Origin: Bacteroidota bacterium
GTDB taxonomy: Bacteria > Bacteroidota > Bacteroidia > Bacteroidales > JACABE01
Reading direction: 5' to 3'
Length of the DNA: 64,000 nucleotides
Assembly: GCA_026391675.1 (NCBI GenBank)
Contig: JAPLDQ010000011.1
Span: 124,001-188,000, forward strand
The position numbers were made by a program, and so were the translations under genes. Below the pieces are notes generated by a model that was given only the letters and a program-made list of their open reading frames with translations, was not told where the DNA came from and ran no database searches. Every line of letters begins with the position of its first letter. The stretch's first letter is position 1. Below are positions 1 through 64,000 of this stretch, piece after piece.

Positions 1-2
1 TG

Positions 3-800
3 TTTACATTCTTTGGAGCAATACTGGGACCATTGCTGGCAACCATAGTTTCTGACCATTATAATTTTTATGTGATGGCTGCCATGTTTGTTATCATCTC
101 ATTGACCAGCCTCTTTTCTATCTGGCAATTGAAGGTAAATGAAAGTGAGCCCATGAAAAAGAGCGAAGATACCATTATTCCCTTTGTTTTCGAATTCAAG
201 ACCTTTAAGTTTGCTTCTTCCATGAAAGGCCTTAACCTGATTATACTGGGATTATCCTCTTTCTGGATGATAGGCAGCTTTTTGCAGATGAATTTACTGG
301 TTCATTGTCCCAAAACACTGGGAATGACGAATACCCAGACCGGTTATGTCCTTACCGCTTCTGCTGTTGGTATCGGTTTGGGAAGTTTTCTGGCAGGTTT
401 GTTTTCTAAAGGGAAAATAGAATTGGGTTTAACACCAATTGGTGGATTTGGTATGACAATTTCATTGTTAATATTGTATTTCCTTCAACCAAACGGAATA
501 TTATTCGGTTTTATGATTTTTCTGACTGCATTGTTCTGTGGAATTTATATGGTTCCCCTGAGTGCATCAGTTCAGCATAGTGTGGAAGGACGTAAGCAAG
601 GCGATATGATAGCCTATTCAAACTTCATGATTTTCCTGTTGATATTTATATCTGCAGCACTTTTTGCTGTTATTACCAAGCATTTCGGAACCAACGCCAT
701 ATTTATTTTTCTGGTTATTCTTGTCCTGACAATGAGTCTTATGATGATAAAATATGTTCCAATGATGTTTGCAAGATTTAAAAATTTGTTGAAAATATAA
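3..800 (+). CDS. MFS transporter, C-terminal part (LplT-like by context)
   Basis: The reading frame is open from the first bases of the window, so the N-terminal half lies outside it; the first possible start at 33 (TTG) sits inside a membrane helix and is not a real start. What remains is about 265 residues with six or seven hydrophobic segments and short basic loops, as in the C-terminal half of a major facilitator. The next true gene downstream encodes an acyltransferase/acyl-ACP synthetase fusion; in proteobacteria lplT-aas is the pair that flips lysophospholipid inward and re-acylates it. I infer the same pairing here, since no LplT-specific motif can be proved from half a protein. A transposase unit now separates the two genes. 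Confidence 0.75.
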   Translation, partial: FTFFGAILGPLLATIVSDHYNFYVMAAMFVIISLTSLFSIWQLKVNESEPMKKSEDTIIPFVFEFKTFKFASSMKGLNLIILGLSSFWMIGSFLQMNLLVHCPKTLGMTNTQTGYVLTASAVGIGLGSFLAGLFSKGKIELGLTPIGGFGMTISLLILYFLQPNGILFGFMIFLTALFCGIYMVPLSASVQHSVEGRKQGDMIAYSNFMIFLLIFISAALFAVITKHFGTNAIFIFLVILVLTMSLMMIKYVPMMFARFKNLLKI

Positions 801-813
801 ATACCTGTATGAT

Positions 814-880
814 ATTTTTGGCTAAAGCCAATTGTATTTATTAATATATTAAACACGACATAAATGTCTTGCCTATTGAA
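814..880 (+). repeat. Left direct repeat of the transposase unit
   Basis: Positions 814-880 match 1501-1567 with a single difference (818 versus 1505); 819-880 is identical to 1506-1567. Each copy contains small hairpins: TTGGCT-AA-AGCCAA (818-831) and GACAT-AA-ATGTC (857-868). Confidence 0.9.
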
Positions 881-996
881 AATCCAATTAAAAATGTTAT
901 ATAAATTGCATTTTAAAAATGAATACACAAAAATGTTGTGGTAATTAATATTTATAAAATTATGGGATTTAATTGATTGTCAATAAAAATGATTAG

Positions 997-1048
997 CAAC
1001 GCCATTTATGGCGTTGTTAAAATGATATTAATAATTGGCTTTAGCCAA
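997..1048 (+). repeat. Two hairpins upstream of the transposase gene
   Basis: 997-1016 is a nine-base-pair perfect stem (CAACGCCAT / ATGGCGTTG) with a TT loop. 1035-1048 reads TTGGCTTTAGCCAA, the exact reverse complement of 818-831 in the left direct repeat. Structures like these are the usual recognition sites of Y1 transposases and REP-associated relatives. Confidence 0.75.
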
Positions 1049-1063
1049 AAATAAAAATAAATC

Positions 1064-1501
1064 ATGTCGTATATAAAAATTTATGTCCATTTTATATGGT
1101 CTACAAAAAACAGGCAAGCTTTTTTAACGGATGATATCAGGCAAATAGTATTTAAACATATACGTGAGAATGCAAAGTCTAAAAATATTTTTATAGATTT
1201 TATAAATGGTTATACTGATCATGTTCATTGTCTAATATCATTGAATGATGATTTGAGTATCGGAAAAATAGCTCAATTGATAAAAGGTGAATCCTCTTTT
1301 TGGATAAATAAAAATAAACTGACAACTGCAAAATTTGAATGGCAGGATGAATACATGGCTATTGGCGTTGGTGAAGATAAGATTCAGATTATCAGAAATT
1401 ATTTAGCCACACAGGAAGAACATCATAAAAAACAAACTTTTCAGCAGGAATATAATAAATTTATCGAACGTTATGGATTTGAAATTGTCACGAATCTATA
1501 A
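1064..1501 (+). CDS. IS200-like / REP-associated tyrosine transposase (Y1_Tnp)
   Basis: This 145-residue protein has the length and signatures of the TnpA/RAYT single-strand transposases. The HUH metal-binding motif is at His53-Val-His55 (DHVHCLIS) and the presumed nucleophile is Tyr113 (IIRNYLATQ), in the usual C-terminal helix. Such enzymes nick and join single-stranded DNA at hairpins through a 5'-phosphotyrosine. No TnpB gene is present. The gene is complete, with both catalytic motifs intact, so it may be active. The stop codon touches the right direct repeat. Whether it mobilises itself (IS200) or dispersed hairpins (RAYT) cannot be decided from one copy. Confidence 0.88.
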   Translation: MSYIKIYVHFIWSTKNRQAFLTDDIRQIVFKHIRENAKSKNIFIDFINGYTDHVHCLISLNDDLSIGKIAQLIKGESSFWINKNKLTTAKFEWQDEYMAIGVGEDKIQIIRNYLATQEEHHKKQTFQQEYNKFIERYGFEIVTNL

Positions 1502-1567
1502 TTTATGGCTAAAGCCAATTGTATTTATTAATATATTAAACACGACATAAATGTCTTGCCTATTGAA
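1501..1567 (+). repeat. Right direct repeat of the transposase unit
   Basis: Second copy of the repeat at 814-880, in the same orientation, beginning at the last base of the transposase stop codon and ending 40 bases before the next gene. Confidence 0.9.
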
Positions 1568-1607
1568 GAAATAATTTTAATTTAAAATAAAACAAAACGA
1601 TTATAAA

Positions 1608-4241
1608 ATGAAAATTCTTATCGCTATATACCGTTTCTTTCTTTCTCTCAGATATAAGATAGAACTCAAAGGTGTAGATGTACTAAAAACCAAGCAATCC
1701 AAGCTGATACTGCCCAATCATCAGGCTTTGGTTGATCCTCAAATCCTGTTTACCCATATTCTGAAATATACAAAGGCAGTTCCTGTAGCCTCTGAAATAT
1801 ATGCCAATAAACCGGTATTAAAACAATTGTTCAACATAATGGGAACTGTTGTTGTGAGCGATATTACTACCAATAACCGTGATACAGATGCCCTGAAAAA
1901 TATATACAGCAATGTTGTACATGCACTGGAAAACGGCAAAAGTGTATTGCTTTATCCCAGCGGTCAGATTGCAGGACAAGGCTACGAAAAGATTTTTAAC
2001 AAGCAAAGTGCATGGGCAATTGTGGATAACATTCCTGAGAATACACAAATAATTGGTGTTAGAATCAGCGGATTGTGGGGAAGTATGTGGTCAAGGGCAT
2101 GGATTGGTAAAGCGCCGAATTTCTTCAAAACATTTTTGAAAGCTATTTTTTATGTATTTGCAAATCTGATTTTCTTTTTACCACGAAGAAAAGTATGTGT
2201 TGAATTTGTTGATATTACTGCAGAAGCTAAAATAAAATCAAAAGAAAACCGTCTGGCTTTTAATCAATTTCTGGAAAGATTTTACAATATAAACGGTGAA
2301 GAAAAATTATTATATTTAAAACATTATTTCTATGCTCCTGAACTCAAACTTGAATTGCCTGAAAGAATTGAAGGTTCTGTTGAAGATATGATGCGGAATA
2401 AAACCGCTTTTTCTGAAGATATACCTGATGAAATTTTTCTGAAAGTTGCTGAAATAATTGTGAAAACAACAAATATTGTTTCTGCTGATATTAAAATGAA
2501 TTCAAACCTGGTTCTTGAATTAAATGTGGATTCGTTGATGCTGGTTTCTATTATCAGTGATGTGGAAACTGCATTTAATGTAGTTTCCCAGATTGAAATT
2601 GAATTTGTTACATCTGTTGAAGACCTTTGCCGTATTGCTATGGGGCAGGAGGTAAGTGATGAAATATTAAAGCCAAGTTTTATAAGAAAGCGGACTATTC
2701 CTTTAAAGGATGTAGAAATTGACAAAACAAAAAATATTGTTGAGTCATTCCTTGCTGTTTTCAGTAAAGACGGTAAAGAACAATTTACCTATGACAAAAT
2801 TATAGGCAGCAGTTCACGTAAGGATTTTATGCTGAAGGCCTATGTGGTTTCAAGGATATTAAAAAAAGAAGTGAAAGGTAAACATGTAGGTATTATGCTT
2901 CCTGCGCTGCAGAGCACGACACTGCTGGTTATGGCCTCTTATCTGGCCGGTAAGATACCTGTTATGCTGAACTGGACTGTAGGAAAGAAAGTGCTCGATC
3001 ATTGTGTTGAAGATGTTAATCTTGATATAATTCTTACCGCCAAATCTTTTCATGATAAAGTGCAGGATTTGTTATCTGATAATGTAAAGCAGAAATGTGT
3101 CTTCTTTGAGCAAAAAGTAAGGGAAACATCATTGTTGACGAAATTTGCAGGTTTAATCCATTCTTATCTTAAAACTAAACCCGCTATTGAAATGGATGAT
3201 ACGGCTGTAATTCTTTTCACTTCGGGTAGTGAATCCCTGCCAAAAGCAGTTCCATTGACCCATAGAAATATAGTTTCTGATCTCTGGGGTGTATTTGAAT
3301 TAATCAAACTGAACAATGACTATATTTTGTTGTCATTTTTACCTCCTTTCCATAGTTTTGGTTTTAGCGTGCTGACTATATTGCCATTGATTACCGGGCT
3401 AAAGGTAGCTTATACTCCAGACCCCACAGACAGCCGTGAAGTATTGAAAATTTTGAAACATAGCGGAGCCAATACATTGCTGGCTACACCTACCTTCCTT
3501 AAAATGATGCTGGCAGTTTCCTCTCAGGATGATTTAAAACAAGTCATTCTTGCAATTACCGGTGCTGAAAGTCTGCATGCATCAATAATAAATGCTTTTT
3601 ATGAAAAAGCTGACAGCAATGCCCATCTGCTTGAAGGATATGGAATTACGGAATGTTCGCCTGTACTTACCATTAATACTTTTGATATGCAGAAAGAAAA
3701 AAGTGTAGGCAGGTTTATTGAAGGTGTTGATTTTCTGATTGTTGATTATAATAACTATACACTTTTACCTCAGGGCTCAGAAGGTATGATAATGGTAAAA
3801 GGCGAAAGCATATTTAACGGCTATATTGATAAAAAAATAGCATCTCCTTTTGTTATTATTGATGGGAAAGAATATTATAAAACCGGTGATCTAGGCAGGA
3901 TAGACGATGACGGCTTTCTTTTTATCACAGGCCGCTTGAAAAGATTCATAAAAATAGCAGGTGAAATGATCAGTTTACCAGCCATTGAAGGAGCATTGCT
4001 GAAAAAATACGGTAATGATGACGAGGTTGTACTTGCTGTGGAAGGCAACGACAGCATAGAACCACCACAAATAGTATTGTTTTCAAAGATTAATATCGAT
4101 CTAACTGAAGCCAATGCTTATCTGAAAGAAAGCGGATTCCCGAATCTGGTAAAATTGAATAAATTGATAGAAGTGGAGGAAATTCCATTGCTTGGAACCG
4201 GAAAGACAGATTATAAGGTATTGAAACAGTTGATAGTGTAA
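1608..4241 (+). CDS. PlsC acyltransferase - ACP - acyl-ACP synthetase fusion (Aas-like)
   Basis: An 877-residue three-part enzyme. Residues about 1-230 are a PlsC-type acyltransferase with the HX4D catalytic motif (His38, Asp43; NHQALVDP) and a second motif around 115-125 (YPSGQIAGQG). Residues about 270-350 resemble an acyl carrier protein, with the phosphopantetheine site at Ser309 (VDSLML). Residues about 385-877 are an AMP-forming acyl ligase with the P-loop-like FTSGSES (about 537-543), YGITECSP near 690 and TGDLGRIDDDG further on. E. coli Aas (719 residues) has only the two end domains. The likely role is to activate a fatty acid, load it on the built-in ACP and transfer it to a lysophospholipid at the inner membrane. 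It probably formed an operon with the upstream MFS gene before the transposase arrived. Confidence 0.88.
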   Translation: MKILIAIYRFFLSLRYKIELKGVDVLKTKQSKLILPNHQALVDPQILFTHILKYTKAVPVASEIYANKPVLKQLFNIMGTVVVSDITTNNRDTDALKNIYSNVVHALENGKSVLLYPSGQIAGQGYEKIFNKQSAWAIVDNIPENTQIIGVRISGLWGSMWSRAWIGKAPNFFKTFLKAIFYVFANLIFFLPRRKVCVEFVDITAEAKIKSKENRLAFNQFLERFYNINGEEKLLYLKHYFYAPELKLELPERIEGSVEDMMRNKTAFSEDIPDEIFLKVAEIIVKTTNIVSADIKMNSNLVLELNVDSLMLVSIISDVETAFNVVSQIEIEFVTSVEDLCRIAMGQEVSDEILKPSFIRKRTIPLKDVEIDKTKNIVESFLAVFSKDGKEQFTYDKIIGSSSRKDFMLKAYVVSRILKKEVKGKHVGIMLPALQSTTLLVMASYLAGKIPVMLNWTVGKKVLDHCVEDVNLDIILTAKSFHDKVQDLLSDNVKQKCVFFEQKVRETSLLTKFAGLIHSYLKTKPAIEMDDTAVILFTSGSESLPKAVPLTHRNIVSDLWGVFELIKLNNDYILLSFLPPFHSFGFSVLTILPLITGLKVAYTPDPTDSREVLKILKHSGANTLLATPTFLKMMLAVSSQDDLKQVILAITGAESLHASIINAFYEKADSNAHLLEGYGITECSPVLTINTFDMQKEKSVGRFIEGVDFLIVDYNNYTLLPQGSEGMIMVKGESIFNGYIDKKIASPFVIIDGKEYYKTGDLGRIDDDGFLFITGRLKRFIKIAGEMISLPAIEGALLKKYGNDDEVVLAVEGNDSIEPPQIVLFSKINIDLTEANAYLKESGFPNLVKLNKLIEVEEIPLLGTGKTDYKVLKQLIV

Positions 4242-4252
4242 AATGCATTAAG

Positions 4253-4416
4253 TTAAAAGAGGCTGTCTCAAAAGTCTTTGTGAACCTCTAAATTTTCTCT
4301 GTGTAACTCTGTGTAAATTATTAAATATTTATTACACAGAGAATTAATAAGAAGTCACAGAGTTACACAGAGGTTGATATTCAAGTAAATTAAACTTTTG
4401 AGACAGCCTCTTTTAA
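4253..4416. repeat. MITE-like element with 23-bp perfect terminal inverted repeats
   Basis: 4253-4275 and 4394-4416 are perfect inverted repeats of 23 bases whose core is GAGGCTGTCTCAAAAG. Inside is a second perfect inverted repeat of 17 bases (4297-4313 and 4356-4372, CTCTGTGTAACTCTGTG). No reading frame is present. It lies between two convergent genes, so the transcript could fold and end transcription from both sides. The nested design and length (164 bases) suggest a non-autonomous transposable element rather than a plain terminator. Confidence 0.8.
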
Positions 4417-4434
4417 AAAAAGAATAATTGAATG

Positions 4435-5469
4435 TTAATTTATTCCAGCGTAGGATTTCATAAACTGAACACGTTCCAGTACAGCCGGGTTTTCGATATT
4501 TTTCTGTGATAATTTACCACGGAATTCATCTATGGTGTTAAAATTGTGTTCATCCATCCATTTGTTCAAACCATCAACCAAATGTGTGATTTCACCTATG
4601 CCTTTTTCGTAAAGCAAAGAAGCTACCTGCACAGCATTGGAGCCTGCCAGCAACATTTTAACCACAGTTTCATAACTATGAACACCGGTAGATGAAGCGA
4701 GGTCGCAGCCAACTCTGCCTGATAATATAGCAGTCCAACGTAATGAACGTAGGTAATCACTTTCAGAACTTAATATTTTTCCTGTAGAAATTTCTATTTT
4801 ATGAATGTCAATATCAGGATTATAAGGCTTGTTGAATAAAACAATGCCGGCAATACCTGAATTTGAAAGTTCTACAAAGCGGTGAACCAGGCTTGAAGAA
4901 TAATAGCTGAGCTTTAATGCCACAGGAATAGTAACAAAGCGTTTAACATCCTGTATTATTTTTTTATACATTTCATCATAATTGGCTGATGTTTTGGTAA
5001 TATCTGAAGGAAGAATGAAAATATTCAATTCCAGGGCATCAGCACCGGCTTCCTGAATTCTTTTGGCAAAAAAGCTCCAGTCGTAAGCCGAAACACAGTT
5101 GATGCTGGCAATAATTGGGATTTTTACGTTACTTTTTAATAGTTTAATAAAATCAAGGTATTCTTTCAGGGTATGTTCTTTGGCAAAATTAGTCATGTAT
5201 TCCATGGCTTCCACATAATCGTAACTCCTGTTATCTAAAATGTCCTGTAATCCTTTTTTCATTGGACTCAGGCTGGCATCGCTGCTGTCAATGAATTTAT
5301 CAGATTCAAATACAATTTGTTCTTCAAAAATTGATTTTAACACTACTGCACCTGCACCTGCAGCTTCCATTTTCTGAATGTTTTCTAAAGAATTAGTAAG
5401 CTCACAGCTACTAACAACAATAGGATTTTTTAATTTTAATCCTAAATAAGATGTGGATAAATTTGCCAT
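4435..5469 (-). CDS. Dihydroorotate dehydrogenase-like flavoprotein
   Basis: This 344-residue protein has the (beta/alpha)8 layout of class 1 dihydroorotate dehydrogenases: an N-terminal strand leading into KNPIVVSSCELTN (about 14-26), a glycine-rich phosphate-binding end (ILSGRVGCDLASSTGVHSY, where FMN phosphate would sit) and LAGSNAVQVASLLY. True class 1 enzymes carry their catalytic Cys in an N-L-S-C-P-N loop; the matching segment here is ELNIFILPSD, without that Cys or a Ser replacement in register. It belongs to the DHOD-like group that is usually annotated without a proven reaction, so FMN-dependent reduction of an unknown substrate is more likely than pyrimidine synthesis. It stands alone with no pyrimidine genes beside it. 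Confidence 0.85.
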   Translation of the reverse strand: MANLSTSYLGLKLKNPIVVSSCELTNSLENIQKMEAAGAGAVVLKSIFEEQIVFESDKFIDSSDASLSPMKKGLQDILDNRSYDYVEAMEYMTNFAKEHTLKEYLDFIKLLKSNVKIPIIASINCVSAYDWSFFAKRIQEAGADALELNIFILPSDITKTSANYDEMYKKIIQDVKRFVTIPVALKLSYYSSSLVHRFVELSNSGIAGIVLFNKPYNPDIDIHKIEISTGKILSSESDYLRSLRWTAILSGRVGCDLASSTGVHSYETVVKMLLAGSNAVQVASLLYEKGIGEITHLVDGLNKWMDEHNFNTIDEFRGKLSQKNIENPAVLERVQFMKSYAGIN

Positions 5470-5649
5470 ATAAATATTTTTATTAAAGTTTTCTCAGCAA
5501 TGGAATTTAAAAAAATCCGTGAGTAAAATTAATACTATAATTGATATCAAACAAAAGATTTATATGTTTTCTTCGAAATTTCAGTATATATTTTTTAATG
5601 CATACAATTAAGCATTTTGATACCGAATTTTAAAGATAAAAAACCTTTA

Positions 5650-5988
5650 TTATTTCTTTTTCGATGATTTGGCTTTTTTATTGAAATCAAGGGCAAGATT
5701 TAGCCAGTAATCCATTTCCTGTTGTGATCTCATTCCACTATCGTCAATAAAGATATAACCTTTCATAGGTTTTTTTGTAAAATCCATGGTGCGACAACCT
5801 GTTTTTTCTATTGCTTCATTGTGTAATTCAGGGTCTATCCGGCACATCAGTTCATCTTTGATGATGCCAATACACATTTTATCATTATACATAAATACCA
5901 ATCCACCCATCATTTCTTTTTCTTCAATATTATTCAATTCCGCAAGCCGTTCCCTGACTCTGTTTGCCAATGCTGCGTTGTATGCCAT
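5650..5988 (-). CDS. TfoX N-terminal domain protein
   Basis: The 112-residue product fits the stand-alone TfoX/Sxy N-terminal domain: an N-terminal helix (ALANRVRERLAEL), then EEKEMMGGLVFMYNDKMCIGI and MKGYIFID, the typical beta-rich core. In Gammaproteobacteria the two-domain TfoX controls competence, but single-domain versions are widespread and their role is unknown. The C-terminal tail is lysine/serine-rich (KKAKSSKKK). The gene is 19 bases upstream of the T9SS pair in genome order but those genes are transcribed before it, so it could be the last gene of that unit. Confidence 0.85.
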   Translation of the reverse strand: MAYNAALANRVRERLAELNNIEEKEMMGGLVFMYNDKMCIGIIKDELMCRIDPELHNEAIEKTGCRTMDFTKKPMKGYIFIDDSGMRSQQEMDYWLNLALDFNKKAKSSKKK

Positions 5989-6007
5989 AATTGTAAGTAA
6001 TTAGATG

Positions 6008-7591
6008 TTAATTCTTTATAATTTTTTTTGTTACCACCTCATTTTTATTTATTAATTTTAATATATAAATTCCGGCTGGAAGTGTTGAAATATCAATATT
6101 TGTAGTAAAATTTTCATGCATGATTGATTTCAGTATTTGTCCCTGCAGATTAAACAATTCAATTTGCCCCTGGAGTACTGATTCAATTATAAATATATCA
6201 CCAACAGGATTGGGATAGATATTCAAATCCTTAACATTGTTTTCAGTAATTGCTGATACTGAATAACATAAGCTGGATTGTCTTCTGATATCATGCTGGA
6301 ACATCAGCCAGTCGGGGCCATTAGCAACACCTAATTTCAAACTATAAGCCCTGCCATAATCATTCCCAAAATTTGGATATTCTGCATGACCGCCAATTAT
6401 AAATAAATCTAGCTTACCATCATGATCAAAATCGGATAATAATGGCGCATTGTCGATTTCAAAGGTATTACCGTAATGTGCTGCCAGATTTACTGTCCAC
6501 AGCGTATCTCCTGTATTGCCCTTTAATGCGATGACCAGTCCATTGCTGGTCCCGAAAATTACATCCTTGGTATTGTCGTTGTTTACATCTGCAGCTATTA
6601 TACCTCTGAAAGCTGTTTCGTATGCCGGTATGGAATAACTCCACAACAAACTGCCATTATTTTTTAGCGCAATAATCTTAAACCAGTTGCAGAATATAAT
6701 TTCGCAAAGTCCATCGTTATTAATATCGGCAATTGTAACCGGTGAACCTATATAATAGCCTGCACTTGCTGACCAGACATAATCCCATGCAAGGCTGCCA
6801 TTTTCCCCATTTAGCGCTACCAATCTTCCACTGTAATCTCCTATTACCAGTTCAGGTTTGCCGTCACCATCCAGATCGGCAACTGCTGTTCCATGATATA
6901 CCCAGTCGTTCATGGTATATTTCCACATCAGTGTATGATTACTGCCTCTGTAGGCATAAACCCGGTTAGAATCACTTTTTTCTGTAGCAACAACAAAATC
7001 AAGCAGTCCGTCAATATCCAAATCCAGAATGGTAGGAGCAGTCTGTACCCAGGAATTGCTGTCAACAACCAGTGACCACTTTACAGCACCGGTTTGTGCA
7101 TTAAAACACATAACATGACCATCAAATCCTCCCTGTAATATTTCCAGTTTGCCATCATTATCAATATCAGCAATAACAGGAGGTGAGTCGCTGCCTGCTG
7201 TGGGTGTTTGCCATTTTATGCTGCCGTTTGAACCTCTGAAACAGAAAGTTTTAGGATTGCATGAACCCGCAACCACAACTTCCAGACTATCATCACCATC
7301 AACATCGGCAATCAGCGGAGCTGCATCGTTGCAGCCTTCCGCATAGGTAGTATGGGTATTATATTTCCACAATAAAGTTCCATTTTCGGCATTTAAGGCA
7401 TAAACACAACTATCATTCCTGTAACAGCCAAAAACAATTTCCAGTTTACCGTCCTTGTCAATATCTCCTGCTGCTGACTGTCCGAAAGAAGCATCCCTGG
7501 TATTAAACCACCAGTTAATCTGAGGTGTCTGTGAAAAAACAGTAAATAAATTTGAAATAAAAATCAATAAAAGGAGTACAATTTTTTTCAT
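6008..7591 (-). CDS. Secreted beta-propeller (FG-GAP/PQQ-like repeat) protein with T9SS type-A sorting domain
   Basis: 527 residues. A signal peptide (about 1-20, ending FSQTP) is followed by roughly eight to nine repeats of about 50 residues with the pattern D-x-D-x-D-G-K-x-E-I-V-x-G then ALN-x-NG-x-LLW. The Asp-rich loops are calcium-binding FG-GAP/VCBS style and the Trp-ending strands are PQQ-propeller style. The last 75 residues are a T9SS type-A domain (LNIYPNPVGD, LPAGIYILKL, KKIIKN), so the protein should cross the outer membrane and be anchored or released at the surface. Its ATG follows the stop of the upstream peptidase-like gene with no gap, suggesting translational coupling and a joint role. 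Confidence 0.85.
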   Translation of the reverse strand: MKKIVLLLLIFISNLFTVFSQTPQINWWFNTRDASFGQSAAGDIDKDGKLEIVFGCYRNDSCVYALNAENGTLLWKYNTHTTYAEGCNDAAPLIADVDGDDSLEVVVAGSCNPKTFCFRGSNGSIKWQTPTAGSDSPPVIADIDNDGKLEILQGGFDGHVMCFNAQTGAVKWSLVVDSNSWVQTAPTILDLDIDGLLDFVVATEKSDSNRVYAYRGSNHTLMWKYTMNDWVYHGTAVADLDGDGKPELVIGDYSGRLVALNGENGSLAWDYVWSASAGYYIGSPVTIADINNDGLCEIIFCNWFKIIALKNNGSLLWSYSIPAYETAFRGIIAADVNNDNTKDVIFGTSNGLVIALKGNTGDTLWTVNLAAHYGNTFEIDNAPLLSDFDHDGKLDLFIIGGHAEYPNFGNDYGRAYSLKLGVANGPDWLMFQHDIRRQSSLCYSVSAITENNVKDLNIYPNPVGDIFIIESVLQGQIELFNLQGQILKSIMHENFTTNIDISTLPAGIYILKLINKNEVVTKKIIKN

Positions 7592-9448
7592 CTATTCAAT
7601 TATAAATTTACCATAAGCAGTTTCCCGATGCAAATTTTCTATGCTGAAAAAGTACAGACCCGGTTTTTGCATCTTCATATCAATACTAATATACTGAGAT
7701 GATATTTTATCTTGTTGATATACAATTTCTCCCAGTAAATTGTAAACGGTTAAATGATGAATTTCATAATCTTTATCGAAAAATTCTATATTAATTATAT
7801 CTTTTGCAGGATTTGGAAATACCTTTACAGCAGATAATTGCGCTGAATTTTCTGAAATACCTGTTGCAGGATGGTTCAATCTGAATTTACAGTTGAATGT
7901 AATAGAATCGTACATATCATTGGGAATATCAACTTCGATGTGTAGTATATTTTTACTGTCAAATTGCTCCAATGCATTTATTACCAGATTGTATGCAGCT
8001 GAAGCACTTAAGGTTTGAAAGTTTGAGATATTAGAACAACTGGCAGGCAAATCAACAGTAGTATAAATCCGTGTATTGCTAAAGTGGAATTTATCCCAAA
8101 CAGGGAAATAGGCTTCATACACATCAGGTTTGTGAAAACTGAGGTTAATATCCAGTGTCGTTGGGTTGATAGAATCCAGTGTGGTATGGCAGATGTTCAG
8201 CTGGCTGGAATAATTGTTGGCATATGGATTAAATTTAGGATCTCCGAAATAAATACGGTTGGCTTTACCTCCCAGCATTGATCTTGCTCCGGAATAGGTA
8301 GTCGGATTAAATGTTCCGGATGCCAATATATCATCATCATAAATTGAACCTCCCTGCTGGTATATCTTCAGATTGGGTCTGTTTCCCAGAAATCCCATCA
8401 CCACACCATCTATGGTTCTTTTTTGGATATCGCCCAGGGGTTCGTGATATAAAAAGGCATTATACACTTCTTCAGCCTGATCGTTGGCATTATTGGCACC
8501 GCAAGGTGCAAAATAGCCTGTAATTCCAGTCTTGAGAATAGAAAGTGCAAAGCTGAAAGTATCGCTCATGGTGTAATATTTTATCAAACCCTGAGTATTA
8601 CCGAAAGTGGCCATGATATCACTTTCTACCATTACTCTTTTGGGTTCACCCGAATGGCAGGCACCGTTGAAAGCTACAGCGGGGTAGAGGTTGAGTGCAC
8701 CGATATGATTGCTTTTCAATCCTACACGGGCATAAGCCGGATTTTCAATTTTAGTACTGTCGTAATTCCAAACCGGTGGATTGGGTGTTGAATTCCCTCC
8801 GTCGAAAAGCCATAACATGTGCGGATCACCGTTATGGCCGATATCCAGTAGCTTATTGTTCGACATATATGCCGTGTTGGCCAGAAAAAAGTTAATCCCT
8901 GACGCGGAATCGCTAGTTTCGAGGTAAATGTTGGAAACGGAAGCCGGGTTAAGATATTTAATATAATCACTGGCAGTATGATACACAAAATTGATGGAAG
9001 AAGCTGCATACCCTGCAACTTTGAGTGGATAATTCTGAATGTTATTGTTTTCTGCTAGGATTATTTTGTTGACAAAATTTAGCGCATCAGTTGCTGTTGC
9101 ACCAGTGATGAAACCATAGGAGAAATCGCTGAAGGGATCATTGTCGAGATTGGTACTCATCATCAGGAACTGGCGGATGAAATTGATATGCAATTGTATG
9201 GGTTTAATAACAACGGCTACATATCTGGGTTGTATGCTTATTAGAGCAGGAAGTATGTTATTAACGCTATCAGGATTAAAAACAATAATCTGGGCATTAC
9301 GGTAAGTAGCCAGTGTCTGAGCTGCCTGGTAAAAAGGATCTGTACTGCCAACTGTTGATAGTACTATATATGTGTTATTCTGTGCATCTGCTTTGTTCGC
9401 CGGAAGTAAATACAGCAAAACAAAAAATACAATAATAATTTTTTTCAT
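7592..9448 (-). CDS. Gingipain-like (clan CD) putative cysteine peptidase with T9SS type-A sorting domain
   Basis: 618 residues with a signal peptide (1-22, ending ADAQ). The central part contains DIGHNGDPH (His205, Gly207) and, 59 residues on, AFNGACHSGEPKR (Cys264). A His-Gly motif followed by a Cys after a hydrophobic strand is the catalytic arrangement of clan CD peptidases, including the C25 gingipains exported by the same T9SS route. The order and spacing are suggestive but I cannot prove the fold. The C-terminus has a T9SS type-A domain (VKVFPNPAKD, NLLGEIVYQ, GLYFFSIENL). It is first in a two-gene unit with the propeller protein. An unusually good Shine-Dalgarno site precedes the start. 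Confidence 0.72.
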   Translation of the reverse strand: MKKIIIVFFVLLYLLPANKADAQNNTYIVLSTVGSTDPFYQAAQTLATYRNAQIIVFNPDSVNNILPALISIQPRYVAVVIKPIQLHINFIRQFLMMSTNLDNDPFSDFSYGFITGATATDALNFVNKIILAENNNIQNYPLKVAGYAASSINFVYHTASDYIKYLNPASVSNIYLETSDSASGINFFLANTAYMSNNKLLDIGHNGDPHMLWLFDGGNSTPNPPVWNYDSTKIENPAYARVGLKSNHIGALNLYPAVAFNGACHSGEPKRVMVESDIMATFGNTQGLIKYYTMSDTFSFALSILKTGITGYFAPCGANNANDQAEEVYNAFLYHEPLGDIQKRTIDGVVMGFLGNRPNLKIYQQGGSIYDDDILASGTFNPTTYSGARSMLGGKANRIYFGDPKFNPYANNYSSQLNICHTTLDSINPTTLDINLSFHKPDVYEAYFPVWDKFHFSNTRIYTTVDLPASCSNISNFQTLSASAAYNLVINALEQFDSKNILHIEVDIPNDMYDSITFNCKFRLNHPATGISENSAQLSAVKVFPNPAKDIINIEFFDKDYEIHHLTVYNLLGEIVYQQDKISSQYISIDMKMQKPGLYFFSIENLHRETAYGKFIIE

Positions 9449-9456
9449 ATTTAATT

Positions 9457-9482
9457 CCTCCTTTTAATCCAGAACAAATATA
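9457..9482 (-). promoter_or_regulatory. Promoter -7 element and strong RBS of the gingipain-like gene
   Basis: On the minus strand, TATATTTG (9475-9482) matches the Bacteroidota -7 consensus TAnnTTTG, and AGGAGG (9457-9462) lies nine bases before the ATG at 9448. A full Shine-Dalgarno sequence is rare in this window. No TTG at the proper -33 distance was found. Confidence 0.5.
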
Positions 9483-9530
9483 AAAATTTTTATTTCAATG
9501 TGTTGAAATTTATTTTTTTAATTTTATCGT

Positions 9531-9559
9531 AAAAAAATCCTTTCAGTTATTAGCTGAAA
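9531..9559 (-). terminator. Rho-independent terminator of the cyd operon
   Basis: On the minus strand the hairpin CTGAAA / TTTCAG pairing (arms 9541-9546 and 9554-9559) starts nine bases after the cydB stop and is followed by a run of seven T (9531-9537 read as A on the plus strand). Confidence 0.65.
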
Positions 9560-9567
9560 ATTTTCAA

Positions 9568-10740
9568 CTAATATACATGGGTTTCAGATTTGATTTCTTC
9601 TATATCAGTTTTTTTATTATCTATTGAACGCCAGGCATACCAGATGTAAGCTATAACGAAAGGAACTATTAATGATACATAACTCATGATAGTTAATGTA
9701 TAATGACTTGATGAACTGTTCTCTATGGTTAATGAACTTTGCAAATCGAAAGTTGACGGATAATAAGCTGTATGATTTAATCCTGCAAGTAGAAAAAGTG
9801 AAAAAACAGTTATTATAGTACCAATACCAGTTAACCAGATTCCTTTATTACTGCATTTTACAAAGCAGGTAAGCGGACGGATAATACCGGTTAAAACCAT
9901 TAAAACGCCCAGTAAAAATAGTATTGCAACCAAAGGCATGGCCAGTAAATTATGCAGGTATTTGTATGGTTCAATAAAAACTGCTTTTGAGACAGGATTT
10001 ACTGCAAATCCGTTTGAAAACAATAACCAGATTGTAAATACCAGAAAGAAAACTACAAAAGGAATGGCATTAAATAGCAATTGTTTTTTAAGTCTTTCCA
10101 TTATTTCAGTGTTTTTTACTCTGTTCATGAAATAAAGTAATGCCAATACCCTTGACAGAAAGAAAACAGCTAATCCCAATGAAAGATTTTGCAGGCTTAA
10201 TGCTGCCTCCAGGCCATGTGCCACCCCTTTCCATTCAGAAATAACAGGCATTAAGTTTCCGGTTAATCTTGTTATATTCATTTTATCTACCGAAAAAGCT
10301 GAGCCTGTGAAAAAAGTGGCAACAGCAGTACCTATTAATACAGTTCCAAGTAAACCATTAATAAATAATAATGATTCATAGCCTCTTTTTCCTAAAAAAT
10401 TATTTGGTTTTGAACGGTATTCATAGGAAACAGCCTGTACTACAAAAGCAATTAAAATTAACATCCATACCCAGTAAGCACCGCCAAAACTTGTGGAATA
10501 AAACAAAGGAAATGATGCAAAAAATGCACCTCCAAAAGTTACCAGCGTTGTAAATGTTAAATCCCACTTTCTGCCCAGAATATTGACCAGCAAAGTGCGT
10601 TCATCTTCAGTTTTTCCAAGTGTATAAATCAATGTTTGTCCACCCTGAACAAACATCAAAAAAACAAGAACTGCGCCTAAAAGGGATACTATTATCCACC
10701 AGTATTCCTGCAATGTGATTTGTGAAAATGTTTCGAACAT
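9568..10740 (-). CDS. cydB: Cytochrome bd quinol oxidase subunit II
   Basis: The 390-residue integral membrane protein, with about nine hydrophobic segments, follows cydA by 22 bases. It begins with the usual short periplasmic stretch and helix (EYWWIIVSLLGAVLVFLMFVQGG), and shows EYRSKPNNFLGKRGYE in the first cytoplasmic loop and the ILF..G helices of CydB. CydB pairs with CydA to form the high-affinity oxidase that reduces oxygen to water with quinol electrons and helps anaerobes and microaerophiles remove traces of oxygen. The last residues are charged and cytoplasmic. Expression should follow the shared operon promoter upstream of 12542. Confidence 0.95.
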   Translation of the reverse strand: MFETFSQITLQEYWWIIVSLLGAVLVFLMFVQGGQTLIYTLGKTEDERTLLVNILGRKWDLTFTTLVTFGGAFFASFPLFYSTSFGGAYWVWMLILIAFVVQAVSYEYRSKPNNFLGKRGYESLLFINGLLGTVLIGTAVATFFTGSAFSVDKMNITRLTGNLMPVISEWKGVAHGLEAALSLQNLSLGLAVFFLSRVLALLYFMNRVKNTEIMERLKKQLLFNAIPFVVFFLVFTIWLLFSNGFAVNPVSKAVFIEPYKYLHNLLAMPLVAILFLLGVLMVLTGIIRPLTCFVKCSNKGIWLTGIGTIITVFSLFLLAGLNHTAYYPSTFDLQSSLTIENSSSSHYTLTIMSYVSLIVPFVIAYIWYAWRSIDNKKTDIEEIKSETHVY

Positions 10741-10762
10741 ATTATATAGATTTGAAAATGAA

Positions 10763-12325
10763 TTAATTTGATGATTTTAAAGTATTCTCAGTTTCTGGCC
10801 CTTTTTTAATCTGAGAGATCATAATCTTAATCTCAGCTATCAATAAGGTGGTGAAAACGACAAAGAATAGCCAGAATGTAATTTGAACCGAAGAGGATTT
10901 GATTTGAGAAACTGCAGCAATTGTTGGTAAAATATCCTGAATTACCCAAGGTTGACGTCCTACTTCTGCTACTACCCAGCCTAATTCGGAAGCAATATAA
11001 GCCAAAGGAATTGACCAGAGGGCAGTATATAAAATAAAGCGTTTCTTTTCTAATATATCTTTGCGGATTAAAATAAAAACTACCAGAAATAAAGCAAGAA
11101 AATGTAAACCTAAGAAAACCATAATACGGAATGAATAAAAAGTGGTGGGAACACTTGGAATTAATTCATTTAAATCTCGATTAGCATAATATCCATAACC
11201 AAAATGTGCATAATTTTCATTAAATCTTTTAAGTGCGACACTTGCAAGGCTATCGTTACCGCTTTTTTTAGCCATTTTATATTCAGCAAGTGAGTTTATG
11301 GCTATTTTCCCTTTTTCGCTTCTTTCTTTATAAGATAATATATTGTGTTCTTTATTCCCTTTAACCAGGTCGTAAATGCCAGGAACATAAGCATTAGGAT
11401 TGAGAAAAGCCATATATGAAAGCATATTTGGAATTTCTACCTTGAAAACAAAATCCTGCTTTTTAGGGTCGGTTTCTTTTGCATCTTTTTGTAAAAAACC
11501 AATAGCAGCAAGCGGTGCATTCTGTTTTCCATCATACAGATTTTCCATGGCGGCAAATTTCATGGGTTGATATGTTGCCATATTCCTGGCTGATCCATCA
11601 CCGGTAAAAATTGTTAAAACTGATGCAGCAAGCCCAAATATAGCAGCTATTTTCATGCTCTTTTTTGCAAATAATTGCTCTCTTCTTTTTATTAAATACC
11701 AGGCACTTACACCAATTACAAAAACGGCAGCCAATACATAAGCGGAAAGAACGGTATGTAAAAATTTATTGATGGCAATTGGCGAAAATACTACTTCCCA
11801 GAAGTTTTGCATTTCATTACGTGCAGTATCGGGATTGAATTTCATCCCTGCGGGATACTGCATCCATGCATTTGCTACTAAAATCCATAAGGCCGAAAGA
11901 TTAGAGCCTATAGCTACCAGCCAGGTAGAAAGTAAATGGAATTTCTTACTGACCTTATTCCAGCCAAAAAACATAACTGCAATAAAAGTACTTTCTAAAA
12001 AGAAAGCCATAATACCTTCAATTGCAAGCGGAGCTCCAAAAATATCACCTACAAACCAGGAATAATTCGACCAGTTGGTGCCAAATTCAAATTCAAGGAT
12101 AATTCCTGTAGCCACACCAATTGCAAAGTTTATTCCAAAAAGTGTCATCCAGAATTTAGTAATACGCTTCCATTCAGGATTACCGGTTCGCACATAAAGC
12201 GTTTCCATGAAGGCAATAATGAAAGAAAGTCCTAAGGTTAAAGGTACGAATAACCAGTGATACATGGCGGTTAGCGCAAATTGTGCCCTTGACCAGTCAA
12301 CCAGTGAGAAATCAACATTTTCCAT
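10763..12325 (-). CDS. cydA: Cytochrome bd quinol oxidase subunit I
   Basis: 520 residues, close to E. coli CydA (522). The N-terminus RAQFALTAMYHWLFVPLTLGLS carries the haem-ligand His (His23), an internal segment has NKFLHTVLSAY with the second His ligand, and SFRIMVFLG holds the Met ligand of haem b558. The GRQPW signature (EVGRQPWVIQ) is intact. A long hydrophilic stretch between about 245 and 390 is the quinol-binding Q-loop; its size points to the long-loop class. It oxidises menaquinol and reduces oxygen with haems b558, b595 and d. It lies seven bases after the DUF4492 gene and 22 before cydB, so the three form one operon. Confidence 0.96.
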   Translation of the reverse strand: MENVDFSLVDWSRAQFALTAMYHWLFVPLTLGLSFIIAFMETLYVRTGNPEWKRITKFWMTLFGINFAIGVATGIILEFEFGTNWSNYSWFVGDIFGAPLAIEGIMAFFLESTFIAVMFFGWNKVSKKFHLLSTWLVAIGSNLSALWILVANAWMQYPAGMKFNPDTARNEMQNFWEVVFSPIAINKFLHTVLSAYVLAAVFVIGVSAWYLIKRREQLFAKKSMKIAAIFGLAASVLTIFTGDGSARNMATYQPMKFAAMENLYDGKQNAPLAAIGFLQKDAKETDPKKQDFVFKVEIPNMLSYMAFLNPNAYVPGIYDLVKGNKEHNILSYKERSEKGKIAINSLAEYKMAKKSGNDSLASVALKRFNENYAHFGYGYYANRDLNELIPSVPTTFYSFRIMVFLGLHFLALFLVVFILIRKDILEKKRFILYTALWSIPLAYIASELGWVVAEVGRQPWVIQDILPTIAAVSQIKSSSVQITFWLFFVVFTTLLIAEIKIMISQIKKGPETENTLKSSN

Positions 12326-12332
12326 AAAAATC

Positions 12333-12542
12333 TTATTTAGTTAATTGTTTTATTACGTAATTACTTCGTTCTTCTTCAGTCTTAAATTTCGATTTTAAAA
12401 AATCGGGGAAAAAGAATAATTTCAGCACAACAAAAATTATGATAAGTTTAATGATAATAATTAACCATAGTTTTTTGCCTATGGTCATACTTCTAAACCC
12501 TTGATAATAGAATTGATATACAGATTTTAAAAGTCGGAGCAT
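12333..12542 (-). CDS. DUF4492 small membrane protein of the cyd operon
   Basis: A 69-residue protein with a basic amphipathic N-terminus (YQFYYQGFRSMTIGKKLW), one transmembrane helix (about 27-46, LIIIIKLIIIFVVLKLFFF) and a charged C-terminal tail. Its position directly ahead of cydA and its sequence match DUF4492, a family found in Bacteroidota cyd operons. A role as a small accessory subunit of the oxidase, comparable with CydX in proteobacteria, is an inference from size, topology and context. Confidence 0.82.
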   Translation of the reverse strand: MLRLLKSVYQFYYQGFRSMTIGKKLWLIIIIKLIIIFVVLKLFFFPDFLKSKFKTEEERSNYVIKQLTK

Positions 12543-12607
12543 TTTATTGGAATCATTTTTTATTGTGAAATAGATAACATTATATAAAATGAAAGGTTCA
12601 GCATGGT

Positions 12608-12627
12608 AATGTGATTCTTGTCACATT
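12608..12627. promoter_or_regulatory. CRP/FNR-family operator upstream of the cyd operon
   Basis: AATGTGATTCTTGTCACATT is a perfect inverted repeat (arms of seven) with a six-base spacer and fits the CRP-type consensus TGTGA-N6-TCACA exactly. It is centred about 75 bases before the first codon of the operon. Bacteroidota use Crp/Fnr-family proteins for redox control, so a regulator of this family probably controls cydAB; which one is unknown. Confidence 0.7.
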
Positions 12628-12719
12628 TTGCGTTTTTTATTTGCAAAAGACAGGATATCAGGAAGAAAAAAATCCTAAAGATTTGAAAAATTTATTATTA
12701 AAAATGCTGATATTTATGT

Positions 12720-13382
12720 TTACAAACCTGATTTGAAAAATTTCTTAGACCACATTTGTTTTTTTTCATTGGTAATTACAATAAAATAAGCGCCTTCAGC
12801 CAGATTGTCTATGTCAATAGCTGTTTTCCCATTGATATCAGTTATTGTTTTTATTTTTTGTCCGAAAACAGAAAAAATATCAATGTTGAATTTTTCGTAA
12901 GGATGTGATATTATATCGACAAAAATTTCATTTCCTGAAGGATTAGGATAAATACTAAAATCATTTTCTGATTTTTCAAATGAATTAATTCCTGTTATGT
13001 TATATACAGTAAAGAATATTGTATCAATATCGCTGATAGATGAATTTTGCGGATCATAAATATGATAATAGAGTTCATAAGTTCCTGTTTCTAGTTTTCC
13101 GATTGTTATCGTATCAGTGGAATGGCAGATATATGCCATCATTCCTAAAATGTGTCCTGCATTAATGGAAATTGTATTTCCTGTAATAGTAACGGACGAA
13201 CTGCTAAGCAAACAGCCTCCACTTGGAAAATAAGCGGAACATATAATTTTTACACTATCAATAGTAGTCGGATTCGCAGGAATTATCTTTAGACTGTCTA
13301 TTATAGGAAGCTGCGCTGCTGAGCGAAAGCAGAACAGCAACATTATCAATGCAATTGAAATTTTATTCTGATTTAATTTCAT
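12720..13382 (-). CDS. Small secreted protein with T9SS type-A sorting domain
   Basis: A 220-residue product with a signal peptide (about 1-23, ending RSAAQ) and a middle region of about 110 residues that I do not recognise. It contains three cysteines (residues 49, 57 and 86) and looks like a beta-sandwich (IIDSLKIIPANPTTIDSVKI, ETGTYELYYHIYD). The end is a T9SS type-A domain (FSIYPNPSGNE, VFGQKIKTI, AEGAYFIVI, KKF). It is therefore exported and attached at the cell surface. It is a single gene with an AT-rich gap on both sides. Confidence 0.75.
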   Translation of the reverse strand: MKLNQNKISIALIMLLFCFRSAAQLPIIDSLKIIPANPTTIDSVKIICSAYFPSGGCLLSSSSVTITGNTISINAGHILGMMAYICHSTDTITIGKLETGTYELYYHIYDPQNSSISDIDTIFFTVYNITGINSFEKSENDFSIYPNPSGNEIFVDIISHPYEKFNIDIFSVFGQKIKTITDINGKTAIDIDNLAEGAYFIVITNEKKQMWSKKFFKSGL

Positions 13383-13469
13383 CGTTAATAAATTTTATCT
13401 TTTACAAAAAAAATAATGGCCAAATTCAATTAATGGTAAGTAAAGAAGTACCCTGAAATCAGTTTTATC

Positions 13470-13673
13470 TTAGTTATTTTTCTTCATTTTGCTTATCCAC
13501 AAATACAATGTCCAGCATACAGTAATAACAAAAAGTATAATAACCGGAATGTAGTATTCACCAAAAAAACGGTGGAAATAACCCCCGATTAGCACATAAA
13601 CGGAAGCCAGGCTTAATTTAAAAACTATAAATTCAGCATTTGACCACGTTGTTGTTTTTTTAAAAAAGTTCAT
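13470..13673 (-). CDS. Small membrane protein of unknown function
   Basis: 67 residues with two hydrophobic segments (about 17-35, VFKLSLASVYVLIGGYF, and 42-59, YIPVIILFVITVCWTLYLW) joined by a short loop (HRFFGEYY) and a basic C-terminus (KMKKNN). I do not recognise a family. A TATGTTTG -7 element lies 36 bases upstream. It is divergent from the complex I operon across a region that contains an FNR-type palindrome, so it could share that control. The coding frame is supported by its membrane-like composition and clean start; no homologue is known to me. Confidence 0.6.
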   Translation of the reverse strand: MNFFKKTTTWSNAEFIVFKLSLASVYVLIGGYFHRFFGEYYIPVIILFVITVCWTLYLWISKMKKNN

Positions 13674-13708
13674 GGCTTTAAATTTTTACTTATTATTTTT
13701 TAATATTT

Positions 13709-13716
13709 CAAACATA
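13709..13716 (-). promoter_or_regulatory. -7 promoter element of the 67-residue membrane protein gene
   Basis: The minus strand reads TATGTTTG, an exact match to TAnnTTTG, 36 bases before the start codon. No well-spaced TTG upstream. Confidence 0.4.
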
Positions 13717-13900
13717 GTTTTCATTAAAGCAAACTATTAAAAACAAAACAAATTCATATACAAAATTACATCAAATCAAGACTGAAATCATATATTTTAT
13801 TAAGATTTTAATTTCTCTGCCTTAGATCGTTTTCATGATTTGAGGCAGGAAAATAAATTATGGTTTAAAGACTTTTAATTACATACATTAGCGCAAATTA

Positions 13901-13914
13901 TTGATATTTATCAA
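13901..13914. promoter_or_regulatory. FNR-type operator upstream of the complex I operon
   Basis: TTGATATTTATCAA is an exact match to the FNR half-sites TTGAT-N4-ATCAA. It is centred about 95 bases before the predicted nuo start site, near a position used by class I activators, and also faces the divergent gene at 13673. Since FNR-like sites and AT-rich DNA can coincide, the match is suggestive rather than proven. Confidence 0.6.
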
Positions 13915-13968
13915 CCATATTTTGACAAATACTAGAAATACATAAGCTAAATTACGACTTTAACAGCC

Positions 13969-13998
13969 TTGGTATATTAATATTTTTTTCTAATATTG
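13969..13998 (+). promoter_or_regulatory. Promoter of the nuo operon
   Basis: TTG (13969-13971), a 19-base spacer and TAATATTG (13991-13998; seven of eight with TAnnTTTG) fit the Bacteroidota primary sigma consensus. The predicted transcript begins near 14004, about 30 bases before the nuoA ATG. The rest of the 361-base gap 13674-14034 holds only the FNR-type palindrome and the divergent -7 element. Confidence 0.6.
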
Positions 13999-14034
13999 CA
14001 GATTATTAAAATCATTCATTATACTATAATTATT

Positions 14035-14385
14035 ATGACTAGTGAAAGTTTAATTCTGTTTTTTATTGTAGCGGTTGTATTAGTAGGGGGAGCATTAATT
14101 TTTTCAAGTTTGGTTCCACCCCGTTCCTTTAACCCTCAAAAATCCGAACCTTACGAATGCGGAATTCCAACACAAGGTAAAACCTGGTTGCAGTTTAACG
14201 TTGGTTATTATTTGTTTGCCATCTTATTTCTGGTGTTCGATGTTGAAACTGTATTCCTGTTTCCATGGGCAACTATTATGAAATCGGTTGGAATGGCTGC
14301 ATTTATCGAAATTATTATTTTCTTTTTAATCCTTGGTTTAGGCTTATTGTACGCCTGGAAAAAACATGCTTTGATATGGGAATAA
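14035..14385 (+). CDS. nuoA: NADH-quinone oxidoreductase (complex I) subunit A
   Basis: 116 residues from the ATG at 14035; the in-frame TTG at 13996 lies inside the predicted -7 promoter element and adds a tail unlike NuoA. Three transmembrane helices are visible (about 6-26, 58-80 and 87-108), with the conserved YECGIP loop and [12 protein letters not shown] of the second helix. NuoA is part of the proton-pumping membrane arm next to NuoJ, NuoK and NuoH. First gene of an 11-gene operon. Confidence 0.95.
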
Positions 14386-14945
14386 AATCAATGAAATATG
14401 AAGATTTTAACGATAATGAAACGTTAGAACTCTTCAAACAAACAGGAGGAAATGTATTTTTTACTACTGTTGATGCAATTGTAAACTGGGGCAGGTCAAA
14501 TTCAATATGGCCTTTAACCTTTGCTACTGCTTGTTGTGGTATCGAAATGATGGCAGCCGGTGCTTCCCGTCATGACTTTGCCCGCTTTGGCATAGAAGTT
14601 TACCGTGCCAGTCCGCGTCAGGCAGATGTTATTGTTGTAGCAGGAACAATTGTAAACAAGATGGCTCCTGTATTAAAACGTTTGTGGGATCAGATGCCGG
14701 AACCAAAATATGTAATTGCTATGGGTGCCTGTGCCATTTCTGGCGGGCCATTTTACTATAATTCATACCATGTTATAAAAGGTGTTGAAAATGTTATTCC
14801 TGTAGATGTTTACATCCCTGGTTGTCCACCACGTCCTGAAGCATTGTTATATGGTGTAATGCAATTACAGCGTAAAATTCAAACAGAAACCATGAGAAAT
14901 CCGCGTAAGCAACCTGATACTTTTGCTGAAGGAGAAAATAAATAG
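14376..14945 (+). CDS. nuoB: Complex I subunit B (cluster N2)
   Basis: 189 residues from the ATG at 14376, overlapping nuoA by ten bases; a second ATG at 14391 would leave a five-base gap and is equally possible. Cysteines for the N2 [4Fe-4S] cluster are all present: the adjacent pair in [11 protein letters not shown], one in MGACAISGG and one in [11 protein letters not shown]. NuoB carries the terminal cluster that reduces the quinone at its interface with NuoD. Longer upstream starts would run through the nuoA reading frame and are rejected. Confidence 0.95.
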
Positions 14946-14971
14946 TTTTAAATTCTTTATACATTAGTAAA

Positions 14972-15430
14972 ATGAATAACGAACAGTTAAAAGAAAGTAT
15001 ACATTCCATTGATTCAAGTTTAAATATAACTGAAGGACCTCAGTATTTAACTATTAATGTTAAACCTGAAGACTTATCAAAAACTGCAGCAATGCTTAAA
15101 AATAATCCTGATTTATCATTCGATTATTTGTTTTGCTTAACCGGAAATGATTTACCGGATGCTTATGCTGTGGTTTATCATTTGGAATCATCAAAACACG
15201 GACATGCATTAGTTCTTAAGGTTACAACAACCGACAGGGAAAATCCGACTGTAGATACCGTTAGCAATTTATGGGAAACTGCTAATTTTCATGAACGTGA
15301 AGTGTATGACCTGGTTGGTATATGTTTTAATAATCATCCTGATATGCGTCGTATATTTCTGGATGAAGAAGATTGGGTTGGCCATCCATTACGTAAAGAT
15401 TATACAGATAATAATATAGTTACAAGATAA
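14972..15430 (+). CDS. nuoC: Complex I subunit C
   Basis: 152 residues with the 30-kDa subunit signature near the end (FHEREVYDLVGICF, PDMRRIFLDEEDW, HPLRKDY). NuoC is a peripheral-arm subunit without cofactors that supports NuoD and the quinone site. It is separate from NuoD here, unlike the fused NuoCD of E. coli. Starts 26 bases after nuoB and ends four bases before nuoD. Confidence 0.95.
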   Translation: MNNEQLKESIHSIDSSLNITEGPQYLTINVKPEDLSKTAAMLKNNPDLSFDYLFCLTGNDLPDAYAVVYHLESSKHGHALVLKVTTTDRENPTVDTVSNLWETANFHEREVYDLVGICFNNHPDMRRIFLDEEDWVGHPLRKDYTDNNIVTR

Positions 15431-15434
15431 TACT

Positions 15435-16559
15435 ATGGAAGATCTTATTATTACAGGTCCCGGTATTCAGGACGAAGAATATATCGTTAATATGGGTCCT
15501 CAGCACCCATCAACACATGGTGTATTACGATTAAAAATTGCACTTAAAGGTGAAACCGTTGAAAGAATTGAACCACATTGTGGCTATATCCATCGTGGTA
15601 TCGAAAAAATGTGCGAAAGATTAACTTATCAGCAAATGATTCACCTTACCGACCGTATGGATTATTTGTCAGCGCATATTAATAACGAAGCTGTTTGCCT
15701 TTTGGTTGAAAATGCTTTACAGATAGAAGTTCCTGAAAGAGTAAAATATATCAGAACCATATTGGATGAGTTAACCCGTTTAGCTTCACATGAGTTATGG
15801 TGGTGTGCATTTGGTATGGATTTAGGTGCATTAACTACATATTTTTACGGCTTACGCGACAGAGAACCTATACTGGACATTTTTGAAGAAACAACAGGTG
15901 CACGTTTATTGCAGAGTTTCAATGTTCCTGGTGGTTTAATGAATGATATTCATCCCAATTTCCAGAAAAGAGTAAAAGAATACATCACTTACTTCAGAAA
16001 AAAATTACCTGAATACGATGAATTGCTTACCGGTAATGTAATTTTACAGGAAAGAACCAGAGACGTAGGTAATTTATCTCTGGAAGATGCAATTTCATGG
16101 GGTGTAACCGGACCATCAGGAAGAGCATCAGGATTTGCCTGTGATGTCAGAAAACATCATCCATACAGTGCTTATGATAAAGTAGATTTCAATGAAATTT
16201 TATATACCAAAGGCGATTCATTCCACAGATATGACGCCAGGGTTAGAGAAATGTGGGAGTCATTGAAAATACTGGAACAATTGATTGATAATATTCCCGA
16301 AGGAGATTACGCTGTTAAAATGAAACCTATTATCAGATTACCTGAAGGTGAATATTACCAACGTGTTGAAGCATGCAGGGGTGAATTTGGCGTTTATATT
16401 TTAAGTACCGGAGATAAATGGCCTTACCGTGCTAAATTCCGTTCACCAAACTTCAGTAACTTATCAGCTATCAACAAAATGGCTGCAGGTTTTAAAATTG
16501 CTGACTTAGTAGCCATCGGAGGTTCATTAGACTTAGTAATACCGGATATTGACAGATAG
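15435..16559 (+). CDS. nuoD: Complex I subunit D (49-kDa)
   Basis: 374 residues. Hallmarks include [15 protein letters not shown] (near residue 20), the [11 protein letters not shown] segment, [11 protein letters not shown], and the C-terminal [14 protein letters not shown] with the Asp-rich end matching the former nickel-site helix of hydrogenases. NuoD forms most of the quinone-binding cavity with NuoB. After this gene the operon jumps directly to nuoH with 41 bases between, so nuoE, nuoF and nuoG are missing from their normal place. Confidence 0.96.
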
Positions 16560-16600
16560 TTTTTCAACTTTTAATTGTATCATTAACAAAAAAAGAGAAA

Positions 16601-17689
16601 ATGGCATTTAATATTTACGATTTAACATCATTTAATCAATCCATAGATAAATTTTTATACGACAATTTGCCTTCATTTTGGGCAATGATCGTTGAAATGA
16701 CAATAATAGGTGTAGCTTTCCTGTTATTTTATGCTGTAATCGGATTGTTCCTGGTTTATGCCGAACGTAAAGTTTGTGCATTTATTCAAAACAGAGTTGG
16801 ACCAAACAGGGTTGGTCCTTATGGGATTTTTCAAACCATAGCAGATTTTATCAAACTGCTGATGAAAGAAATAATCCCCATCAGAAAAGCAGATCAGTTT
16901 TTATTTAATCTGGCACCTTTTATAGTAATTATTGCTTCATTTATGGCAATTGCAGCCATTCCGTTTGGTTTGGGCTTACATGCAATAGATCTTAATATAG
17001 GTATATTTTACGTTATGGCAGTTTCATCATTGGGTGTAATTGGTGTTTTGCTTGCAGGATGGTCAAGTAACAACAAATATTCACTGATTGGTGCTATGCG
17101 TAGTGGTGCCCAGATTGTCAGTTATGAACTTTCAGTAGGATTATCTATGGTTACCATAGTTGTACTTGCAGGAAGCATGCAGCTTTCGGAAATAGTAGAA
17201 GCACAAAGAAACGGATGGTTTATTTTTACAGGCCATGTACCTGCTTTTATTGCATTCATCATCTTTATGATTGCAAGCACCGCAGAAACCAACAGAGGTC
17301 CTTTTGACCTGGCAGAAGCTGAATCAGAATTAACGGCAGGATTCCATACCGAATATTCAGGTATTAAATTCGCATTCTTCTTTCTTGCTGAATATATGAA
17401 TATGTTTATAGTTGCATCTATTGCAACTACATTATTCTGGGGAGGCTGGATGCCATTGCATATTGGTGGATGGGAAGGATTTAATCATGTAATGGACATT
17501 ATTCCTCCATTCTTCTGGTATATGGGCAAAACATTAGTGGTAATCTTCCTTATGATGTGGTTCAAATGGACTTTCCCACGTTTAAGAATTGACCAGTTGT
17601 TGAAACTTGAATGGAAATATCTGTTGCCGGTAAATTTATTCAATTTAATCCTTATGGCGCTTGTAGTGTTAATGAAATGGCACTTCTAA
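16601..17689 (+). CDS. nuoH: Complex I subunit H
   Basis: 362 residues, about eight transmembrane helices. The conserved [20 protein letters not shown] loop (about residues 50-70) and the acidic quinone-channel loop ([16 protein letters not shown]) are intact. NuoH links the quinone site to the proton pumps. The C-terminus ends just after a helix ([11 protein letters not shown]). Confidence 0.96.
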
Positions 17690-17724
17690 AAAATTATTTA
17701 AAAAATTAATAGCGATTACGATAT

Positions 17725-18222
17725 ATGAATGCTATCATCAATTACTTAAAAGAATTATTCGGAGGCATTAAAACATTGCTGACTGGGATGAGTGTTACAG
17801 GTTATTACTTTGTACATCCAAAAGCTATTATTACTCAGCAATATCCTGAAAACCGCAAGACACTTAAGATGTTCGACAGGTTTAAAGGAGAAGTAACTAT
17901 GCCTCACGACGAGAACAACCAGCACAAATGTACTGCATGCAGTATATGTGAAATCAACTGTCCTAACGGAAGTATTGAGGTTATCAGCAAACAAGTGGAA
18001 AAAGAAGACGGCAAAACCAAAAAAGAACTGGATATCTATAAATATCATTTAGATATGTGTACATTTTGTGGTATTTGTATTAAAGTTTGCCCTCAGGATG
18101 CTATCATTTTTTCTCAGGGATTTGAACATGCTGTCTTTAATAAAGCAAAACTTATTAAAACACTTAATAAACCCGGTTCTTCATTGAAGGAAAAGGTGAA
18201 AGAAGTAAAAGAAGTTATATAA
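17725..18222 (+). CDS. nuoI: Complex I subunit I (clusters N6a/N6b)
   Basis: 165 residues with two complete [4Fe-4S] motifs: CTACSICEINCP (about residues 72-83) and CTFCGICIKVCP (about 112-123). They pass electrons toward NuoB. The N-terminal amphipathic helix packs on the membrane arm. A lysine-rich insertion (VEKEDGKTKKELD) lies between the cluster motifs. Without NuoEFG in the operon, NuoI and NuoB would be the first iron-sulfur subunits met by an electron donor such as ferredoxin. Confidence 0.95.
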   Translation: MNAIINYLKELFGGIKTLLTGMSVTGYYFVHPKAIITQQYPENRKTLKMFDRFKGEVTMPHDENNQHKCTACSICEINCPNGSIEVISKQVEKEDGKTKKELDIYKYHLDMCTFCGICIKVCPQDAIIFSQGFEHAVFNKAKLIKTLNKPGSSLKEKVKEVKEVI

Positions 18223-18263
18223 TAAATTATTATCATTAATATTATCAGAAAAGGAATCTTATT

Positions 18264-18776
18264 ATGACAGGAAATCAAATAATGTTTATCGTTTTCTCAG
18301 CAATGATTGTTATATTTTCCATATTAACAGTCACCAGCCGTAGAATATTGAGAGCTGCAACGTTTCTGCTTTTTGTACTTATATCTACCTCCGGTTTATA
18401 CTTTATGTTAAACTTCCAGTTTCTGGCTGCTGTTCAGTTAACACTTTATGCAGGAGGGATAGTAGTACTGATTATCTTCTCGATTTTGCTTACCAGCCAT
18501 ATCGATGAAAAATTTGAATCAGCAGCTTTGCTTAAAAAGGTCTATGGTGCAATTGCCAGTATATTAGGTGCAGTATTGGTTATCAATACTTTAATAAATT
18601 ATACTTTTGTTCCAAGCACCGAAGCAGCCAAGGATATAAATATGAATCTTATAGGCAACAGCTTAATAAGCTGGGGCGAACAAGGATATGCTTTACCATT
18701 TGAGTTAATCAGTATTTTATTACTTGCTGCCATGATTGCGGCAATAGTAGTAGCTAAAAAAATTAAAACAAATTAA
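18264..18776 (+). CDS. nuoJ: Complex I subunit J
   Basis: 170 residues with five hydrophobic helices. The conserved pi-bulge-type helix (QLTLYAGGIVVLIIFSILL, about 59-77) identifies NuoJ, a small membrane-arm subunit that couples NuoH to the pumps. The stop is two bases before the nuoK start. Confidence 0.93.
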   Translation: MTGNQIMFIVFSAMIVIFSILTVTSRRILRAATFLLFVLISTSGLYFMLNFQFLAAVQLTLYAGGIVVLIIFSILLTSHIDEKFESAALLKKVYGAIASILGAVLVINTLINYTFVPSTEAAKDINMNLIGNSLISWGEQGYALPFELISILLLAAMIAAIVVAKKIKTN

Positions 18777-18778
18777 CC

Positions 18779-19096
18779 ATGAATACAGGAATACCATTAG
18801 AATATTTTTTAGTAATGGCTACATTAATGTTCTTTGCAGGCGTTTATGGGTTCATTACCCGTAAAAACCTGATTACAATATTAATGTCCGTCGAATTAAT
18901 GTTGAATGCTGTTAACATTATGCTGTTGGCGTTTAACAGATACCTTTATCCAAATCAGCTGGAAGGACATTTCTTTGCACTTTTTGTGATTGCTGTTGCC
19001 GCTTCAGAAGCAGCTGTAGCTATAGCAATTATTATTAACATATACAGGAGCTTCCATTCAATTGATGTGGAAAAGACTGATGAAATGAAATACTAA
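18779..19096 (+). CDS. nuoK: Complex I subunit K
   Basis: 105 residues, three transmembrane helices, an MrpC-like subunit. The conserved glutamates of the second and third helices are visible (MSVELMLNAVNI and AASEAAVAIAI). Spaced two bases from nuoJ, so translation is probably coupled. Confidence 0.95.
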   Translation: MNTGIPLEYFLVMATLMFFAGVYGFITRKNLITILMSVELMLNAVNIMLLAFNRYLYPNQLEGHFFALFVIAVAASEAAVAIAIIINIYRSFHSIDVEKTDEMKY

Positions 19097-19118
19097 TTAA
19101 TAAATTAGACTTACAAAT

Positions 19119-21050
19119 ATGACAAATTTTAGTTATACAGTATTAATTCCATTAATTCCGATATTTGTTTTTCTGTTTATCGGATTAACAGGGCATAAAA
19201 TGAAACCATTGGTTTCAGGAATTATTGGAACAACAGGTTTAGCCATTTCCTTTATTTTATCTTATTTTACTGCTTATCAGTATTTTTTTAATACAGAAAA
19301 AATAAATGGTGCTTACCAGAAAATTTTAGCGGTAAATATCACCTGGTTACAATTTACTGACAAGTTGCATGTTGATATGGGTGTTCTTTTAGACCCTATT
19401 TCAGTAATGATGTTGGTTGTTGTTACCACAGTTTCGTTTATGGTACATATTTATAGCATAGGCTATATGAAAGGAGAAAGGGGTTATCATCGCTTTTTTG
19501 CATTCCTTTCATTATTCAGTTTCTCAATGTTAGGTCTGGTATTAGCTACCAATATTTTTCAGATGTATATTTTCTGGGAGCTGGTTGGCGTTTCATCCTT
19601 CCTTTTGATTGGATTCTATTATGAAAAACCTTCAGCTGTAGCAGCTTCTAAAAAAGCATTTATTGTTACCCGTTTTGCTGACTTAGGCTTTTTGATTGGT
19701 ATTTTAATTTTATCATTCAATACAGGTACTTTTGATTTTATTAATTTAACCACAGTAGGTGGTCCTGCAATGGCGACAGGTGCCGGTGCATCTTTCCTTG
19801 GATTATCTGTAATGACATGGTCTTTGATTTTTGTATTTATGGGCGGTGCCGGTAAATCAGCCATGTTTCCTTTACATATTTGGTTACCTGATGCTATGGA
19901 AGGTCCAACTCCTGTTTCAGCTTTAATTCATGCTGCAACCATGGTTGTAGCCGGTGTTTATCTGGTAGCAAGACTTTTCCCTGTTTATGCACTTTCTGCA
20001 CCTGATGGGTTGACTGTGGTTGCCTATGTAGGCTCATTCTCCTCATTATTTGCTGCGGTAATTGCCTGTACACAAATGGATATCAAACGTGTTCTGGCTT
20101 ATTCTACAATGTCGCAAATCGGATATATGATGGTTGGTGTTGGGGTTTCAAGATATGGTGGTGAAGCCGGTTTAGGTTTTATGGCTTCTATGTTCCATTT
20201 ATTTACCCATGCCATGTTCAAGGCTTTATTATTCCTTGGCGCAGGTTCTATCATTCATGCTGTTCATTCAAATGTAATGAATGAAATGGGTGGATTAAGA
20301 AAATATTTACCCATCACTCACATTACTTTCCTGATAGCTTGTTTAACTATTGCCGGTATTCCGTTTTTATCTGCTTTTTTCAGTAAAGATGAAATCTTAA
20401 GCGCTGCTTTTGAACACAACCGCCTGATTTTCTTCGTACAGCTCTTTGTAGCAGGTTTAACGGCATTTTATATGTTCCGTTTATACTTCAGGGTATTCTG
20501 GAACAAAGAACCGCATTATCATCATACTCCTCATGAAGCACCGCTTACCATGACAATCCCTTTGATATTCCTGGCTATAGCTTCAATATTTGCAGGATAT
20601 ATCCCATTTGGTCAGTTTGTTTCTTCAGATTCAATTCCTTTCCATTCTGAAATTGACTGGTTACACGTTGCTATTCCATCTATCATTGTAGGTTTATTAG
20701 GTATAACTCTTGCATTTGTGATGTATAAAAAAGAAAGCAACTTACCAGACAAAATGGCAAACAGTTTAAAATTACTTTATGTTGGTGCTTTCAATAAATT
20801 TTATTTCGACGAACTTTATCTTTTTGTTACCAAGAAAATCATTTTCAACTACATTTCAAGGCCTGTTGCCTGGTTCGACCGTCATATTGTAGATGGATCT
20901 ATGAACGGAATTGCATGGATAACAAATGCAGCATCAATCAAAATTAAAGGATTCCAGTCAGGACAATTACAACAATATGCCTTCGTATTTGTATTGGGTT
21001 CGTTATTGTTAGGTATTCTTTTCAGTTATTTTTTCATTTATTTATTTTAA
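19119..21050 (+). CDS. nuoL: Complex I subunit L (antiporter-like)
   Basis: 643 residues with about 15-16 helices and the long C-terminal lateral helix typical of NuoL. Landmarks: the N-terminal helix IPLIPIFVFLFIGLTG, WELVGVSSFLLIGFYY with the pump glutamate, LHIWLPDAMEGPTPVSALIHAATMV with key Lys and His residues, and FSKDEIL in the later helices. NuoL is the distal proton pump. Gap of 16 bases to nuoM. Confidence 0.96.
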   Translation: MTNFSYTVLIPLIPIFVFLFIGLTGHKMKPLVSGIIGTTGLAISFILSYFTAYQYFFNTEKINGAYQKILAVNITWLQFTDKLHVDMGVLLDPISVMMLVVVTTVSFMVHIYSIGYMKGERGYHRFFAFLSLFSFSMLGLVLATNIFQMYIFWELVGVSSFLLIGFYYEKPSAVAASKKAFIVTRFADLGFLIGILILSFNTGTFDFINLTTVGGPAMATGAGASFLGLSVMTWSLIFVFMGGAGKSAMFPLHIWLPDAMEGPTPVSALIHAATMVVAGVYLVARLFPVYALSAPDGLTVVAYVGSFSSLFAAVIACTQMDIKRVLAYSTMSQIGYMMVGVGVSRYGGEAGLGFMASMFHLFTHAMFKALLFLGAGSIIHAVHSNVMNEMGGLRKYLPITHITFLIACLTIAGIPFLSAFFSKDEILSAAFEHNRLIFFVQLFVAGLTAFYMFRLYFRVFWNKEPHYHHTPHEAPLTMTIPLIFLAIASIFAGYIPFGQFVSSDSIPFHSEIDWLHVAIPSIIVGLLGITLAFVMYKKESNLPDKMANSLKLLYVGAFNKFYFDELYLFVTKKIIFNYISRPVAWFDRHIVDGSMNGIAWITNAASIKIKGFQSGQLQQYAFVFVLGSLLLGILFSYFFIYLF

Positions 21051-21066
21051 TTAAAATAAGCAAAAA

Positions 21067-22569
21067 ATGGACATATTATCACTATTCGTTATTATACCGG
21101 TTCTTACAGTTTTAGCTATCATTATTTCGAGAAATGCTAAAAACACCCGTGTTATTTCTGCTATCGGTATGGGCATACAATTGCTCATGGCTGCTTATCT
21201 TATCTTTGCTTATTTCGCTCAACGAAATGCAGGCAATAATGCCGAAATGCTTTTCCAGGTTGATTATGTTTGGTTTGCCAGTCTGAATATACATTATGCG
21301 GTTGGTGTTGATGGGATATCAGTAGCAATGATAGCCTTAACTTCAGTAGTTGTATTTGCAGGTATCTTTGCTTCATGGCAGGTTGAATTTTTACCGAAAG
21401 AGTTTTTTATTTCCCTGATATTATTATCATCCGGAGTATTCGGCTTTTTTATTTCCCTTGATTTATTCACCATGTTCCTGTTTTATGAAGTTGCTGTATT
21501 ACCGATGTACTTATTGATAGGAATCTGGGGTAGCGGACCAAGAGAGTATGCTGCTATGAAACTTACCCTGATGTTAATGGGCGGTTCTGCCTTATTATTG
21601 GTAGGTTTACTGGGTATTTATACCAATTCAGCTCCTAATGGCGGTGTATTGACTTTTAATATCCTTGAAATATCTAAAGTAAGCATACCAATTGCTGCAC
21701 AGCGGATGTTCTTCCCTATGACTTTTATTGGGTTTGGAATATTAGGTGCCCTTTTCCCCTTCCACACATGGTCTCCTGATGGTCATGCTTCTGCTCCTAC
21801 AGCTGTTTCTATGCTGCATGCAGGTGTATTGATGAAACTTGGAGGCTACGGTGCATTCAGAGTAGCTATGTTCTTATTACCACAAGCAGCACACGAATTA
21901 TCATGGATTTTCATTATCTTAACTTCTATCAGTGTTGTTTATGGTGCTTTCGGAGCTATTGTCCAGAAAGATTTAAAATATATCAATGCTTATTCATCAG
22001 TGAGCCACTGCGGATTAGTTTTATTTGCAGTTTTGATGATGAATAAAACAGCCATGGACGGTGCCATCTTACAAATGATTTCTCACGGTTTAATGACAGC
22101 CCTTTTCTTTGCTTTAATCGGCATGATTTATGGCAGAACACATACCCGTATGATTAACGAAATGGGTGGTTTAATGAAAGTTATGCCTTTCCTTGGCGTT
22201 TGTTACGTCATTGCTGGTTTAGCTTCATTAGGATTACCCGGATTAAGCGGTTTTGTTGCTGAAATGACTATTTTTGTCGGTGCTTTCCAGCATGTAGATA
22301 TATTCCACAGAGTTGTTACAATTACAGCGGTTTCTTCCATTGTAATTACAGCGGTTTATATTTTAAGAGTGGTTGGTGCTTTATTGTTCGGACCGATTAC
22401 AAATGATCATTTCCTGCATCTGGATGAAGCTAAATGGTTCGAAAAACTTTCAACGGTTACGTTAATCTTAGCCATTGCCGGTATAGGTTTGGCTCCATTG
22501 TGGTTATCAAACATGATAGGTGATAGTTTAGCTCCAATTATCAGTAGATTAACCCTCTTTATTCCTTAA
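21067..22569 (+). CDS. nuoM: Complex I subunit M (antiporter-like)
   Basis: 500 residues and 14 helices. FLFYEVAVLPMYLLIGIWG holds the conserved glutamate, and FPFHTWSPDGHASAPTAVSM matches the NuoM signature (FPLHTWLPDAHVEAPT in relatives). It is a proton pump between NuoL and NuoN. Confidence 0.96.
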   Translation: MDILSLFVIIPVLTVLAIIISRNAKNTRVISAIGMGIQLLMAAYLIFAYFAQRNAGNNAEMLFQVDYVWFASLNIHYAVGVDGISVAMIALTSVVVFAGIFASWQVEFLPKEFFISLILLSSGVFGFFISLDLFTMFLFYEVAVLPMYLLIGIWGSGPREYAAMKLTLMLMGGSALLLVGLLGIYTNSAPNGGVLTFNILEISKVSIPIAAQRMFFPMTFIGFGILGALFPFHTWSPDGHASAPTAVSMLHAGVLMKLGGYGAFRVAMFLLPQAAHELSWIFIILTSISVVYGAFGAIVQKDLKYINAYSSVSHCGLVLFAVLMMNKTAMDGAILQMISHGLMTALFFALIGMIYGRTHTRMINEMGGLMKVMPFLGVCYVIAGLASLGLPGLSGFVAEMTIFVGAFQHVDIFHRVVTITAVSSIVITAVYILRVVGALLFGPITNDHFLHLDEAKWFEKLSTVTLILAIAGIGLAPLWLSNMIGDSLAPIISRLTLFIP

Positions 22570-22614
22570 TACTAATTTAATCATTTGAAAATTCATCAAA
22601 ATATTATATAACTT

Positions 22615-24036
22615 ATGAATTTAGACAATTTTTTATTAATGCGACATGAACTGGTCCTGACAATTATTACTTTAATTGTATTGATTGCTGACCTTTCAAT
22701 AAAAGAAGATAAAAAGCAACGCATCATTCCAATAGCTATATTCCTGTTTGGTGTAAATGCAATAATAGGCTTTTTCCCGGTTGTTACAGGTAATCTGTTT
22801 GGGAATATGTATAAAATCAGCGATTTGCAATGTACCATGAAAAATGTACTGAATATCGGTGTATTTATCATATTGCTACAATCGGTTGAATGGTTAAAAT
22901 CAACTGATAATAAGCTTAAAATCAGTGAGTTTTATTTGTTGATTTTTTCAACATTAATCGGTATGCAATTTATGATTTCAGCAGGAAGCTTCCTGATGCT
23001 TTATCTGGGTCTGGAATTGGCTACCATTCCTATGGCTGCATTGGCTGCCTATGATAAATCCCGCTCAACTTCAGCAGAAGCAGGGGTGAAGTTAATTTTA
23101 TCAGCAGCTATGTCTTCAGCTGTATTATTGCTTGGTATTACATTTATTTACGGAACTACCGGTTCAACCTATTTTGATGTTGTATCTTTAAAATTTTCAA
23201 ACAATCCACTGCAAACATTAGCTTTTATACTGTTCTTTTCAGGTATGGCGTTTAAAATATCACTGGTTCCTTTCCATTTATGGACAGCCGATGTGTATGA
23301 AGGTTCACCTGTTAATGTAACCTCTTATTTGTCTGTAATTTCAAAAGGTGCTTCTGCATTCATTCTTATCATCGTGTTATTCTCAGTGTTTAACTCTATT
23401 TCGATGATATGGAAGCCTTTAATGTATATCATATCTGTACTTACCATGACAATTGGAAATCTTTTTGCCATCCGTCAGCAGAATATGAAACGTTTCCTTG
23501 CTTTCTCATCTATTGCTCAGGCAGGTTTTATCCTCCTCGGGATTATAGGTGCTAACGGTGTAGGGATGACTTCTGTTATCTATTTTATCTTCATATATAT
23601 TTTCTCTAATCTCGGAGCTTTTGGTGTTGTTTCGGTTATTTATTACAAAACCAAAAAAGAAAATATGGATGATTATGATGGTTTATATCTTACCAATCCT
23701 AAATTAAGTCTGGTTATGATGCTGGCATTGTTCTCACTGGCAGGTATTCCACCGGTAGCAGGTTTCTTCGGTAAGTTCTTCCTTTTCACGGCAGCAGCTA
23801 CTTCAGGTTATTACTGGTTGGTATTTATAGCCGTATTAAATGCTACTATATCCTTATACTATTATTTATTAGTGGTAAAAGCAATGTTTATCAATAAAAG
23901 TGATAATCCAATTGCCTATTTTAAAACCGATGCACCTGCAAAAGCTGCATTAATTATGTGTGTTGTTGGTATTTTCTTTATAGGGTTCTTAAGCGTAATA
24001 TACAGCTATATGGCATCCATCAGTTACGGAATATAA
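22615..24036 (+). CDS. nuoN: Complex I subunit N (antiporter-like)
   Basis: 473 residues, about 14 helices, last gene of the operon. Landmarks are YLGLELATIPMAALAAYD with the conserved glutamate, VPFHLWTADVYEGSPVNVTSYLSV with the pump lysine-side residues, and SLAGIPPVAGFFGKFFLF. It is followed by a strong hairpin terminator. Confidence 0.96.
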   Translation: MNLDNFLLMRHELVLTIITLIVLIADLSIKEDKKQRIIPIAIFLFGVNAIIGFFPVVTGNLFGNMYKISDLQCTMKNVLNIGVFIILLQSVEWLKSTDNKLKISEFYLLIFSTLIGMQFMISAGSFLMLYLGLELATIPMAALAAYDKSRSTSAEAGVKLILSAAMSSAVLLLGITFIYGTTGSTYFDVVSLKFSNNPLQTLAFILFFSGMAFKISLVPFHLWTADVYEGSPVNVTSYLSVISKGASAFILIIVLFSVFNSISMIWKPLMYIISVLTMTIGNLFAIRQQNMKRFLAFSSIAQAGFILLGIIGANGVGMTSVIYFIFIYIFSNLGAFGVVSVIYYKTKKENMDDYDGLYLTNPKLSLVMMLALFSLAGIPPVAGFFGKFFLFTAAATSGYYWLVFIAVLNATISLYYYLLVVKAMFINKSDNPIAYFKTDAPAKAALIMCVVGIFFIGFLSVIYSYMASISYGI

Positions 24037-24052
24037 TTCGTCAATAAAAAAT

Positions 24053-24096
24053 ATAAAAAGAGCGGAATTGTGGAAACAGTTTCGCTCTTTCTTTTT
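24053..24096. terminator. Terminator after nuoN, possibly bidirectional
   Basis: AAAGAGCG (24057-24064) pairs with CGCTCTTT (24083-24090), followed by a T-rich run; the left side is A-rich, so the hairpin can also end the convergent gene at 24117. Confidence 0.75.
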
Positions 24097-24116
24097 TGTA
24101 TTTTATACAATATTAT

Positions 24117-24575
24117 TTAAATCCTGTTTAATCCCAGTTGACTGGCTAACAATTCAATTGCTTTTTCAGCAGATTCAATCGTATTAAATTTTTTAACGTG
24201 CATTAGTAGTTTTTCATCAGCATCAAAAAGCATTATTCTGAAATCATCCTTTTCGATATCCATTTGCCTGTTGCTTCTGCTATAGCTCCGCCAGGATGAT
24301 TTTGATTTTCTGATACCAAGTTTCATCTCAGAATCTATATTTAGCCATTTACCGGTCTTAATGATACCAAAAATATAATTAATAAATCGTATTCTTTTTT
24401 TGTCAATGTCAATCGCAGTTGCTGAATAAGTAAATCCAACAAAAGCGCCAATCAATACCAGTAACAAGCCTGACAGTTTTGTAAAACACATAAGGATACC
24501 ACCAATAAATACGATAGTACCTGAGAGTTTACCTGCAGGGCCAAATGATGTATCCAGTCTGTTTGTAATTATCAT
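24117..24575 (-). CDS. Membrane protein of unknown function
   Basis: 152 residues. Two hydrophobic segments (about 17-32, LSGTIVFIGGILMCF, and 34-52, LSGLLLVLIGAFVGFTYS) are followed by a cytoplasmic domain of about 95 residues (IDIDKKRIRFINYIFG, LFDADEKLLMHVKKF, ESAEKAIELLASQLG) that resembles a small beta-sheet domain like those in bacterial PH-like membrane proteins. I cannot assign a family. Its start overlaps the stop of the upstream methyltransferase (ATGA), so the two genes are translationally coupled. Confidence 0.7.
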   Translation of the reverse strand: MIITNRLDTSFGPAGKLSGTIVFIGGILMCFTKLSGLLLVLIGAFVGFTYSATAIDIDKKRIRFINYIFGIIKTGKWLNIDSEMKLGIRKSKSSWRSYSRSNRQMDIEKDDFRIMLFDADEKLLMHVKKFNTIESAEKAIELLASQLGLNRI

Positions 24576-25168
24576 TTTATTGCTTTTACAATATAACCTT
24601 TAGCTATATTTTTGTGTTCAACTCTGGTAAATCCCGTTTTTATTAATTCAGATTCAACATTCTCAATTGAATATTTACAAAAATCTTCAGTAAATTTTAA
24701 ACTTGCCAGTGAATCCTTATGTTCCATATAAATTAAAAAAACTCCATCATTTTCCAGCATTGAATGTATTTTTGTAAATACCTGATTTAAATCAATCCAG
24801 AAGTAGATTACATTGACGCAAAATATTTTATTATATTTTTCGTTTGCTGTTTCAGCTTTTAATAAATCTCCATAACTCAGATTTACTTTTCCTTCCATTA
24901 TAAAGCTGTTGTTTTTTTTGAAAGCTTTATTGTACATTAAAGCTGAAAAATCAATACCACTAATATTACAGCTATATTTTTCGGCAATAAGATGAACACC
25001 AAAACCAGGTCCATAACCTATTTCATAGATATTTTCATCTGTCTGTATGTTCAGTTCATTAATAATGGCTTCATAAACTGCTTTATTCCTGAATTCCATC
25101 ATTTTTGAAACTAAATTCCCATAAAAACCACTGGGTTTTCTGAGTTGTGTTCCAAGTATTTTTAACAT
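24572..25168 (-). CDS. Class I SAM-dependent methyltransferase
   Basis: 198 residues with a Rossmann methyltransferase core: motif I YEIGYGPGFGVHLIA (about 48-62), an acidic residue at the end of the next strand (ISGIDFS) and the strand-4 region FCVNVIYFWIDL. This resembles the UbiE/COQ5-type or generic small-molecule group, but the substrate is unknown. Overlaps the next gene by four bases; 17 bases separate it from the OsmC gene, so the three may form one unit. Confidence 0.85.
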   Translation of the reverse strand: MLKILGTQLRKPSGFYGNLVSKMMEFRNKAVYEAIINELNIQTDENIYEIGYGPGFGVHLIAEKYSCNISGIDFSALMYNKAFKKNNSFIMEGKVNLSYGDLLKAETANEKYNKIFCVNVIYFWIDLNQVFTKIHSMLENDGVFLIYMEHKDSLASLKFTEDFCKYSIENVESELIKTGFTRVEHKNIAKGYIVKAIK

Positions 25169-25185
25169 AATAAATCAGATTAGAT

Positions 25186-25626
25186 TCATATAATTTTAAA
25201 CTCTGTTTTCACGCTAACATTACCTTTCAGCATTGACCAGACAGGGCAATAGGTCTCTTCTGTGAGTTTGAGAACTTTGTCCATATCTTCAGATTTTACA
25301 TCAGCAGATGAAATCTCAATATTAATCAGTATCAATTTAAATCCTGTGGGATGTTCTTCTTTTCTTATGCCTTTTGCATTGATTTCACAAGCAGTTATCG
25401 TTTTCTTCATTTTTCTTAAAAAAGTGAGGACTGCACTTCCAATGCAGGATGTTAAACTTAATAATAGTAATTCGAGTGATGTATAACCCAGGTTATCCCC
25501 TAAAGGTGGAAAATAATCTATTGAAATAGCAGTATTGCCTTCAACTATACCTTTAAAATGTAATTTGTTGTTGATCAGGCTGATGCTTGCATTTACTTCT
25601 TTAGATTTGTCAATTTCGGTTTTCAT
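25186..25626 (-). CDS. OsmC/Ohr family peroxide-reducing protein
   Basis: 146 residues with both conserved cysteines: one in LLSLTSCIGSAV (about residue 61) and one in ETYCPVWSML (about 129), plus the glutamate of RKEEHP. OsmC proteins reduce organic hydroperoxides using these thiols. This sequence resembles the stand-alone YhfA/OsmC-like type. Together with the bd oxidase it fits a cell that defends itself against oxygen by-products. Confidence 0.88.
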   Translation of the reverse strand: MKTEIDKSKEVNASISLINNKLHFKGIVEGNTAISIDYFPPLGDNLGYTSLELLLLSLTSCIGSAVLTFLRKMKKTITACEINAKGIRKEEHPTGFKLILINIEISSADVKSEDMDKVLKLTEETYCPVWSMLKGNVSVKTEFKII

Positions 25627-25666
25627 ATTCCGATCATTAAATCACAAATAAATTTATTTGTATGTT

Positions 25667-28600
25667 TTATTTTTGCAAATACGCTTTAAAAATATCTTCA
25701 ACCTTTTTAATACTGAATGGCTTACTTATTACTTCACTTATGCCGCATTTATTTTGAGTTTCTGTATCAATATCGTTACCCCAACCGGAAACAATCACAA
25801 CTTTAATCTGTCCATTATAATTTATTTTAATTTTTTCAGCAAGTTCCAAACCAGTCATCCCTGCCATTCCAACATCTGTGAAAACAATATCATACTTTTT
25901 ATTTTCCATAATTTCCAATGCCAGTTTTCCGCTGCCAACAACATCACCTTTTTGTCCTGAAATTTCAATTAATGATCGCAGAACATTTCTTTGCATTTCA
26001 TCATCTTCAACCCATAATATGTTTAACTGAGCGGTTGATTCTTCACTTTTTTCAAGTACTATACTTGGTTTGTTGTAGGTTTCTTTAATATCAGTTGCTT
26101 CATTCTCTGATCTTGGAAGCAAAATTTCTATTGTAGTACCTTTACCTATTTCAGTATATTTTACATATACATTTCCGCCATGTTCATTTACTATACTTCT
26201 AACCCCGATCATTCCCAAACCTCTGCCTAAATCAAAACCTTTAGTTGTATAAAAAGGCTGAAATATTTTATCCTTACTTTCTTCACTCATTCCTATTCCT
26301 GTATCGCTGAAACTTATTAAAATATTTTCTCCTTTACATTTGGTTTCAATAAAAATCTCACCACCTTTTGGCATAGCCTCAATACTGTTTTTAAAAATAT
26401 TATAAATGGCTGAATTTAATTCTCCCTTATTGGCACTAACTGCAGCTTTCATACAGAATTTAGTTTTAATGTCAATACGAAATCCTTGTTTCTCAATATT
26501 GTCCTTCCATAAAGGTTTCGAATGCTCAATTACTTCTGAAATAAGGTCATTAATATTATAAGTTGAAAATTCGGTTTCAATTTGTTTCCCCCCAAAACGC
26601 TGAAGAAGCTGAATCCGCTTAGATGTATTAATTATTGCATCTTTTGCTGATTCCAGAAATGCTGTTGCTGATTTATCAATTTGAGTTGAACCCACGGCAC
26701 GTTCAATATTTCCCATTATAATTTGCAGCGAATTATTAAAATCATGCGCTACTGATGATGCCATTTCACCCATGGCACTTAAGCGCTGAGATTCAATAAT
26801 TAATTTCTCAGCATATTTTTTCTCAGTAATATCCTGTATAGTTCCTATCATTTCAATAAATTTACCTGAAGTATCAAATTTAGTATCTCCTATACCATGC
26901 ACCCATCTTACTTCTTTGTCATTTATCCTGACTATTCTGTATTCATGATCAAAATTCTTCTGTTTGGCAATAACTTCATTATTAAAATAATTGTTCATAA
27001 TTATCTTTTCATCCGGATGAATAATTTCATACCAACCATTTACATCTCTTTTGAAATTTTCATCTATTCCAAAAATGGTATCAAGGGTTTCAGAAGATTT
27101 CCAGCTATCAATTAAAAAATCTGCTTTATATGAACCAATATTAGCTGCTTTTTGAGATTCTTTTAGAAAGAAAATATTTTCTTCGGCAATTTCTTTTGCA
27201 TTATTTAATGCAAGTTCAACTTGTTTACGTTCAGTGATATCTACAATAAACCCAAACCAGGCAATACTGCCATCAGCCATTCTTTCAGGAGTTGACCTTG
27301 CATAAATCCATTGTATGTCTTTCCCCGGTTTTTGTACCCTGAATTCAGAAGTGAAATGTTTAAGATGTTTTGCAGAGTATTCTATTTCATTTATAATTCT
27401 ATCATAATCTTCAGGAAATATTACATTTTTCACCGGGGTAAAATCATCAATCACGTCTTCGGGTGTACATCCAAAAATGTTTTTAATACCATCAGAAGCT
27501 ACAGGAAAACAAAAGTTCCCATCAGGTTTTCTTGATAATTGAAAAATAAAATCAGGTACAATGGCCAGCAACTTTCTGAACCGTATATCTTTTTCATGTA
27601 TTTTTTCTTCAGTCTTTTTGATTTCTGTAATATCATTGAGTACAGCTACCAGGTATTTTTGGCCAGAAGTACTGGTAAAAGTGGTTTTTCGTGTAATAAA
27701 CGTATTCGTTATCCCTTGTTTATCGGTATAAGATTCTTCGTTTATATTTTCTTTTCCTGTGTTTAATACTTCCTGATCGTTGGCTATATATACCCTTGTT
27801 TGTTCTTCTTCAAAATGTTCGAAACCGGTTGTTCCTATAAGTGATTCCCTTGATGTACTGATTAATGAACAAAAGGCATCATTTGCAATACATACTCTAT
27901 TATTTTGATCCTTTACGAAAACAGGAGAAGCAATGGTATTGATGATTTTATCGAGATAGTTCTTAGATTCCTCCACATAAATTTCAGCCTTTTTGCGTTC
28001 TGTGATGTTACGGATAATGCTAATACCCCCGATTATTTCTCCTTTGAAATTATATAAAGGTGCAGTTGTATCTGATGCCCAACCAGATTTCCCTAATGAG
28101 GGTATATTAAATTCAAATTCAACGTTTTTTGTAGTGATACCCTTTAAGGCCTTTTCTGAAATGGAAATGATACCTATTTCATTTAAAAAAGGGAATAAAT
28201 CTGACGGATGTTTACCTATCACTTCTGTTGCCGGTTTTCCGGTTAATTCTTCCATGAATTTATTCCATACCTTGTATCTCATATTACAATCGTAAACAAT
28301 AATCCCTTCCTCGGCATTATTGATTACCTGCAGGTTAAATTGAGATAGCTCATGCAGGATTTCTTCAGCTTGTTTATGTTCGGTTATGTCAGTGAAATTG
28401 ATAAGTAAACCCTCAATATCTTCATCGTGTAACAGATTATTTGCAATTAGTTCTATCCATTTGTAACTGCCATCCTTGCAAATGTATCTTACTTCTATCC
28501 TTGCAGAATTGTCCTGATTTTTCATCAAATCAGTCATAAACTGCTTTATTACCAATGTATCATCAGTGTGAATATTCTCAATCAGCGGTTTTCCGATAAC

Positions 28601-28816
28601 TTCCTGATAAGTCCATCCAAACATTTTTTCGATATTCGGACTGTAATACTTATTAGTTCCATCCCTGTCAATAACAGCGATTACATCTCCGATATTATTA
28701 ATCATCTTCTGATACCTGCAGAAAACGGAATTCTCCTTACTTTCTGCTGATTTCAGCAATTCAATCTCTTCTTTTAGTTTGGAATTTTCAAATTCCAGTT
28801 CTTCATTTGTTGGCAT
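25667..28816 (-). CDS. Five-PAS hybrid sensor histidine kinase with C-terminal receiver
   Basis: About 1049 residues from the ATG at 28816. A TTG 30 bases further upstream overlaps a -7 element (TAATTTTG, 28844-28851), so it is not used. A short coiled coil (LEFENSKLKEEIELLKS) leads to five PAS domains in series, four of them ending in the DITE/NITE-type linker (for example FTDITEHKQAEE, IVDITERKQ). Next come a HisKA-like helix with the His in SSVAHDFNNSLQ, a HATPase domain (NSIEAMPKGG, DTGIGMS, GRGLGM) and a receiver domain (VEDDE, FTDVGMAG with the Asp, and Lys in ISKPFS). No membrane helix is present, so it senses a cytoplasmic signal. The partner output gene is not next to it. Confidence 0.9.
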   Translation of the reverse strand: MPTNEELEFENSKLKEEIELLKSAESKENSVFCRYQKMINNIGDVIAVIDRDGTNKYYSPNIEKMFGWTYQEVIGKPLIENIHTDDTLVIKQFMTDLMKNQDNSARIEVRYICKDGSYKWIELIANNLLHDEDIEGLLINFTDITEHKQAEEILHELSQFNLQVINNAEEGIIVYDCNMRYKVWNKFMEELTGKPATEVIGKHPSDLFPFLNEIGIISISEKALKGITTKNVEFEFNIPSLGKSGWASDTTAPLYNFKGEIIGGISIIRNITERKKAEIYVEESKNYLDKIINTIASPVFVKDQNNRVCIANDAFCSLISTSRESLIGTTGFEHFEEEQTRVYIANDQEVLNTGKENINEESYTDKQGITNTFITRKTTFTSTSGQKYLVAVLNDITEIKKTEEKIHEKDIRFRKLLAIVPDFIFQLSRKPDGNFCFPVASDGIKNIFGCTPEDVIDDFTPVKNVIFPEDYDRIINEIEYSAKHLKHFTSEFRVQKPGKDIQWIYARSTPERMADGSIAWFGFIVDITERKQVELALNNAKEIAEENIFFLKESQKAANIGSYKADFLIDSWKSSETLDTIFGIDENFKRDVNGWYEIIHPDEKIIMNNYFNNEVIAKQKNFDHEYRIVRINDKEVRWVHGIGDTKFDTSGKFIEMIGTIQDITEKKYAEKLIIESQRLSAMGEMASSVAHDFNNSLQIIMGNIERAVGSTQIDKSATAFLESAKDAIINTSKRIQLLQRFGGKQIETEFSTYNINDLISEVIEHSKPLWKDNIEKQGFRIDIKTKFCMKAAVSANKGELNSAIYNIFKNSIEAMPKGGEIFIETKCKGENILISFSDTGIGMSEESKDKIFQPFYTTKGFDLGRGLGMIGVRSIVNEHGGNVYVKYTEIGKGTTIEILLPRSENEATDIKETYNKPSIVLEKSEESTAQLNILWVEDDEMQRNVLRSLIEISGQKGDVVGSGKLALEIMENKKYDIVFTDVGMAGMTGLELAEKIKINYNGQIKVVIVSGWGNDIDTETQNKCGISEVISKPFSIKKVEDIFKAYLQK

Positions 28817-28963
28817 AAGTAATAATCCTATTAAATGAGAAAACAAAATTAGAAATAAATAATAACAATTTATTAACTTTTTTTATTTAGTGAAATACTT
28901 AAAGAACTTAGAATACTTAATTACTTGGTTTATTTTATGCTTATTAGAGAAAGTAATGTAGAA

Positions 28964-29069
28964 AGTTATGAACTATAAGATCTAAGTTATAAGTTGTTCA
29001 TGCTATAATTAGTGTTTATATTTTGAATTACAAATTAATTCATAATTTATAACTCATAACTTATAACTC
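28964..29069. repeat. TTATAAG heptamer repeats in inverted pair
   Basis: AGTTATGAACTATAAG...AAGTTATAAGTTG (28964-28995) and the inverted AATTCATAATTTATAACTCATAACTTATAACT (29034-29069). The second arm overlaps the last codons of the DUF1003 gene (end 29054). Same motif at 40974-41006 and 55578-55609. Confidence 0.7.
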
Positions 29070-29761
29070 TTTTCCACCTTCTCAATTATCTCATTCATCT
29101 TCTCTATCTGTACTTTCTGCAATTCCAGCAATTCCTGCTGCTGATCCATTATAAAATGGTCTATTTTTTCATGCAGGTTTCGTATTTCCAGTTCCGATTT
29201 AAGGTTAATCATATAGTCTTTTTTACCTCTTTCCCTGTCCTTTTCTTCCTGACGATTCTGGCTCATCATAATAACCGGAGCCTGTAAGGCGGCAAGACAG
29301 GACAATATCAGATTCAGCAGTATGAAAGGATAGGGGTCAAAGCCTTTATTGGCCAGCCAGTACATATTTATACTGATCCAAATCACAATAAACACACCGA
29401 ATGAAATGATGAAAGTCCAGCTTCCTCCAAAACTGGCAACCTTATCCGCAATGTGCTGTCCGGTGGTTAATATTTGTTTATCCTCACCGTCTATTTTATC
29501 GGACAGTGTATTGTTGTTGGTAACTGATGATAATACGGTTTTTTCGAGATCCGACAATGAACCGATTTCTTTCACCATATAATCCGATATGGATTTTTCT
29601 TTATATTTTTTGAGTTCGCTTAAGGCAATATGACTATCATGGGTAAACTGCGGATGCTCTTTTTGAATCACATCCAGTATGGAATGACGTATACTTTTAG
29701 CGGAAACCCTTTCCGAAAGCGGAAATTCCAGCTTTGAAATATCACTGATAAATGTTTTCAT
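29054..29761 (-). CDS. DUF1003 membrane protein
   Basis: 235 residues. The DUF1003 core spans about 100-185: a helix (TTGQHIADKVASFGGSW), two transmembrane segments (TFIISFGVFIVIWISINM and PFILLNLILSCLAALQAPVIMMSQ) and the basic motif NRQEEKDRERGKKDY. A C-terminal coiled coil (residues about 190-230) follows. The protein is in the inner membrane; function unknown. The final SYKL residues are written by a copy of the TTATAAG repeat, which suggests the original C-terminus was altered. Confidence 0.85.
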   Translation of the reverse strand: MKTFISDISKLEFPLSERVSAKSIRHSILDVIQKEHPQFTHDSHIALSELKKYKEKSISDYMVKEIGSLSDLEKTVLSSVTNNNTLSDKIDGEDKQILTTGQHIADKVASFGGSWTFIISFGVFIVIWISINMYWLANKGFDPYPFILLNLILSCLAALQAPVIMMSQNRQEEKDRERGKKDYMINLKSELEIRNLHEKIDHFIMDQQQELLELQKVQIEKMNEIIEKVEKSYKL

Positions 29762-29781
29762 TATGTTGATTTTTTAAGGAA

Positions 29782-29813
29782 GTAAAAGTTTAAAATTATG
29801 TAAAAACTTTTAC
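29782..29813. repeat. Inverted repeat between the kinase and DUF1003 genes
   Basis: GTAAAAGTTT (29782-29791) and AAACTTTTAC (29804-29813) form a perfect ten-base stem. It may act as the 3' end of the hydrogenase/signalling operon, but no clear T run follows. Confidence 0.4.
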
Positions 29814-29949
29814 ATTTTATTTTAATCAAAATTATATCATTTTAAGCTAATTCTTTAAATAAATAATGATAACTCTAAAAAAAGAAATTGCTATAAAAAT
29901 CAAAGAAAACAGATTCTTCTTGAAATTCAGTAAAGTAAAGAGAATTTGC

Positions 29950-31065
29950 TTAGGGTATCATTATCCTGAACGTACTACCCTTGCCGTGTTCGCTGCTTAC
30001 TTCTATGGTTCCGTTGTATAAGTTTACCAGTTTCTTGAGTATGGATAAGCCAAGACCACTGCCGGTAATATTTTGGGTATCAGTATTCTTGATACGAACA
30101 AAATCATGGAACAAGCGGGAAATATCATCCTGCGACATGCCAATACCGGTGTCTTCCACTTTTATCAGTATGCCGTTTTTATCAGCTTTAATCAGTATGT
30201 TTACTTCACCGTTTTCTTTATTGTACTTAATGGCATTCGAAATCAGGTTGTTGAAAATGATTTCCATTTCCTGTTTATCGGCTTTCATACTGATGGTTTC
30301 AGGTGCATCGAGAAACATTTTTATGGATTTCCTGAGTGCCATTGGTTCCAGTGTATCCATAGCAAAACGGGCTATTTCAGTAATATCAATATCCTGTATA
30401 TTTCTGTTTTTCTGTCCTGATTCAATCTTGGTCAGGTCGAGAAGGTCAGTTATCAGGTTGCGCATGCCCTTGATGCGAAGCAATGAACGGTCTATCATCT
30501 GAAAGTAATCATCGATATTATCACCTACCTGTTTTTCCTGCATCATACGCAGATAACCTTCTATAGCATTGATAGGTGATTTGAGTTCGTGTGAGAGTAC
30601 GGATAAGAATTGAAAACGGGTTTCCTTTTCCTGACTGTTCAGTTTCTCAGTCATTCTTTTAAGGTAAAGGTGCTTGGTGATATTCTCCATGGCCGTTTTA
30701 AGCTCGGTAGGTGTAAAAGGCTTGGGAACAAAATTATAGGCTCCGTTTTTGGTAGCTTTAACAGCCAGATCCAGTGAAGCATAGGAGGTAATCATCATCA
30801 CCAACGCCTCGTTTTTGGTTTCATTTAAATATTCGAGCACTTCAATTCCACTGATTCCGGGCAGTTTATTATCAAGCAGTATGATGTCCATGCTGTCTTT
30901 GTTGATAATATTGATGGCTTCCTCTCCGGTAGCTGCTTCAATCAACTCAAACTGAAATTCTTCCTGCATAAAAGGAAATTCTACAGAGTAATTCCGTAAT
31001 ATTCTGTCGATACCTGATCTGATGGCGGGTTCGTCATCTACAACCAATACTTTTAATGTTGCCAT
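29950..31065 (-). CDS. Receiver-histidine kinase hybrid (response regulator with HK output)
   Basis: 371 residues with the domains in reversed order: an N-terminal receiver (VVDDEP; phospho-Asp65 in ILLDNKLPG; Lys in NFVPKPF), then HisKA with His159 in LSVLSHELKSPINA, and a HATPase domain (NLISNAIKYN, VEDTGIGMS, GSGLGLSIL). Such a protein can take a phosphate in from another kinase and pass a signal on. No membrane segment. It follows the stand-alone receiver by 68 bases and is the last gene of the hydrogenase-linked signalling group. Confidence 0.9.
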   Translation of the reverse strand: MATLKVLVVDDEPAIRSGIDRILRNYSVEFPFMQEEFQFELIEAATGEEAINIINKDSMDIILLDNKLPGISGIEVLEYLNETKNEALVMMITSYASLDLAVKATKNGAYNFVPKPFTPTELKTAMENITKHLYLKRMTEKLNSQEKETRFQFLSVLSHELKSPINAIEGYLRMMQEKQVGDNIDDYFQMIDRSLLRIKGMRNLITDLLDLTKIESGQKNRNIQDIDITEIARFAMDTLEPMALRKSIKMFLDAPETISMKADKQEMEIIFNNLISNAIKYNKENGEVNILIKADKNGILIKVEDTGIGMSQDDISRLFHDFVRIKNTDTQNITGSGLGLSILKKLVNLYNGTIEVSSEHGKGSTFRIMIP

Positions 31066-31133
31066 TTTATGTTTTTTTAATGTTTGAAATTCCTCGCAAT
31101 TACTGGGAATAACAAAGTTGTTTTTTGAAATTC

Positions 31134-31529
31134 TTAAATTTTTAATAATTTGAACATTTCTTTTTGCAGCTGATCAGCCCGAAGTCCTTTTTCAAGATAG
31201 AGGTCAGCCTTTATCCATTGTTTTTCTTCGGCTGTATTTAATCCAAACATAAAACCTGTTTCAGCTGTAACGGCAGTTGCAATAATAACAGGGACATCAG
31301 GATATTTTTTCTTCAGCATATAACTTAATACAAAACCACTGTCCTGATTTTCCATCATCAAATCAAGTATGGCGATATCAGGTTTGTTTTTAAGTATAAT
31401 TTCTTCTGCTTCTTTTTGACTATTAGCTGTAATAACGTTAAATCCAAAATTGCTGACAGTCATTTTCATTTGAGACAGATAGTCGATGTCATCGTCAACT
31501 ATCAGTGCTGTTTTATTTAATGTTTGCAT
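31134..31529 (-). CDS. Stand-alone receiver domain protein
   Basis: 131 residues, one CheY-like receiver: acidic pocket VDDDIDY, phospho-Asp56 in IAILDLMME, Thr/Ala switch in IIATAVTAE and Lys in IKADLYLEKG. No output domain. Placed 22 bases after the hydrogenase-kinase fusion gene and just ahead of the receiver-kinase hybrid, it may shuttle phosphate between them. A near-identical receiver design is the second half of the protein at 37834. Confidence 0.9.
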   Translation of the reverse strand: MQTLNKTALIVDDDIDYLSQMKMTVSNFGFNVITANSQKEAEEIILKNKPDIAILDLMMENQDSGFVLSYMLKKKYPDVPVIIATAVTAETGFMFGLNTAEEKQWIKADLYLEKGLRADQLQKEMFKLLKI

Positions 31530-31551
31530 GATTTATTTAAAAAATTTTAAT

Positions 31552-33543
31552 TTAATTTTCAATGTTTCTTGGTATGATAATTTTAAAACAGGTACCGGTA
31601 GGACCTTTTTCAGGAATATTGTTTGATGTTACCGACAAATCGCCTTTATGCATCTTAATAATGCCATAAACGGTCGGTAATCCCAATCCTGTTCCTTTTC
31701 CGGGTGCTTTGGTTGTAAAAAAAGGAGTAAAGAGTTTATCCATATCTTCTTCAGGAATTCCCTGGCCTGTATCTATAACTTTATAAACTGTGTTTCCGTT
31801 GTCTTCACTGATTTCAAGCGTGATTTTACCACCATTCGGCATGGCTTCAACTGCATTTTTAATTAGATTTGACAATACCTGTATCATTTGTTCCTTATCC
31901 AGCATTACTTTATAATTCTGGATATTTATTTGTTTTACAATCTGTATATTATTTGGAATTACTACTGAATTCAAAGTATCTTCCAGTAAGTTGTTGATGT
32001 CAATTTTATCGTATCTTACCTGGTTATTTCTGGCAAAATTCAGTAAACCACTGACAATATTCTTGCATCTGGCAGATTGCTGTACTATCAGGTCAAGGTC
32101 CTTTCTGATCTGCGAATCCGGTGCACATTCTTCGAGTAAAAGATTGGAATACATTATGATTACACCTAAGGGATTATTCAGTTCGTGCGCAATTCCGGCT
32201 GACAACTGCCCCATGTGCGCCAGCTTTTCTGACTGATGCAGGGCTTGCTGCATGGAAACCAGTTTATCGTTGGTTATTGCGAGTTCCTTGTTGAATTTGT
32301 GAAGCTTATTTACGGTGTAAGGCAGGCACATTTCACTTTCGGCCAGTCCTTTCAATATTGCTGTTGCATGTTCATCACAGGTATCATAACCGCAGGCTCC
32401 GCAATTTAAATGGTCTTCGGGTGTAAACTTGCCCATATTATTCAGTATCTCCTTGATTTCTGAATTTTCGGCATATAAAATATTCTGGTCGTTTTCTTCA
32501 AAGGTATTGCTCAGATCAACATGTTTGAATTTGTTGATATTCTTTTCCCATTCATTTTTGTCAAGCAGATTCATTTTTCTGTAAACATAATCACGTATAA
32601 GGGCATTTTTGCTGTAGGGTTGTCCTATTTTACTCATACCCACACCCATGATACAACCTTCGCAGCAAAGTAATTCAAGGTGATTTGTTGAAATCAGGCC
32701 GGCATTAAATTCTTTAATAGCCTGATGAAAATTAATTCTTCCATCGGCAACAATAATTTTTTGCTCCAGCATATTTTCTTTTATATCCATTGTTTTTAAT
32801 AATCCCCGCGTAATAGGAAATATTGAACCCATTCCGCCGACAGGTAAATCAAAATCAGATGGAATTGCATTGTCTGTTGTAATATTATTTCTTGAAAAAA
32901 TAGTTCTTAATTCACGGAAAGTAAGTCCTTCGTTAATTTCGGTAGATTCTGATTTTTTTGCAATGCAGGGTCCTATAAAAACAATGTTGATGTCGTTTCC
33001 ATATATCTCTTTTACAACTCTTGCCGTTGCTACCATTGGTGATACTATCGGAGTTAGATTCTTGGTAAGGTGAGGATAATATTTTTCAACAAAATCAACA
33101 ATGGCAGGACAATCGGAAGAGAAATAATGTTCGTTATTGCCTGATTCCAGCAATTCCTTATATTTTAATGCAACCAGATCAGCACCAAAAGCTACTTCAT
33201 GCACATGCGTGAATCCCAGGCTTTTTATCATGCCGATAAGGGTTTTATAGTTATCTATATCATCAAACTCAGCCGCGAAACTTGGTGCAATACATGCCAC
33301 AACTTTTTCTCCGGATTGCAGTAAACTCATTACGCTATCTATCGAATTATAGTATGATTTAGCGCCCTGGCTGCATACTTTAATGCAATTACCACAGCCT
33401 ATACAACGGTTTTGCAGCACTTCAGCCTGACCATTTACTATTTTTATAGCTTTGGTAGGGCATTCGCGTACACAAGTGTAGCAAATCTTGCATCTGTCTT
33501 TAATGGTGTTAACCAGTTTGATTTCCTTTTTCTGAGTTTTCAT
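31552..33543 (-). CDS. [FeFe]-hydrogenase-like sensor histidine kinase (HydS-like)
   Basis: 663 residues. Residues 18-57 hold two [4Fe-4S] motifs ([12 protein letters not shown] and [11 protein letters not shown]). About 80-330 is a hydrogenase large-subunit domain: L1 SSDCP (Cys145), L2 GPCIAKKSE (Cys193) and L3 CCEGC (Cys293, Cys297). The four cysteines that would hold the H-cluster are present, but the proton-transfer Cys before Cys145 is Asp144. Residues 381-406 form a PF04060-type [4Fe-4S] domain (CGACGYDTC...C). The C-terminal part is a histidine kinase (His453 in [32 protein letters not shown]). It follows hydA by 30 bases. The likely role is to sense hydrogen or redox state and signal through the adjacent receivers. 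Confidence 0.88.
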
Positions 33544-33573
33544 ATTGCTTGTATTAGCAGTATTTGAAATGAT

Positions 33574-35298
33574 TTAAAGAATTACATCACGTTCAATGTA
33601 GGAAGTATGCAGCAAATCATGACTAAAATGGCTCATTGGGTTTTCCAGGAAATTTTCATATAATCTTTTGATTTGAAAATTCTGATGCGAAGCTTTAGTT
33701 GAATCATTTTCATCAATTTCGTAAAGTGTATTTGCCCTTTTTAAAGTTTTGTCCTTTTTAGAATTGATGAGCTGTCCTCCACCTGCAATACATCCACCGG
33801 GGCAAGTCATTATTTCAATAAACTGATATTCGGATTTTCCTTTCCTGATATCATCCAGAACACCTTTAGCATTGCCTAATCCGTTTATTACAGCAAAATT
33901 CAGATTAATATCGTCAATACTTATATTGAATTTTTTAATTTTATTCGGACCACGGGTTTCATTAATTTTATATTTGCTGAGTTCTTTTCCTGTTAAACTG
34001 TAATAGGCTGTCCTGATGGCAGCTTCCATTACACCACCTGAAGCTGCAAATATTTTACCTGCAGAAGTTCTTTTCAGAAATGGTGAATCCGTTAACTCAG
34101 GATCAATATTCGTGATGTCAATGCCATACTGATTTATAAGTTTAACCAGTTCACGTGTTGTCAGTACAGCATCAACATCCGAAATCCCTTTACTCGTAAA
34201 TTCCTCGCGTTGTGCCTCAAATTTTTTAGCAGTGCAGGGCATTACAGAGACTGAGAATATTTTTTCGGGTTTAATTTCTTCAAATTTTGCAAAATAAGAT
34301 TTTATAATTGCTCCCATCATTTGTTGTGGAGATTTACAGCTGGAAACATTCTTCAGTAAATCAGGGTAAAATTCTTCGGCATATTTTATCCAGGCAGGAC
34401 AACAACTTGTTATCATCGGCAGTGTTTTGTTGTTGACAATTCTGTCAATCAATTCAGCCACTTCTTCCATAATGGTAAGGTCAGCAGTAAAACTGGTATC
34501 GAAAACATAATCAAATCCTATTTTTCTCAAAGCTGCATTCAATACTCCATTCATATCGGTGCCAACAGGCAATCCAAATTCTTCGGCAATAGAAACAGAA
34601 ATAGCAGGTGCATATTGTACTACTACTTTTAAATCAGGATTATTCAGTGCTGCGAGTACAGGTTCGGTACTTGATTTTTCGGTAATGGCAGCAGTTGGAC
34701 AAACTACCAGACATTGTCCGCAATTTACACAAGATGAAGTGTTTAGACCTTTGTTGAAAGTAGTTCCTATGGTTGTAAAACTTCCGCGGTTTATAAAATC
34801 AATACAGGAAACGCCGATAACATCTTCACAAACTCTGACGCATCTTCCGCAAAGTATGCATTTATCAGGATTTCTGACTATGCTCTGACTGGAATAATCA
34901 CTATTGAATTTATTCTTTTTTCCATAGATTTTCTTTCTGTCGATTCCCATTTCAGTAGCCAGTGATTGCAGTTCGCAATTCAAATTTCTCGGGCAATACA
35001 GACAATCATCAGGATGATTTGATAATAATAGTTCTATAATAGTTTTGCGTGCATTCAATACCCTTGGAGAATGTGTCCTTATTTTCATATTATCTTCAAC
35101 AGGGTAGGAGCAGGAGGTAAATAATTTACCATTCACTTCGTTTTCAACAAGGCACATTCTGCAGGCACCGGTTGGAATCATATCTTTCAGATTACACAAG
35201 GTTGGTATTCTTATTCCATTTCTTAACAGTACATCAAGGACTTTTTCTCCTTTTTCCGCTTCAACGATTTTACTGTTAACTGTTATATTGGTCTTCAT
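33574..35298 (-). CDS. hydA: [FeFe]-hydrogenase catalytic subunit
   Basis: 574 residues, the size and layout of Clostridium CpI. A [2Fe-2S] domain (Cys35, 46, 49, 63), a His-Cys3 [4Fe-4S] site (His95, Cys99, 102, 108) and two ferredoxin clusters (CILCGRCVRVC, CVNCGQCLVVCP) lead to the H-domain. All three H-cluster motifs are intact: TSCCPAW (Cys299, Cys300), MPCTAKKFE (Cys354) and CPGGCIAGGGQ (Cys499, Cys503). A small-subunit-like tail follows. With hydB and hydC next to it, this is the trimeric, probably electron-bifurcating enzyme that exchanges electrons among NAD(H), ferredoxin and hydrogen. The maturases HydEFG are not in the window. Confidence 0.95.
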   Translation of the reverse strand: MKTNITVNSKIVEAEKGEKVLDVLLRNGIRIPTLCNLKDMIPTGACRMCLVENEVNGKLFTSCSYPVEDNMKIRTHSPRVLNARKTIIELLLSNHPDDCLYCPRNLNCELQSLATEMGIDRKKIYGKKNKFNSDYSSQSIVRNPDKCILCGRCVRVCEDVIGVSCIDFINRGSFTTIGTTFNKGLNTSSCVNCGQCLVVCPTAAITEKSSTEPVLAALNNPDLKVVVQYAPAISVSIAEEFGLPVGTDMNGVLNAALRKIGFDYVFDTSFTADLTIMEEVAELIDRIVNNKTLPMITSCCPAWIKYAEEFYPDLLKNVSSCKSPQQMMGAIIKSYFAKFEEIKPEKIFSVSVMPCTAKKFEAQREEFTSKGISDVDAVLTTRELVKLINQYGIDITNIDPELTDSPFLKRTSAGKIFAASGGVMEAAIRTAYYSLTGKELSKYKINETRGPNKIKKFNISIDDINLNFAVINGLGNAKGVLDDIRKGKSEYQFIEIMTCPGGCIAGGGQLINSKKDKTLKRANTLYEIDENDSTKASHQNFQIKRLYENFLENPMSHFSHDLLHTSYIERDVIL

Positions 35299-35322
35299 TT
35301 ATTGTAATTTTTGAATTTTAGT

Positions 35323-37260
35323 TTAATTAAAACTGATAGCGTTAAATTTGCAATTTTCCATACATGCGCCACATCCGATACATTTGGATTCCACTACAAA
35401 ATGTGCTGTTTTTTTAGCACCGATGATGGCTTCTGTAGGACATTTTTTAGCACAAATGGTGCAGCCTGTACATTTTTCAACATCAATTACATATTTTCTC
35501 AATTCTGTACATACCTGAGCAGGACAGTTTCTTTCAAAAATATGGGCTTCATATTCATGTCTGAAATATTTAAGCGTACTCAATACAGGATTTGGAGCGG
35601 TTTGTCCAAGTCCGCATAAAGAAGTTTCCCTGATTACTTTACTTAATCTTTCAAGTTGTAAAACTCCCTGAAAACGCATCAGTGTTTCTGCTTCGTTATT
35701 TGAATTTGGTTTGTGGGTAATGCTTTCAAGAATTTCTAACATCCGTTTGGTTCCTTCTCTGCATGGAATACATTTTCCGCAACTTTCGCGCTGTATAAAA
35801 TCCATAAAGAATTTTGCCAGGTCTACCATACAGGTATCTTCATCCATTACAACCAATCCACCTGAACCCATCATAGCACCTACTGCAATTAAAGATTCAT
35901 AATCTATCAGAATATCAAGATTTTCCTCAGTAATACAGCCACCTGAAGGGCCTCCTATTTGTACTGCCTTGAATTTTTTATTGTTAGGAATACCACCTGC
36001 AATTTCGAAAAGAATATCACGGATTTTAGTACCCATTGGAATTTCTACCAATCCGGTATTGTTAATATTTCCTGATAAAGCAAATACTTTTGTTCCTTTG
36101 CTTTTTGCTGTTCCTGTTGAAGCGAACCATTCAGCACCATGCCATATTATTTCCGAAACATTTGAATAAGTTTCTACATTGTTGATTACTGTTGGTTTTC
36201 CAAAAAGACCACTATCAGTTGGAAATGGAGGACGCGGGCTTGGCATTCCTCTTTTACCTTCGATACTGTGCATCAAAGCTGTTTCTTCACCACAAACAAA
36301 AGCACCTGCTCCCATTTTAATTTTCAAATCAAAACTGAAATCGGAATTCATAATATTTGTGCCAAGAAAACCATATTCTTTAGCCTGTTCAATAGCAAGT
36401 TTTAAACGTTTTACAGCAAGCGGATATTCAGCTCTGATATAAATAATACCTTTGCTGGCACCAATAGCATAGCCACCAATAACCATACCTTCAATCAATC
36501 GGTTGGGGTCACCTTCAATTACGGCTCTGTCCATGAATGCTCCGGGGTCGCCTTCGTCAGCATTGCAAATCAGATATTTCTGATCAGCTTTTTTGGCATT
36601 GGCAAATTTCCACTTTAATCCTGTAGGAAAACCTCCGCCACCACGGCCTCTCAAACCACTTTTTTCAATAATATCACAAATGTCAACTGCTGAATATTCT
36701 TTCAGTGTTTTAGCTAAAGATTTATAACCACCATGTGCTATATATTCCTCAATACTTTCCGGATTTATAATACCACAGTTTTTTAAAACGATTCTTTTCT
36801 GACGTTTGAAAAATGAATGATTATTAATGGACTTTATACCTTTCCATTCCTCAGAACCATTTGTGAAAAACTGTCCCAGTACCGGACTTTCTATTTTGTT
36901 TTCATTGAATAATTTGTTCAATATATCATTCACTTTATCCTCTGTAACTTTTTCAAAACAAATTCTGTTTTTCCCAGGAATTATAATATCCATAAGGGGT
37001 TCAGAGGAACAAAGTCCGATACAACCGGTTTCAATAATAGTTGCATTAATTTTGTTTGATTCCAGATAATTTTTACAGGCGTTTATTGTTTTGTCTGCTC
37101 CGGCTCCCAAACCACAGGTGCCGGCACCTATCATAATAACGATATTATCGTTTTCTTCCCGTTTAAGCCGGCTTATTATATGATTTGTATCTGTTGCTGT
37201 GTTATAGTCCAGGGTATATTCTTTCAGCAAAGACCTTATTTCTTTATTTTCAGTTTTCAT
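35323..37260 (-). CDS. hydB: Hydrogenase subunit B (NuoF-like, flavin/NAD-binding)
   Basis: 645 residues from the ATG at 37260, overlapping hydC by 11 bases; an upstream TTG at 37287 is less likely. A thioredoxin-like [2Fe-2S] domain (GAGTCGLG, CIGLC) is followed by a NuoF core with FMN/NAD motifs (GRGGGGFPTGLKW, CNADEGDPGAF) and the N3 cluster ESCGKCIPCREG. Two C-terminal ferredoxin clusters end the protein (CTGCTICAKKCP and CIGCGACMENC), which ordinary NuoF lacks. This extra pair is typical of bifurcating HydB. It oxidises or reduces NAD(H) and links it to HydA. The gene is 24 bases upstream of hydA. Confidence 0.95.
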   Translation of the reverse strand: MKTENKEIRSLLKEYTLDYNTATDTNHIISRLKREENDNIVIMIGAGTCGLGAGADKTINACKNYLESNKINATIIETGCIGLCSSEPLMDIIIPGKNRICFEKVTEDKVNDILNKLFNENKIESPVLGQFFTNGSEEWKGIKSINNHSFFKRQKRIVLKNCGIINPESIEEYIAHGGYKSLAKTLKEYSAVDICDIIEKSGLRGRGGGGFPTGLKWKFANAKKADQKYLICNADEGDPGAFMDRAVIEGDPNRLIEGMVIGGYAIGASKGIIYIRAEYPLAVKRLKLAIEQAKEYGFLGTNIMNSDFSFDLKIKMGAGAFVCGEETALMHSIEGKRGMPSPRPPFPTDSGLFGKPTVINNVETYSNVSEIIWHGAEWFASTGTAKSKGTKVFALSGNINNTGLVEIPMGTKIRDILFEIAGGIPNNKKFKAVQIGGPSGGCITEENLDILIDYESLIAVGAMMGSGGLVVMDEDTCMVDLAKFFMDFIQRESCGKCIPCREGTKRMLEILESITHKPNSNNEAETLMRFQGVLQLERLSKVIRETSLCGLGQTAPNPVLSTLKYFRHEYEAHIFERNCPAQVCTELRKYVIDVEKCTGCTICAKKCPTEAIIGAKKTAHFVVESKCIGCGACMENCKFNAISFN

Positions 37261-37738
37261 TGATATTGAAATTTCTATAATTATCAATAATTTTTTTTAT
37301 ACTTTCTGAAGTAACTTTTGCGTGGAATTCGCCATTAATGCAAATTACAGGAGCTAAACCACATGCTCCGATACAGGCAACTACTTCTATACTGAACAAT
37401 CCGTCTTTTGACGTTTGTCCTGCTTTAATTTTTAAGTATTTTTCAATTTCCTTCAACACGGTTGAAGAACCCAGCACATGGCAGGCAGTGCCTCTGCAAA
37501 CCAGAATATTGTATTTTCCTTTTGGCGAAAAGCGGAACTGGTTGTAAAATGTGGCAACACCATATATTTTACTGGCAGGAATTTTCATAGAAGTGCCAAC
37601 TTCAACAATGGCTGCTTCTGATAAATAACCTTCAGCTTCCTGAATTTCCTGAAGTATGGGGATTAAGCTGTCTCTTTTAACTTTCCCATGCTTTTCTAAT
37701 ATTAATTTAACTTGATTTTCCATGGTAATGATATGCAT
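37250..37738 (-). CDS. hydC: Hydrogenase subunit C (NuoE-like, [2Fe-2S])
   Basis: 162 residues, with an alternative start five codons later (37723). The thioredoxin-like fold carries the NuoE-type [2Fe-2S] cysteines: VCRGTACHV and, later, VACIGACGLAP. The N-terminal helical part (LILEKHGKVKRDSL...EAEGYLSEAAI) matches NuoE/HydC. First structural gene of the hydrogenase cluster, with its end overlapping hydB. Confidence 0.94.
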   Translation of the reverse strand: MHIITMENQVKLILEKHGKVKRDSLIPILQEIQEAEGYLSEAAIVEVGTSMKIPASKIYGVATFYNQFRFSPKGKYNILVCRGTACHVLGSSTVLKEIEKYLKIKAGQTSKDGLFSIEVVACIGACGLAPVICINGEFHAKVTSESIKKIIDNYRNFNINEN

Positions 37739-37754
37739 CAGTTTTTTTTAAAAT

Positions 37755-37780
37755 CAGCAGCTTTGGAAACAAAGCTGCTG
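37755..37780. promoter_or_regulatory. Perfect hairpin between the receiver gene and hydC
   Basis: CAGCAGCTTTG (37755-37765) and CAAAGCTGCTG (37770-37780) form an 11-base perfect stem with a four-base loop, 17 bases before the hydC start and 54 bases after the preceding stop. There is only a weak T stretch (ATTTT) on the minus strand, so it could be a partial terminator, an RNA processing site or a leader structure that lowers or stabilises hydCBA expression. Confidence 0.6.
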
Positions 37781-37833
37781 AAGTGTTAATGAAATAATGG
37801 ATCAAAAAACTACTTTACAAAATTGAAAGAATA

Positions 37834-38763
37834 TTAATTTTGGAGGATTTTTTCAATTTCAGGTAGTATTTTTGAAGATTCTACTGGCTTTCTAATAAAT
37901 CCTGATACAGGGAACCAGATAGATTTATTGTTTTCAGAAAGATAATCAATACCGGCTTTTCCGGAAACAATATCTTTTACCAATAATACGTGTAAATCTT
38001 TAAATCCGGGATTTTTTCTGAAATCACGTACCATTTTTTGTAAATCTGTATTGGATGTTATCAGTACATCAATTGATGTCAACATTAATACAGGCATATC
38101 ATCAAGAGATTTATCATCGTTAATTTCTTTTGCCATTTCAAAGCCTTCGTATTGAGTGGTCATCATAACATCAAGAATAGCCATATCCGGTTTTTCTTCC
38201 TTGATTTTTTTCATGCCTTCGACTTTGTTGTTGGCTGTAATTACGTTATAACCTTTTTTGGTTAAGATGGTTTCCAAGGTAGTGATGATGTCTATATCGT
38301 CATCTACCAATAAAATTTTTGATGTTTTCATAATGTTGAAATTTTTAAGGTTTGATATTTTGCTTAAATGTATTGGGAATAATAATTTTCCTTCTAAAAC
38401 TGTTTTAATGGCTCTTTCGAGTTCTTCACGTGTGGTATTCTTGAGTAAAAAGCAATTTACCCCTGCATCAATAATGGAAGCCATGTATTCGATTTCGTCA
38501 AACATGGTAATGGCAATTATTTTGATATCAGGATAAAGGGATTTTACTCTTCTGGACGCTTCTATACCATTCATTTCCGGCATTTCTATATCCATCAGTA
38601 TAATATCCGGTGTGTTTTTTTGTAATAAATCCAGGAGTTCGATGCCATTGGATGCTACACCAATAACACTCACACCTTTGATATTTCCCGCTGCAAGTTT
38701 TAAGCCTTCACGGTAAATCTGATGGTCATCAACAATTATTATTTTTGTAGTATCGTTCATCAC
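37834..38763 (-). CDS. Double-receiver protein without output domain
   Basis: 309 residues holding two receivers in one frame. The first (about 1-125; VDDHQIYREG, phospho-Asp58 in ILMDIEMPEMNG, Lys108 in LLKNTT) is of the NarL type and closely resembles the receiver of the regulator at 38918, but it has no DNA-binding helix-turn-helix. The second starts at Met145 (MKTSKILLVDDD) and has its own Asp in AILDVMMT and Lys in FIRKPVE. Residues 130-144 look like translated spacer. A deletion that removed the output domain and joined two genes would explain this. It may act as a phosphate sink or relay for the kinases around it. Confidence 0.85.
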   Translation of the reverse strand: MMNDTTKIIIVDDHQIYREGLKLAAGNIKGVSVIGVASNGIELLDLLQKNTPDIILMDIEMPEMNGIEASRRVKSLYPDIKIIAITMFDEIEYMASIIDAGVNCFLLKNTTREELERAIKTVLEGKLLFPIHLSKISNLKNFNIMKTSKILLVDDDIDIITTLETILTKKGYNVITANNKVEGMKKIKEEKPDMAILDVMMTTQYEGFEMAKEINDDKSLDDMPVLMLTSIDVLITSNTDLQKMVRDFRKNPGFKDLHVLLVKDIVSGKAGIDYLSENNKSIWFPVSGFIRKPVESSKILPEIEKILQN

Positions 38764-38779
38764 TTTTATTTTGACGATA

Positions 38780-38810
38780 CAAAATTATCACAGTTAAAAT
38801 CTCTGCACAA
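38780..38810 (-). promoter_or_regulatory. Promoter of the double-receiver/hydrogenase operon
   Basis: On the minus strand: TTG (38808-38810), a spacer of exactly 20 bases, then TAATTTTG (38780-38787), a full match to the Bacteroidota consensus. Transcription would start about ten bases before the ATG at 38763. Confidence 0.7.
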
Positions 38811-38917
38811 GAGACTTAATTACTGATTTTATAAGGGAAATAAAGGAAGCTTTTAAGAAAGCTTTGATGTAAATTCAGGAAATATTATTGCGTAAAAGTA
38901 TCGGTTTTTACAATGAG

Positions 38918-39565
38918 TTAAATCTCAACCAGCTTATTTTTAATGGCATAGGCTAAAAGATGGATGGTACTTTTGCATCCGGTTTTAGATAAAAGATTTG
39001 ATTTATGTCCGACAACAGTTCGTTCACTTATGAATAATTTATCCCCAATTTCTTTATTATTTAAACCTTCCATACTTAATTTCAGAATCTCAATTTCACG
39101 GTTGGTTAATTTGAGTTCATCATTTTTGTTTTTTTCTTCAGGAACTATTCTTCTGGTGAAATATTCAAATATCTCTTCAGAGTAATAGGTTTTGCCGTTC
39201 ATGATTGCATGTATTGCCTTATCTAAGGTTTCTTTATTTATATTTTTCAACAGAAAACCTTTAACACCTGAATCCAGCATGCTTTCAAGGTACTCTTCGT
39301 CGTTAAACATGGTAAGGGCTATGATTTTAATACCCGGATGCATTTCAACCGCTATTTTAGTTGCTTCAATGCCGTTCATAAATGGCATTTCTATATCCAT
39401 AAAAACGATGTCGGGAGTATAAAGTTCGAGCAGGTCGAGGAATTCTCTCCCGTTGGAGGCTTCTGCAATTACCTTGGTATCTTTAATACGGCTAAAAAGC
39501 AGTTTCAAACCACTCCTGAAAATCTCGTGATCATCTACAATAATAATTTTAATCTTTTCTTCCAT
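38918..39565 (-). CDS. NarL/LuxR-type response regulator
   Basis: 215 residues from the ATG at 39565 (MEEKIKIIIVDDHE); longer in-frame starts add a tail that is not receiver sequence. The receiver (VDDHEIFRSG, Asp in VFMDIEMPFMNG, Lys in GFLLKNI) is followed by a LuxR-type helix-turn-helix (LTNREIEILKLSMEG, NNKEIGDKLFISERTVVGHKSNLLSKTGC). It binds DNA when phosphorylated. Located 58 bases after the kinase gene 39624-40916, it forms a cognate pair with it. Confidence 0.92.
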   Translation of the reverse strand: MEEKIKIIIVDDHEIFRSGLKLLFSRIKDTKVIAEASNGREFLDLLELYTPDIVFMDIEMPFMNGIEATKIAVEMHPGIKIIALTMFNDEEYLESMLDSGVKGFLLKNINKETLDKAIHAIMNGKTYYSEEIFEYFTRRIVPEEKNKNDELKLTNREIEILKLSMEGLNNKEIGDKLFISERTVVGHKSNLLSKTGCKSTIHLLAYAIKNKLVEI

Positions 39566-39623
39566 ATAGTATAAAAACGGTACAAAAGTAGTAAAATTTA
39601 ACCGTATTGTGAAAGGTTTAACA

Positions 39624-40916
39624 TTATAATTCTTTTTCCATCGAAAAATGAAATCCTGGTTTGGCTGTATCAAACGAATAGCTTGCATTTATCGATTTAA
39701 CACGGCTTACAATGTTTTTTAATCCCATTCCCTGCTTGGAGTTTATAAAATTATCATCAATCGGGCAACCGATACCATCGTCAGCATAGTTAAAAATCAA
39801 TTTGTTATTTTTTGTTTCGAGATTGATTACCACATTATCTGCTGCAGCATGTTTGATTGTATTATTCAATAATTCTTCAATAATTCTGAAAAGAACAATT
39901 TCAATATTCGACTCGAAACGATATTTATAATCAGGTGTATTGAATACAACTTTATTCCTGTTTGTTAAATTTACTTTTTTACATAAAGAATCTACTGCTT
40001 TAATTAAACCATAATCCTTTATTATACTTGGCATCAGATTGTTGGAAATCGTCCTGATGTTGGAAATGGCATCATCCAGCAATTCATTGGTATATTTAAT
40101 CAGTTTTTGTTTTTCGTCAGCTTCAATTTCGTCAGTGTAAATCTCGTTTACATATATTTTAATTGTTGAAAGTAATGGTCCCAGGCCGTCATGCATTTCT
40201 TTGGCAAAACGTCTTCTTTCCCTTTCTTCGGCTTCAATCATAGAACTTAACAATTTCCTTTCAAATTCTTTTCTTTCGGTTATATTTCTGGCTATGGAAA
40301 ATAATACCTTTTCCCCTTTATAACGGATAATTCTGCTGCTCATTTCCAGATAAAGCACTTTACCGGATTTTGTCTGATGTTCAGATTCGAATACCAGGGT
40401 TTTATTTTGAATGATACTATTTATATTTTCTTCCACTTTATCAGCAAAAGCAGCAGTTTTAATATCAGCAAAATTCATTTTAAGTAATTCATCCCTTTTA
40501 TAGCCCAACGCCTCGCAAACTTCTTTATTTACATCTAAGAAATTTCCTTTCAGGTCGGCTAAAAATAATTGATCGCTGCTATTGTTAAATAAAGCACGGA
40601 AACGAATTTCCGATTCCTGCTTTTCGTGGGCAATTCTTTTATTCTTTTTTAGCGATTTTTGAATTAGTATTAAGCTGGTTATCATAAAGAAAGCAATAAT
40701 AATATCAACCCAATAGCTAAAATTATCAATATCTGAAAGTATTCCGGTTCTATAATAATAAATGAGTTCACTAATTTTTTGTAAGGTGATTAAAATAAAA
40801 CCAATGGAAAAAAAAATCCAGGCTTTTTGTGTATTCGAAACACGTATAATCCTGATTGCCAAAAAAATAAGCGTTAACTGAAGAATAATGGCAAAAATTA
40901 TGGAAGAATATATCAT
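39624..40916 (-). CDS. Membrane PAS histidine kinase (NarX type, HisKA_3)
   Basis: 430 residues. Three N-terminal membrane helices (about 2-24, 31-51, 68-86), a PAS domain (about 103-220: FRALFNNSSDQLFLADL, ARNITERKEFE), the HisKA_3 dimerisation helix with His in RRRFAKEMHDGLGP, and a HATPase_c domain (ELLNNTIKHA, DDGIGCP). It is the partner of the NarL-type regulator just downstream. There is almost no periplasmic domain, so it probably senses through the membrane segment or PAS. A TAATTTTG -7 element lies at 40945-40952. Confidence 0.9.
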   Translation of the reverse strand: MIYSSIIFAIILQLTLIFLAIRIIRVSNTQKAWIFFSIGFILITLQKISELIYYYRTGILSDIDNFSYWVDIIIAFFMITSLILIQKSLKKNKRIAHEKQESEIRFRALFNNSSDQLFLADLKGNFLDVNKEVCEALGYKRDELLKMNFADIKTAAFADKVEENINSIIQNKTLVFESEHQTKSGKVLYLEMSSRIIRYKGEKVLFSIARNITERKEFERKLLSSMIEAEERERRRFAKEMHDGLGPLLSTIKIYVNEIYTDEIEADEKQKLIKYTNELLDDAISNIRTISNNLMPSIIKDYGLIKAVDSLCKKVNLTNRNKVVFNTPDYKYRFESNIEIVLFRIIEELLNNTIKHAAADNVVINLETKNNKLIFNYADDGIGCPIDDNFINSKQGMGLKNIVSRVKSINASYSFDTAKPGFHFSMEKEL

Positions 40917-41240
40917 AAGGATGAATTGACGTTTAAATAATAAGCAAAATTAAATAAAAAATGGAATGAAAAGAGTTATGAATTATAAGTTATAAGTTAT
41001 AAGTTGTAAATGCCTGAATAGCGTTGACCGTTTCATATAATAAAAATAAGAGCAATTATTGTTAAGTATTTTAAGTGCTTAATTAATCAGCTTCCCTAAA
41101 TGGTTTGATATTTGCTTTTAAACTCAAATGAAGGTCCTTTCTGATATGATTCATCATTTTCAGTACAACAAGTAAAAGGATCAGAAACTATATTTAATAC
41201 ATTTTGAAAAATCACAAACAATTTTTTACCACTATCCCTT
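40917..41240. other. Intergenic region with a TTATAAG repeat copy
   Basis: This 324-base gap contains the promoter region of the kinase (minus strand, TAATTTTG at 40945-40952) and one 33-base copy of the TTATAAG heptamer repeat (40974-41006). No open reading frame or RNA gene is recognised; 41010-41240 is AT-rich sequence without visible structure. Confidence 0.5.
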
Positions 41241-43331
41241 TTATTTTGCTAATTGAGCAGCCTGATCAAGATATTCTTTTGCTTTTGCATTGTTATTTAA
41301 CTTCTGAAAAATGATACCAATATTCTTTATAAGTTTTGCTGTCGGATTGTTTGAAAGTCTTTTTGCTTCAAGTAAAGCAACAATGGCTTTTTCCCATTGA
41401 GATGAAAATGCATACGCCTCTCCTAGCGCTATTTGCGCATCTGCATTATTTGGATCAATCACAACTGCTTGTTTCAAGTATGGAATACTTCCGGTTATTT
41501 CCTTTTTATTGTATAACAAAATTATCCCTAAATTGAAATTAATATCAAAACGCATACTGTCAATTTTATATAATTCTTTATAACATTTTATTTTTTCGTC
41601 GGTATTTCTACATTGTTCAATAATAGTTATAAAATTTGTATAAACATGTTGCTCTTTTGGAAGGTAGTAAAGTATTGTTTTATAGATTTCCGTAATTTTC
41701 TGATAATTGCTGTCTTTTTCGTAATATGCAGCTGCTAAATTAAAAAGAGCATTTATTTGTTTAGGATAAATTTCAATTGCTTTTTTCAAATATATAATAC
41801 TTTGATTCAGAAGGCTATCCCTAATTGTTTTGTCATTTGACTTTTCTGCTTCATATATAAGATATTCACCAGCAACAGCATTACCCTTTGCGCTATTTGA
41901 TGAAATATGAACATCATTTAGAAACAAGGTTTTGCTATCGTACCAGTTTCTGTTTCTAGATGTAGTTTTATAAGCAAATAAAATTAATATAACGCCTAAA
42001 ACAGTAAAAGTTAATATTTTAACCATTTGTTTATTCCTGAAAAATCTTGGTATGTCGAAAAACAAAAACCAGGATAATGCAAAGCAAAATGCAAGAGAAG
42101 ATATATAAATGAAACGTTCGTTCATAAATATACCAATTGGGAAAAAAACATTAGATGTTATTGAAAGGGTTACTAAGAAAAGGAAAATTGCAAAAGAATA
42201 AGGATTCCTTTTTTTAAAGCTGACAATTGCGAATACAAGTAAAACTAAATATAAAATTAAGGGAATTATTGCATTTAAATCTGAAGAATTGATGATAGGT
42301 ATATGATAAGGGTAATAATCGTAAGTTAGTGGATGAGGAATGAAAAGCAGTTTTATATATAAACCAAGAGTATATAAAATGGTCGAATATTTTTGTAAAA
42401 TGCTCATTCCAACAAAGGGATTATTCATTAAATCATTGGCTAAAGGGGATACTTTACTTCCAATTACAGATTGCCGGATAATAAAGAAAATTATAATGGC
42501 AATTGTTATTGGAATTATGCCTTTTAATATCTCTTTAAATGAGAATTTTGTAAAATAATAAATAGCCAGTGGAATTACAATAAGGAATGTAAGTGTATTT
42601 TCTTTAGACATTAAACCCAAAAAAAAGCTTATCCCAATTAAAACCATCATCCCAATTCTTTTTTTCTCAAGCCAAAGAATAAAAAACCATAAGCTTAATA
42701 ATGAGAAAAGTAAAGCAAGTATTTCATCTCTTCCTTTAATATTGGCAATAACTTCTGTATGAATCGGATGTGCAATAAAAAGGATGGCCATTATAAATGG
42801 AACAGATTTCCACCATGAAGGTATTTTTATTAACTTTTCTTTGAAATAATACTTCAATAAATGATTAAAAACAAAAAAAATCAAAAAGCCTGTAATTGCT
42901 AATAATAGAATATTTATTAAATGACTTATTGTAGGGTTTTCTCCAAAAAACTGATATTCTATAGCATAAGTTATTAATGAAAGGGGTCTGTAACGTCCAC
43001 CAGCTACAATACTTTGACCTTTCCCAAAATAACCGGTAAACATATCGTTTGACAAGATTTCATTTATTCCGTTAAATCCTTTTTTTGTAAATTCATTACC
43101 AGTAATTACAATAGTATCATCAAGGGCATATTTAAGAGACAATGTATTTCCGTAAAAAAGGAAACAAGTCATTAGTAATATTAACAAAATCCAAAACTTA
43201 TCTTTTATTGAGAGAAAATAAGTAGATGGATTCTGACTTTTATTAATTGAATGCACAATTTTTGTGTCAGGATAAGGATTTTTAGGAGGGAATTTTTGAC
43301 CTGATTTTTTATAATTTAAATTTTTTTGCAT
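41241..43331 (-). CDS. TMTC/PMT-like membrane glycosyltransferase with C-terminal TPRs
   Basis: 696 residues. A first luminal/periplasmic loop carries the acidic ALDDTIVITGNEF and GRYRPLSLITYAIEY, and a later loop HPIHTEVIANIKGRDEILALLF. All three are landmarks of eukaryotic TMTC O-mannosyltransferases and bacterial relatives. About ten transmembrane helices fill residues 45-455. The C-terminal third (about 470-696) holds five or so tetratricopeptide repeats (for example ALFNLAAAYYEKDSNYQ and ADAQIALGEAYAFSSQWEKA). A role in transferring a sugar from a lipid carrier to periplasmic or surface proteins is an inference. It is a single gene; the N-terminal 45 residues are basic and cytoplasmic. 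Confidence 0.75.
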   Translation of the reverse strand: MQKNLNYKKSGQKFPPKNPYPDTKIVHSINKSQNPSTYFLSIKDKFWILLILLMTCFLFYGNTLSLKYALDDTIVITGNEFTKKGFNGINEILSNDMFTGYFGKGQSIVAGGRYRPLSLITYAIEYQFFGENPTISHLINILLLAITGFLIFFVFNHLLKYYFKEKLIKIPSWWKSVPFIMAILFIAHPIHTEVIANIKGRDEILALLFSLLSLWFFILWLEKKRIGMMVLIGISFFLGLMSKENTLTFLIVIPLAIYYFTKFSFKEILKGIIPITIAIIIFFIIRQSVIGSKVSPLANDLMNNPFVGMSILQKYSTILYTLGLYIKLLFIPHPLTYDYYPYHIPIINSSDLNAIIPLILYLVLLVFAIVSFKKRNPYSFAIFLFLVTLSITSNVFFPIGIFMNERFIYISSLAFCFALSWFLFFDIPRFFRNKQMVKILTFTVLGVILILFAYKTTSRNRNWYDSKTLFLNDVHISSNSAKGNAVAGEYLIYEAEKSNDKTIRDSLLNQSIIYLKKAIEIYPKQINALFNLAAAYYEKDSNYQKITEIYKTILYYLPKEQHVYTNFITIIEQCRNTDEKIKCYKELYKIDSMRFDINFNLGIILLYNKKEITGSIPYLKQAVVIDPNNADAQIALGEAYAFSSQWEKAIVALLEAKRLSNNPTAKLIKNIGIIFQKLNNNAKAKEYLDQAAQLAK

Positions 43332-43609
43332 TTTTTTAAAGTTTAAATATTTAAATCCATTGGTTTCTTTGTAAAAATAAACAGAAAAATTATAATTATG
43401 TAATATTTTTATAAATTTTTGAAAATAAACAGTATAGATGTATATTTTATCTAATATTAAAAGATATAAATACCTAAAATAATCAATACAAAAAAGTTTT
43501 TTTATATGTATTAGAAATTTGTGAAATATATAAATAATGTTGTAAAAGCTATTGCTATTTAGTTAATAGTTTTTGATTTTAAAGTCATTAATATTCCGAT
43601 TGTTTTTAA

Positions 43610-45079
43610 TCAGGTTCCGCAAAAGGTTTGATAATGAAGGTCAGCCTCGGGATCAGGAGGCTGCTGATATGCTGAATATTCTGCTTTATATGCATAGGGT
43701 TTGCTGATAACTTCGACCAATCGCATAAAAAGTTCATAATTATCATTTTCACTGGCTGCTTTTAATGCAGTTTCAACCATATGGTTTCTGGGAATATAAA
43801 CAGGATTATGGGCTGACATAAGTTGTTTGTGCATTTCAGCATCTTGTCGTTCTGATGCAATTCTCAGTTGCCAGCGTTGTAACCATGTTTTGTATGCATC
43901 ATTTTGATAAATTTCTTCATCAGGAACCGGCAATGATTGTAAATGGAGAAACGTATTGGTAAAATCTGCTTTGTTAAATTTCATCCAGTTCAGTAAATCT
44001 TCCACCAGAACGATATCATCATTTTGAGATGTAAATAACCCAAGCTTGGAACACATCATTTTCAACCATGCAGTTTTATATAAGTATGGAAAATCATGTA
44101 ATATTTCATTCAATAATTCAATTGCTTTTTTTTCATCATCATGAATAATTGGAATTAATGCACCCGCAAGACAGGATAAATTCCATTGAATTATTGCAGG
44201 CTGATTTCCAAAACTATATCTGCCATAGTGATCGATTGAACTGAAAACAGTAATAGGGTCGTAGGCATTCATGAAAGCACAGGGGCCATAGTCAATAGTT
44301 TCACCCGAAACAGAAGTATTGTCAGTATTCATAACGCCATGGATAAACCCTACCCTCATCCAGTTCACCACTAATGCTATTTGTTGATGCATTACGGTCT
44401 TAAAAAGCGCAAGTGGCGGATTATCAGTTTGTAATAGTTCAGGATAATGCCTTTGAATGGCATAATCGCTTAATTTTTTTAATGTTGACTTATCATGATA
44501 TCTGCTAACGAATTCGAAAGTTCCGATACGCAGGTGACTACCTGCAATACGGGTAAGAATTGCACTTTCCATAAACTGTTCGCGTCTGATTTTTTCATTG
44601 CTTCTGACAACGGCCAGACTTCTTGAAGTTGGTATTCCAAGGTGGTGTATTGCTTCGCTGATGAGGTATTCCCGCAACATTGAACTTAAAGTAGCCTTAC
44701 CATCTCCATTTCTGGAATACGGTGTTTGTCCGCAACCTTTCAATTGAATATCATACCGATTATTGGAAGGTGTAATCTGTTCTCCCAGAAGAATTGCTCT
44801 TCCGTCACCCAAAACAGTAAAATAGCCAAACTGATGTCCGGCATAAGCCAGTGCAATCGGTTGTGCTCCTTCTGGTAATTGATTTCCTGAAAATATTTCA
44901 GCCAATTCTGCTGAAGTTGTATTCTTAAAATTTAATCCAATTTCATCAGCCAAAACATAATTAAACATTGCAAGTTTCGGTGCATCGACCTTTGATGGGT
45001 TTATTCTGGTATATAAGGCATCGGGCAACAGGAGATAACTATTTTCCAACTTCCAGCTTATTTTATTTTCATTGTTCAT
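43610..45079 (-). CDS. selO: Protein adenylyltransferase SelO (YdiU family)
   Basis: 489 residues, close to the family length. Recognisable SelO parts include YAGHQFGYFTVLGDGRAILLGEQ, LKGCGQTPYSRNGDGKATLSSMLREYLISEA, MRVGFIHGVMNTDNTSVSGETIDYGPCAF (catalytic loop and DFG-like acidic residue) and the conserved FCGT at the C-terminus with its final cysteine. SelO is a pseudokinase that transfers AMP to Ser/Thr/Tyr of redox proteins during oxidative stress. The chain looks complete and unbroken. Not in an operon. Confidence 0.94.
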   Translation of the reverse strand: MNNENKISWKLENSYLLLPDALYTRINPSKVDAPKLAMFNYVLADEIGLNFKNTTSAELAEIFSGNQLPEGAQPIALAYAGHQFGYFTVLGDGRAILLGEQITPSNNRYDIQLKGCGQTPYSRNGDGKATLSSMLREYLISEAIHHLGIPTSRSLAVVRSNEKIRREQFMESAILTRIAGSHLRIGTFEFVSRYHDKSTLKKLSDYAIQRHYPELLQTDNPPLALFKTVMHQQIALVVNWMRVGFIHGVMNTDNTSVSGETIDYGPCAFMNAYDPITVFSSIDHYGRYSFGNQPAIIQWNLSCLAGALIPIIHDDEKKAIELLNEILHDFPYLYKTAWLKMMCSKLGLFTSQNDDIVLVEDLLNWMKFNKADFTNTFLHLQSLPVPDEEIYQNDAYKTWLQRWQLRIASERQDAEMHKQLMSAHNPVYIPRNHMVETALKAASENDNYELFMRLVEVISKPYAYKAEYSAYQQPPDPEADLHYQTFCGT

Positions 45080-45282
45080 ATTAGACTTAACAATTACCGC
45101 AACATTCTGTTTTTCTATTGCTTTATTAATGCTTAACTGCGATTTAAATTAGTTTCAATAAAAACAAATAAATTTCATTATAGTTAATAAAAAACCAAAA
45201 AATGCTTTAATTGGAATTTCCTTTTTAATGATTTGGATAAATCAATCTTTGAAATTAATTCTCAGAAATGAGGATTTAAGTA

Positions 45283-47154
45283 TTATTGAAGAGAAGGCTT
45301 ACCTATCCAATGTTTTTTAAAGAATCTATAAGAAATTGATACTTGCATCTCACTGTTTACGTAATCATACTGGTATTTATTGTAATCAATAAAATAGAAA
45401 CACGCTTTTATTCCTATTGTATTATAAAACCATGCTTTTCCGGAAATAAAATAACCGGTATTTCCATCAGCTCCAAATTCTAATCCACTTCCATCTTTAA
45501 ATCCAAAACCGCTGCCAATCAGATATTGAAAAGCAGTTTTCCTTCTGGGCCCGACTTGATATGGGAACATTTCGTTAAAACGTAATTCAGTATAAAAAAG
45601 ATCATAAGGCAATAATCTGAAACTACCAGACCAGATGCCATAAGTTTCAGGGTTATTGTCGATAGAATAAATTACATTATCTAATTTTAATTCCTTCACA
45701 CTCTTCCCTATATGAAATCCAAAACCCACTCCAAACCATCTGCTGTCATATTTTAAAGAAGGAGATATGTTATATATTTCAATTTTGTGCTTTGGGATAG
45801 TGTTATGATCAACATCCCATCCACTTGAAAATTCAGCTTTAATTGCAAGTTTTTGAAATTCTCCGTATGTTTCGGTATGAGTAAAACCAATTCCTAATAC
45901 ATTTATATTATGAGCAAAAATTTCACCGACAGGAACGTAATATGGTGACGGAGTATAACTATTGCAACCACTATAAACTGTTGGTGGTATTATATAATTT
46001 GGCTGAGAATGATAATGTGAGTATTGGAAATTTCCATATCCAAAACTAAACTCATTAAACCTATTTTGCGAAGTTGACTGTTTCGTTAAATCGTTATATG
46101 TTTTTTGAGCGGTGAGTATGCCGGTAAAGACGAATAGAAATAAAAGGAAAGACAGTGAAACCAGTCTGTAACTGAAGCCGCTTTGATATTGTCCAAGAAT
46201 TTTATTAATTTGAAGAATTGTGACAGGTGTAAGTACAAAAATAATAAACAGGAACTCTGTGTAAGTAAACCAGCGTCTTAGCATTAAAATAAAAACTGAC
46301 AATAAAACAAAATACCAGACCGGATATCGAAATGAATGAATATACAAGGGCTGTTGTGTAAATTTCCGTTTGCGGATATAAATAAATAAAGTCATTAATA
46401 AAACAGCGCCAAGTAAAGCCCATTGCAATAATTTGAGCCCCATCCATACGTTGCCTGCAATTCCGTTCGAAATGCCATCACGCCAGAATTCTAAAATTAA
46501 CCGGGCAGCCAAATACAACGTAACAGAAGTGAAAAATAAGTTACCACTACGTTTTATTTTGTTTTTTAATTTCCAGATAACAAAAGCAATAAATAAACAC
46601 ATTAATGTCTGATACAATTGTATAGGATGAATGGGTAACGACATACATGAAGTTTCATTTATCAGTCCATGCTGAAGATGGGTGAAAAAAGGCATGGCAT
46701 GGTAAGAGTAGTTAACTGCCCATGGAACATTAGTAGGCGTTCCAAAACAACATCCGACTAAAAAGCAGCCTATGGGCTGAATAGCCATTGCAATCGGGAA
46801 GCTTACTGCTAATGAATCCAATATTGGATAATGAAAATGAATGAGTTTTTTTGCTATCCAGATACCAAAAATTCCTCCAGAAATACCTCCAAGAACTGTT
46901 TTCTTTTCGGTATACGGGAAATTAAAACTACTTATAACCTCTTTCCATTCATTGTAATTATAAGCAAATAACTTAGTTCCTATTATAAAAAAGATAATAG
47001 CTGAAGAAAAAATCAGAGACCATTCTAATACTGGATATTTTTTTTGACGGCCATCAATCATAAAAAAAATACCTGCGAAAGTAATGGCAAGAAAATAAAA
47101 TAAATCAAAATAAAATTGCCCGTTTATGGTAGTTATCTCAATAAAAGCATTCAT
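45283..47154 (-). CDS. Lgt-like membrane protein fused to an outer-membrane-type domain
   Basis: 623 residues. The first about 270 resemble prolipoprotein diacylglyceryl transferase: several helices, VLGGISGGIFGIWIAKK, IQPIGCFLVGCCFGTPT and HPIQLYQTL. Three further helices follow, then a segment at about 329-350 (LVSLSFLLFLFVFTGILTAQ) that looks exactly like a Bacteroidota signal peptide with its AQ end. After it comes a soluble/beta-rich part of about 270 residues (FSFGYGNFQYSH, FGVGFGFHIGKS, LIGSGFGFKDGSGLEFG, MQVSISYRF) like an outer membrane beta-barrel. So an inner membrane enzyme and an exported barrel appear to be fused in one frame. The Lgt residues needed for catalysis should be checked. 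Confidence 0.78.
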   Translation of the reverse strand: MNAFIEITTINGQFYFDLFYFLAITFAGIFFMIDGRQKKYPVLEWSLIFSSAIIFFIIGTKLFAYNYNEWKEVISSFNFPYTEKKTVLGGISGGIFGIWIAKKLIHFHYPILDSLAVSFPIAMAIQPIGCFLVGCCFGTPTNVPWAVNYSYHAMPFFTHLQHGLINETSCMSLPIHPIQLYQTLMCLFIAFVIWKLKNKIKRSGNLFFTSVTLYLAARLILEFWRDGISNGIAGNVWMGLKLLQWALLGAVLLMTLFIYIRKRKFTQQPLYIHSFRYPVWYFVLLSVFILMLRRWFTYTEFLFIIFVLTPVTILQINKILGQYQSGFSYRLVSLSFLLFLFVFTGILTAQKTYNDLTKQSTSQNRFNEFSFGYGNFQYSHYHSQPNYIIPPTVYSGCNSYTPSPYYVPVGEIFAHNINVLGIGFTHTETYGEFQKLAIKAEFSSGWDVDHNTIPKHKIEIYNISPSLKYDSRWFGVGFGFHIGKSVKELKLDNVIYSIDNNPETYGIWSGSFRLLPYDLFYTELRFNEMFPYQVGPRRKTAFQYLIGSGFGFKDGSGLEFGADGNTGYFISGKAWFYNTIGIKACFYFIDYNKYQYDYVNSEMQVSISYRFFKKHWIGKPSLQ

Positions 47155-47309
47155 AATGAACAGAATTTAATTATCTATAATTTAATTCATTATGACAAAG
47201 ATAATATATAAAAATTCTATTTGAAATTTATTTTAAATATCAAAATAATGTCTTTATTTTTATAAATTGGGGATAAAGTTTAAGATAAAACTTATGTCAG
47301 GAATTTATT

Positions 47310-49550
47310 TTATTTAATACCAAACGGAATTCTTAAACTCAGTGTAATATTCCTTCCCGGGTTAAAGTAATTCACTTCTTTAAGGGTTGATAGATGATCA
47401 ACATATTTGGTATCCAGTAAGTTATTTACACTTAATACTATTGAAATCATCTGATTTGCAGCTTTGATTTCTGCTCCTGTACCAATATCAAATAATGTAT
47501 AACCAGCAGTCCTTTCTTCTTCTGCTGCAGTATAGTTCTGGTCAAGTGCTATTTGTGTATTAAATCTGATAAAAGGATTTTTAAGTATTCCTATTTTTTC
47601 CTTTTCAAATCTTAACTCAAAGCGGAATTTATTGGCCGGAATAAAAGGTAAATATCCTCCTTTCTGAAGTTTACCTGTTACATTGGCAAATGTAGTTTCG
47701 AAATGCAGCCATTTCAGATTTTTGTGATGAATATGAAAACCACTTTCGAACCCATAAAGAAATGCATCGGATTGTGTATATTGATAAATTTTATTTCTGC
47801 TGGTTGTAGAATCATTGGTAGGAGATAGGTATATAAATTTATTGATAATGTTATAAAAACCAGCGATTTCAAATGTAATATTTTCACCATGGTAGTGGTA
47901 ACTTACATCCGTTTCGTATGCATTTTCAGGAATTAGATTTGGAGCTCCGAGTTCATAGCGTGATTCATGCAAACCATTGGATGTTAATTCAGCCAGATTG
48001 GGTGTTCGGTAAGCTGAAGCAAAATTAAAGCGGAATAGGTTTTTTTCGTTCAGATTATAGGTTGCCCCCAATGACCCGCTCAAACTACCGTAATTATCAT
48101 TAATAGCAGGTCGGTACAAAGATACAGTTGTTGAATCCACACTTTTTGTGGATATAAGTTTATAATCATAGCGTAATCCTGACTGCACTTTCAGTTTTTC
48201 GAAAAAAGTATATTGTATCATTCCGAAAACAGCATAATTATTGATGCCGGCATCTGGCAAAAGTATGGTTTCCCTGTTATGTAAGTTTGTATTCAGCTGA
48301 TTCATGCCCTGCATACCAATGATATATTCTGATTTATTTTCCGAAGGCAGGAATAAACGACACTCATACGTTAGGGTTTGCAGTTGCATATCTATGGCAA
48401 TATCATGCAATCCTTCAGAATGTATCAATCCTGAATTTTGATAGGCAGCATTGATTTCGAGTTTGTATTTATTTAAATAAATTTTATTTCGTGTTGATAA
48501 CAAATTTGTATTCAACAGCATATAATACACATCAGGATTTCTTCCTCTTCCATGTTCTTTAACATAATCTATGGCATCTGTTTCTGCAAGTCCTACCTTA
48601 TACATGCTGTAATCATAATAGAGGTTTAATGACATATTTTTAGTATTCATGCCGGCATTGGCTTTAAATGAATTTCCGAAAAATCTTGTGTTTGGGACAA
48701 AACTGCCTCCTCCCTGTAAATAATCAGCATAGGTTTTATTTCCAAATCGCAGTCCTCCAAAGAATTTCTTAAAACTACCCTTAACTCCCAAGCTGTTTGT
48801 GGCTCCCAGCGAATTAGAAAATAATTCCAGATTATAATCTCCCATTATTTTTCCGACAGCTGCAGGCTTTTCTTTAACAAAATTAATAGCACCACCAATG
48901 GCATCAGAACCATATAATAATGAAGCCGGACCCTTTATTACATCTACGTTTTCAAGTCCGAATTCATCAATACCCAGAGGATGATGATCAGAGTACTGAT
49001 AATTCTCAAAACGTACCCCATTGTTGAGTATCAGTACATCGTTCATTGAAAGCCCCCGGATTACAGGTTTTGCATCACCACTTCCTTTTGAAATCATATC
49101 AACACCGGGTATAGTAGCTAATTTTTCACATAGGTTGGGTGTAACAACAGCTGTTATATCTTTTAATTTCATAACATCTATTTTTACTGCATTGTCATGT
49201 TGCGTAGAGCTGTATCCGCCTGAAATAACGATTTCATCTGCTTCAATGGTTGTTTGTTTTAATTTTACATTCAATTCTAAGCTTTTACCATTTAATATTA
49301 CAATTTTAATTGCATTTTCAAATCCTAAATATGAGAACTGTATTTTAATTTTACCATTGGGTAAATTATCTATGCTAAACTTACCATCCTTATCGGTAAC
49401 ACTGGCTTTATTCATATCCGGAATATAAATAACAGCACCCGGTAAGGTTTGATTATCCTGATCGGTAACAGTACCATAAATTTCATGTTGCGCATGTAAT
49501 GTAAAAATGCAATTTAGCAGTAAGATAAGTATAATTAGTTTCTTTTTCAT
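47310..49550 (-). CDS. TonB-dependent outer membrane receptor
   Basis: 746 residues. A signal peptide (1-20, ending LHAQ) precedes a carboxypeptidase-regulatory-like domain (about 22-105, YGTVTDQDNQTLPGAVIYIP), a plug domain (about 120-230: IPGVDMISKGSG, VIRGLSMNDVLILNNGVR, GPASLLYGSDAIGGAINF) and a 22-strand barrel ending with an aromatic-rich last strand (NITLSLRIPF). The substrate is not evident; no SusD-like partner or metal-siderophore genes lie next to it. It is divergent from the SGNH gene at 49776. Confidence 0.92.
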   Translation of the reverse strand: MKKKLIILILLLNCIFTLHAQHEIYGTVTDQDNQTLPGAVIYIPDMNKASVTDKDGKFSIDNLPNGKIKIQFSYLGFENAIKIVILNGKSLELNVKLKQTTIEADEIVISGGYSSTQHDNAVKIDVMKLKDITAVVTPNLCEKLATIPGVDMISKGSGDAKPVIRGLSMNDVLILNNGVRFENYQYSDHHPLGIDEFGLENVDVIKGPASLLYGSDAIGGAINFVKEKPAAVGKIMGDYNLELFSNSLGATNSLGVKGSFKKFFGGLRFGNKTYADYLQGGGSFVPNTRFFGNSFKANAGMNTKNMSLNLYYDYSMYKVGLAETDAIDYVKEHGRGRNPDVYYMLLNTNLLSTRNKIYLNKYKLEINAAYQNSGLIHSEGLHDIAIDMQLQTLTYECRLFLPSENKSEYIIGMQGMNQLNTNLHNRETILLPDAGINNYAVFGMIQYTFFEKLKVQSGLRYDYKLISTKSVDSTTVSLYRPAINDNYGSLSGSLGATYNLNEKNLFRFNFASAYRTPNLAELTSNGLHESRYELGAPNLIPENAYETDVSYHYHGENITFEIAGFYNIINKFIYLSPTNDSTTSRNKIYQYTQSDAFLYGFESGFHIHHKNLKWLHFETTFANVTGKLQKGGYLPFIPANKFRFELRFEKEKIGILKNPFIRFNTQIALDQNYTAAEEERTAGYTLFDIGTGAEIKAANQMISIVLSVNNLLDTKYVDHLSTLKEVNYFNPGRNITLSLRIPFGIK

Positions 49551-49679
49551 GCTATTATTTTAGCGTTGTAATAATCATTTTTACAAAATTAATTTAATTT
49601 ATTATACAACTCATTTAACTATGCGGATTTTAACCATTTATAACAATTAGAGTTTGAATAAACTTTCATAAATAATTAT

Positions 49680-49687
49680 TACTTTTG
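49680..49687 (+). promoter_or_regulatory. -7 promoter element of the SGNH gene
   Basis: TACTTTTG matches TAnnTTTG; a TTG at 49654-49656 is 23 bases before it, slightly longer than usual. Confidence 0.45.
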
Positions 49688-49775
49688 CAAATGTGATTTT
49701 ACACTTTTATTTTAGCATTACAATAAATCACACTCAAAAACAAGGATTTAGATTAAAGCTATTAATTTATATAAA

Positions 49776-51041
49776 ATGAAATACATAATTACAATAATTG
49801 CATTTTTACTCAGTATAAATACTTTTGCACAGCCTCAGACGAAAAGAGTTTTATTCCTTGGAAACAGTTATACTGATGTAAATAATTTGCCTCAAATGGT
49901 TGCTGATGTTACAACATCCATGGGCGATGTACTTATCTTTGACAGTAATAATCCCGGTGGTTATACTTTACAAGGACATTCTACAAATGCAACATCCCTT
50001 AGCAAAATAATGCTTGGTAACTGGGATTATGTTGTTTTACAGGAACAAAGTCAATTACCTTCGTTTCCCATAGGGCAGGTAATTACAGACGTTTTCCCCT
50101 ATGCATATATACTTGACAGTATAATTAATGTATATAATCCCTGTGGCGAAACCGTTTTTTATATGACCTGGGGCAGAAAAAACGGAGATGCTTCAAATTG
50201 CGCAACCTGGCCTCCTGTTTGTACTTATGATGGAATGGACAGTTTGTTGAATTTACGTTATAGAATGATGGCGGATAGTAATCATGCAATATTATCACCT
50301 GTAGGTGCTGTGTGGCATTATTTCAGGCAAAATTTTCCATTGCTGGATTTGTATCAGTCTGATGAAAGTCATCCTTCAATTGCCGGCAGTTATCTGGCTG
50401 CCTGTACTTTTTATACCTGCTTATTTAGAAAAGATCCAAGCCTTATTCCGTTTACTTCATCATTATCAATTTCCGATGCTATAAATATTAAAAATGCTGT
50501 TAAATTAATTGTATTTGATAGTTTGATGAATTGGCATATTGGTGAATATGACCATCCTGTTGCTAATTATAATTATACGCTTACAGCAGTAAATCAATTA
50601 ACATTTACCAATACATCTTCTAATGCAATTAGTTACAATTGGGATTTTGGTGATGGTAGTAATTCAATCCTGATGAATCCGGTTCATCAATATACCAATA
50701 CCGGCAGTTATATTGTCCGACTAATTGCCAGTAATTGTAATGAGAAAGACACTATATTCCATACAATTAATGTATATACAACATCAGTTGCTCCCACATT
50801 TAATTATTTAAACTGGACTTTAAGTCCGAATCCTGCATCTTCTTCTCTGGTGATAAGCTTCAACAGTATTGAAAATATGAATTATAATATTTATAATTAT
50901 ACCGGTATAAAGATTCAAAGTGGAACAATTAATAATACAAGCAAGAAAATTGATGTTTCTTCACTTTCAAAAGGAATTTACTTTATCCAGTTAATCGGTA
51001 AAGATGTACCTTACAGGCAATTAAAGTTCATAAAAGAATAA
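49776..51041 (+). CDS. Secreted SGNH-type hydrolase with PKD and T9SS domains
   Basis: 421 residues. A signal peptide (1-19, ending TFAQ) is followed by a DUF4886/SGNH-like domain: FLGNSYTDVNNLP places Ser31 at the nucleophile position, and DESHPSIAG provides Asp196 and His199 of the D-x-x-H block. A PKD domain follows (about 270-330, WDFGDGSNSI, HQYTNTGSYIVRL) and then a T9SS type-A domain (WTLSPNPASSSLV, LSKGIYFIQLIG). The enzyme is probably a surface esterase/deacetylase acting on carbohydrates; the substrate is unknown. Confidence 0.85.
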   Translation: MKYIITIIAFLLSINTFAQPQTKRVLFLGNSYTDVNNLPQMVADVTTSMGDVLIFDSNNPGGYTLQGHSTNATSLSKIMLGNWDYVVLQEQSQLPSFPIGQVITDVFPYAYILDSIINVYNPCGETVFYMTWGRKNGDASNCATWPPVCTYDGMDSLLNLRYRMMADSNHAILSPVGAVWHYFRQNFPLLDLYQSDESHPSIAGSYLAACTFYTCLFRKDPSLIPFTSSLSISDAINIKNAVKLIVFDSLMNWHIGEYDHPVANYNYTLTAVNQLTFTNTSSNAISYNWDFGDGSNSILMNPVHQYTNTGSYIVRLIASNCNEKDTIFHTINVYTTSVAPTFNYLNWTLSPNPASSSLVISFNSIENMNYNIYNYTGIKIQSGTINNTSKKIDVSSLSKGIYFIQLIGKDVPYRQLKFIKE

Positions 51042-51198
51042 AATTATTTAAGATATTCTTTTCCTGAATTTTATCATTAACTGAACTGAAGTTAAATAGT
51101 TATTATCTTTAACGAAGTGTTAAACTTTGATTTTTCATCAATTTTCAAATATTTCAATTATTTTTGCAAACCAAAAAATTATTTTAAAACCTTATACA

Positions 51199-53352
51199 AT
51201 GAAGAAAATTCTATTCTTAACCTTAACATTTAGTTTGATTATCAATACCATAACTAAAGCTGATGAAGGCATGTGGCTGCCGATGTTTATTTCGCGTCTT
51301 AATTATGTTGATATGCAAAAAGAAGGATTGCACCTTACAGCCGAAGAAATATACAGTATTAACAATTCCAGTTTAAAAGATGCTATAATTCAGTTTGGTA
51401 ATGGTTGTACCGGAGAAATTGTTTCAGCTGAAGGTTTAATTTTTACCAATCACCACTGTGGTTTTGGGTCCATACAGTCTCACAGTACTACCCAGCACGA
51501 TTATTTAACCAATGGATTCTGGGCTATGAATAAAAGCGAGGAAATGCCCAATGAAGGATTAACTGCCCGTTTTCTGGTGAGAATGGAAAATCTAACCGAA
51601 GAATTTAATGGACAGCTTATTGGATTGAAAACAGAAAAAGAAAGAGCAGACAGAATTGCAGAACTAAGTAAAAAATATGAAGGTTCAATAAAAAAAGAAA
51701 ATGGATACGAAGCAGTCATAAAAAGTTTTTTCAATGGAAATGAGTTTTATATGTTTGTATATCAGGTTTTCAGAGATGTACGTCTGGTAGGTGCACCTCC
51801 AACTTCTATCGGTAAATTTGGTGCCGATGCTGATAACTGGATGTGGCCACGTCATACAGGAGATTTTAGCATTTTCAGGGTATATATGTCGCCTGATGGA
51901 AAACCTGCAAGTTTTTCTAAAGATAATGTACCTTTCAGACCAAAACATTTTTTACCGGTTTCGGCCAAAGGTGTTAAAAAAGGAGATTTTGCCATGATTA
52001 TGGGTTATCCAGGAACTACTGACAGATATTTGACTTCCTATGGTGTTCAGCTTGCTGTGGATGTTAAAAATCCGAATATTGTTAAAATCCGTGAAGAAAA
52101 ATTAGCAATCATGCGTCAGTTTATGAATGCAGATCCTGCTGTCCGAATTCAATATGCTTCAAAATATGCTCAAACAGCCAATTATTGGAAATATTTTATT
52201 GGTCAGACCAAAGGATTAAAACGGTTAAAGGTATATGATAAAAAGAAAGAACAGGAAAATATGTTTAATTCATGGGCAAATGCAACTGATGCAAACAAAG
52301 CAAAGTATGGTACAGCCCTTGCTGATATAGCTTCTGCATATCAGGGTCTTGCCAAATATGAATTACAACGCTGGTATTTTATGGAAGGCATTGCCCGTGG
52401 TGCCGAAATATTAGGCTTTTCAAGAAATCTTTCTGCTTTAATCAAAGAGTTAAAAGCTGAAAAACCTGATAATGATAAGATCAAGAAAATTACAGATGTA
52501 TTAAAAGCAGCTAGTGAAAAATTCTTTAAAGATTATAATGTTGCAACGGATAAAAAATTACTGTCTTCAATGTTAGCCTTTTATGCATCAAATGTTCCGG
52601 CTGAGCAACAACCGGATATGCTTATAAAATTAAATTCAAAATATAAAGGTAATTTTACTGAATATGTTGAAAAAATATTTGATAAAACCATATTTGCCAA
52701 TCAGGCTAAAGTTAATGAAATACTTGCTAAACCAGATGTAAAGAAGATTGAAAAGGATATGGCTTTTGTCTTGATGAATGCTTTTTTTGATAATAATATT
52801 AAGTTAACAGATCAGACAAAACAGTACAATGATATACTTGAAAGAGGCAATCGTTTGTTTGTTGCTGGTATCAGAGAAATGCAACCTGATAAAAAGTTTG
52901 CACCCAATGCCAATTCTACTATGCGGGTAACCTATGGTAAAGTTCTGGATTATTATCCTGCTGATGCTGTTCATTATGATTTTAAAACTACACTGGATGG
53001 AGTGATGGATAAAGAAGATCCGAATAACAATGATTTTATTGTTCCTGCAAAATTGAAGGAGCTGTATAAAAATAAAGATTATGGCGATTATGCTGAAAAT
53101 GGCAAAATGCCTGTTGCTTTCCTTTGCAATACAGATATTACCGGTGGAAATTCAGGAAGTCCTGTTATCAATGCTGATGGTGAATTAATAGGACTTGCTT
53201 TCGACGGCAACTGGGAAGCAATGAGTGGCGATATTGCCTTTGAGCCTAATTTACAGCGTACTATAAGTGTTGATGTAAGGTATGTACTTTTTATCATTGA
53301 TAAATTTGCCGGAGCAAAAAATCTAATCAACGAACTGCAAATTAAAAAGTAA
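51199..53352 (+). CDS. S46 family dipeptidyl peptidase (DPP7-like)
   Basis: 717 residues from the ATG at 51199; the in-frame sequence upstream is not protein-like and the ATG starts a clear signal peptide (1-20). The peptidase triad is visible: His in TNHHCGFG (85/86), Asp in HTGDFS (222) and Ser652 in GGNSGSPV. Eighteen residues after Ser652 the protein has Gly670 (LAFDGNWEA), equivalent to the position that is Gly in DPP7 and Arg in DPP11, so a DPP7-like preference for hydrophobic P1 residues is expected. These periplasmic exopeptidases release dipeptides, an essential step for peptide-fermenting Bacteroidota. A -7 element (TATTTTTG, 51159-51166) precedes it. Confidence 0.93.
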   Translation: MKKILFLTLTFSLIINTITKADEGMWLPMFISRLNYVDMQKEGLHLTAEEIYSINNSSLKDAIIQFGNGCTGEIVSAEGLIFTNHHCGFGSIQSHSTTQHDYLTNGFWAMNKSEEMPNEGLTARFLVRMENLTEEFNGQLIGLKTEKERADRIAELSKKYEGSIKKENGYEAVIKSFFNGNEFYMFVYQVFRDVRLVGAPPTSIGKFGADADNWMWPRHTGDFSIFRVYMSPDGKPASFSKDNVPFRPKHFLPVSAKGVKKGDFAMIMGYPGTTDRYLTSYGVQLAVDVKNPNIVKIREEKLAIMRQFMNADPAVRIQYASKYAQTANYWKYFIGQTKGLKRLKVYDKKKEQENMFNSWANATDANKAKYGTALADIASAYQGLAKYELQRWYFMEGIARGAEILGFSRNLSALIKELKAEKPDNDKIKKITDVLKAASEKFFKDYNVATDKKLLSSMLAFYASNVPAEQQPDMLIKLNSKYKGNFTEYVEKIFDKTIFANQAKVNEILAKPDVKKIEKDMAFVLMNAFFDNNIKLTDQTKQYNDILERGNRLFVAGIREMQPDKKFAPNANSTMRVTYGKVLDYYPADAVHYDFKTTLDGVMDKEDPNNNDFIVPAKLKELYKNKDYGDYAENGKMPVAFLCNTDITGGNSGSPVINADGELIGLAFDGNWEAMSGDIAFEPNLQRTISVDVRYVLFIIDKFAGAKNLINELQIKK

Positions 53353-53460
53353 AAATGGATATATAAGGCAAAAGTCTAATGACAGTAGAAAAAGAATAAG
53401 AGTTTCAATAATTTTTTAATACTTTTGCCGTTACTTAATAAAAATCTAAAAAAACTAAGC

Positions 53461-53895
53461 ATGGATTTATCAAAAATATTAGCAATTACAGGAAAACCAG
53501 GATTATATTTAGTTATTTCTCAAACCAAAACAGGTGCTTTGGTTGAATCTATTATTGATAAAAAAAAGATTCCCGTTTTTTCAACGGAAAAAATGAGTTC
53601 ATTGAATGATATAAGTGTATTCACTGATGATGAAGACTTACCTTTGCATAAAGTCCTAAAAGCCATATACGATAAAGAAAACGGTGGAAAATGCATTGAC
53701 CCTAAATCAGATAACAATGCATTGAAAAAATATATGGAAGAAGTATTGCCTAATTATGATAAAGACAGGGTTTATGTTTCAGATATGAAAAAACTTTTTT
53801 CATGGTATAATATGCTTCACGAACAAAATTTACTTGATTTTTCAGAAGAAAAAGCTACAGAAGAATCAGCTGAAGTAACAGAAGTAAAAGAATAA
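53461..53895 (+). CDS. DUF5606 family protein
   Basis: 144 residues from the ATG at 53461 (MDLSKILAITGKPGLY); the longer frame adds 12 residues upstream of the conserved start and spans the -7 element TACTTTTG at 53420-53427. The N-terminal 50 residues form a small barrel-like domain (LYLVISQTKTGALVESII, KIPVFSTEKMSSL), and the rest is helical (HKVLKAIYDKEN, FSWYNMLHEQNLLDF). The family is conserved in Bacteroidota and of unknown function; an RNA or nucleotide-binding role is sometimes proposed. A glutamate-rich tail ends the protein. Confidence 0.85.
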   Translation: MDLSKILAITGKPGLYLVISQTKTGALVESIIDKKKIPVFSTEKMSSLNDISVFTDDEDLPLHKVLKAIYDKENGGKCIDPKSDNNALKKYMEEVLPNYDKDRVYVSDMKKLFSWYNMLHEQNLLDFSEEKATEESAEVTEVKE

Positions 53896-53917
53896 AAAAA
53901 TAATTAATATGCAAAAA

Positions 53918-53951
53918 GTCCGTTTCGTCATTGGCGAGACGGATTTTTTTT
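53918..53951 (+). terminator. Terminator of the DUF5606 gene
   Basis: TCCGTTTCG (53919-53927) pairs with CGAGACGGA (53935-53943; one G-T pair), followed by a run of eight T. Confidence 0.8.
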
Positions 53952-53962
53952 GTTTAATTTTG
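53931..53962 (+). promoter_or_regulatory. Promoter of the ECF sigma factor operon, overlapping the terminator
   Basis: TTG (53931-53933), 21-base spacer, TAATTTTG (53955-53962). The -33 element lies in the loop of the upstream terminator, so the two signals are interleaved. Confidence 0.55.
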
Positions 53963-54010
53963 TCATCCACATACAACCAATTCTGAAAATAAAACGTCTA
54001 AAGAAGAAAT

Positions 54011-54574
54011 ATGCATAAAAGAATTCCCGAAGATAAGCTGATCGAAGAGTGTATTGAAGGGAAACGCTATGCACAGCAATTACTTTTTGAAAAGTACCGT
54101 TCTTTGATGTTTGCCATTTGTATGCGTTATGCTAAAAGCAAAGCAGAAGCAGAAGATGTTATGGTTGATGGTTTTATGAAGATTTACAGCAGTTTGCATG
54201 AGTTTAAAAAAAAGGGCTCATTCGAAGGCTGGTTGAAAAGAATAATGGTTAATACGGCAATTAATAATTATCGTGCCAATATTAAGCATTATTATAATAC
54301 TTCAATTGATGATGAGGAACATATCCTTGATGTTGATAGCAATGAAGATCAATTTAAAACCAGCTATTCTGCTGAATACCTGATCATGCTTATTCAAAAT
54401 TTGCCTGATGGCTATCGCATGGTGTTTAACCTTTACGAAATAGAAGGTTTTAGCCATAAAGAAGTAGCAGAAATCATGGGCATCTCTGTAAGTACAGCTA
54501 AAACACAATTGTTTTATGCAAAAAAAACCTTGCAGAAGAAACTCATAAGCGAACATAAAAAAGACATGTACTAA
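54011..54574 (+). CDS. ECF-type RNA polymerase sigma factor
   Basis: 187 residues. Region 2 (about 22-90) includes YRSLMFAICMRYAKSKAEAEDVMVDGFMKIY, and the region 4 helix-turn-helix is at about 130-180 (GYRMVFNLYEIEGFSHKEV, MGISVSTAKTQLFYAKKTLQK). Sigma factors of this class redirect RNA polymerase to a special promoter set. The next gene, 42 bases downstream, encodes a membrane protein with an anti-sigma-like N-terminus, the usual partner in Bacteroidota. Confidence 0.93.
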   Translation: MHKRIPEDKLIEECIEGKRYAQQLLFEKYRSLMFAICMRYAKSKAEAEDVMVDGFMKIYSSLHEFKKKGSFEGWLKRIMVNTAINNYRANIKHYYNTSIDDEEHILDVDSNEDQFKTSYSAEYLIMLIQNLPDGYRMVFNLYEIEGFSHKEVAEIMGISVSTAKTQLFYAKKTLQKKLISEHKKDMY

Positions 54575-54616
54575 TTTACAATTTAAAAATTGCTTTTGTA
54601 AAAAGGAAAAAATATA

Positions 54617-55549
54617 ATGAAGGATAATTTAAATAATATAGGAGATTTATTCAGGAACACACTGAAAGACCATCACATGGATAGTGATGCTGATTTGTGG
54701 AACAGATTAGATAGCCAGTTATCTGCTCAACCAACTGTTACTGCACCTAAGCCTGTTTCTGTACTACATCATTTAACCTGGGTAAAAATGGCTGCTGCTG
54801 CGTCTGTTTTAGTTGGCGTTGCGCTGGCATATAATTTTATATACTTACCCTTGCAACAGAAAGAAACAAAACCTGATGCAACAAAAATTATTGAGCATAC
54901 ACAGCCTGCAAATATTATTGATTCTGGCATATCACAAACCGGACAAAACAACGTTAATGAAAGTTCAGTAGAATCAGTAATCAGCCAAAATGATCCAAAA
55001 ACATCATTAAACCCAACCCAAGTTAAACCAGCTCAAACAAATGCTGTGGAAAAGACAAATCCGGCAAATAACAACAGCACCAGCAATACAATTGTAACTA
55101 ATAATCAGAGTCAAACACAACCACAAACAAATAACAATACTCAAAATCCTAACAACAATCAAAATAAAGCTGTTGCAAAAAAAGATAGTGTTATTCAACC
55201 ACAAACTAAAGTTATTGATAAAGCCCCTGTCGATACATATCAGAATGCAGTTGCAGTTCATGATAACAGTCAAAAGGATGATGTTATACTAAATACAGAT
55301 ATTCCTAATGTATTTACGCCTAATGGTGATGGTTTCAATGATTATTTTATAATCAGAAACATTGAAAAATGCAGCAGTAACCACCTTGTTATAAAAGACC
55401 GTGCCGGTAAAATAATATTTGAGAAATTAAACTACCAGAACGACTGGAATGCCAGCAATGTGGCGGATGGTGTATATTTCTATTTTTTCAAATACAATGT
55501 TTCCGGTAATAATTTCGGGAAAATGGGTAGTATTATGATAAAGAGGTAA
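54617..55549 (+). CDS. Anti-sigma-like membrane protein with a T9SS type-B C-terminal domain
   Basis: 310 residues. The N-terminal 50 (DLFRNTLKDH, DADLWNRLDSQL) have the helical pattern of Bacteroidota anti-sigma partners, followed by a transmembrane helix (about 56-76, VKMAAAASVLVGVALAYNF). Residues 80-225 are a low-complexity Asn/Gln/Thr-rich periplasmic linker. Residues about 228-310 are a gliding-motility/T9SS type-B domain (IPNVFTPNGDGFNDYF, DWNASNVADGVYFY). There is no N-terminal cleavable signal peptide, so the T9SS domain is probably held in the periplasm, tethered to the membrane. It follows the sigma gene and may sense secretion status, an inference from the architecture. Confidence 0.82.
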   Translation: MKDNLNNIGDLFRNTLKDHHMDSDADLWNRLDSQLSAQPTVTAPKPVSVLHHLTWVKMAAAASVLVGVALAYNFIYLPLQQKETKPDATKIIEHTQPANIIDSGISQTGQNNVNESSVESVISQNDPKTSLNPTQVKPAQTNAVEKTNPANNNSTSNTIVTNNQSQTQPQTNNNTQNPNNNQNKAVAKKDSVIQPQTKVIDKAPVDTYQNAVAVHDNSQKDDVILNTDIPNVFTPNGDGFNDYFIIRNIEKCSSNHLVIKDRAGKIIFEKLNYQNDWNASNVADGVYFYFFKYNVSGNNFGKMGSIMIKR

Positions 55550-55577
55550 ACAGTAAACAGTTAACAGTGAACTAAAT

Positions 55578-55609
55578 AATTCATAACTCATAACTTATAA
55601 CTTATAACT
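55578..55609 (-). repeat. TTATAAG heptamer repeat copy
   Basis: AATTCATAACTCATAACTTATAACTTATAACT on the plus strand, the inverted orientation of 40974-41006. It overlaps the stop of the ThpR gene. Another heptamer copy lies just inside that gene (near 55621-55630). Confidence 0.7.
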
Positions 55610-56171
55610 TTTTACAGCCTAACTTATAACTGCTCACAACCTTATAAACAGCACCTGTTTTTTGTAAAATGCTCTCAAATAATATGATTTCAGAAACATT
55701 CACGGTTTGTATATCCTTATGATTGTATTTTTTAATACTTTCGTTAAACTTTGGTTTATCATAAATAAGATTTATCCTTCCCAGCGTGAGATGAGGTACA
55801 AAATTCTGACGGTCTCTTTCAAAACCAATAGCTGACAACTCATTCAGGATTTTATTGCACAGGTTTACAAGCACTTCATTTTGATCAGTGCCAAGCCAAA
55901 TTACTTTAGGCTGGTATTTGCTTCCAAAAATTCCCAGACCTGAAATGATAAAACTAAAAGCCCGGATGTCAGCAACAATGGATTGCATAAAATTATCAAT
56001 TTCAATAATTCTGCTTTCGTCTGTTTCACCAAAAAATTTCAGTGTTAGATGCAGATTATTTAAATCAACCCATTTTATTTTATCCTGACAGCATTCTTTG
56101 CAAAGATTTTGATATAATTCAGTAAATCTGTCATTTGCATGAATTTTCACAGCTAAAAAAAGACGTTTCAT
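55602..56171 (-). CDS. thpR: RNA 2',3'-cyclic phosphodiesterase (2H family)
   Basis: 189 residues with the two HxTx motifs of the 2H phosphoesterases: HLTLKFFG (about residue 41) and HLTLGRINL (about 128). ThpR/LigT opens 2',3'-cyclic phosphate ends of RNA, and earlier work also tied it to RNA ligation. The last residues (SSYKLGCKKL) are written by TTATAAG heptamers, so the natural C-terminus may have been replaced by the repeat. Confidence 0.9.
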   Translation of the reverse strand: MKRLFLAVKIHANDRFTELYQNLCKECCQDKIKWVDLNNLHLTLKFFGETDESRIIEIDNFMQSIVADIRAFSFIISGLGIFGSKYQPKVIWLGTDQNEVLVNLCNKILNELSAIGFERDRQNFVPHLTLGRINLIYDKPKFNESIKKYNHKDIQTVNVSEIILFESILQKTGAVYKVVSSYKLGCKKL

Positions 56172-56334
56172 CTTAAAATTGTTAAATTTAAATCGAATTG
56201 AGTTTTAAGTTTTATGTATAATTATTATTTTTAACAAAAGTAATTATTTAAACAATACTACGGTCTTTAACCAAATTGGGATCCACTGAAAATATAAAAT
56301 CGATATAAATATTTAAAAATCTTATAAGTTAATA

Positions 56335-56365
56335 TTGTTAAATTGCAATTAATGTTATACTTTTG
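56335..56365 (+). promoter_or_regulatory. Promoter of secDF
   Basis: TTG (56335-56337), 20-base spacer, TACTTTTG (56358-56365): a full match to the Bacteroidota primary promoter consensus, about 40 bases before the ATG. Confidence 0.7.
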
Positions 56366-56404
56366 CACGTTCAAAAAAATTAACTAACATTAATGTAAAA
56401 TAAC

Positions 56405-59400
56405 ATGCAGAACAAAGGAGCTATTAAAACTTTTGCAATACTATTTGCTTTCGTTTGCTTATACCACTTATCGTTTACTTATAAAACTTACCGTGTAGAG
56501 AAAGATGCCCGTGAGTATGCCAACAACCCTGAGGTTTTACGTATAGCTAAGCAAATGGCGAATGGTGATGTGCTAAAAGAAACTTTTTATATTGATTCTT
56601 TATCAAAAGCCCGCGAAAAATATTACCTGGATTCATTGCAAAATGAAGTAATTTACAACTTAGGTATCAGGAAATATACTTTTAAAGAATGTAAAGAACG
56701 TGAAATCAACCTGGGTTTAGACTTAAAAGGCGGTATGAATGTTACCTTAGAGGTATCTATGGTTGATATTCTTAAAACCATGTCAGGCAAAAGTACTGAT
56801 AGTACGTTTAATAAAGCCATTAATTTAGCTGTTAAAAAACAAAAAACATCTCAGAAGGACTTTGTAACACTTTTTGCAGAATCTTTTAACGAAGTTGATC
56901 CTAATGCCAAAATGGCAGCTATTTTCAGCTATGAGTTAAAAGGTAAAATTAATGTTAACTCTACCAACGAAGAAGTTATAAAGGCTATTCGTAAAGAAAC
57001 CAATGATGCATTCGACAGAACTTATCAGATTTTACGTCAGCGTATCGATAAATTCGGAGTTGCTCAACCTAATATTCAGGCTTTAAAGCAATCTGAAAGA
57101 ATTCTGGTTGAATTACCAGGTGTTAAAGATCCGGAACGTGTTAGAAAATTACTGCAGGGAACTGCTCAGTTAGAATTTTGGGAAACTTTTGAATTTAAAG
57201 AAATTGCCCAGAATTTTGTTGATGCTGACAAATTGCTTGCCAGTGTTCAGAGTCTTGATAATTTAAACGATACACTTCAGGTAAAAGACTCAGCTAATAT
57301 AAAAGCTGCAAAAAAAGACAGTTTATTAGCTAAAAATGATAAAGACAGTTCTAAAACATTATTGGATAAACTTAAAAAAGATACTTCTAAAGCCGGTAAT
57401 AAAAAAGAACAGACCAGAGAACAATGGGTGAAAGAACATCCGCTGTTTGGCGTGTTGCAATTAAATCTGGATGATAAAAATGTTCCAAGAAAAGGTCCTG
57501 TTGTTGGTTTAGCCAATTCCAAAGATTTCCCAAAAATTGAAAGATTACTGGACGCTGCAAAAAAAATATTTCCTCATAACTTAAAATTAATCTGGGCTGC
57601 AAAACCGATTCAACCAGGTACTGATGTTTACCAGCTGTATGCTATCCGCGTAAATTCACGTGATGGTTCACCAGCTTTGGGTGGTGGTGTAATTACTGAT
57701 GCACGTCAGGATTTCAGCCAGAATGGTGGAAATGAAATTTCAATGTCAATGAATGCTGAAGGTGCTCAGACATGGAAAAACGTAACCGGTGCCAATATCG
57801 GAAAATGTATTGCTATCGTTCTTGATAATATAGTTTACTCAGCTCCTGTTGTAAATCAGGAAATTACCGGTGGCCGTTCATCTATAACCGGTGGATTCTC
57901 ATTGGAAGAAGCAAAAGATATCGCAAATATATTAAAAGCCGGTAAATTACCTGCTCCTGCTAAAATTGTTGAAGAAGCTATTGTTGGACCAACTTTAGGA
58001 AAAGAAGCTATCAACGCCGGTTTCTGGTCATTCATCGTAGCTTTCGCACTTACCTTACTGTTTATGATTTTCTATTATAACAGAGCCGGTATGGTTGCCA
58101 ATGTAGCCTTATTTGCCAATATGTTCTTTGTATTTGGTATTTTATCTTCATTGGGTGCTGTACTTACTTTGCCCGGTATTGCCGGTATTGTACTTACCAT
58201 CGGGATGGACGTTGATAAAAACGTTATTATTTACGAGCGTATCCGTGAGGAGATTCGGGCAGGGAAAGGGATCAGGCTGGCCATAGATGATGGATATAAG
58301 CATGCCTTAACTGCCATTATTGATAGTAATATCACGACGCTTTTAACCGGTATAGTATTGTTTATCTTTGGATCAGGACCGGTTCAGGGTTTTGCAACTA
58401 CCTTAATCATCGGGGTTTTAAGTTCATTGTTCTGTGCTATCTTTATTACAAAACTTATTTTTGTTTGGATGATGGATACCAACAAGGAAATTACAGTTTG
58501 GAACAGATTTACTAAAAACGTATTAACCAATGTTCATTTTGATTTTGTCGGTTTAAGAAAAACCTTTTATATTGTTTCTTTATCATTGGTTGTAATTGGT
58601 ATTGTTTCTCTATTTACCAGAGGTTTAAGTGGTGGTATCGATTTTAAGGGTGGAAGAAGTTATGTAGTTCGTTTTGATCAGGATGTTAAAACAGATGATA
58701 TTCGTATCGCTTTAACAAAAGTTTTCATAACTGAACCTGAAGTAAAAACTTTCGGACCTAATAATCAGGTAAAAGTTACAACTTCTTTCATGATAGATGA
58801 TCAATCACCAAAAACGGATTCAATTGTTGAAACAAAACTATATGATGGTTTAAAAACATTCTATACCAAATCTTTAACACGCGATGAATTTCTGGTTCAT
58901 ACGGAACATAAGCTGGTTGGTAAATTAAGTTCCCAAAAAATTGAACCTACCATTGCTTTTGATTTGTTGAGAAAAGCTTATTATGCAGTATTTTTCTCAT
59001 TGTTAATCATATTTGGTTATGTTGCCTTCCGTTTCCGTAAATGGCAATGGGGTGTGGGCGCTGTAGCTTCATTATTCCATGATTCATTCATTGTTATCGC
59101 TATTTTCTCCATATTCCACGGTATTTTGCCATTCAGTATGGATATCGGACAGGATTTTATAGCTGCTATCTTAACCATTATCGGTTATTCAATTATGGAT
59201 ACGGTTATTATCTTTGACAGAATCCGTGAATATACAAATCTTTACCCGAAACGAAGTTTGCATGACAATATGAATGCCGCTATTAACAGTACATTAGGCC
59301 GTACTTTAATTACTTCAGGAATTACATTTATGGTTTTATTAGCCATGTTCTTATTTGGCGGTGAAGTTATCCGGGGATTTACTTTTGCATTGTTGATAGG

Positions 59401-59509
59401 TATTGCTATCGGAACGTATTCTTCTGTATTTAATGCTACTCCAATTGCGTATGATTTGATTATGATGAAAATGCGTAAACAGGAAAAAAATAAAACTTTA
59501 GTAAAATAG
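56405..59509 (+). CDS. secDF: SecD-SecF fusion protein translocase subunit
   Basis: 1034 residues. The SecD half has GLDLKGGMNVTLEVS, the P1 domain (for example KFGVAQPNIQAL, VELPGVKDPERVRKLL), ITGGFSLEEAKDIANILKAGKLPAP and six helices. The SecF half begins near 700 (ISLFTRGLSGGIDFKGGRSY) and ends with six helices including DTVIIFDRIRE. Fused SecDF is common in Bacteroidota. It uses proton-motive force to pull proteins through SecYEG, so it feeds the periplasm for T9SS substrates. The P1 region contains a highly charged insertion of about 50 residues (about 296-345, Lys/Asp/Ser-rich). Confidence 0.96.
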   Translation: MQNKGAIKTFAILFAFVCLYHLSFTYKTYRVEKDAREYANNPEVLRIAKQMANGDVLKETFYIDSLSKAREKYYLDSLQNEVIYNLGIRKYTFKECKEREINLGLDLKGGMNVTLEVSMVDILKTMSGKSTDSTFNKAINLAVKKQKTSQKDFVTLFAESFNEVDPNAKMAAIFSYELKGKINVNSTNEEVIKAIRKETNDAFDRTYQILRQRIDKFGVAQPNIQALKQSERILVELPGVKDPERVRKLLQGTAQLEFWETFEFKEIAQNFVDADKLLASVQSLDNLNDTLQVKDSANIKAAKKDSLLAKNDKDSSKTLLDKLKKDTSKAGNKKEQTREQWVKEHPLFGVLQLNLDDKNVPRKGPVVGLANSKDFPKIERLLDAAKKIFPHNLKLIWAAKPIQPGTDVYQLYAIRVNSRDGSPALGGGVITDARQDFSQNGGNEISMSMNAEGAQTWKNVTGANIGKCIAIVLDNIVYSAPVVNQEITGGRSSITGGFSLEEAKDIANILKAGKLPAPAKIVEEAIVGPTLGKEAINAGFWSFIVAFALTLLFMIFYYNRAGMVANVALFANMFFVFGILSSLGAVLTLPGIAGIVLTIGMDVDKNVIIYERIREEIRAGKGIRLAIDDGYKHALTAIIDSNITTLLTGIVLFIFGSGPVQGFATTLIIGVLSSLFCAIFITKLIFVWMMDTNKEITVWNRFTKNVLTNVHFDFVGLRKTFYIVSLSLVVIGIVSLFTRGLSGGIDFKGGRSYVVRFDQDVKTDDIRIALTKVFITEPEVKTFGPNNQVKVTTSFMIDDQSPKTDSIVETKLYDGLKTFYTKSLTRDEFLVHTEHKLVGKLSSQKIEPTIAFDLLRKAYYAVFFSLLIIFGYVAFRFRKWQWGVGAVASLFHDSFIVIAIFSIFHGILPFSMDIGQDFIAAILTIIGYSIMDTVIIFDRIREYTNLYPKRSLHDNMNAAINSTLGRTLITSGITFMVLLAMFLFGGEVIRGFTFALLIGIAIGTYSSVFNATPIAYDLIMMKMRKQEKNKTLVK

Positions 59510-59530
59510 TCCGTATAATATTATCTTAAA

Positions 59531-59562
59531 ACTCCTGTAATTTAAATTGCAGGAGTTTTTTT
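59531..59562 (+). terminator. Terminator after secDF
   Basis: ACTCCTG (59531-59537) pairs with CAGGAGT (59550-59556), followed by seven T. Confidence 0.8.
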
Positions 59563-59654
59563 ATGTATTTTTGCAAAATATTTAAATTTTTTTTCAATTT
59601 TAATGAAAAAATCATTACTTTAGCGTCCTGTATTATCACATAAACAATAAGTAT

Positions 59655-62120
59655 ATGAAAGCATACAAAGCCATAATTTTAACACTAATTATTTCATCAT
59701 TTATTTCTTTAACTGCCACGGCTCAAAGAAATTATACACAAGAAGCTGATGATGCATTCAAATTGGAACAATATAATCTTTCCATTGATAAATACAAAAA
59801 AGCTTACACTAAGGTTAAACAAAACAGAGCTGAGAAAAACCGAATTCTGTTTCAAATTGCTGAAGCATACAGAATGATGAACAATACCAAGAATTCTGAA
59901 ATAGCTTACAAAAGGGCTTTAAAAGCGAATTACTTTAAACAGGAACCTAAACTTTACTTATATTTAGCAGATGCGCTCAAAGTAAACCAAAAATATGAAG
60001 AAGCCCTGGACATGTATCAAAAGTATTTACAATTGGTACCTAATGACGAAAGGGGTAAAAATGGGGTTGAATCATGTAAGCTGGCACCTGAATTGCTTAA
60101 CAAACCTACCCGCTATGAGGTTGTAAATATGAAACGCTGGAATTCAAGAGATAATGAATGGGCTCCAACTTTCGGCGACAGGAAAAAATATAATGAATTG
60201 ATCTATACATCCACCGGACCGGGTGTTACGGGAAAAGGCCAGGATGCATGGACAGGCATGGGCTTTTCTGATTTTTTTGTTGTAAGTCAGGATAGAAGAG
60301 GCAACTGGGATTCACCAAAACTTTTTGATAACGAATTAATGGTAAATACCGAGGTTAATGAAGGTGAAGCTTCATTTAACGAAACCGGAGCTGTAATTTA
60401 TTTTACCCGTTGTGGTGTTGAGAAAAAGAAAAGATTGGGTTGTCAGATTTATACTTCAAAAAAACTTGGTAAAAACTGGACTGCAGCAGAAGTTGTTGAT
60501 TTGGGTTCAGAAGATTATGATTATGTTCATCCTGCAATCAGTGGTGATGAGTTAACCCTTTATTTTGCTTCAAATATTCCTGATGGATTAGGCGAATTTG
60601 ATATCTGGGTTGCCAAAAGAGATAAAAAAACAAAACCATTTGACAAACCTGTTAATATGGGGCCAAATATTAACTCTGCAGGAAAAGAAATGTTCCCTAC
60701 TTTAAGGTATGACACTACATTGTATTTTTCATCCAATGGCCGCGTTGGATTTGGTGGATACGATATTTTTAAAACATCTAAAGTTAATGGTGAATGGACA
60801 CCTGCTGTTAATATGGGTATTCCTGTAAATTCAAATGGCGACGATATGAGTATGGTTTTTTACCCTGATGGCGAAAGAGGTTTCCTTGCATCAAACCGTG
60901 CCGGTGGCAGAGGTGGTGATGATATCTGGTCATTTATACTTCCTCCGTTATTGTATACAATTCAGGGAACCATCCGTGATGATAATACCCTGCAACTATT
61001 GGATAATGTTACAGTTAAAATGACAGGTTCTGATGGTACTACCGTCGAAACCAAAACCAACAAAAAAGGTATCTATAAATTCGATAATAAACAGTTTTTA
61101 ACCAATGTTACCTATACTTTTGTTATAAGAAAAGATAAATTCTTCGGCGAAGAATCCAAAGAGTCTACTGTCGGATTAAATGCAAATAAAGATTTTGTTC
61201 ATGACTACAGACTGAGACCAATTCCAAAAGAACCAATTTTGCTTCCTGAAATTTTATACGATTTAGCAAAATGGGATTTAAAAGAACAATATCAGGATTC
61301 ATTAATCGACCTTATCAAAACACTGGAAGCTAATCCAACTATTGTTATTGAATTGCGTTCACATACTGACTCCCGTAGAATTCAAATGACCAATGATACC
61401 TTATCACAACGTCGTGCACAAAGTGTTGTAGATTACCTGATTTTAAGAGGTATTGCTTCAGGAAGACTTGTTGCTAAAGGTTATGGCGAAAAAATTCCAC
61501 GTACTTTAACTAAAGAAACATACTCAAAATATAAAGAAAAAGTTTATTCTTTCCCTGCAGGCGTTACTTTAACTGATGAATACGTAAAATCATTGAAATC
61601 ACAGGATGAAAGAGAAGCAGCTTATTCATTGAACCGTAGAACTGAATTCAGTATTTTACGTGACGATTTCGTTCCACAACCTAAAAACGATACCTTGCCT
61701 ATCGGAGTGGTTTCTATCGTTAATAATCCAACAGAAAATAGCGTAGAATATACTATTGGAGCGAATGGCGTTCAGGAAGTACCTTGTATTGTTGATGGTT
61801 CATCGTTAAAAATGTTAATTGATGAGAAAGCAAAATCAACAACAATATCATGGGAAGTTGTTCAGGATTTTTTGAAATCAGGTCGTATAACTAAAAATGA
61901 TTTCAAAGAACAAGAAAAAGCTATTGATGCTGAAGGTAATATTATTGATAAATCAGTATTGATTATAAGTACCTTTAAACTTGCTAATTCAGTTATTAAT
62001 GATATTGAAGTTATTGTAACCAAAAATATGAAAGCTTCTTTAATCATCAATAAATCTAATCTGAGCAAATTTGGAACCATTACCATTGATAAAGAGAAGA
62101 AGAAAATAACAATTAATTAA
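59655..62120 (+). CDS. PorE-like TPR/beta-propeller/OmpA protein with a degenerate retropepsin-like domain
   Basis: 821 residues. Signal peptide (1-23, ending TATAQ), TPRs (about 28-135), a PD40-type propeller (about 155-430, IYFTRCG, LYFASNIPDGLGEFDIWVA, LYFSSNGRVGFGGYDIF), a carboxypeptidase-regulatory-like domain (435-515) and an OmpA C-terminal peptidoglycan-binding domain (about 530-665: IELRSHTDSR, LSQRRAQSVVDYLI, NRRTEF). This is the layout of PorE, a T9SS component that ties the machine to peptidoglycan. Beyond it are about 130 extra residues (about 690-821) like a retropepsin: VPCIVDGSSLKMLIDEKAKS, where the catalytic DTGA is replaced by DEKA (Asp723), and LSKFGTITIDKEKKKITI. Confidence 0.85.
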   Translation: MKAYKAIILTLIISSFISLTATAQRNYTQEADDAFKLEQYNLSIDKYKKAYTKVKQNRAEKNRILFQIAEAYRMMNNTKNSEIAYKRALKANYFKQEPKLYLYLADALKVNQKYEEALDMYQKYLQLVPNDERGKNGVESCKLAPELLNKPTRYEVVNMKRWNSRDNEWAPTFGDRKKYNELIYTSTGPGVTGKGQDAWTGMGFSDFFVVSQDRRGNWDSPKLFDNELMVNTEVNEGEASFNETGAVIYFTRCGVEKKKRLGCQIYTSKKLGKNWTAAEVVDLGSEDYDYVHPAISGDELTLYFASNIPDGLGEFDIWVAKRDKKTKPFDKPVNMGPNINSAGKEMFPTLRYDTTLYFSSNGRVGFGGYDIFKTSKVNGEWTPAVNMGIPVNSNGDDMSMVFYPDGERGFLASNRAGGRGGDDIWSFILPPLLYTIQGTIRDDNTLQLLDNVTVKMTGSDGTTVETKTNKKGIYKFDNKQFLTNVTYTFVIRKDKFFGEESKESTVGLNANKDFVHDYRLRPIPKEPILLPEILYDLAKWDLKEQYQDSLIDLIKTLEANPTIVIELRSHTDSRRIQMTNDTLSQRRAQSVVDYLILRGIASGRLVAKGYGEKIPRTLTKETYSKYKEKVYSFPAGVTLTDEYVKSLKSQDEREAAYSLNRRTEFSILRDDFVPQPKNDTLPIGVVSIVNNPTENSVEYTIGANGVQEVPCIVDGSSLKMLIDEKAKSTTISWEVVQDFLKSGRITKNDFKEQEKAIDAEGNIIDKSVLIISTFKLANSVINDIEVIVTKNMKASLIINKSNLSKFGTITIDKEKKKITIN

Positions 62121-62130
62121 TCATAATTAA

Positions 62131-62159
62131 ACATCCCGATTGATAGTCGGGATGTTTTG
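62131..62159 (+). terminator. Terminator after the PorE-like gene
   Basis: ACATCCCGA (62131-62139) pairs perfectly with TCGGGATGT (62147-62155), followed by T-rich sequence. purM starts ten bases later. Confidence 0.85.
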
Positions 62160-62168
62160 TTTACAGCC

Positions 62169-63338
62169 ATGAGCAATCCATTAAAATATGATTTAAGAGG
62201 TGTTTCTGCATCAAAGGATGATGTACACAATGCCATTAAAAATATAGATAAAGGGTTATTCCCCAAAGCCTTTTGTAAAGTTGTACCCGATTTATTATGC
62301 GGTGACGAAAATTACTGTAATGTTATGCATGCTGATGGAGCAGGCACAAAATCATCACTGGCTTATATTTACTGGAAAGAAACAGGAGATATCTCTGTAT
62401 GGAAAGGAATTGCTCAGGATGCTGTTGTAATGAATCTGGATGATTTATTATGTATAGGTATAACGGATAATATTCTGATTTCATCTACCATTGGAAGAAA
62501 TAAAAACTTAATACCCGGAGAAGTTATATCAGCCATTATAAATGGTACTGAAGAATTTCTTGCTGAACTGAGAAGTTATGGAATTGGTATTTATTCTACC
62601 GGTGGTGAAACGGCAGATGTCGGCGATCTGGTTAAAACTATTATTGTGGATTCTACCGTAACTGCCCGTGCCAAAAGGAGTGAAATCATATCAAATCATA
62701 CCATACAGGCTGGCGATGTTATTATAGGATTAGCATCCGATGGTAAAGCAAACTATGAAAAATTTTACAACTTTGGTATGGGAAGCAATGGCTTAACATC
62801 AGCACGTCACGATGTATTTCATAACAGTTATGCTGCCAAATATCCTGAAAGTTATGATAATAAAATAAGTCAGGATTTAGTGTACTCCGGAAATGTAAAA
62901 CTTTGCGATAAAACTGAAATAGAGGGAATAGATGCAGGTAAAATGGTGCTTTCACCCACCCGTACTTATGCTCCTGTAATCAAAAAGATACTGGAAAATT
63001 ATCGTCAGAATATACATGGTATGGTACATTGCAGCGGTGGTGCACAAACCAAGGTACTTCATTTTGTTGATGAACTTCATATTGTTAAGGACAATCTATT
63101 TGAGACACCTGCATTATTCAGGATGATACAAGAACAATCACAAACGCCCTGGAGTGAAATGTATAAGGTTTTTAATATGGGACATCGTATGGAAATCTAT
63201 ATTTCACCTCAATACGCTGAAAGAATTATTGAAACAGTGAAATCTTTTGGAATAGATGCTAAAATAATAGGTTATTGTGAAGCGTCAAAAGGGAAATCTG
63301 TTACCATAAAATCGGTTTATGGTGAATTCAGCTATTAA
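62169..63338 (+). CDS. purM: Phosphoribosylformylglycinamidine cyclo-ligase (AIR synthase)
   Basis: 389 residues from the ATG at 62169 (MSNPLKYDLRGVS); the in-frame codons before it overlap the terminator. PurM features are HADGAGTKSSLAY, the ATP-grasp-like acidic VMNLDDLLCIG, YSTGGETADVGDLV and a later IHGMVHCSGGAQTKVLHF. It closes the imidazole ring to make AIR in purine synthesis. This Bacteroidota form is longer than E. coli PurM (345). It converges with and overlaps the next gene by four bases. Confidence 0.92.
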   Translation: MSNPLKYDLRGVSASKDDVHNAIKNIDKGLFPKAFCKVVPDLLCGDENYCNVMHADGAGTKSSLAYIYWKETGDISVWKGIAQDAVVMNLDDLLCIGITDNILISSTIGRNKNLIPGEVISAIINGTEEFLAELRSYGIGIYSTGGETADVGDLVKTIIVDSTVTARAKRSEIISNHTIQAGDVIIGLASDGKANYEKFYNFGMGSNGLTSARHDVFHNSYAAKYPESYDNKISQDLVYSGNVKLCDKTEIEGIDAGKMVLSPTRTYAPVIKKILENYRQNIHGMVHCSGGAQTKVLHFVDELHIVKDNLFETPALFRMIQEQSQTPWSEMYKVFNMGHRMEIYISPQYAERIIETVKSFGIDAKIIGYCEASKGKSVTIKSVYGEFSY

Positions 63339-64000
63339 TCAACCAATGTAACAGAACCACTCTTTTCGAAAGCAGGACCTTTTCCACCAAAGCGAACTTT
63401 TACATAATATACGTAAACACCCGGTTGAACAAGATTTCCCTTGAATGTTCCATCCCATCCGATTTCATAGTTTCTTGTTTCAAAAAGCAATTGCCCCCAA
63501 CGGTTATAAATAACAAAGTAATATTCTGTATTGGCAGCAAACATGCCTTTAGGCTTAAAGGTTCTGTCTGTTAAGCTTTTTGATGAGAATGCATTAGGAA
63601 TATAAAAAGTATTGCAGTTTTCGACATAAACATCAATTTTACTGGTGTTTGAACAGGATGTACCATTTATTGTATTTGTGGCAGTACAGCTGTATGTAGT
63701 TGGGAAACTTGGATAAACAGTGATTTTTGCATTATGATCTCCGTTATTCCATATGTAAGAAGTTCCACCTGATGCAGTAAGCACAATTGGATTCCCGGTA
63801 CAGATTGAATCTACATCAGCAGTTATTACACATACAGGATTATCAATAATACTGACTGTTGTAGAATCCACATTTTTACAGCCATTTGCATCTGTTACCT
63901 GCACAATATATGTGGAATCTATAGAAGGATTAACTGAAATATTTGCTGTGTTCTGTCCATTGTTCCAATGGTAAAAACTACCGCCTCCTGCGAATAAATT
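63335..64000 (-). CDS. Surface protein with T9SS type-B (gliding-motility) C-terminal domain, partial
   Basis: The frame is open to the end of the window, so the N-terminus lies beyond it; at least 221 residues are seen. Two Ig-like repeats (YHWNNGQNTANISVNPS; YIWNNGDHNAKITVYPS) with cysteines are followed by the type-B sorting domain (FYIPNAFSSKSLTDRTFKPKG, FVIYNRWGQLLFETRNYE, WDGTFKGNLVQPGVYVYYVKV). The protein is exported by T9SS and probably acts as an adhesin-like surface protein. No proper start is visible; a GTG at 63904 is internal. Confidence 0.85.
   Translation of the reverse strand, partial: NLFAGGGSFYHWNNGQNTANISVNPSIDSTYIVQVTDANGCKNVDSTTVSIIDNPVCVITADVDSICTGNPIVLTASGGTSYIWNNGDHNAKITVYPSFPTTYSCTATNTINGTSCSNTSKIDVYVENCNTFYIPNAFSSKSLTDRTFKPKGMFAANTEYYFVIYNRWGQLLFETRNYEIGWDGTFKGNLVQPGVYVYYVKVRFGGKGPAFEKSGSVTLVD

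Follow-up and report, generated by a model that had tools for sequence, protein, structure and literature searches.

An anti-sigma-like membrane protein with a C-terminal type-B T9SS domain behind an ECF sigma gene in Bacteroidales

What is a T9SS domain doing at the end of a protein that looks like an anti-sigma factor? The question is raised by an ORF in the window (i.e., the whole stretch of DNA analysed, 64,000 nucleotides of a Bacteroidota bacterium), which is located directly downstream of an ECF sigma gene. Its product shares the TIGR04131 C-terminal domain (CTD) with type-B T9SS substrates such as SprB and PG1035. According to PMC12618676, T9SS substrates carry a Sec signal peptide and are moved across the outer membrane, whereas the window protein has an N-terminus of 58 residues followed by an apparently uncleaved helix. 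The original prediction proposed that this combination was a secretion-stress switch. The features of the cassette are as follows.

53974..54000, + strand: ECF-type promoter, CAACC-N16-CGTCTA, 10 nt before the sigma start codon, kept in 5/5 genomes of the family
54011..54574, + strand: ECF sigma factor, 187 aa, with Sigma70_r2, Sigma70_r4_2 and TIGR02937 all over cut-off
54617..55549, + strand: anti-sigma-like membrane protein with a C-terminal type-B T9SS domain, 310 aa, ATG start
54617..54751, + strand: putative sigma-binding segment, residues 1–45, two short helices, Trp28 invariant in 22 relatives
54791..54847, + strand: single membrane helix, residues 59–77, from hydropathy and present as a helix in both AlphaFold2 models
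54857..55291, + strand: disordered tether, residues 81–225, 54% N/Q/S/T/P with one aromatic residue
55298..55546, + strand: type-B T9SS CTD, residues 228–310, PF13585 and TIGR04131, beta-sandwich

Domains, topology and the predicted sigma partner

The type-B T9SS domain named by the original prediction passes both curated cut-offs: CHU_C (PF13585) matches residues 228–308 (E 3.2e-20, 72.5 bits, cut-off 27) and is the sole Pfam match of the protein at E up to 0.01, and TIGR04131 reaches 40.7 bits against a cut-off of 35. AlphaFold2 gives the C-terminal beta-sandwich a pLDDT of 91–98 and makes it the sole folded domain of the protein outside the inner membrane. In the model based on an alignment of 22 CTD-type proteins, the two short N-terminal helices and the membrane helix are of moderate confidence, and residues 81–222 are mostly below pLDDT 50. 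VIA-align places the sandwich closest to the CTD of NucA (8glk_D; 74/75 residues), a T9SS substrate whose CTD is held in the translocon in that structure, at a Z of 8.4 that is tied with the unrelated enzyme MalQ; the CTDs of PorZ (Z 8.0) and RemZ (Z 7.0) come next, among DUF3244 and S-layer domains. A Foldseek search with the CTD-type model returned nothing under E 0.001, and a sequence search of solved structures with the whole protein gave no match up to E 1. None of the 9 records found in the plasmid collection covers 80% of the query, and those among the matches listed (5 of 9) cover the CTD region only. Rfam had nothing at gathering scores over 53700–55700.

Full-length orthologues exist in three of the four other genomes of the family, with identities of 51%, 41% and 38–43% (the last in two pieces); in the fourth relative, G002, the sigma gene runs off the contig end. 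Divided by part, the identity is 52–67% in the N-terminus, 47–74% in the CTD and 22–32% in the tether, and despite this low identity the tether length is kept at 142–181 residues. Helix and CTD are at least 145 residues apart in every one of the 34 members (of 56 CTD-type ones) for which the distance was measured. Two residues, Trp28 and Pro230, never vary across the 22 aligned CTD-type proteins; ten further columns are nearly invariant, all of them within the CTD.

The N-terminal half is less easily named. At E 0.01 the first 88 residues match no Pfam family, and the single "anti-sigma" hint from the model libraries is NF052375 (NCBIfam "anti-sigma factor"; E 0.014, 15 bits), which is far below its cut-off of 100. 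ZAS (zinc-binding) anti-sigma factors carry a zinc motif with cysteines in the N-terminal domain; residues 1–58 contain no cysteine, and this motif was not found. Since no family model passes its cut-off, the anti-sigma label made in the original prediction is carried by position, conservation and predicted docking. That is to say, the label stands as a putative one and as a family assignment it does not. The uncleaved membrane helix proposed at the same time fared similarly: reading by eye finds no N-terminal Sec signal peptide, the T9SS-substrate feature, and hydropathy shows a hydrophobic helix at residues 59–77 only, so that the single helix holds while its uncleaved state is only apparent.

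Within this helix (54791–54847), two orthologues retain the Ala-Leu-Ala of residues 68–70, a possible signal-peptidase site. This stretch is followed by Tyr/Phe, not by the Gln that Bacteroidetes signal-peptidase substrates usually expose (PMC5837995). It has been reported that RsiP of Bacillus is cleaved by signal peptidase (PMC8844934).

As originally predicted, an ECF sigma gene (54011–54574, with Sigma70_r2 and Sigma70_r4_2 over cut-off) lies directly upstream; the anti-sigma-like ORF starts 42 nt after its stop codon, and the same order is found in G001 and G004. Because the two genes share a frame, sigma factor and partner could be folded by AlphaFold2 as one natural read-through (translation table 6). 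In this model (pTM 0.72) residues 9–38 of the partner, loop included, have a pLDDT of 89–95, compared with 61–75 for residues 1–40 modelled without sigma, a comparison between models built on different alignments. In the docking alignment, 38 rows of the anti-sigma part alone fell on the sigma part, and 8 rows were truly paired. Over both domains, the modelled sigma factor fits the sigma of SigW–RsiW at 4.9–5.4 Å, of RpoE–NepR at 5.1 Å, of CnrH–CnrY at 6.0 Å and SigK at 7.6 Å, whereas those polymerase-bound sigmas for which both domains can be aligned fit at 20–27 Å only. The compact form of sigma is nevertheless no proof of binding, since free SigG1 also fits at 4.3 Å and the SigmaE–RseA and AlgU–MucA complexes align over a single domain only. 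The structure prediction proposed in the original note thus has the N-terminus dock on the sigma factor, a prediction qualified by the misplaced alignment rows and by the fit of free SigG1. Distances among sigma factors and among partner N-termini also correlate (rho 0.43 over 66 pairs). When paralogues were re-paired within 17 multi-copy genomes, the mean rho was 0.12 and the maximum 0.36, and none of 2000 re-pairings reached 0.43. Sigma factor and N-terminus are thus jointly inherited, and linkage alone could yield such co-divergence.

C-termini of sigma partners in the order

The domain pair is no single oddity. The sigma protein was searched in 40 genomes of the order and the gene behind each sigma was read. 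Set A3 holds 65 of 91 loci; 12 were dropped as duplicate or incomplete, another 12 because the partner was missing or incomplete or had no early enough helix, together with L107 and L141. Typically, the partner begins with a short N-terminal part, has its helix near residue 50 and varies at the C-terminus. By Pfam, CHU_C is present in 19/65 partners of this set, and barrels in at least 20 (PF13568 in 20/65 and PF13505 in 10/65, with overlap possible). Ten have PKD, one has OmpA and one Laminin_G_3, and some of the CTD-type members carry PKD domains as well. By NCBIfam, TIGR04131 is found in 18 of the 65 and NF052375 in 5, and a "putative anti-sigmaE" model matches 2/65 at E 0.01. A second set consists of 80 named loci, is biased towards the window sigma, and had its CTD type called by an HMM built from the own genome's CTDs; 35 of the 78 loci with a gene called behind sigma are of the CTD type. 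Three loci of this set repeat first-set loci, which reduces 156 rows to 153, and the best matches among named records are metagenome genomes of uncultured Bacteroidales. The survey suggested by the original prediction therefore finds the pair to be recurrent among Bacteroidales sigma partners, and the CTD architecture to be widespread in the order.

On the sigma tree, at least 14 changes between CTD and other C-termini are needed, compared with a mean of 44.5 after shuffling; the starred branches force just one change, and barrel-ended relatives sit within the same tree. This suggests several exchanges between the CTD and other C-termini, for which no number of swaps is claimed. By the counts of both sets, the T9SS domain recurs as the C-terminal end of many members of a large class.

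The own genome alone holds two type-B cassettes (that of the window and L003), L131, and also L105 and L130 with other long C-termini, L105 being a barrel-type sigma operon. L131 (819–2168, contig C42 near 110 kb) codes for a sigma partner with a helix, a lectin-like Laminin_G_3 domain and a weak type-A T9SS tail, which at 21.9 is below the Pfam cut-off of 27; it may be a member of this class that senses ligands at the surface. The partner at L115 (854–1801) ends in an OmpA peptidoglycan-binding-type domain and not in a barrel or CTD.

T9SS is present in the own genome, where SprA is found at C25:26854–33861 with 2698 bits. SprA is over cut-off in 39/40 genomes of the order and in 47 of the 50 genomes taken from the 80 named loci (31 CTD-type and 19 others); the three exceptions belong to two CTD-type loci, L172 and L192, and to L230, which is of another type. 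The presence of SprA was dropped as a discriminator between the CTD and other types, as T9SS is nearly universal in the order.

Promoter-like sites at T9SS cargo genes

Four sigma genes of the cassette have TACAACC-N16-CGTCTA in common, 9–11 nt before the ATG, and in 5/5 genomes of the family the sigma gene is preceded by exactly this pattern. The promoters of the paralogous sigma operons differ from it, except that of L105 (CAACC-N15-CATCTA), which is close. Because of this similarity, cargo genes with such a site may answer to the paralogue, and the assignment of sigma to cargo is ambiguous.

In the own genome, ACAACC-N16-CGTCTA with at most one mismatch occurs at 12 sites: one at the sigma operon, six inside genes and five upstream of another gene in the right direction. 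Four of these five head T9SS cargo genes, namely type-B cargo on C15 and C34 (TIGR04131 matches at C15:82807 and C34:74107) and type-A cargo on C27 (C27:96644) and C40 (C-terminus judged by eye and absent from the type-A matches listed); the fifth, on C17, heads a gene for an exported protein that is thioredoxin-like by eye. Two further sites with an N15 spacer precede two giant type-A cargo genes on C8. Since the reversed pattern, used as a control, gave 37 sites against 12 and there was no raw excess, the argument from counts was dropped and the regions upstream of genes were compared instead. Among the 30 of 37 control sites examined, two were intergenic, neither with a gene start within 200 nt.

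For the comparison, the best match in 200 nt was scored over 11 letters with a spacer of 15–17. Of the 33 TIGR04131 matches in the own genome 27 were sampled, and after removal of L331 (cut) and L319 (the anti-sigma-like gene of L003 itself) 25 type-B genes remained. The motif is enriched in front of them: 8/25 score at least 9/11, with the proviso that the score was set after the first hits and that two of the eight were already known from the scan. Dinucleotide shuffles of the 25 upstream regions gave a mean of 0.18, and 0/300 reached 8. Among other genes, 0/82 score at least 9 (Fisher p 3.3e-6), a set of controls that counts among its window genes the anti-sigma-like one and a few coding for type-A cargo. 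Within the 42 genes of the window the sigma gene alone reaches 9, and none of 41 genes from other stretches does. One of the eight type-B sites looks spurious (C31, 167 nt upstream, with CAGCC at −35), and one, on C24, heads a run of three type-B genes. For type-A cargo, 13 upstream regions were scored; of the four picked at or near scan hits, three score 10–11 and one scores 7, and of the remaining nine, one scores 9. The region upstream of the translocon gene sprA reaches 7/11, i.e., has no such site.

Replication in relatives is mixed. In G004, 4/14 type-B genes score at least 9 (20 of 44 matches sampled, 14 usable) and 0/300 shuffles reach this, so the enrichment repeats; in G001, where 20 of 25 matches were sampled and all were usable, it does so weakly, with 2/20 and 14/300. 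One-mismatch sites in G001–G004 number 23, of which 4 are at sigma operons (the one of G004 was marked inside an ORF by the script because of an upstream TTG), 4 upstream of other genes and 15 inside ORFs. Three of the four other-gene sites head orthologues of one operon, which begins with a gene for an exported protein of ~160 aa; in G001 and G004 the next gene codes for a type-B protein of 896–897 aa, and the G003 contig ends before this point. The remaining site lies in front of a type-B gene of G004 that codes for 396 aa. The exported ~160-aa protein (L357:574–1035, L358:366–866 and L359) has a sigma-like promoter in all three genomes, and its L357 copy has no Pfam match.

Related systems and explanations of the cassette

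The closest published layout is the Dma type, the "dual membrane-spanning" anti-sigma factors. Dma2, as its authors describe it, combines an anti-sigma domain, a helix, a disordered tether and a C-terminal barrel with an adjacent ECF21 sigma factor (PMC13088901). The window protein has the same order: an adjacent ECF sigma gene, a putative N-terminal anti-sigma segment, one membrane helix, a long disordered tether and a C-terminal domain for the outer membrane. The segment in residues 1–45 is here a predicted dock, but has no family model match. Where the Dma family ends in a barrel, the window protein ends in a type-B T9SS domain, and since the barrel is missing it is not filed as Dma. Dma1/2 affect vesicles and polysaccharide loci, whereas the window sigma has T9SS cargo as its likely targets. 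The term T9SS has no occurrences in the text of PMC13088901. The window protein is built like Dma and by analogy may work like it.

A CTD protein that acts on an ECF sigma factor is also known from Porphyromonas gingivalis, where PorA feeds SigP through PorXY and SigP controls T9SS genes (PMC7712824); it is the one published link of this kind that we came across. Both systems connect a CTD protein with an ECF sigma factor and T9SS genes. However, PorA is a separate surface protein acting via PorXY, whereas the window CTD belongs to the anti-sigma-like protein itself, and SigP controls genes of the T9SS machine, whereas the likely targets of the window sigma are cargo genes. An anti-sigma factor with a T9SS domain was not found in the open-licence literature, among the matches listed.

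The explanation preferred here, held tentatively and with somewhat less than even confidence, is a trans-envelope anti-sigma factor of Dma-like layout, in which the type-B T9SS domain takes the place of the beta-barrel and gauges T9SS engagement in a FlgM-like manner. Cytoplasmic residues 1–45 would hold the ECF sigma factor, the single helix would cross the inner membrane (a topology predicted from hydropathy and models), and the disordered tether of about 145 residues would let the CTD reach the T9SS at the outer membrane. An extended chain measures ~0.34 nm per residue, which for 145 residues makes some 50 nm, enough for the tether to span the periplasm. Besides its own operon, the sigma factor would transcribe a number of T9SS cargo genes, most of them of type B. 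A free T9SS or SprF-like shuttle would capture the CTD, pull or proteolysis on the tether would release sigma, and more cargo would be made; when the T9SS is occupied by cargo, the CTD would be left alone and sigma would stay bound. With cargo genes as targets, such capture-triggered release would give homeostasis. We infer in this that the window sigma, and not a paralogue, reads the cargo promoters, that capture of the CTD is the signal, and that the response runs in this direction.

FlgM is a flagellar anti-sigma factor that is small, soluble and exported whole. The window protein would be FlgM-like in that a machine's export is coupled to the transcription of its substrates, and the overlap of sigma targets and T9SS substrates may be of the FlgM type (8/25 type-B genes against 0/82 others, with ambiguous sigma attribution). 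It differs in being anchored in the inner membrane, where it could be captured but hardly exported whole.

Other explanations account for the same cassette in different ways. The protein may be a plain Dma-like sensor of the surface or outer membrane, whose CTD only delivers or anchors the C-terminus and whose signal is an external ligand or the envelope state rather than T9SS occupancy. We regard this as quite possible, if somewhat doubtful: with barrels in at least 20, OmpA in 1 and the CTD in 19 of 65 partners, the common factor is reaching the outer envelope, the PKD-bearing members and L131 with its Laminin_G_3 domain resemble ligand binders, and Dma2 was proposed by its authors to be a surface glycan sensor (PMC13088901). 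It may well be that relatives carrying PKD or lectin-like domains sense at the surface, which makes this explanation a close rival of the preferred one. For the window protein, however, the CTD is the sole folded domain outside the inner membrane, and T9SS cargo genes as the likely targets point to the T9SS itself.

The secretion-stress switch of the original prediction, in which blockage of the T9SS would leave the CTD stuck in the periplasm and so release sigma for a relief response, shares its architecture with the preferred explanation and is improbable by its targets: the predicted ones are cargo genes, which would worsen the block, and sprA, the T9SS machine gene that was scored, reaches only 7/11. 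A capacity gauge fits better than a stress alarm, since making more cargo when export is blocked is counter-productive. It is very improbable that the protein is ordinary or decayed T9SS cargo whose N-terminus merely resembles an anti-sigma factor. The CTD is indeed a normal type-B domain and no anti-sigma model passes its cut-off, but the sigma gene directly upstream here and in relatives, the Trp28 invariant in 22 relatives, the predicted docking, the co-divergence and the many parallel cassettes all argue against it.

Carried further, the preferred explanation would make the cassette a secretion checkpoint for T9SS, in which the anchored anti-sigma factor shows a type-B signal as bait, its capture by a free translocon or shuttle frees a cargo-transcribing sigma factor, and the barrel, OmpA and CTD versions form one general trans-envelope class, each tied to another outer-membrane machine or anchor. 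This extended form is speculative and, taken as a whole, rather unlikely. Placing the CTD in the anti-sigma factor itself, with cargo genes as the likely targets, would link cargo synthesis directly to secretion capacity in a testable loop, and would also suggest a role for the outer ends of Dma-type proteins, namely engagement by an outer-membrane machine.

As for the carrier, it has been reported that type-B CTDs bind PorP/SprF-like proteins (PMC9143113, PMC12618676) and that in P. gingivalis PorE complexes with PorP and a type-B CTD protein (PMC9143113). For type A, the SprA pore is where the CTD is bound, and a comparable cycle that relies on a different carrier is expected for type B (PMC10994853); five secretion motifs are reported for the CTDs of F. 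johnsoniae (PMC12618676). The cassette is preceded by a Peptidase_S46 gene and a DUF5606/DUF6852 gene, and followed by a LigT-like gene on the opposite strand and then SecDF, with no PorP/SprF family match among the neighbouring proteins scanned. A type-B cargo gene lies at the window end, and 4.1 kb downstream of the cassette the following gene is found.

59655-62120, + strand: PorE-like gene (TPR, PD40, CarboxypepD_reg and OmpA), NF052230 at 510 bits, below the cut-off of 600

The own genome as a whole has at least 150 type-A and 33 type-B T9SS domain matches, an unusually rich cargo set.
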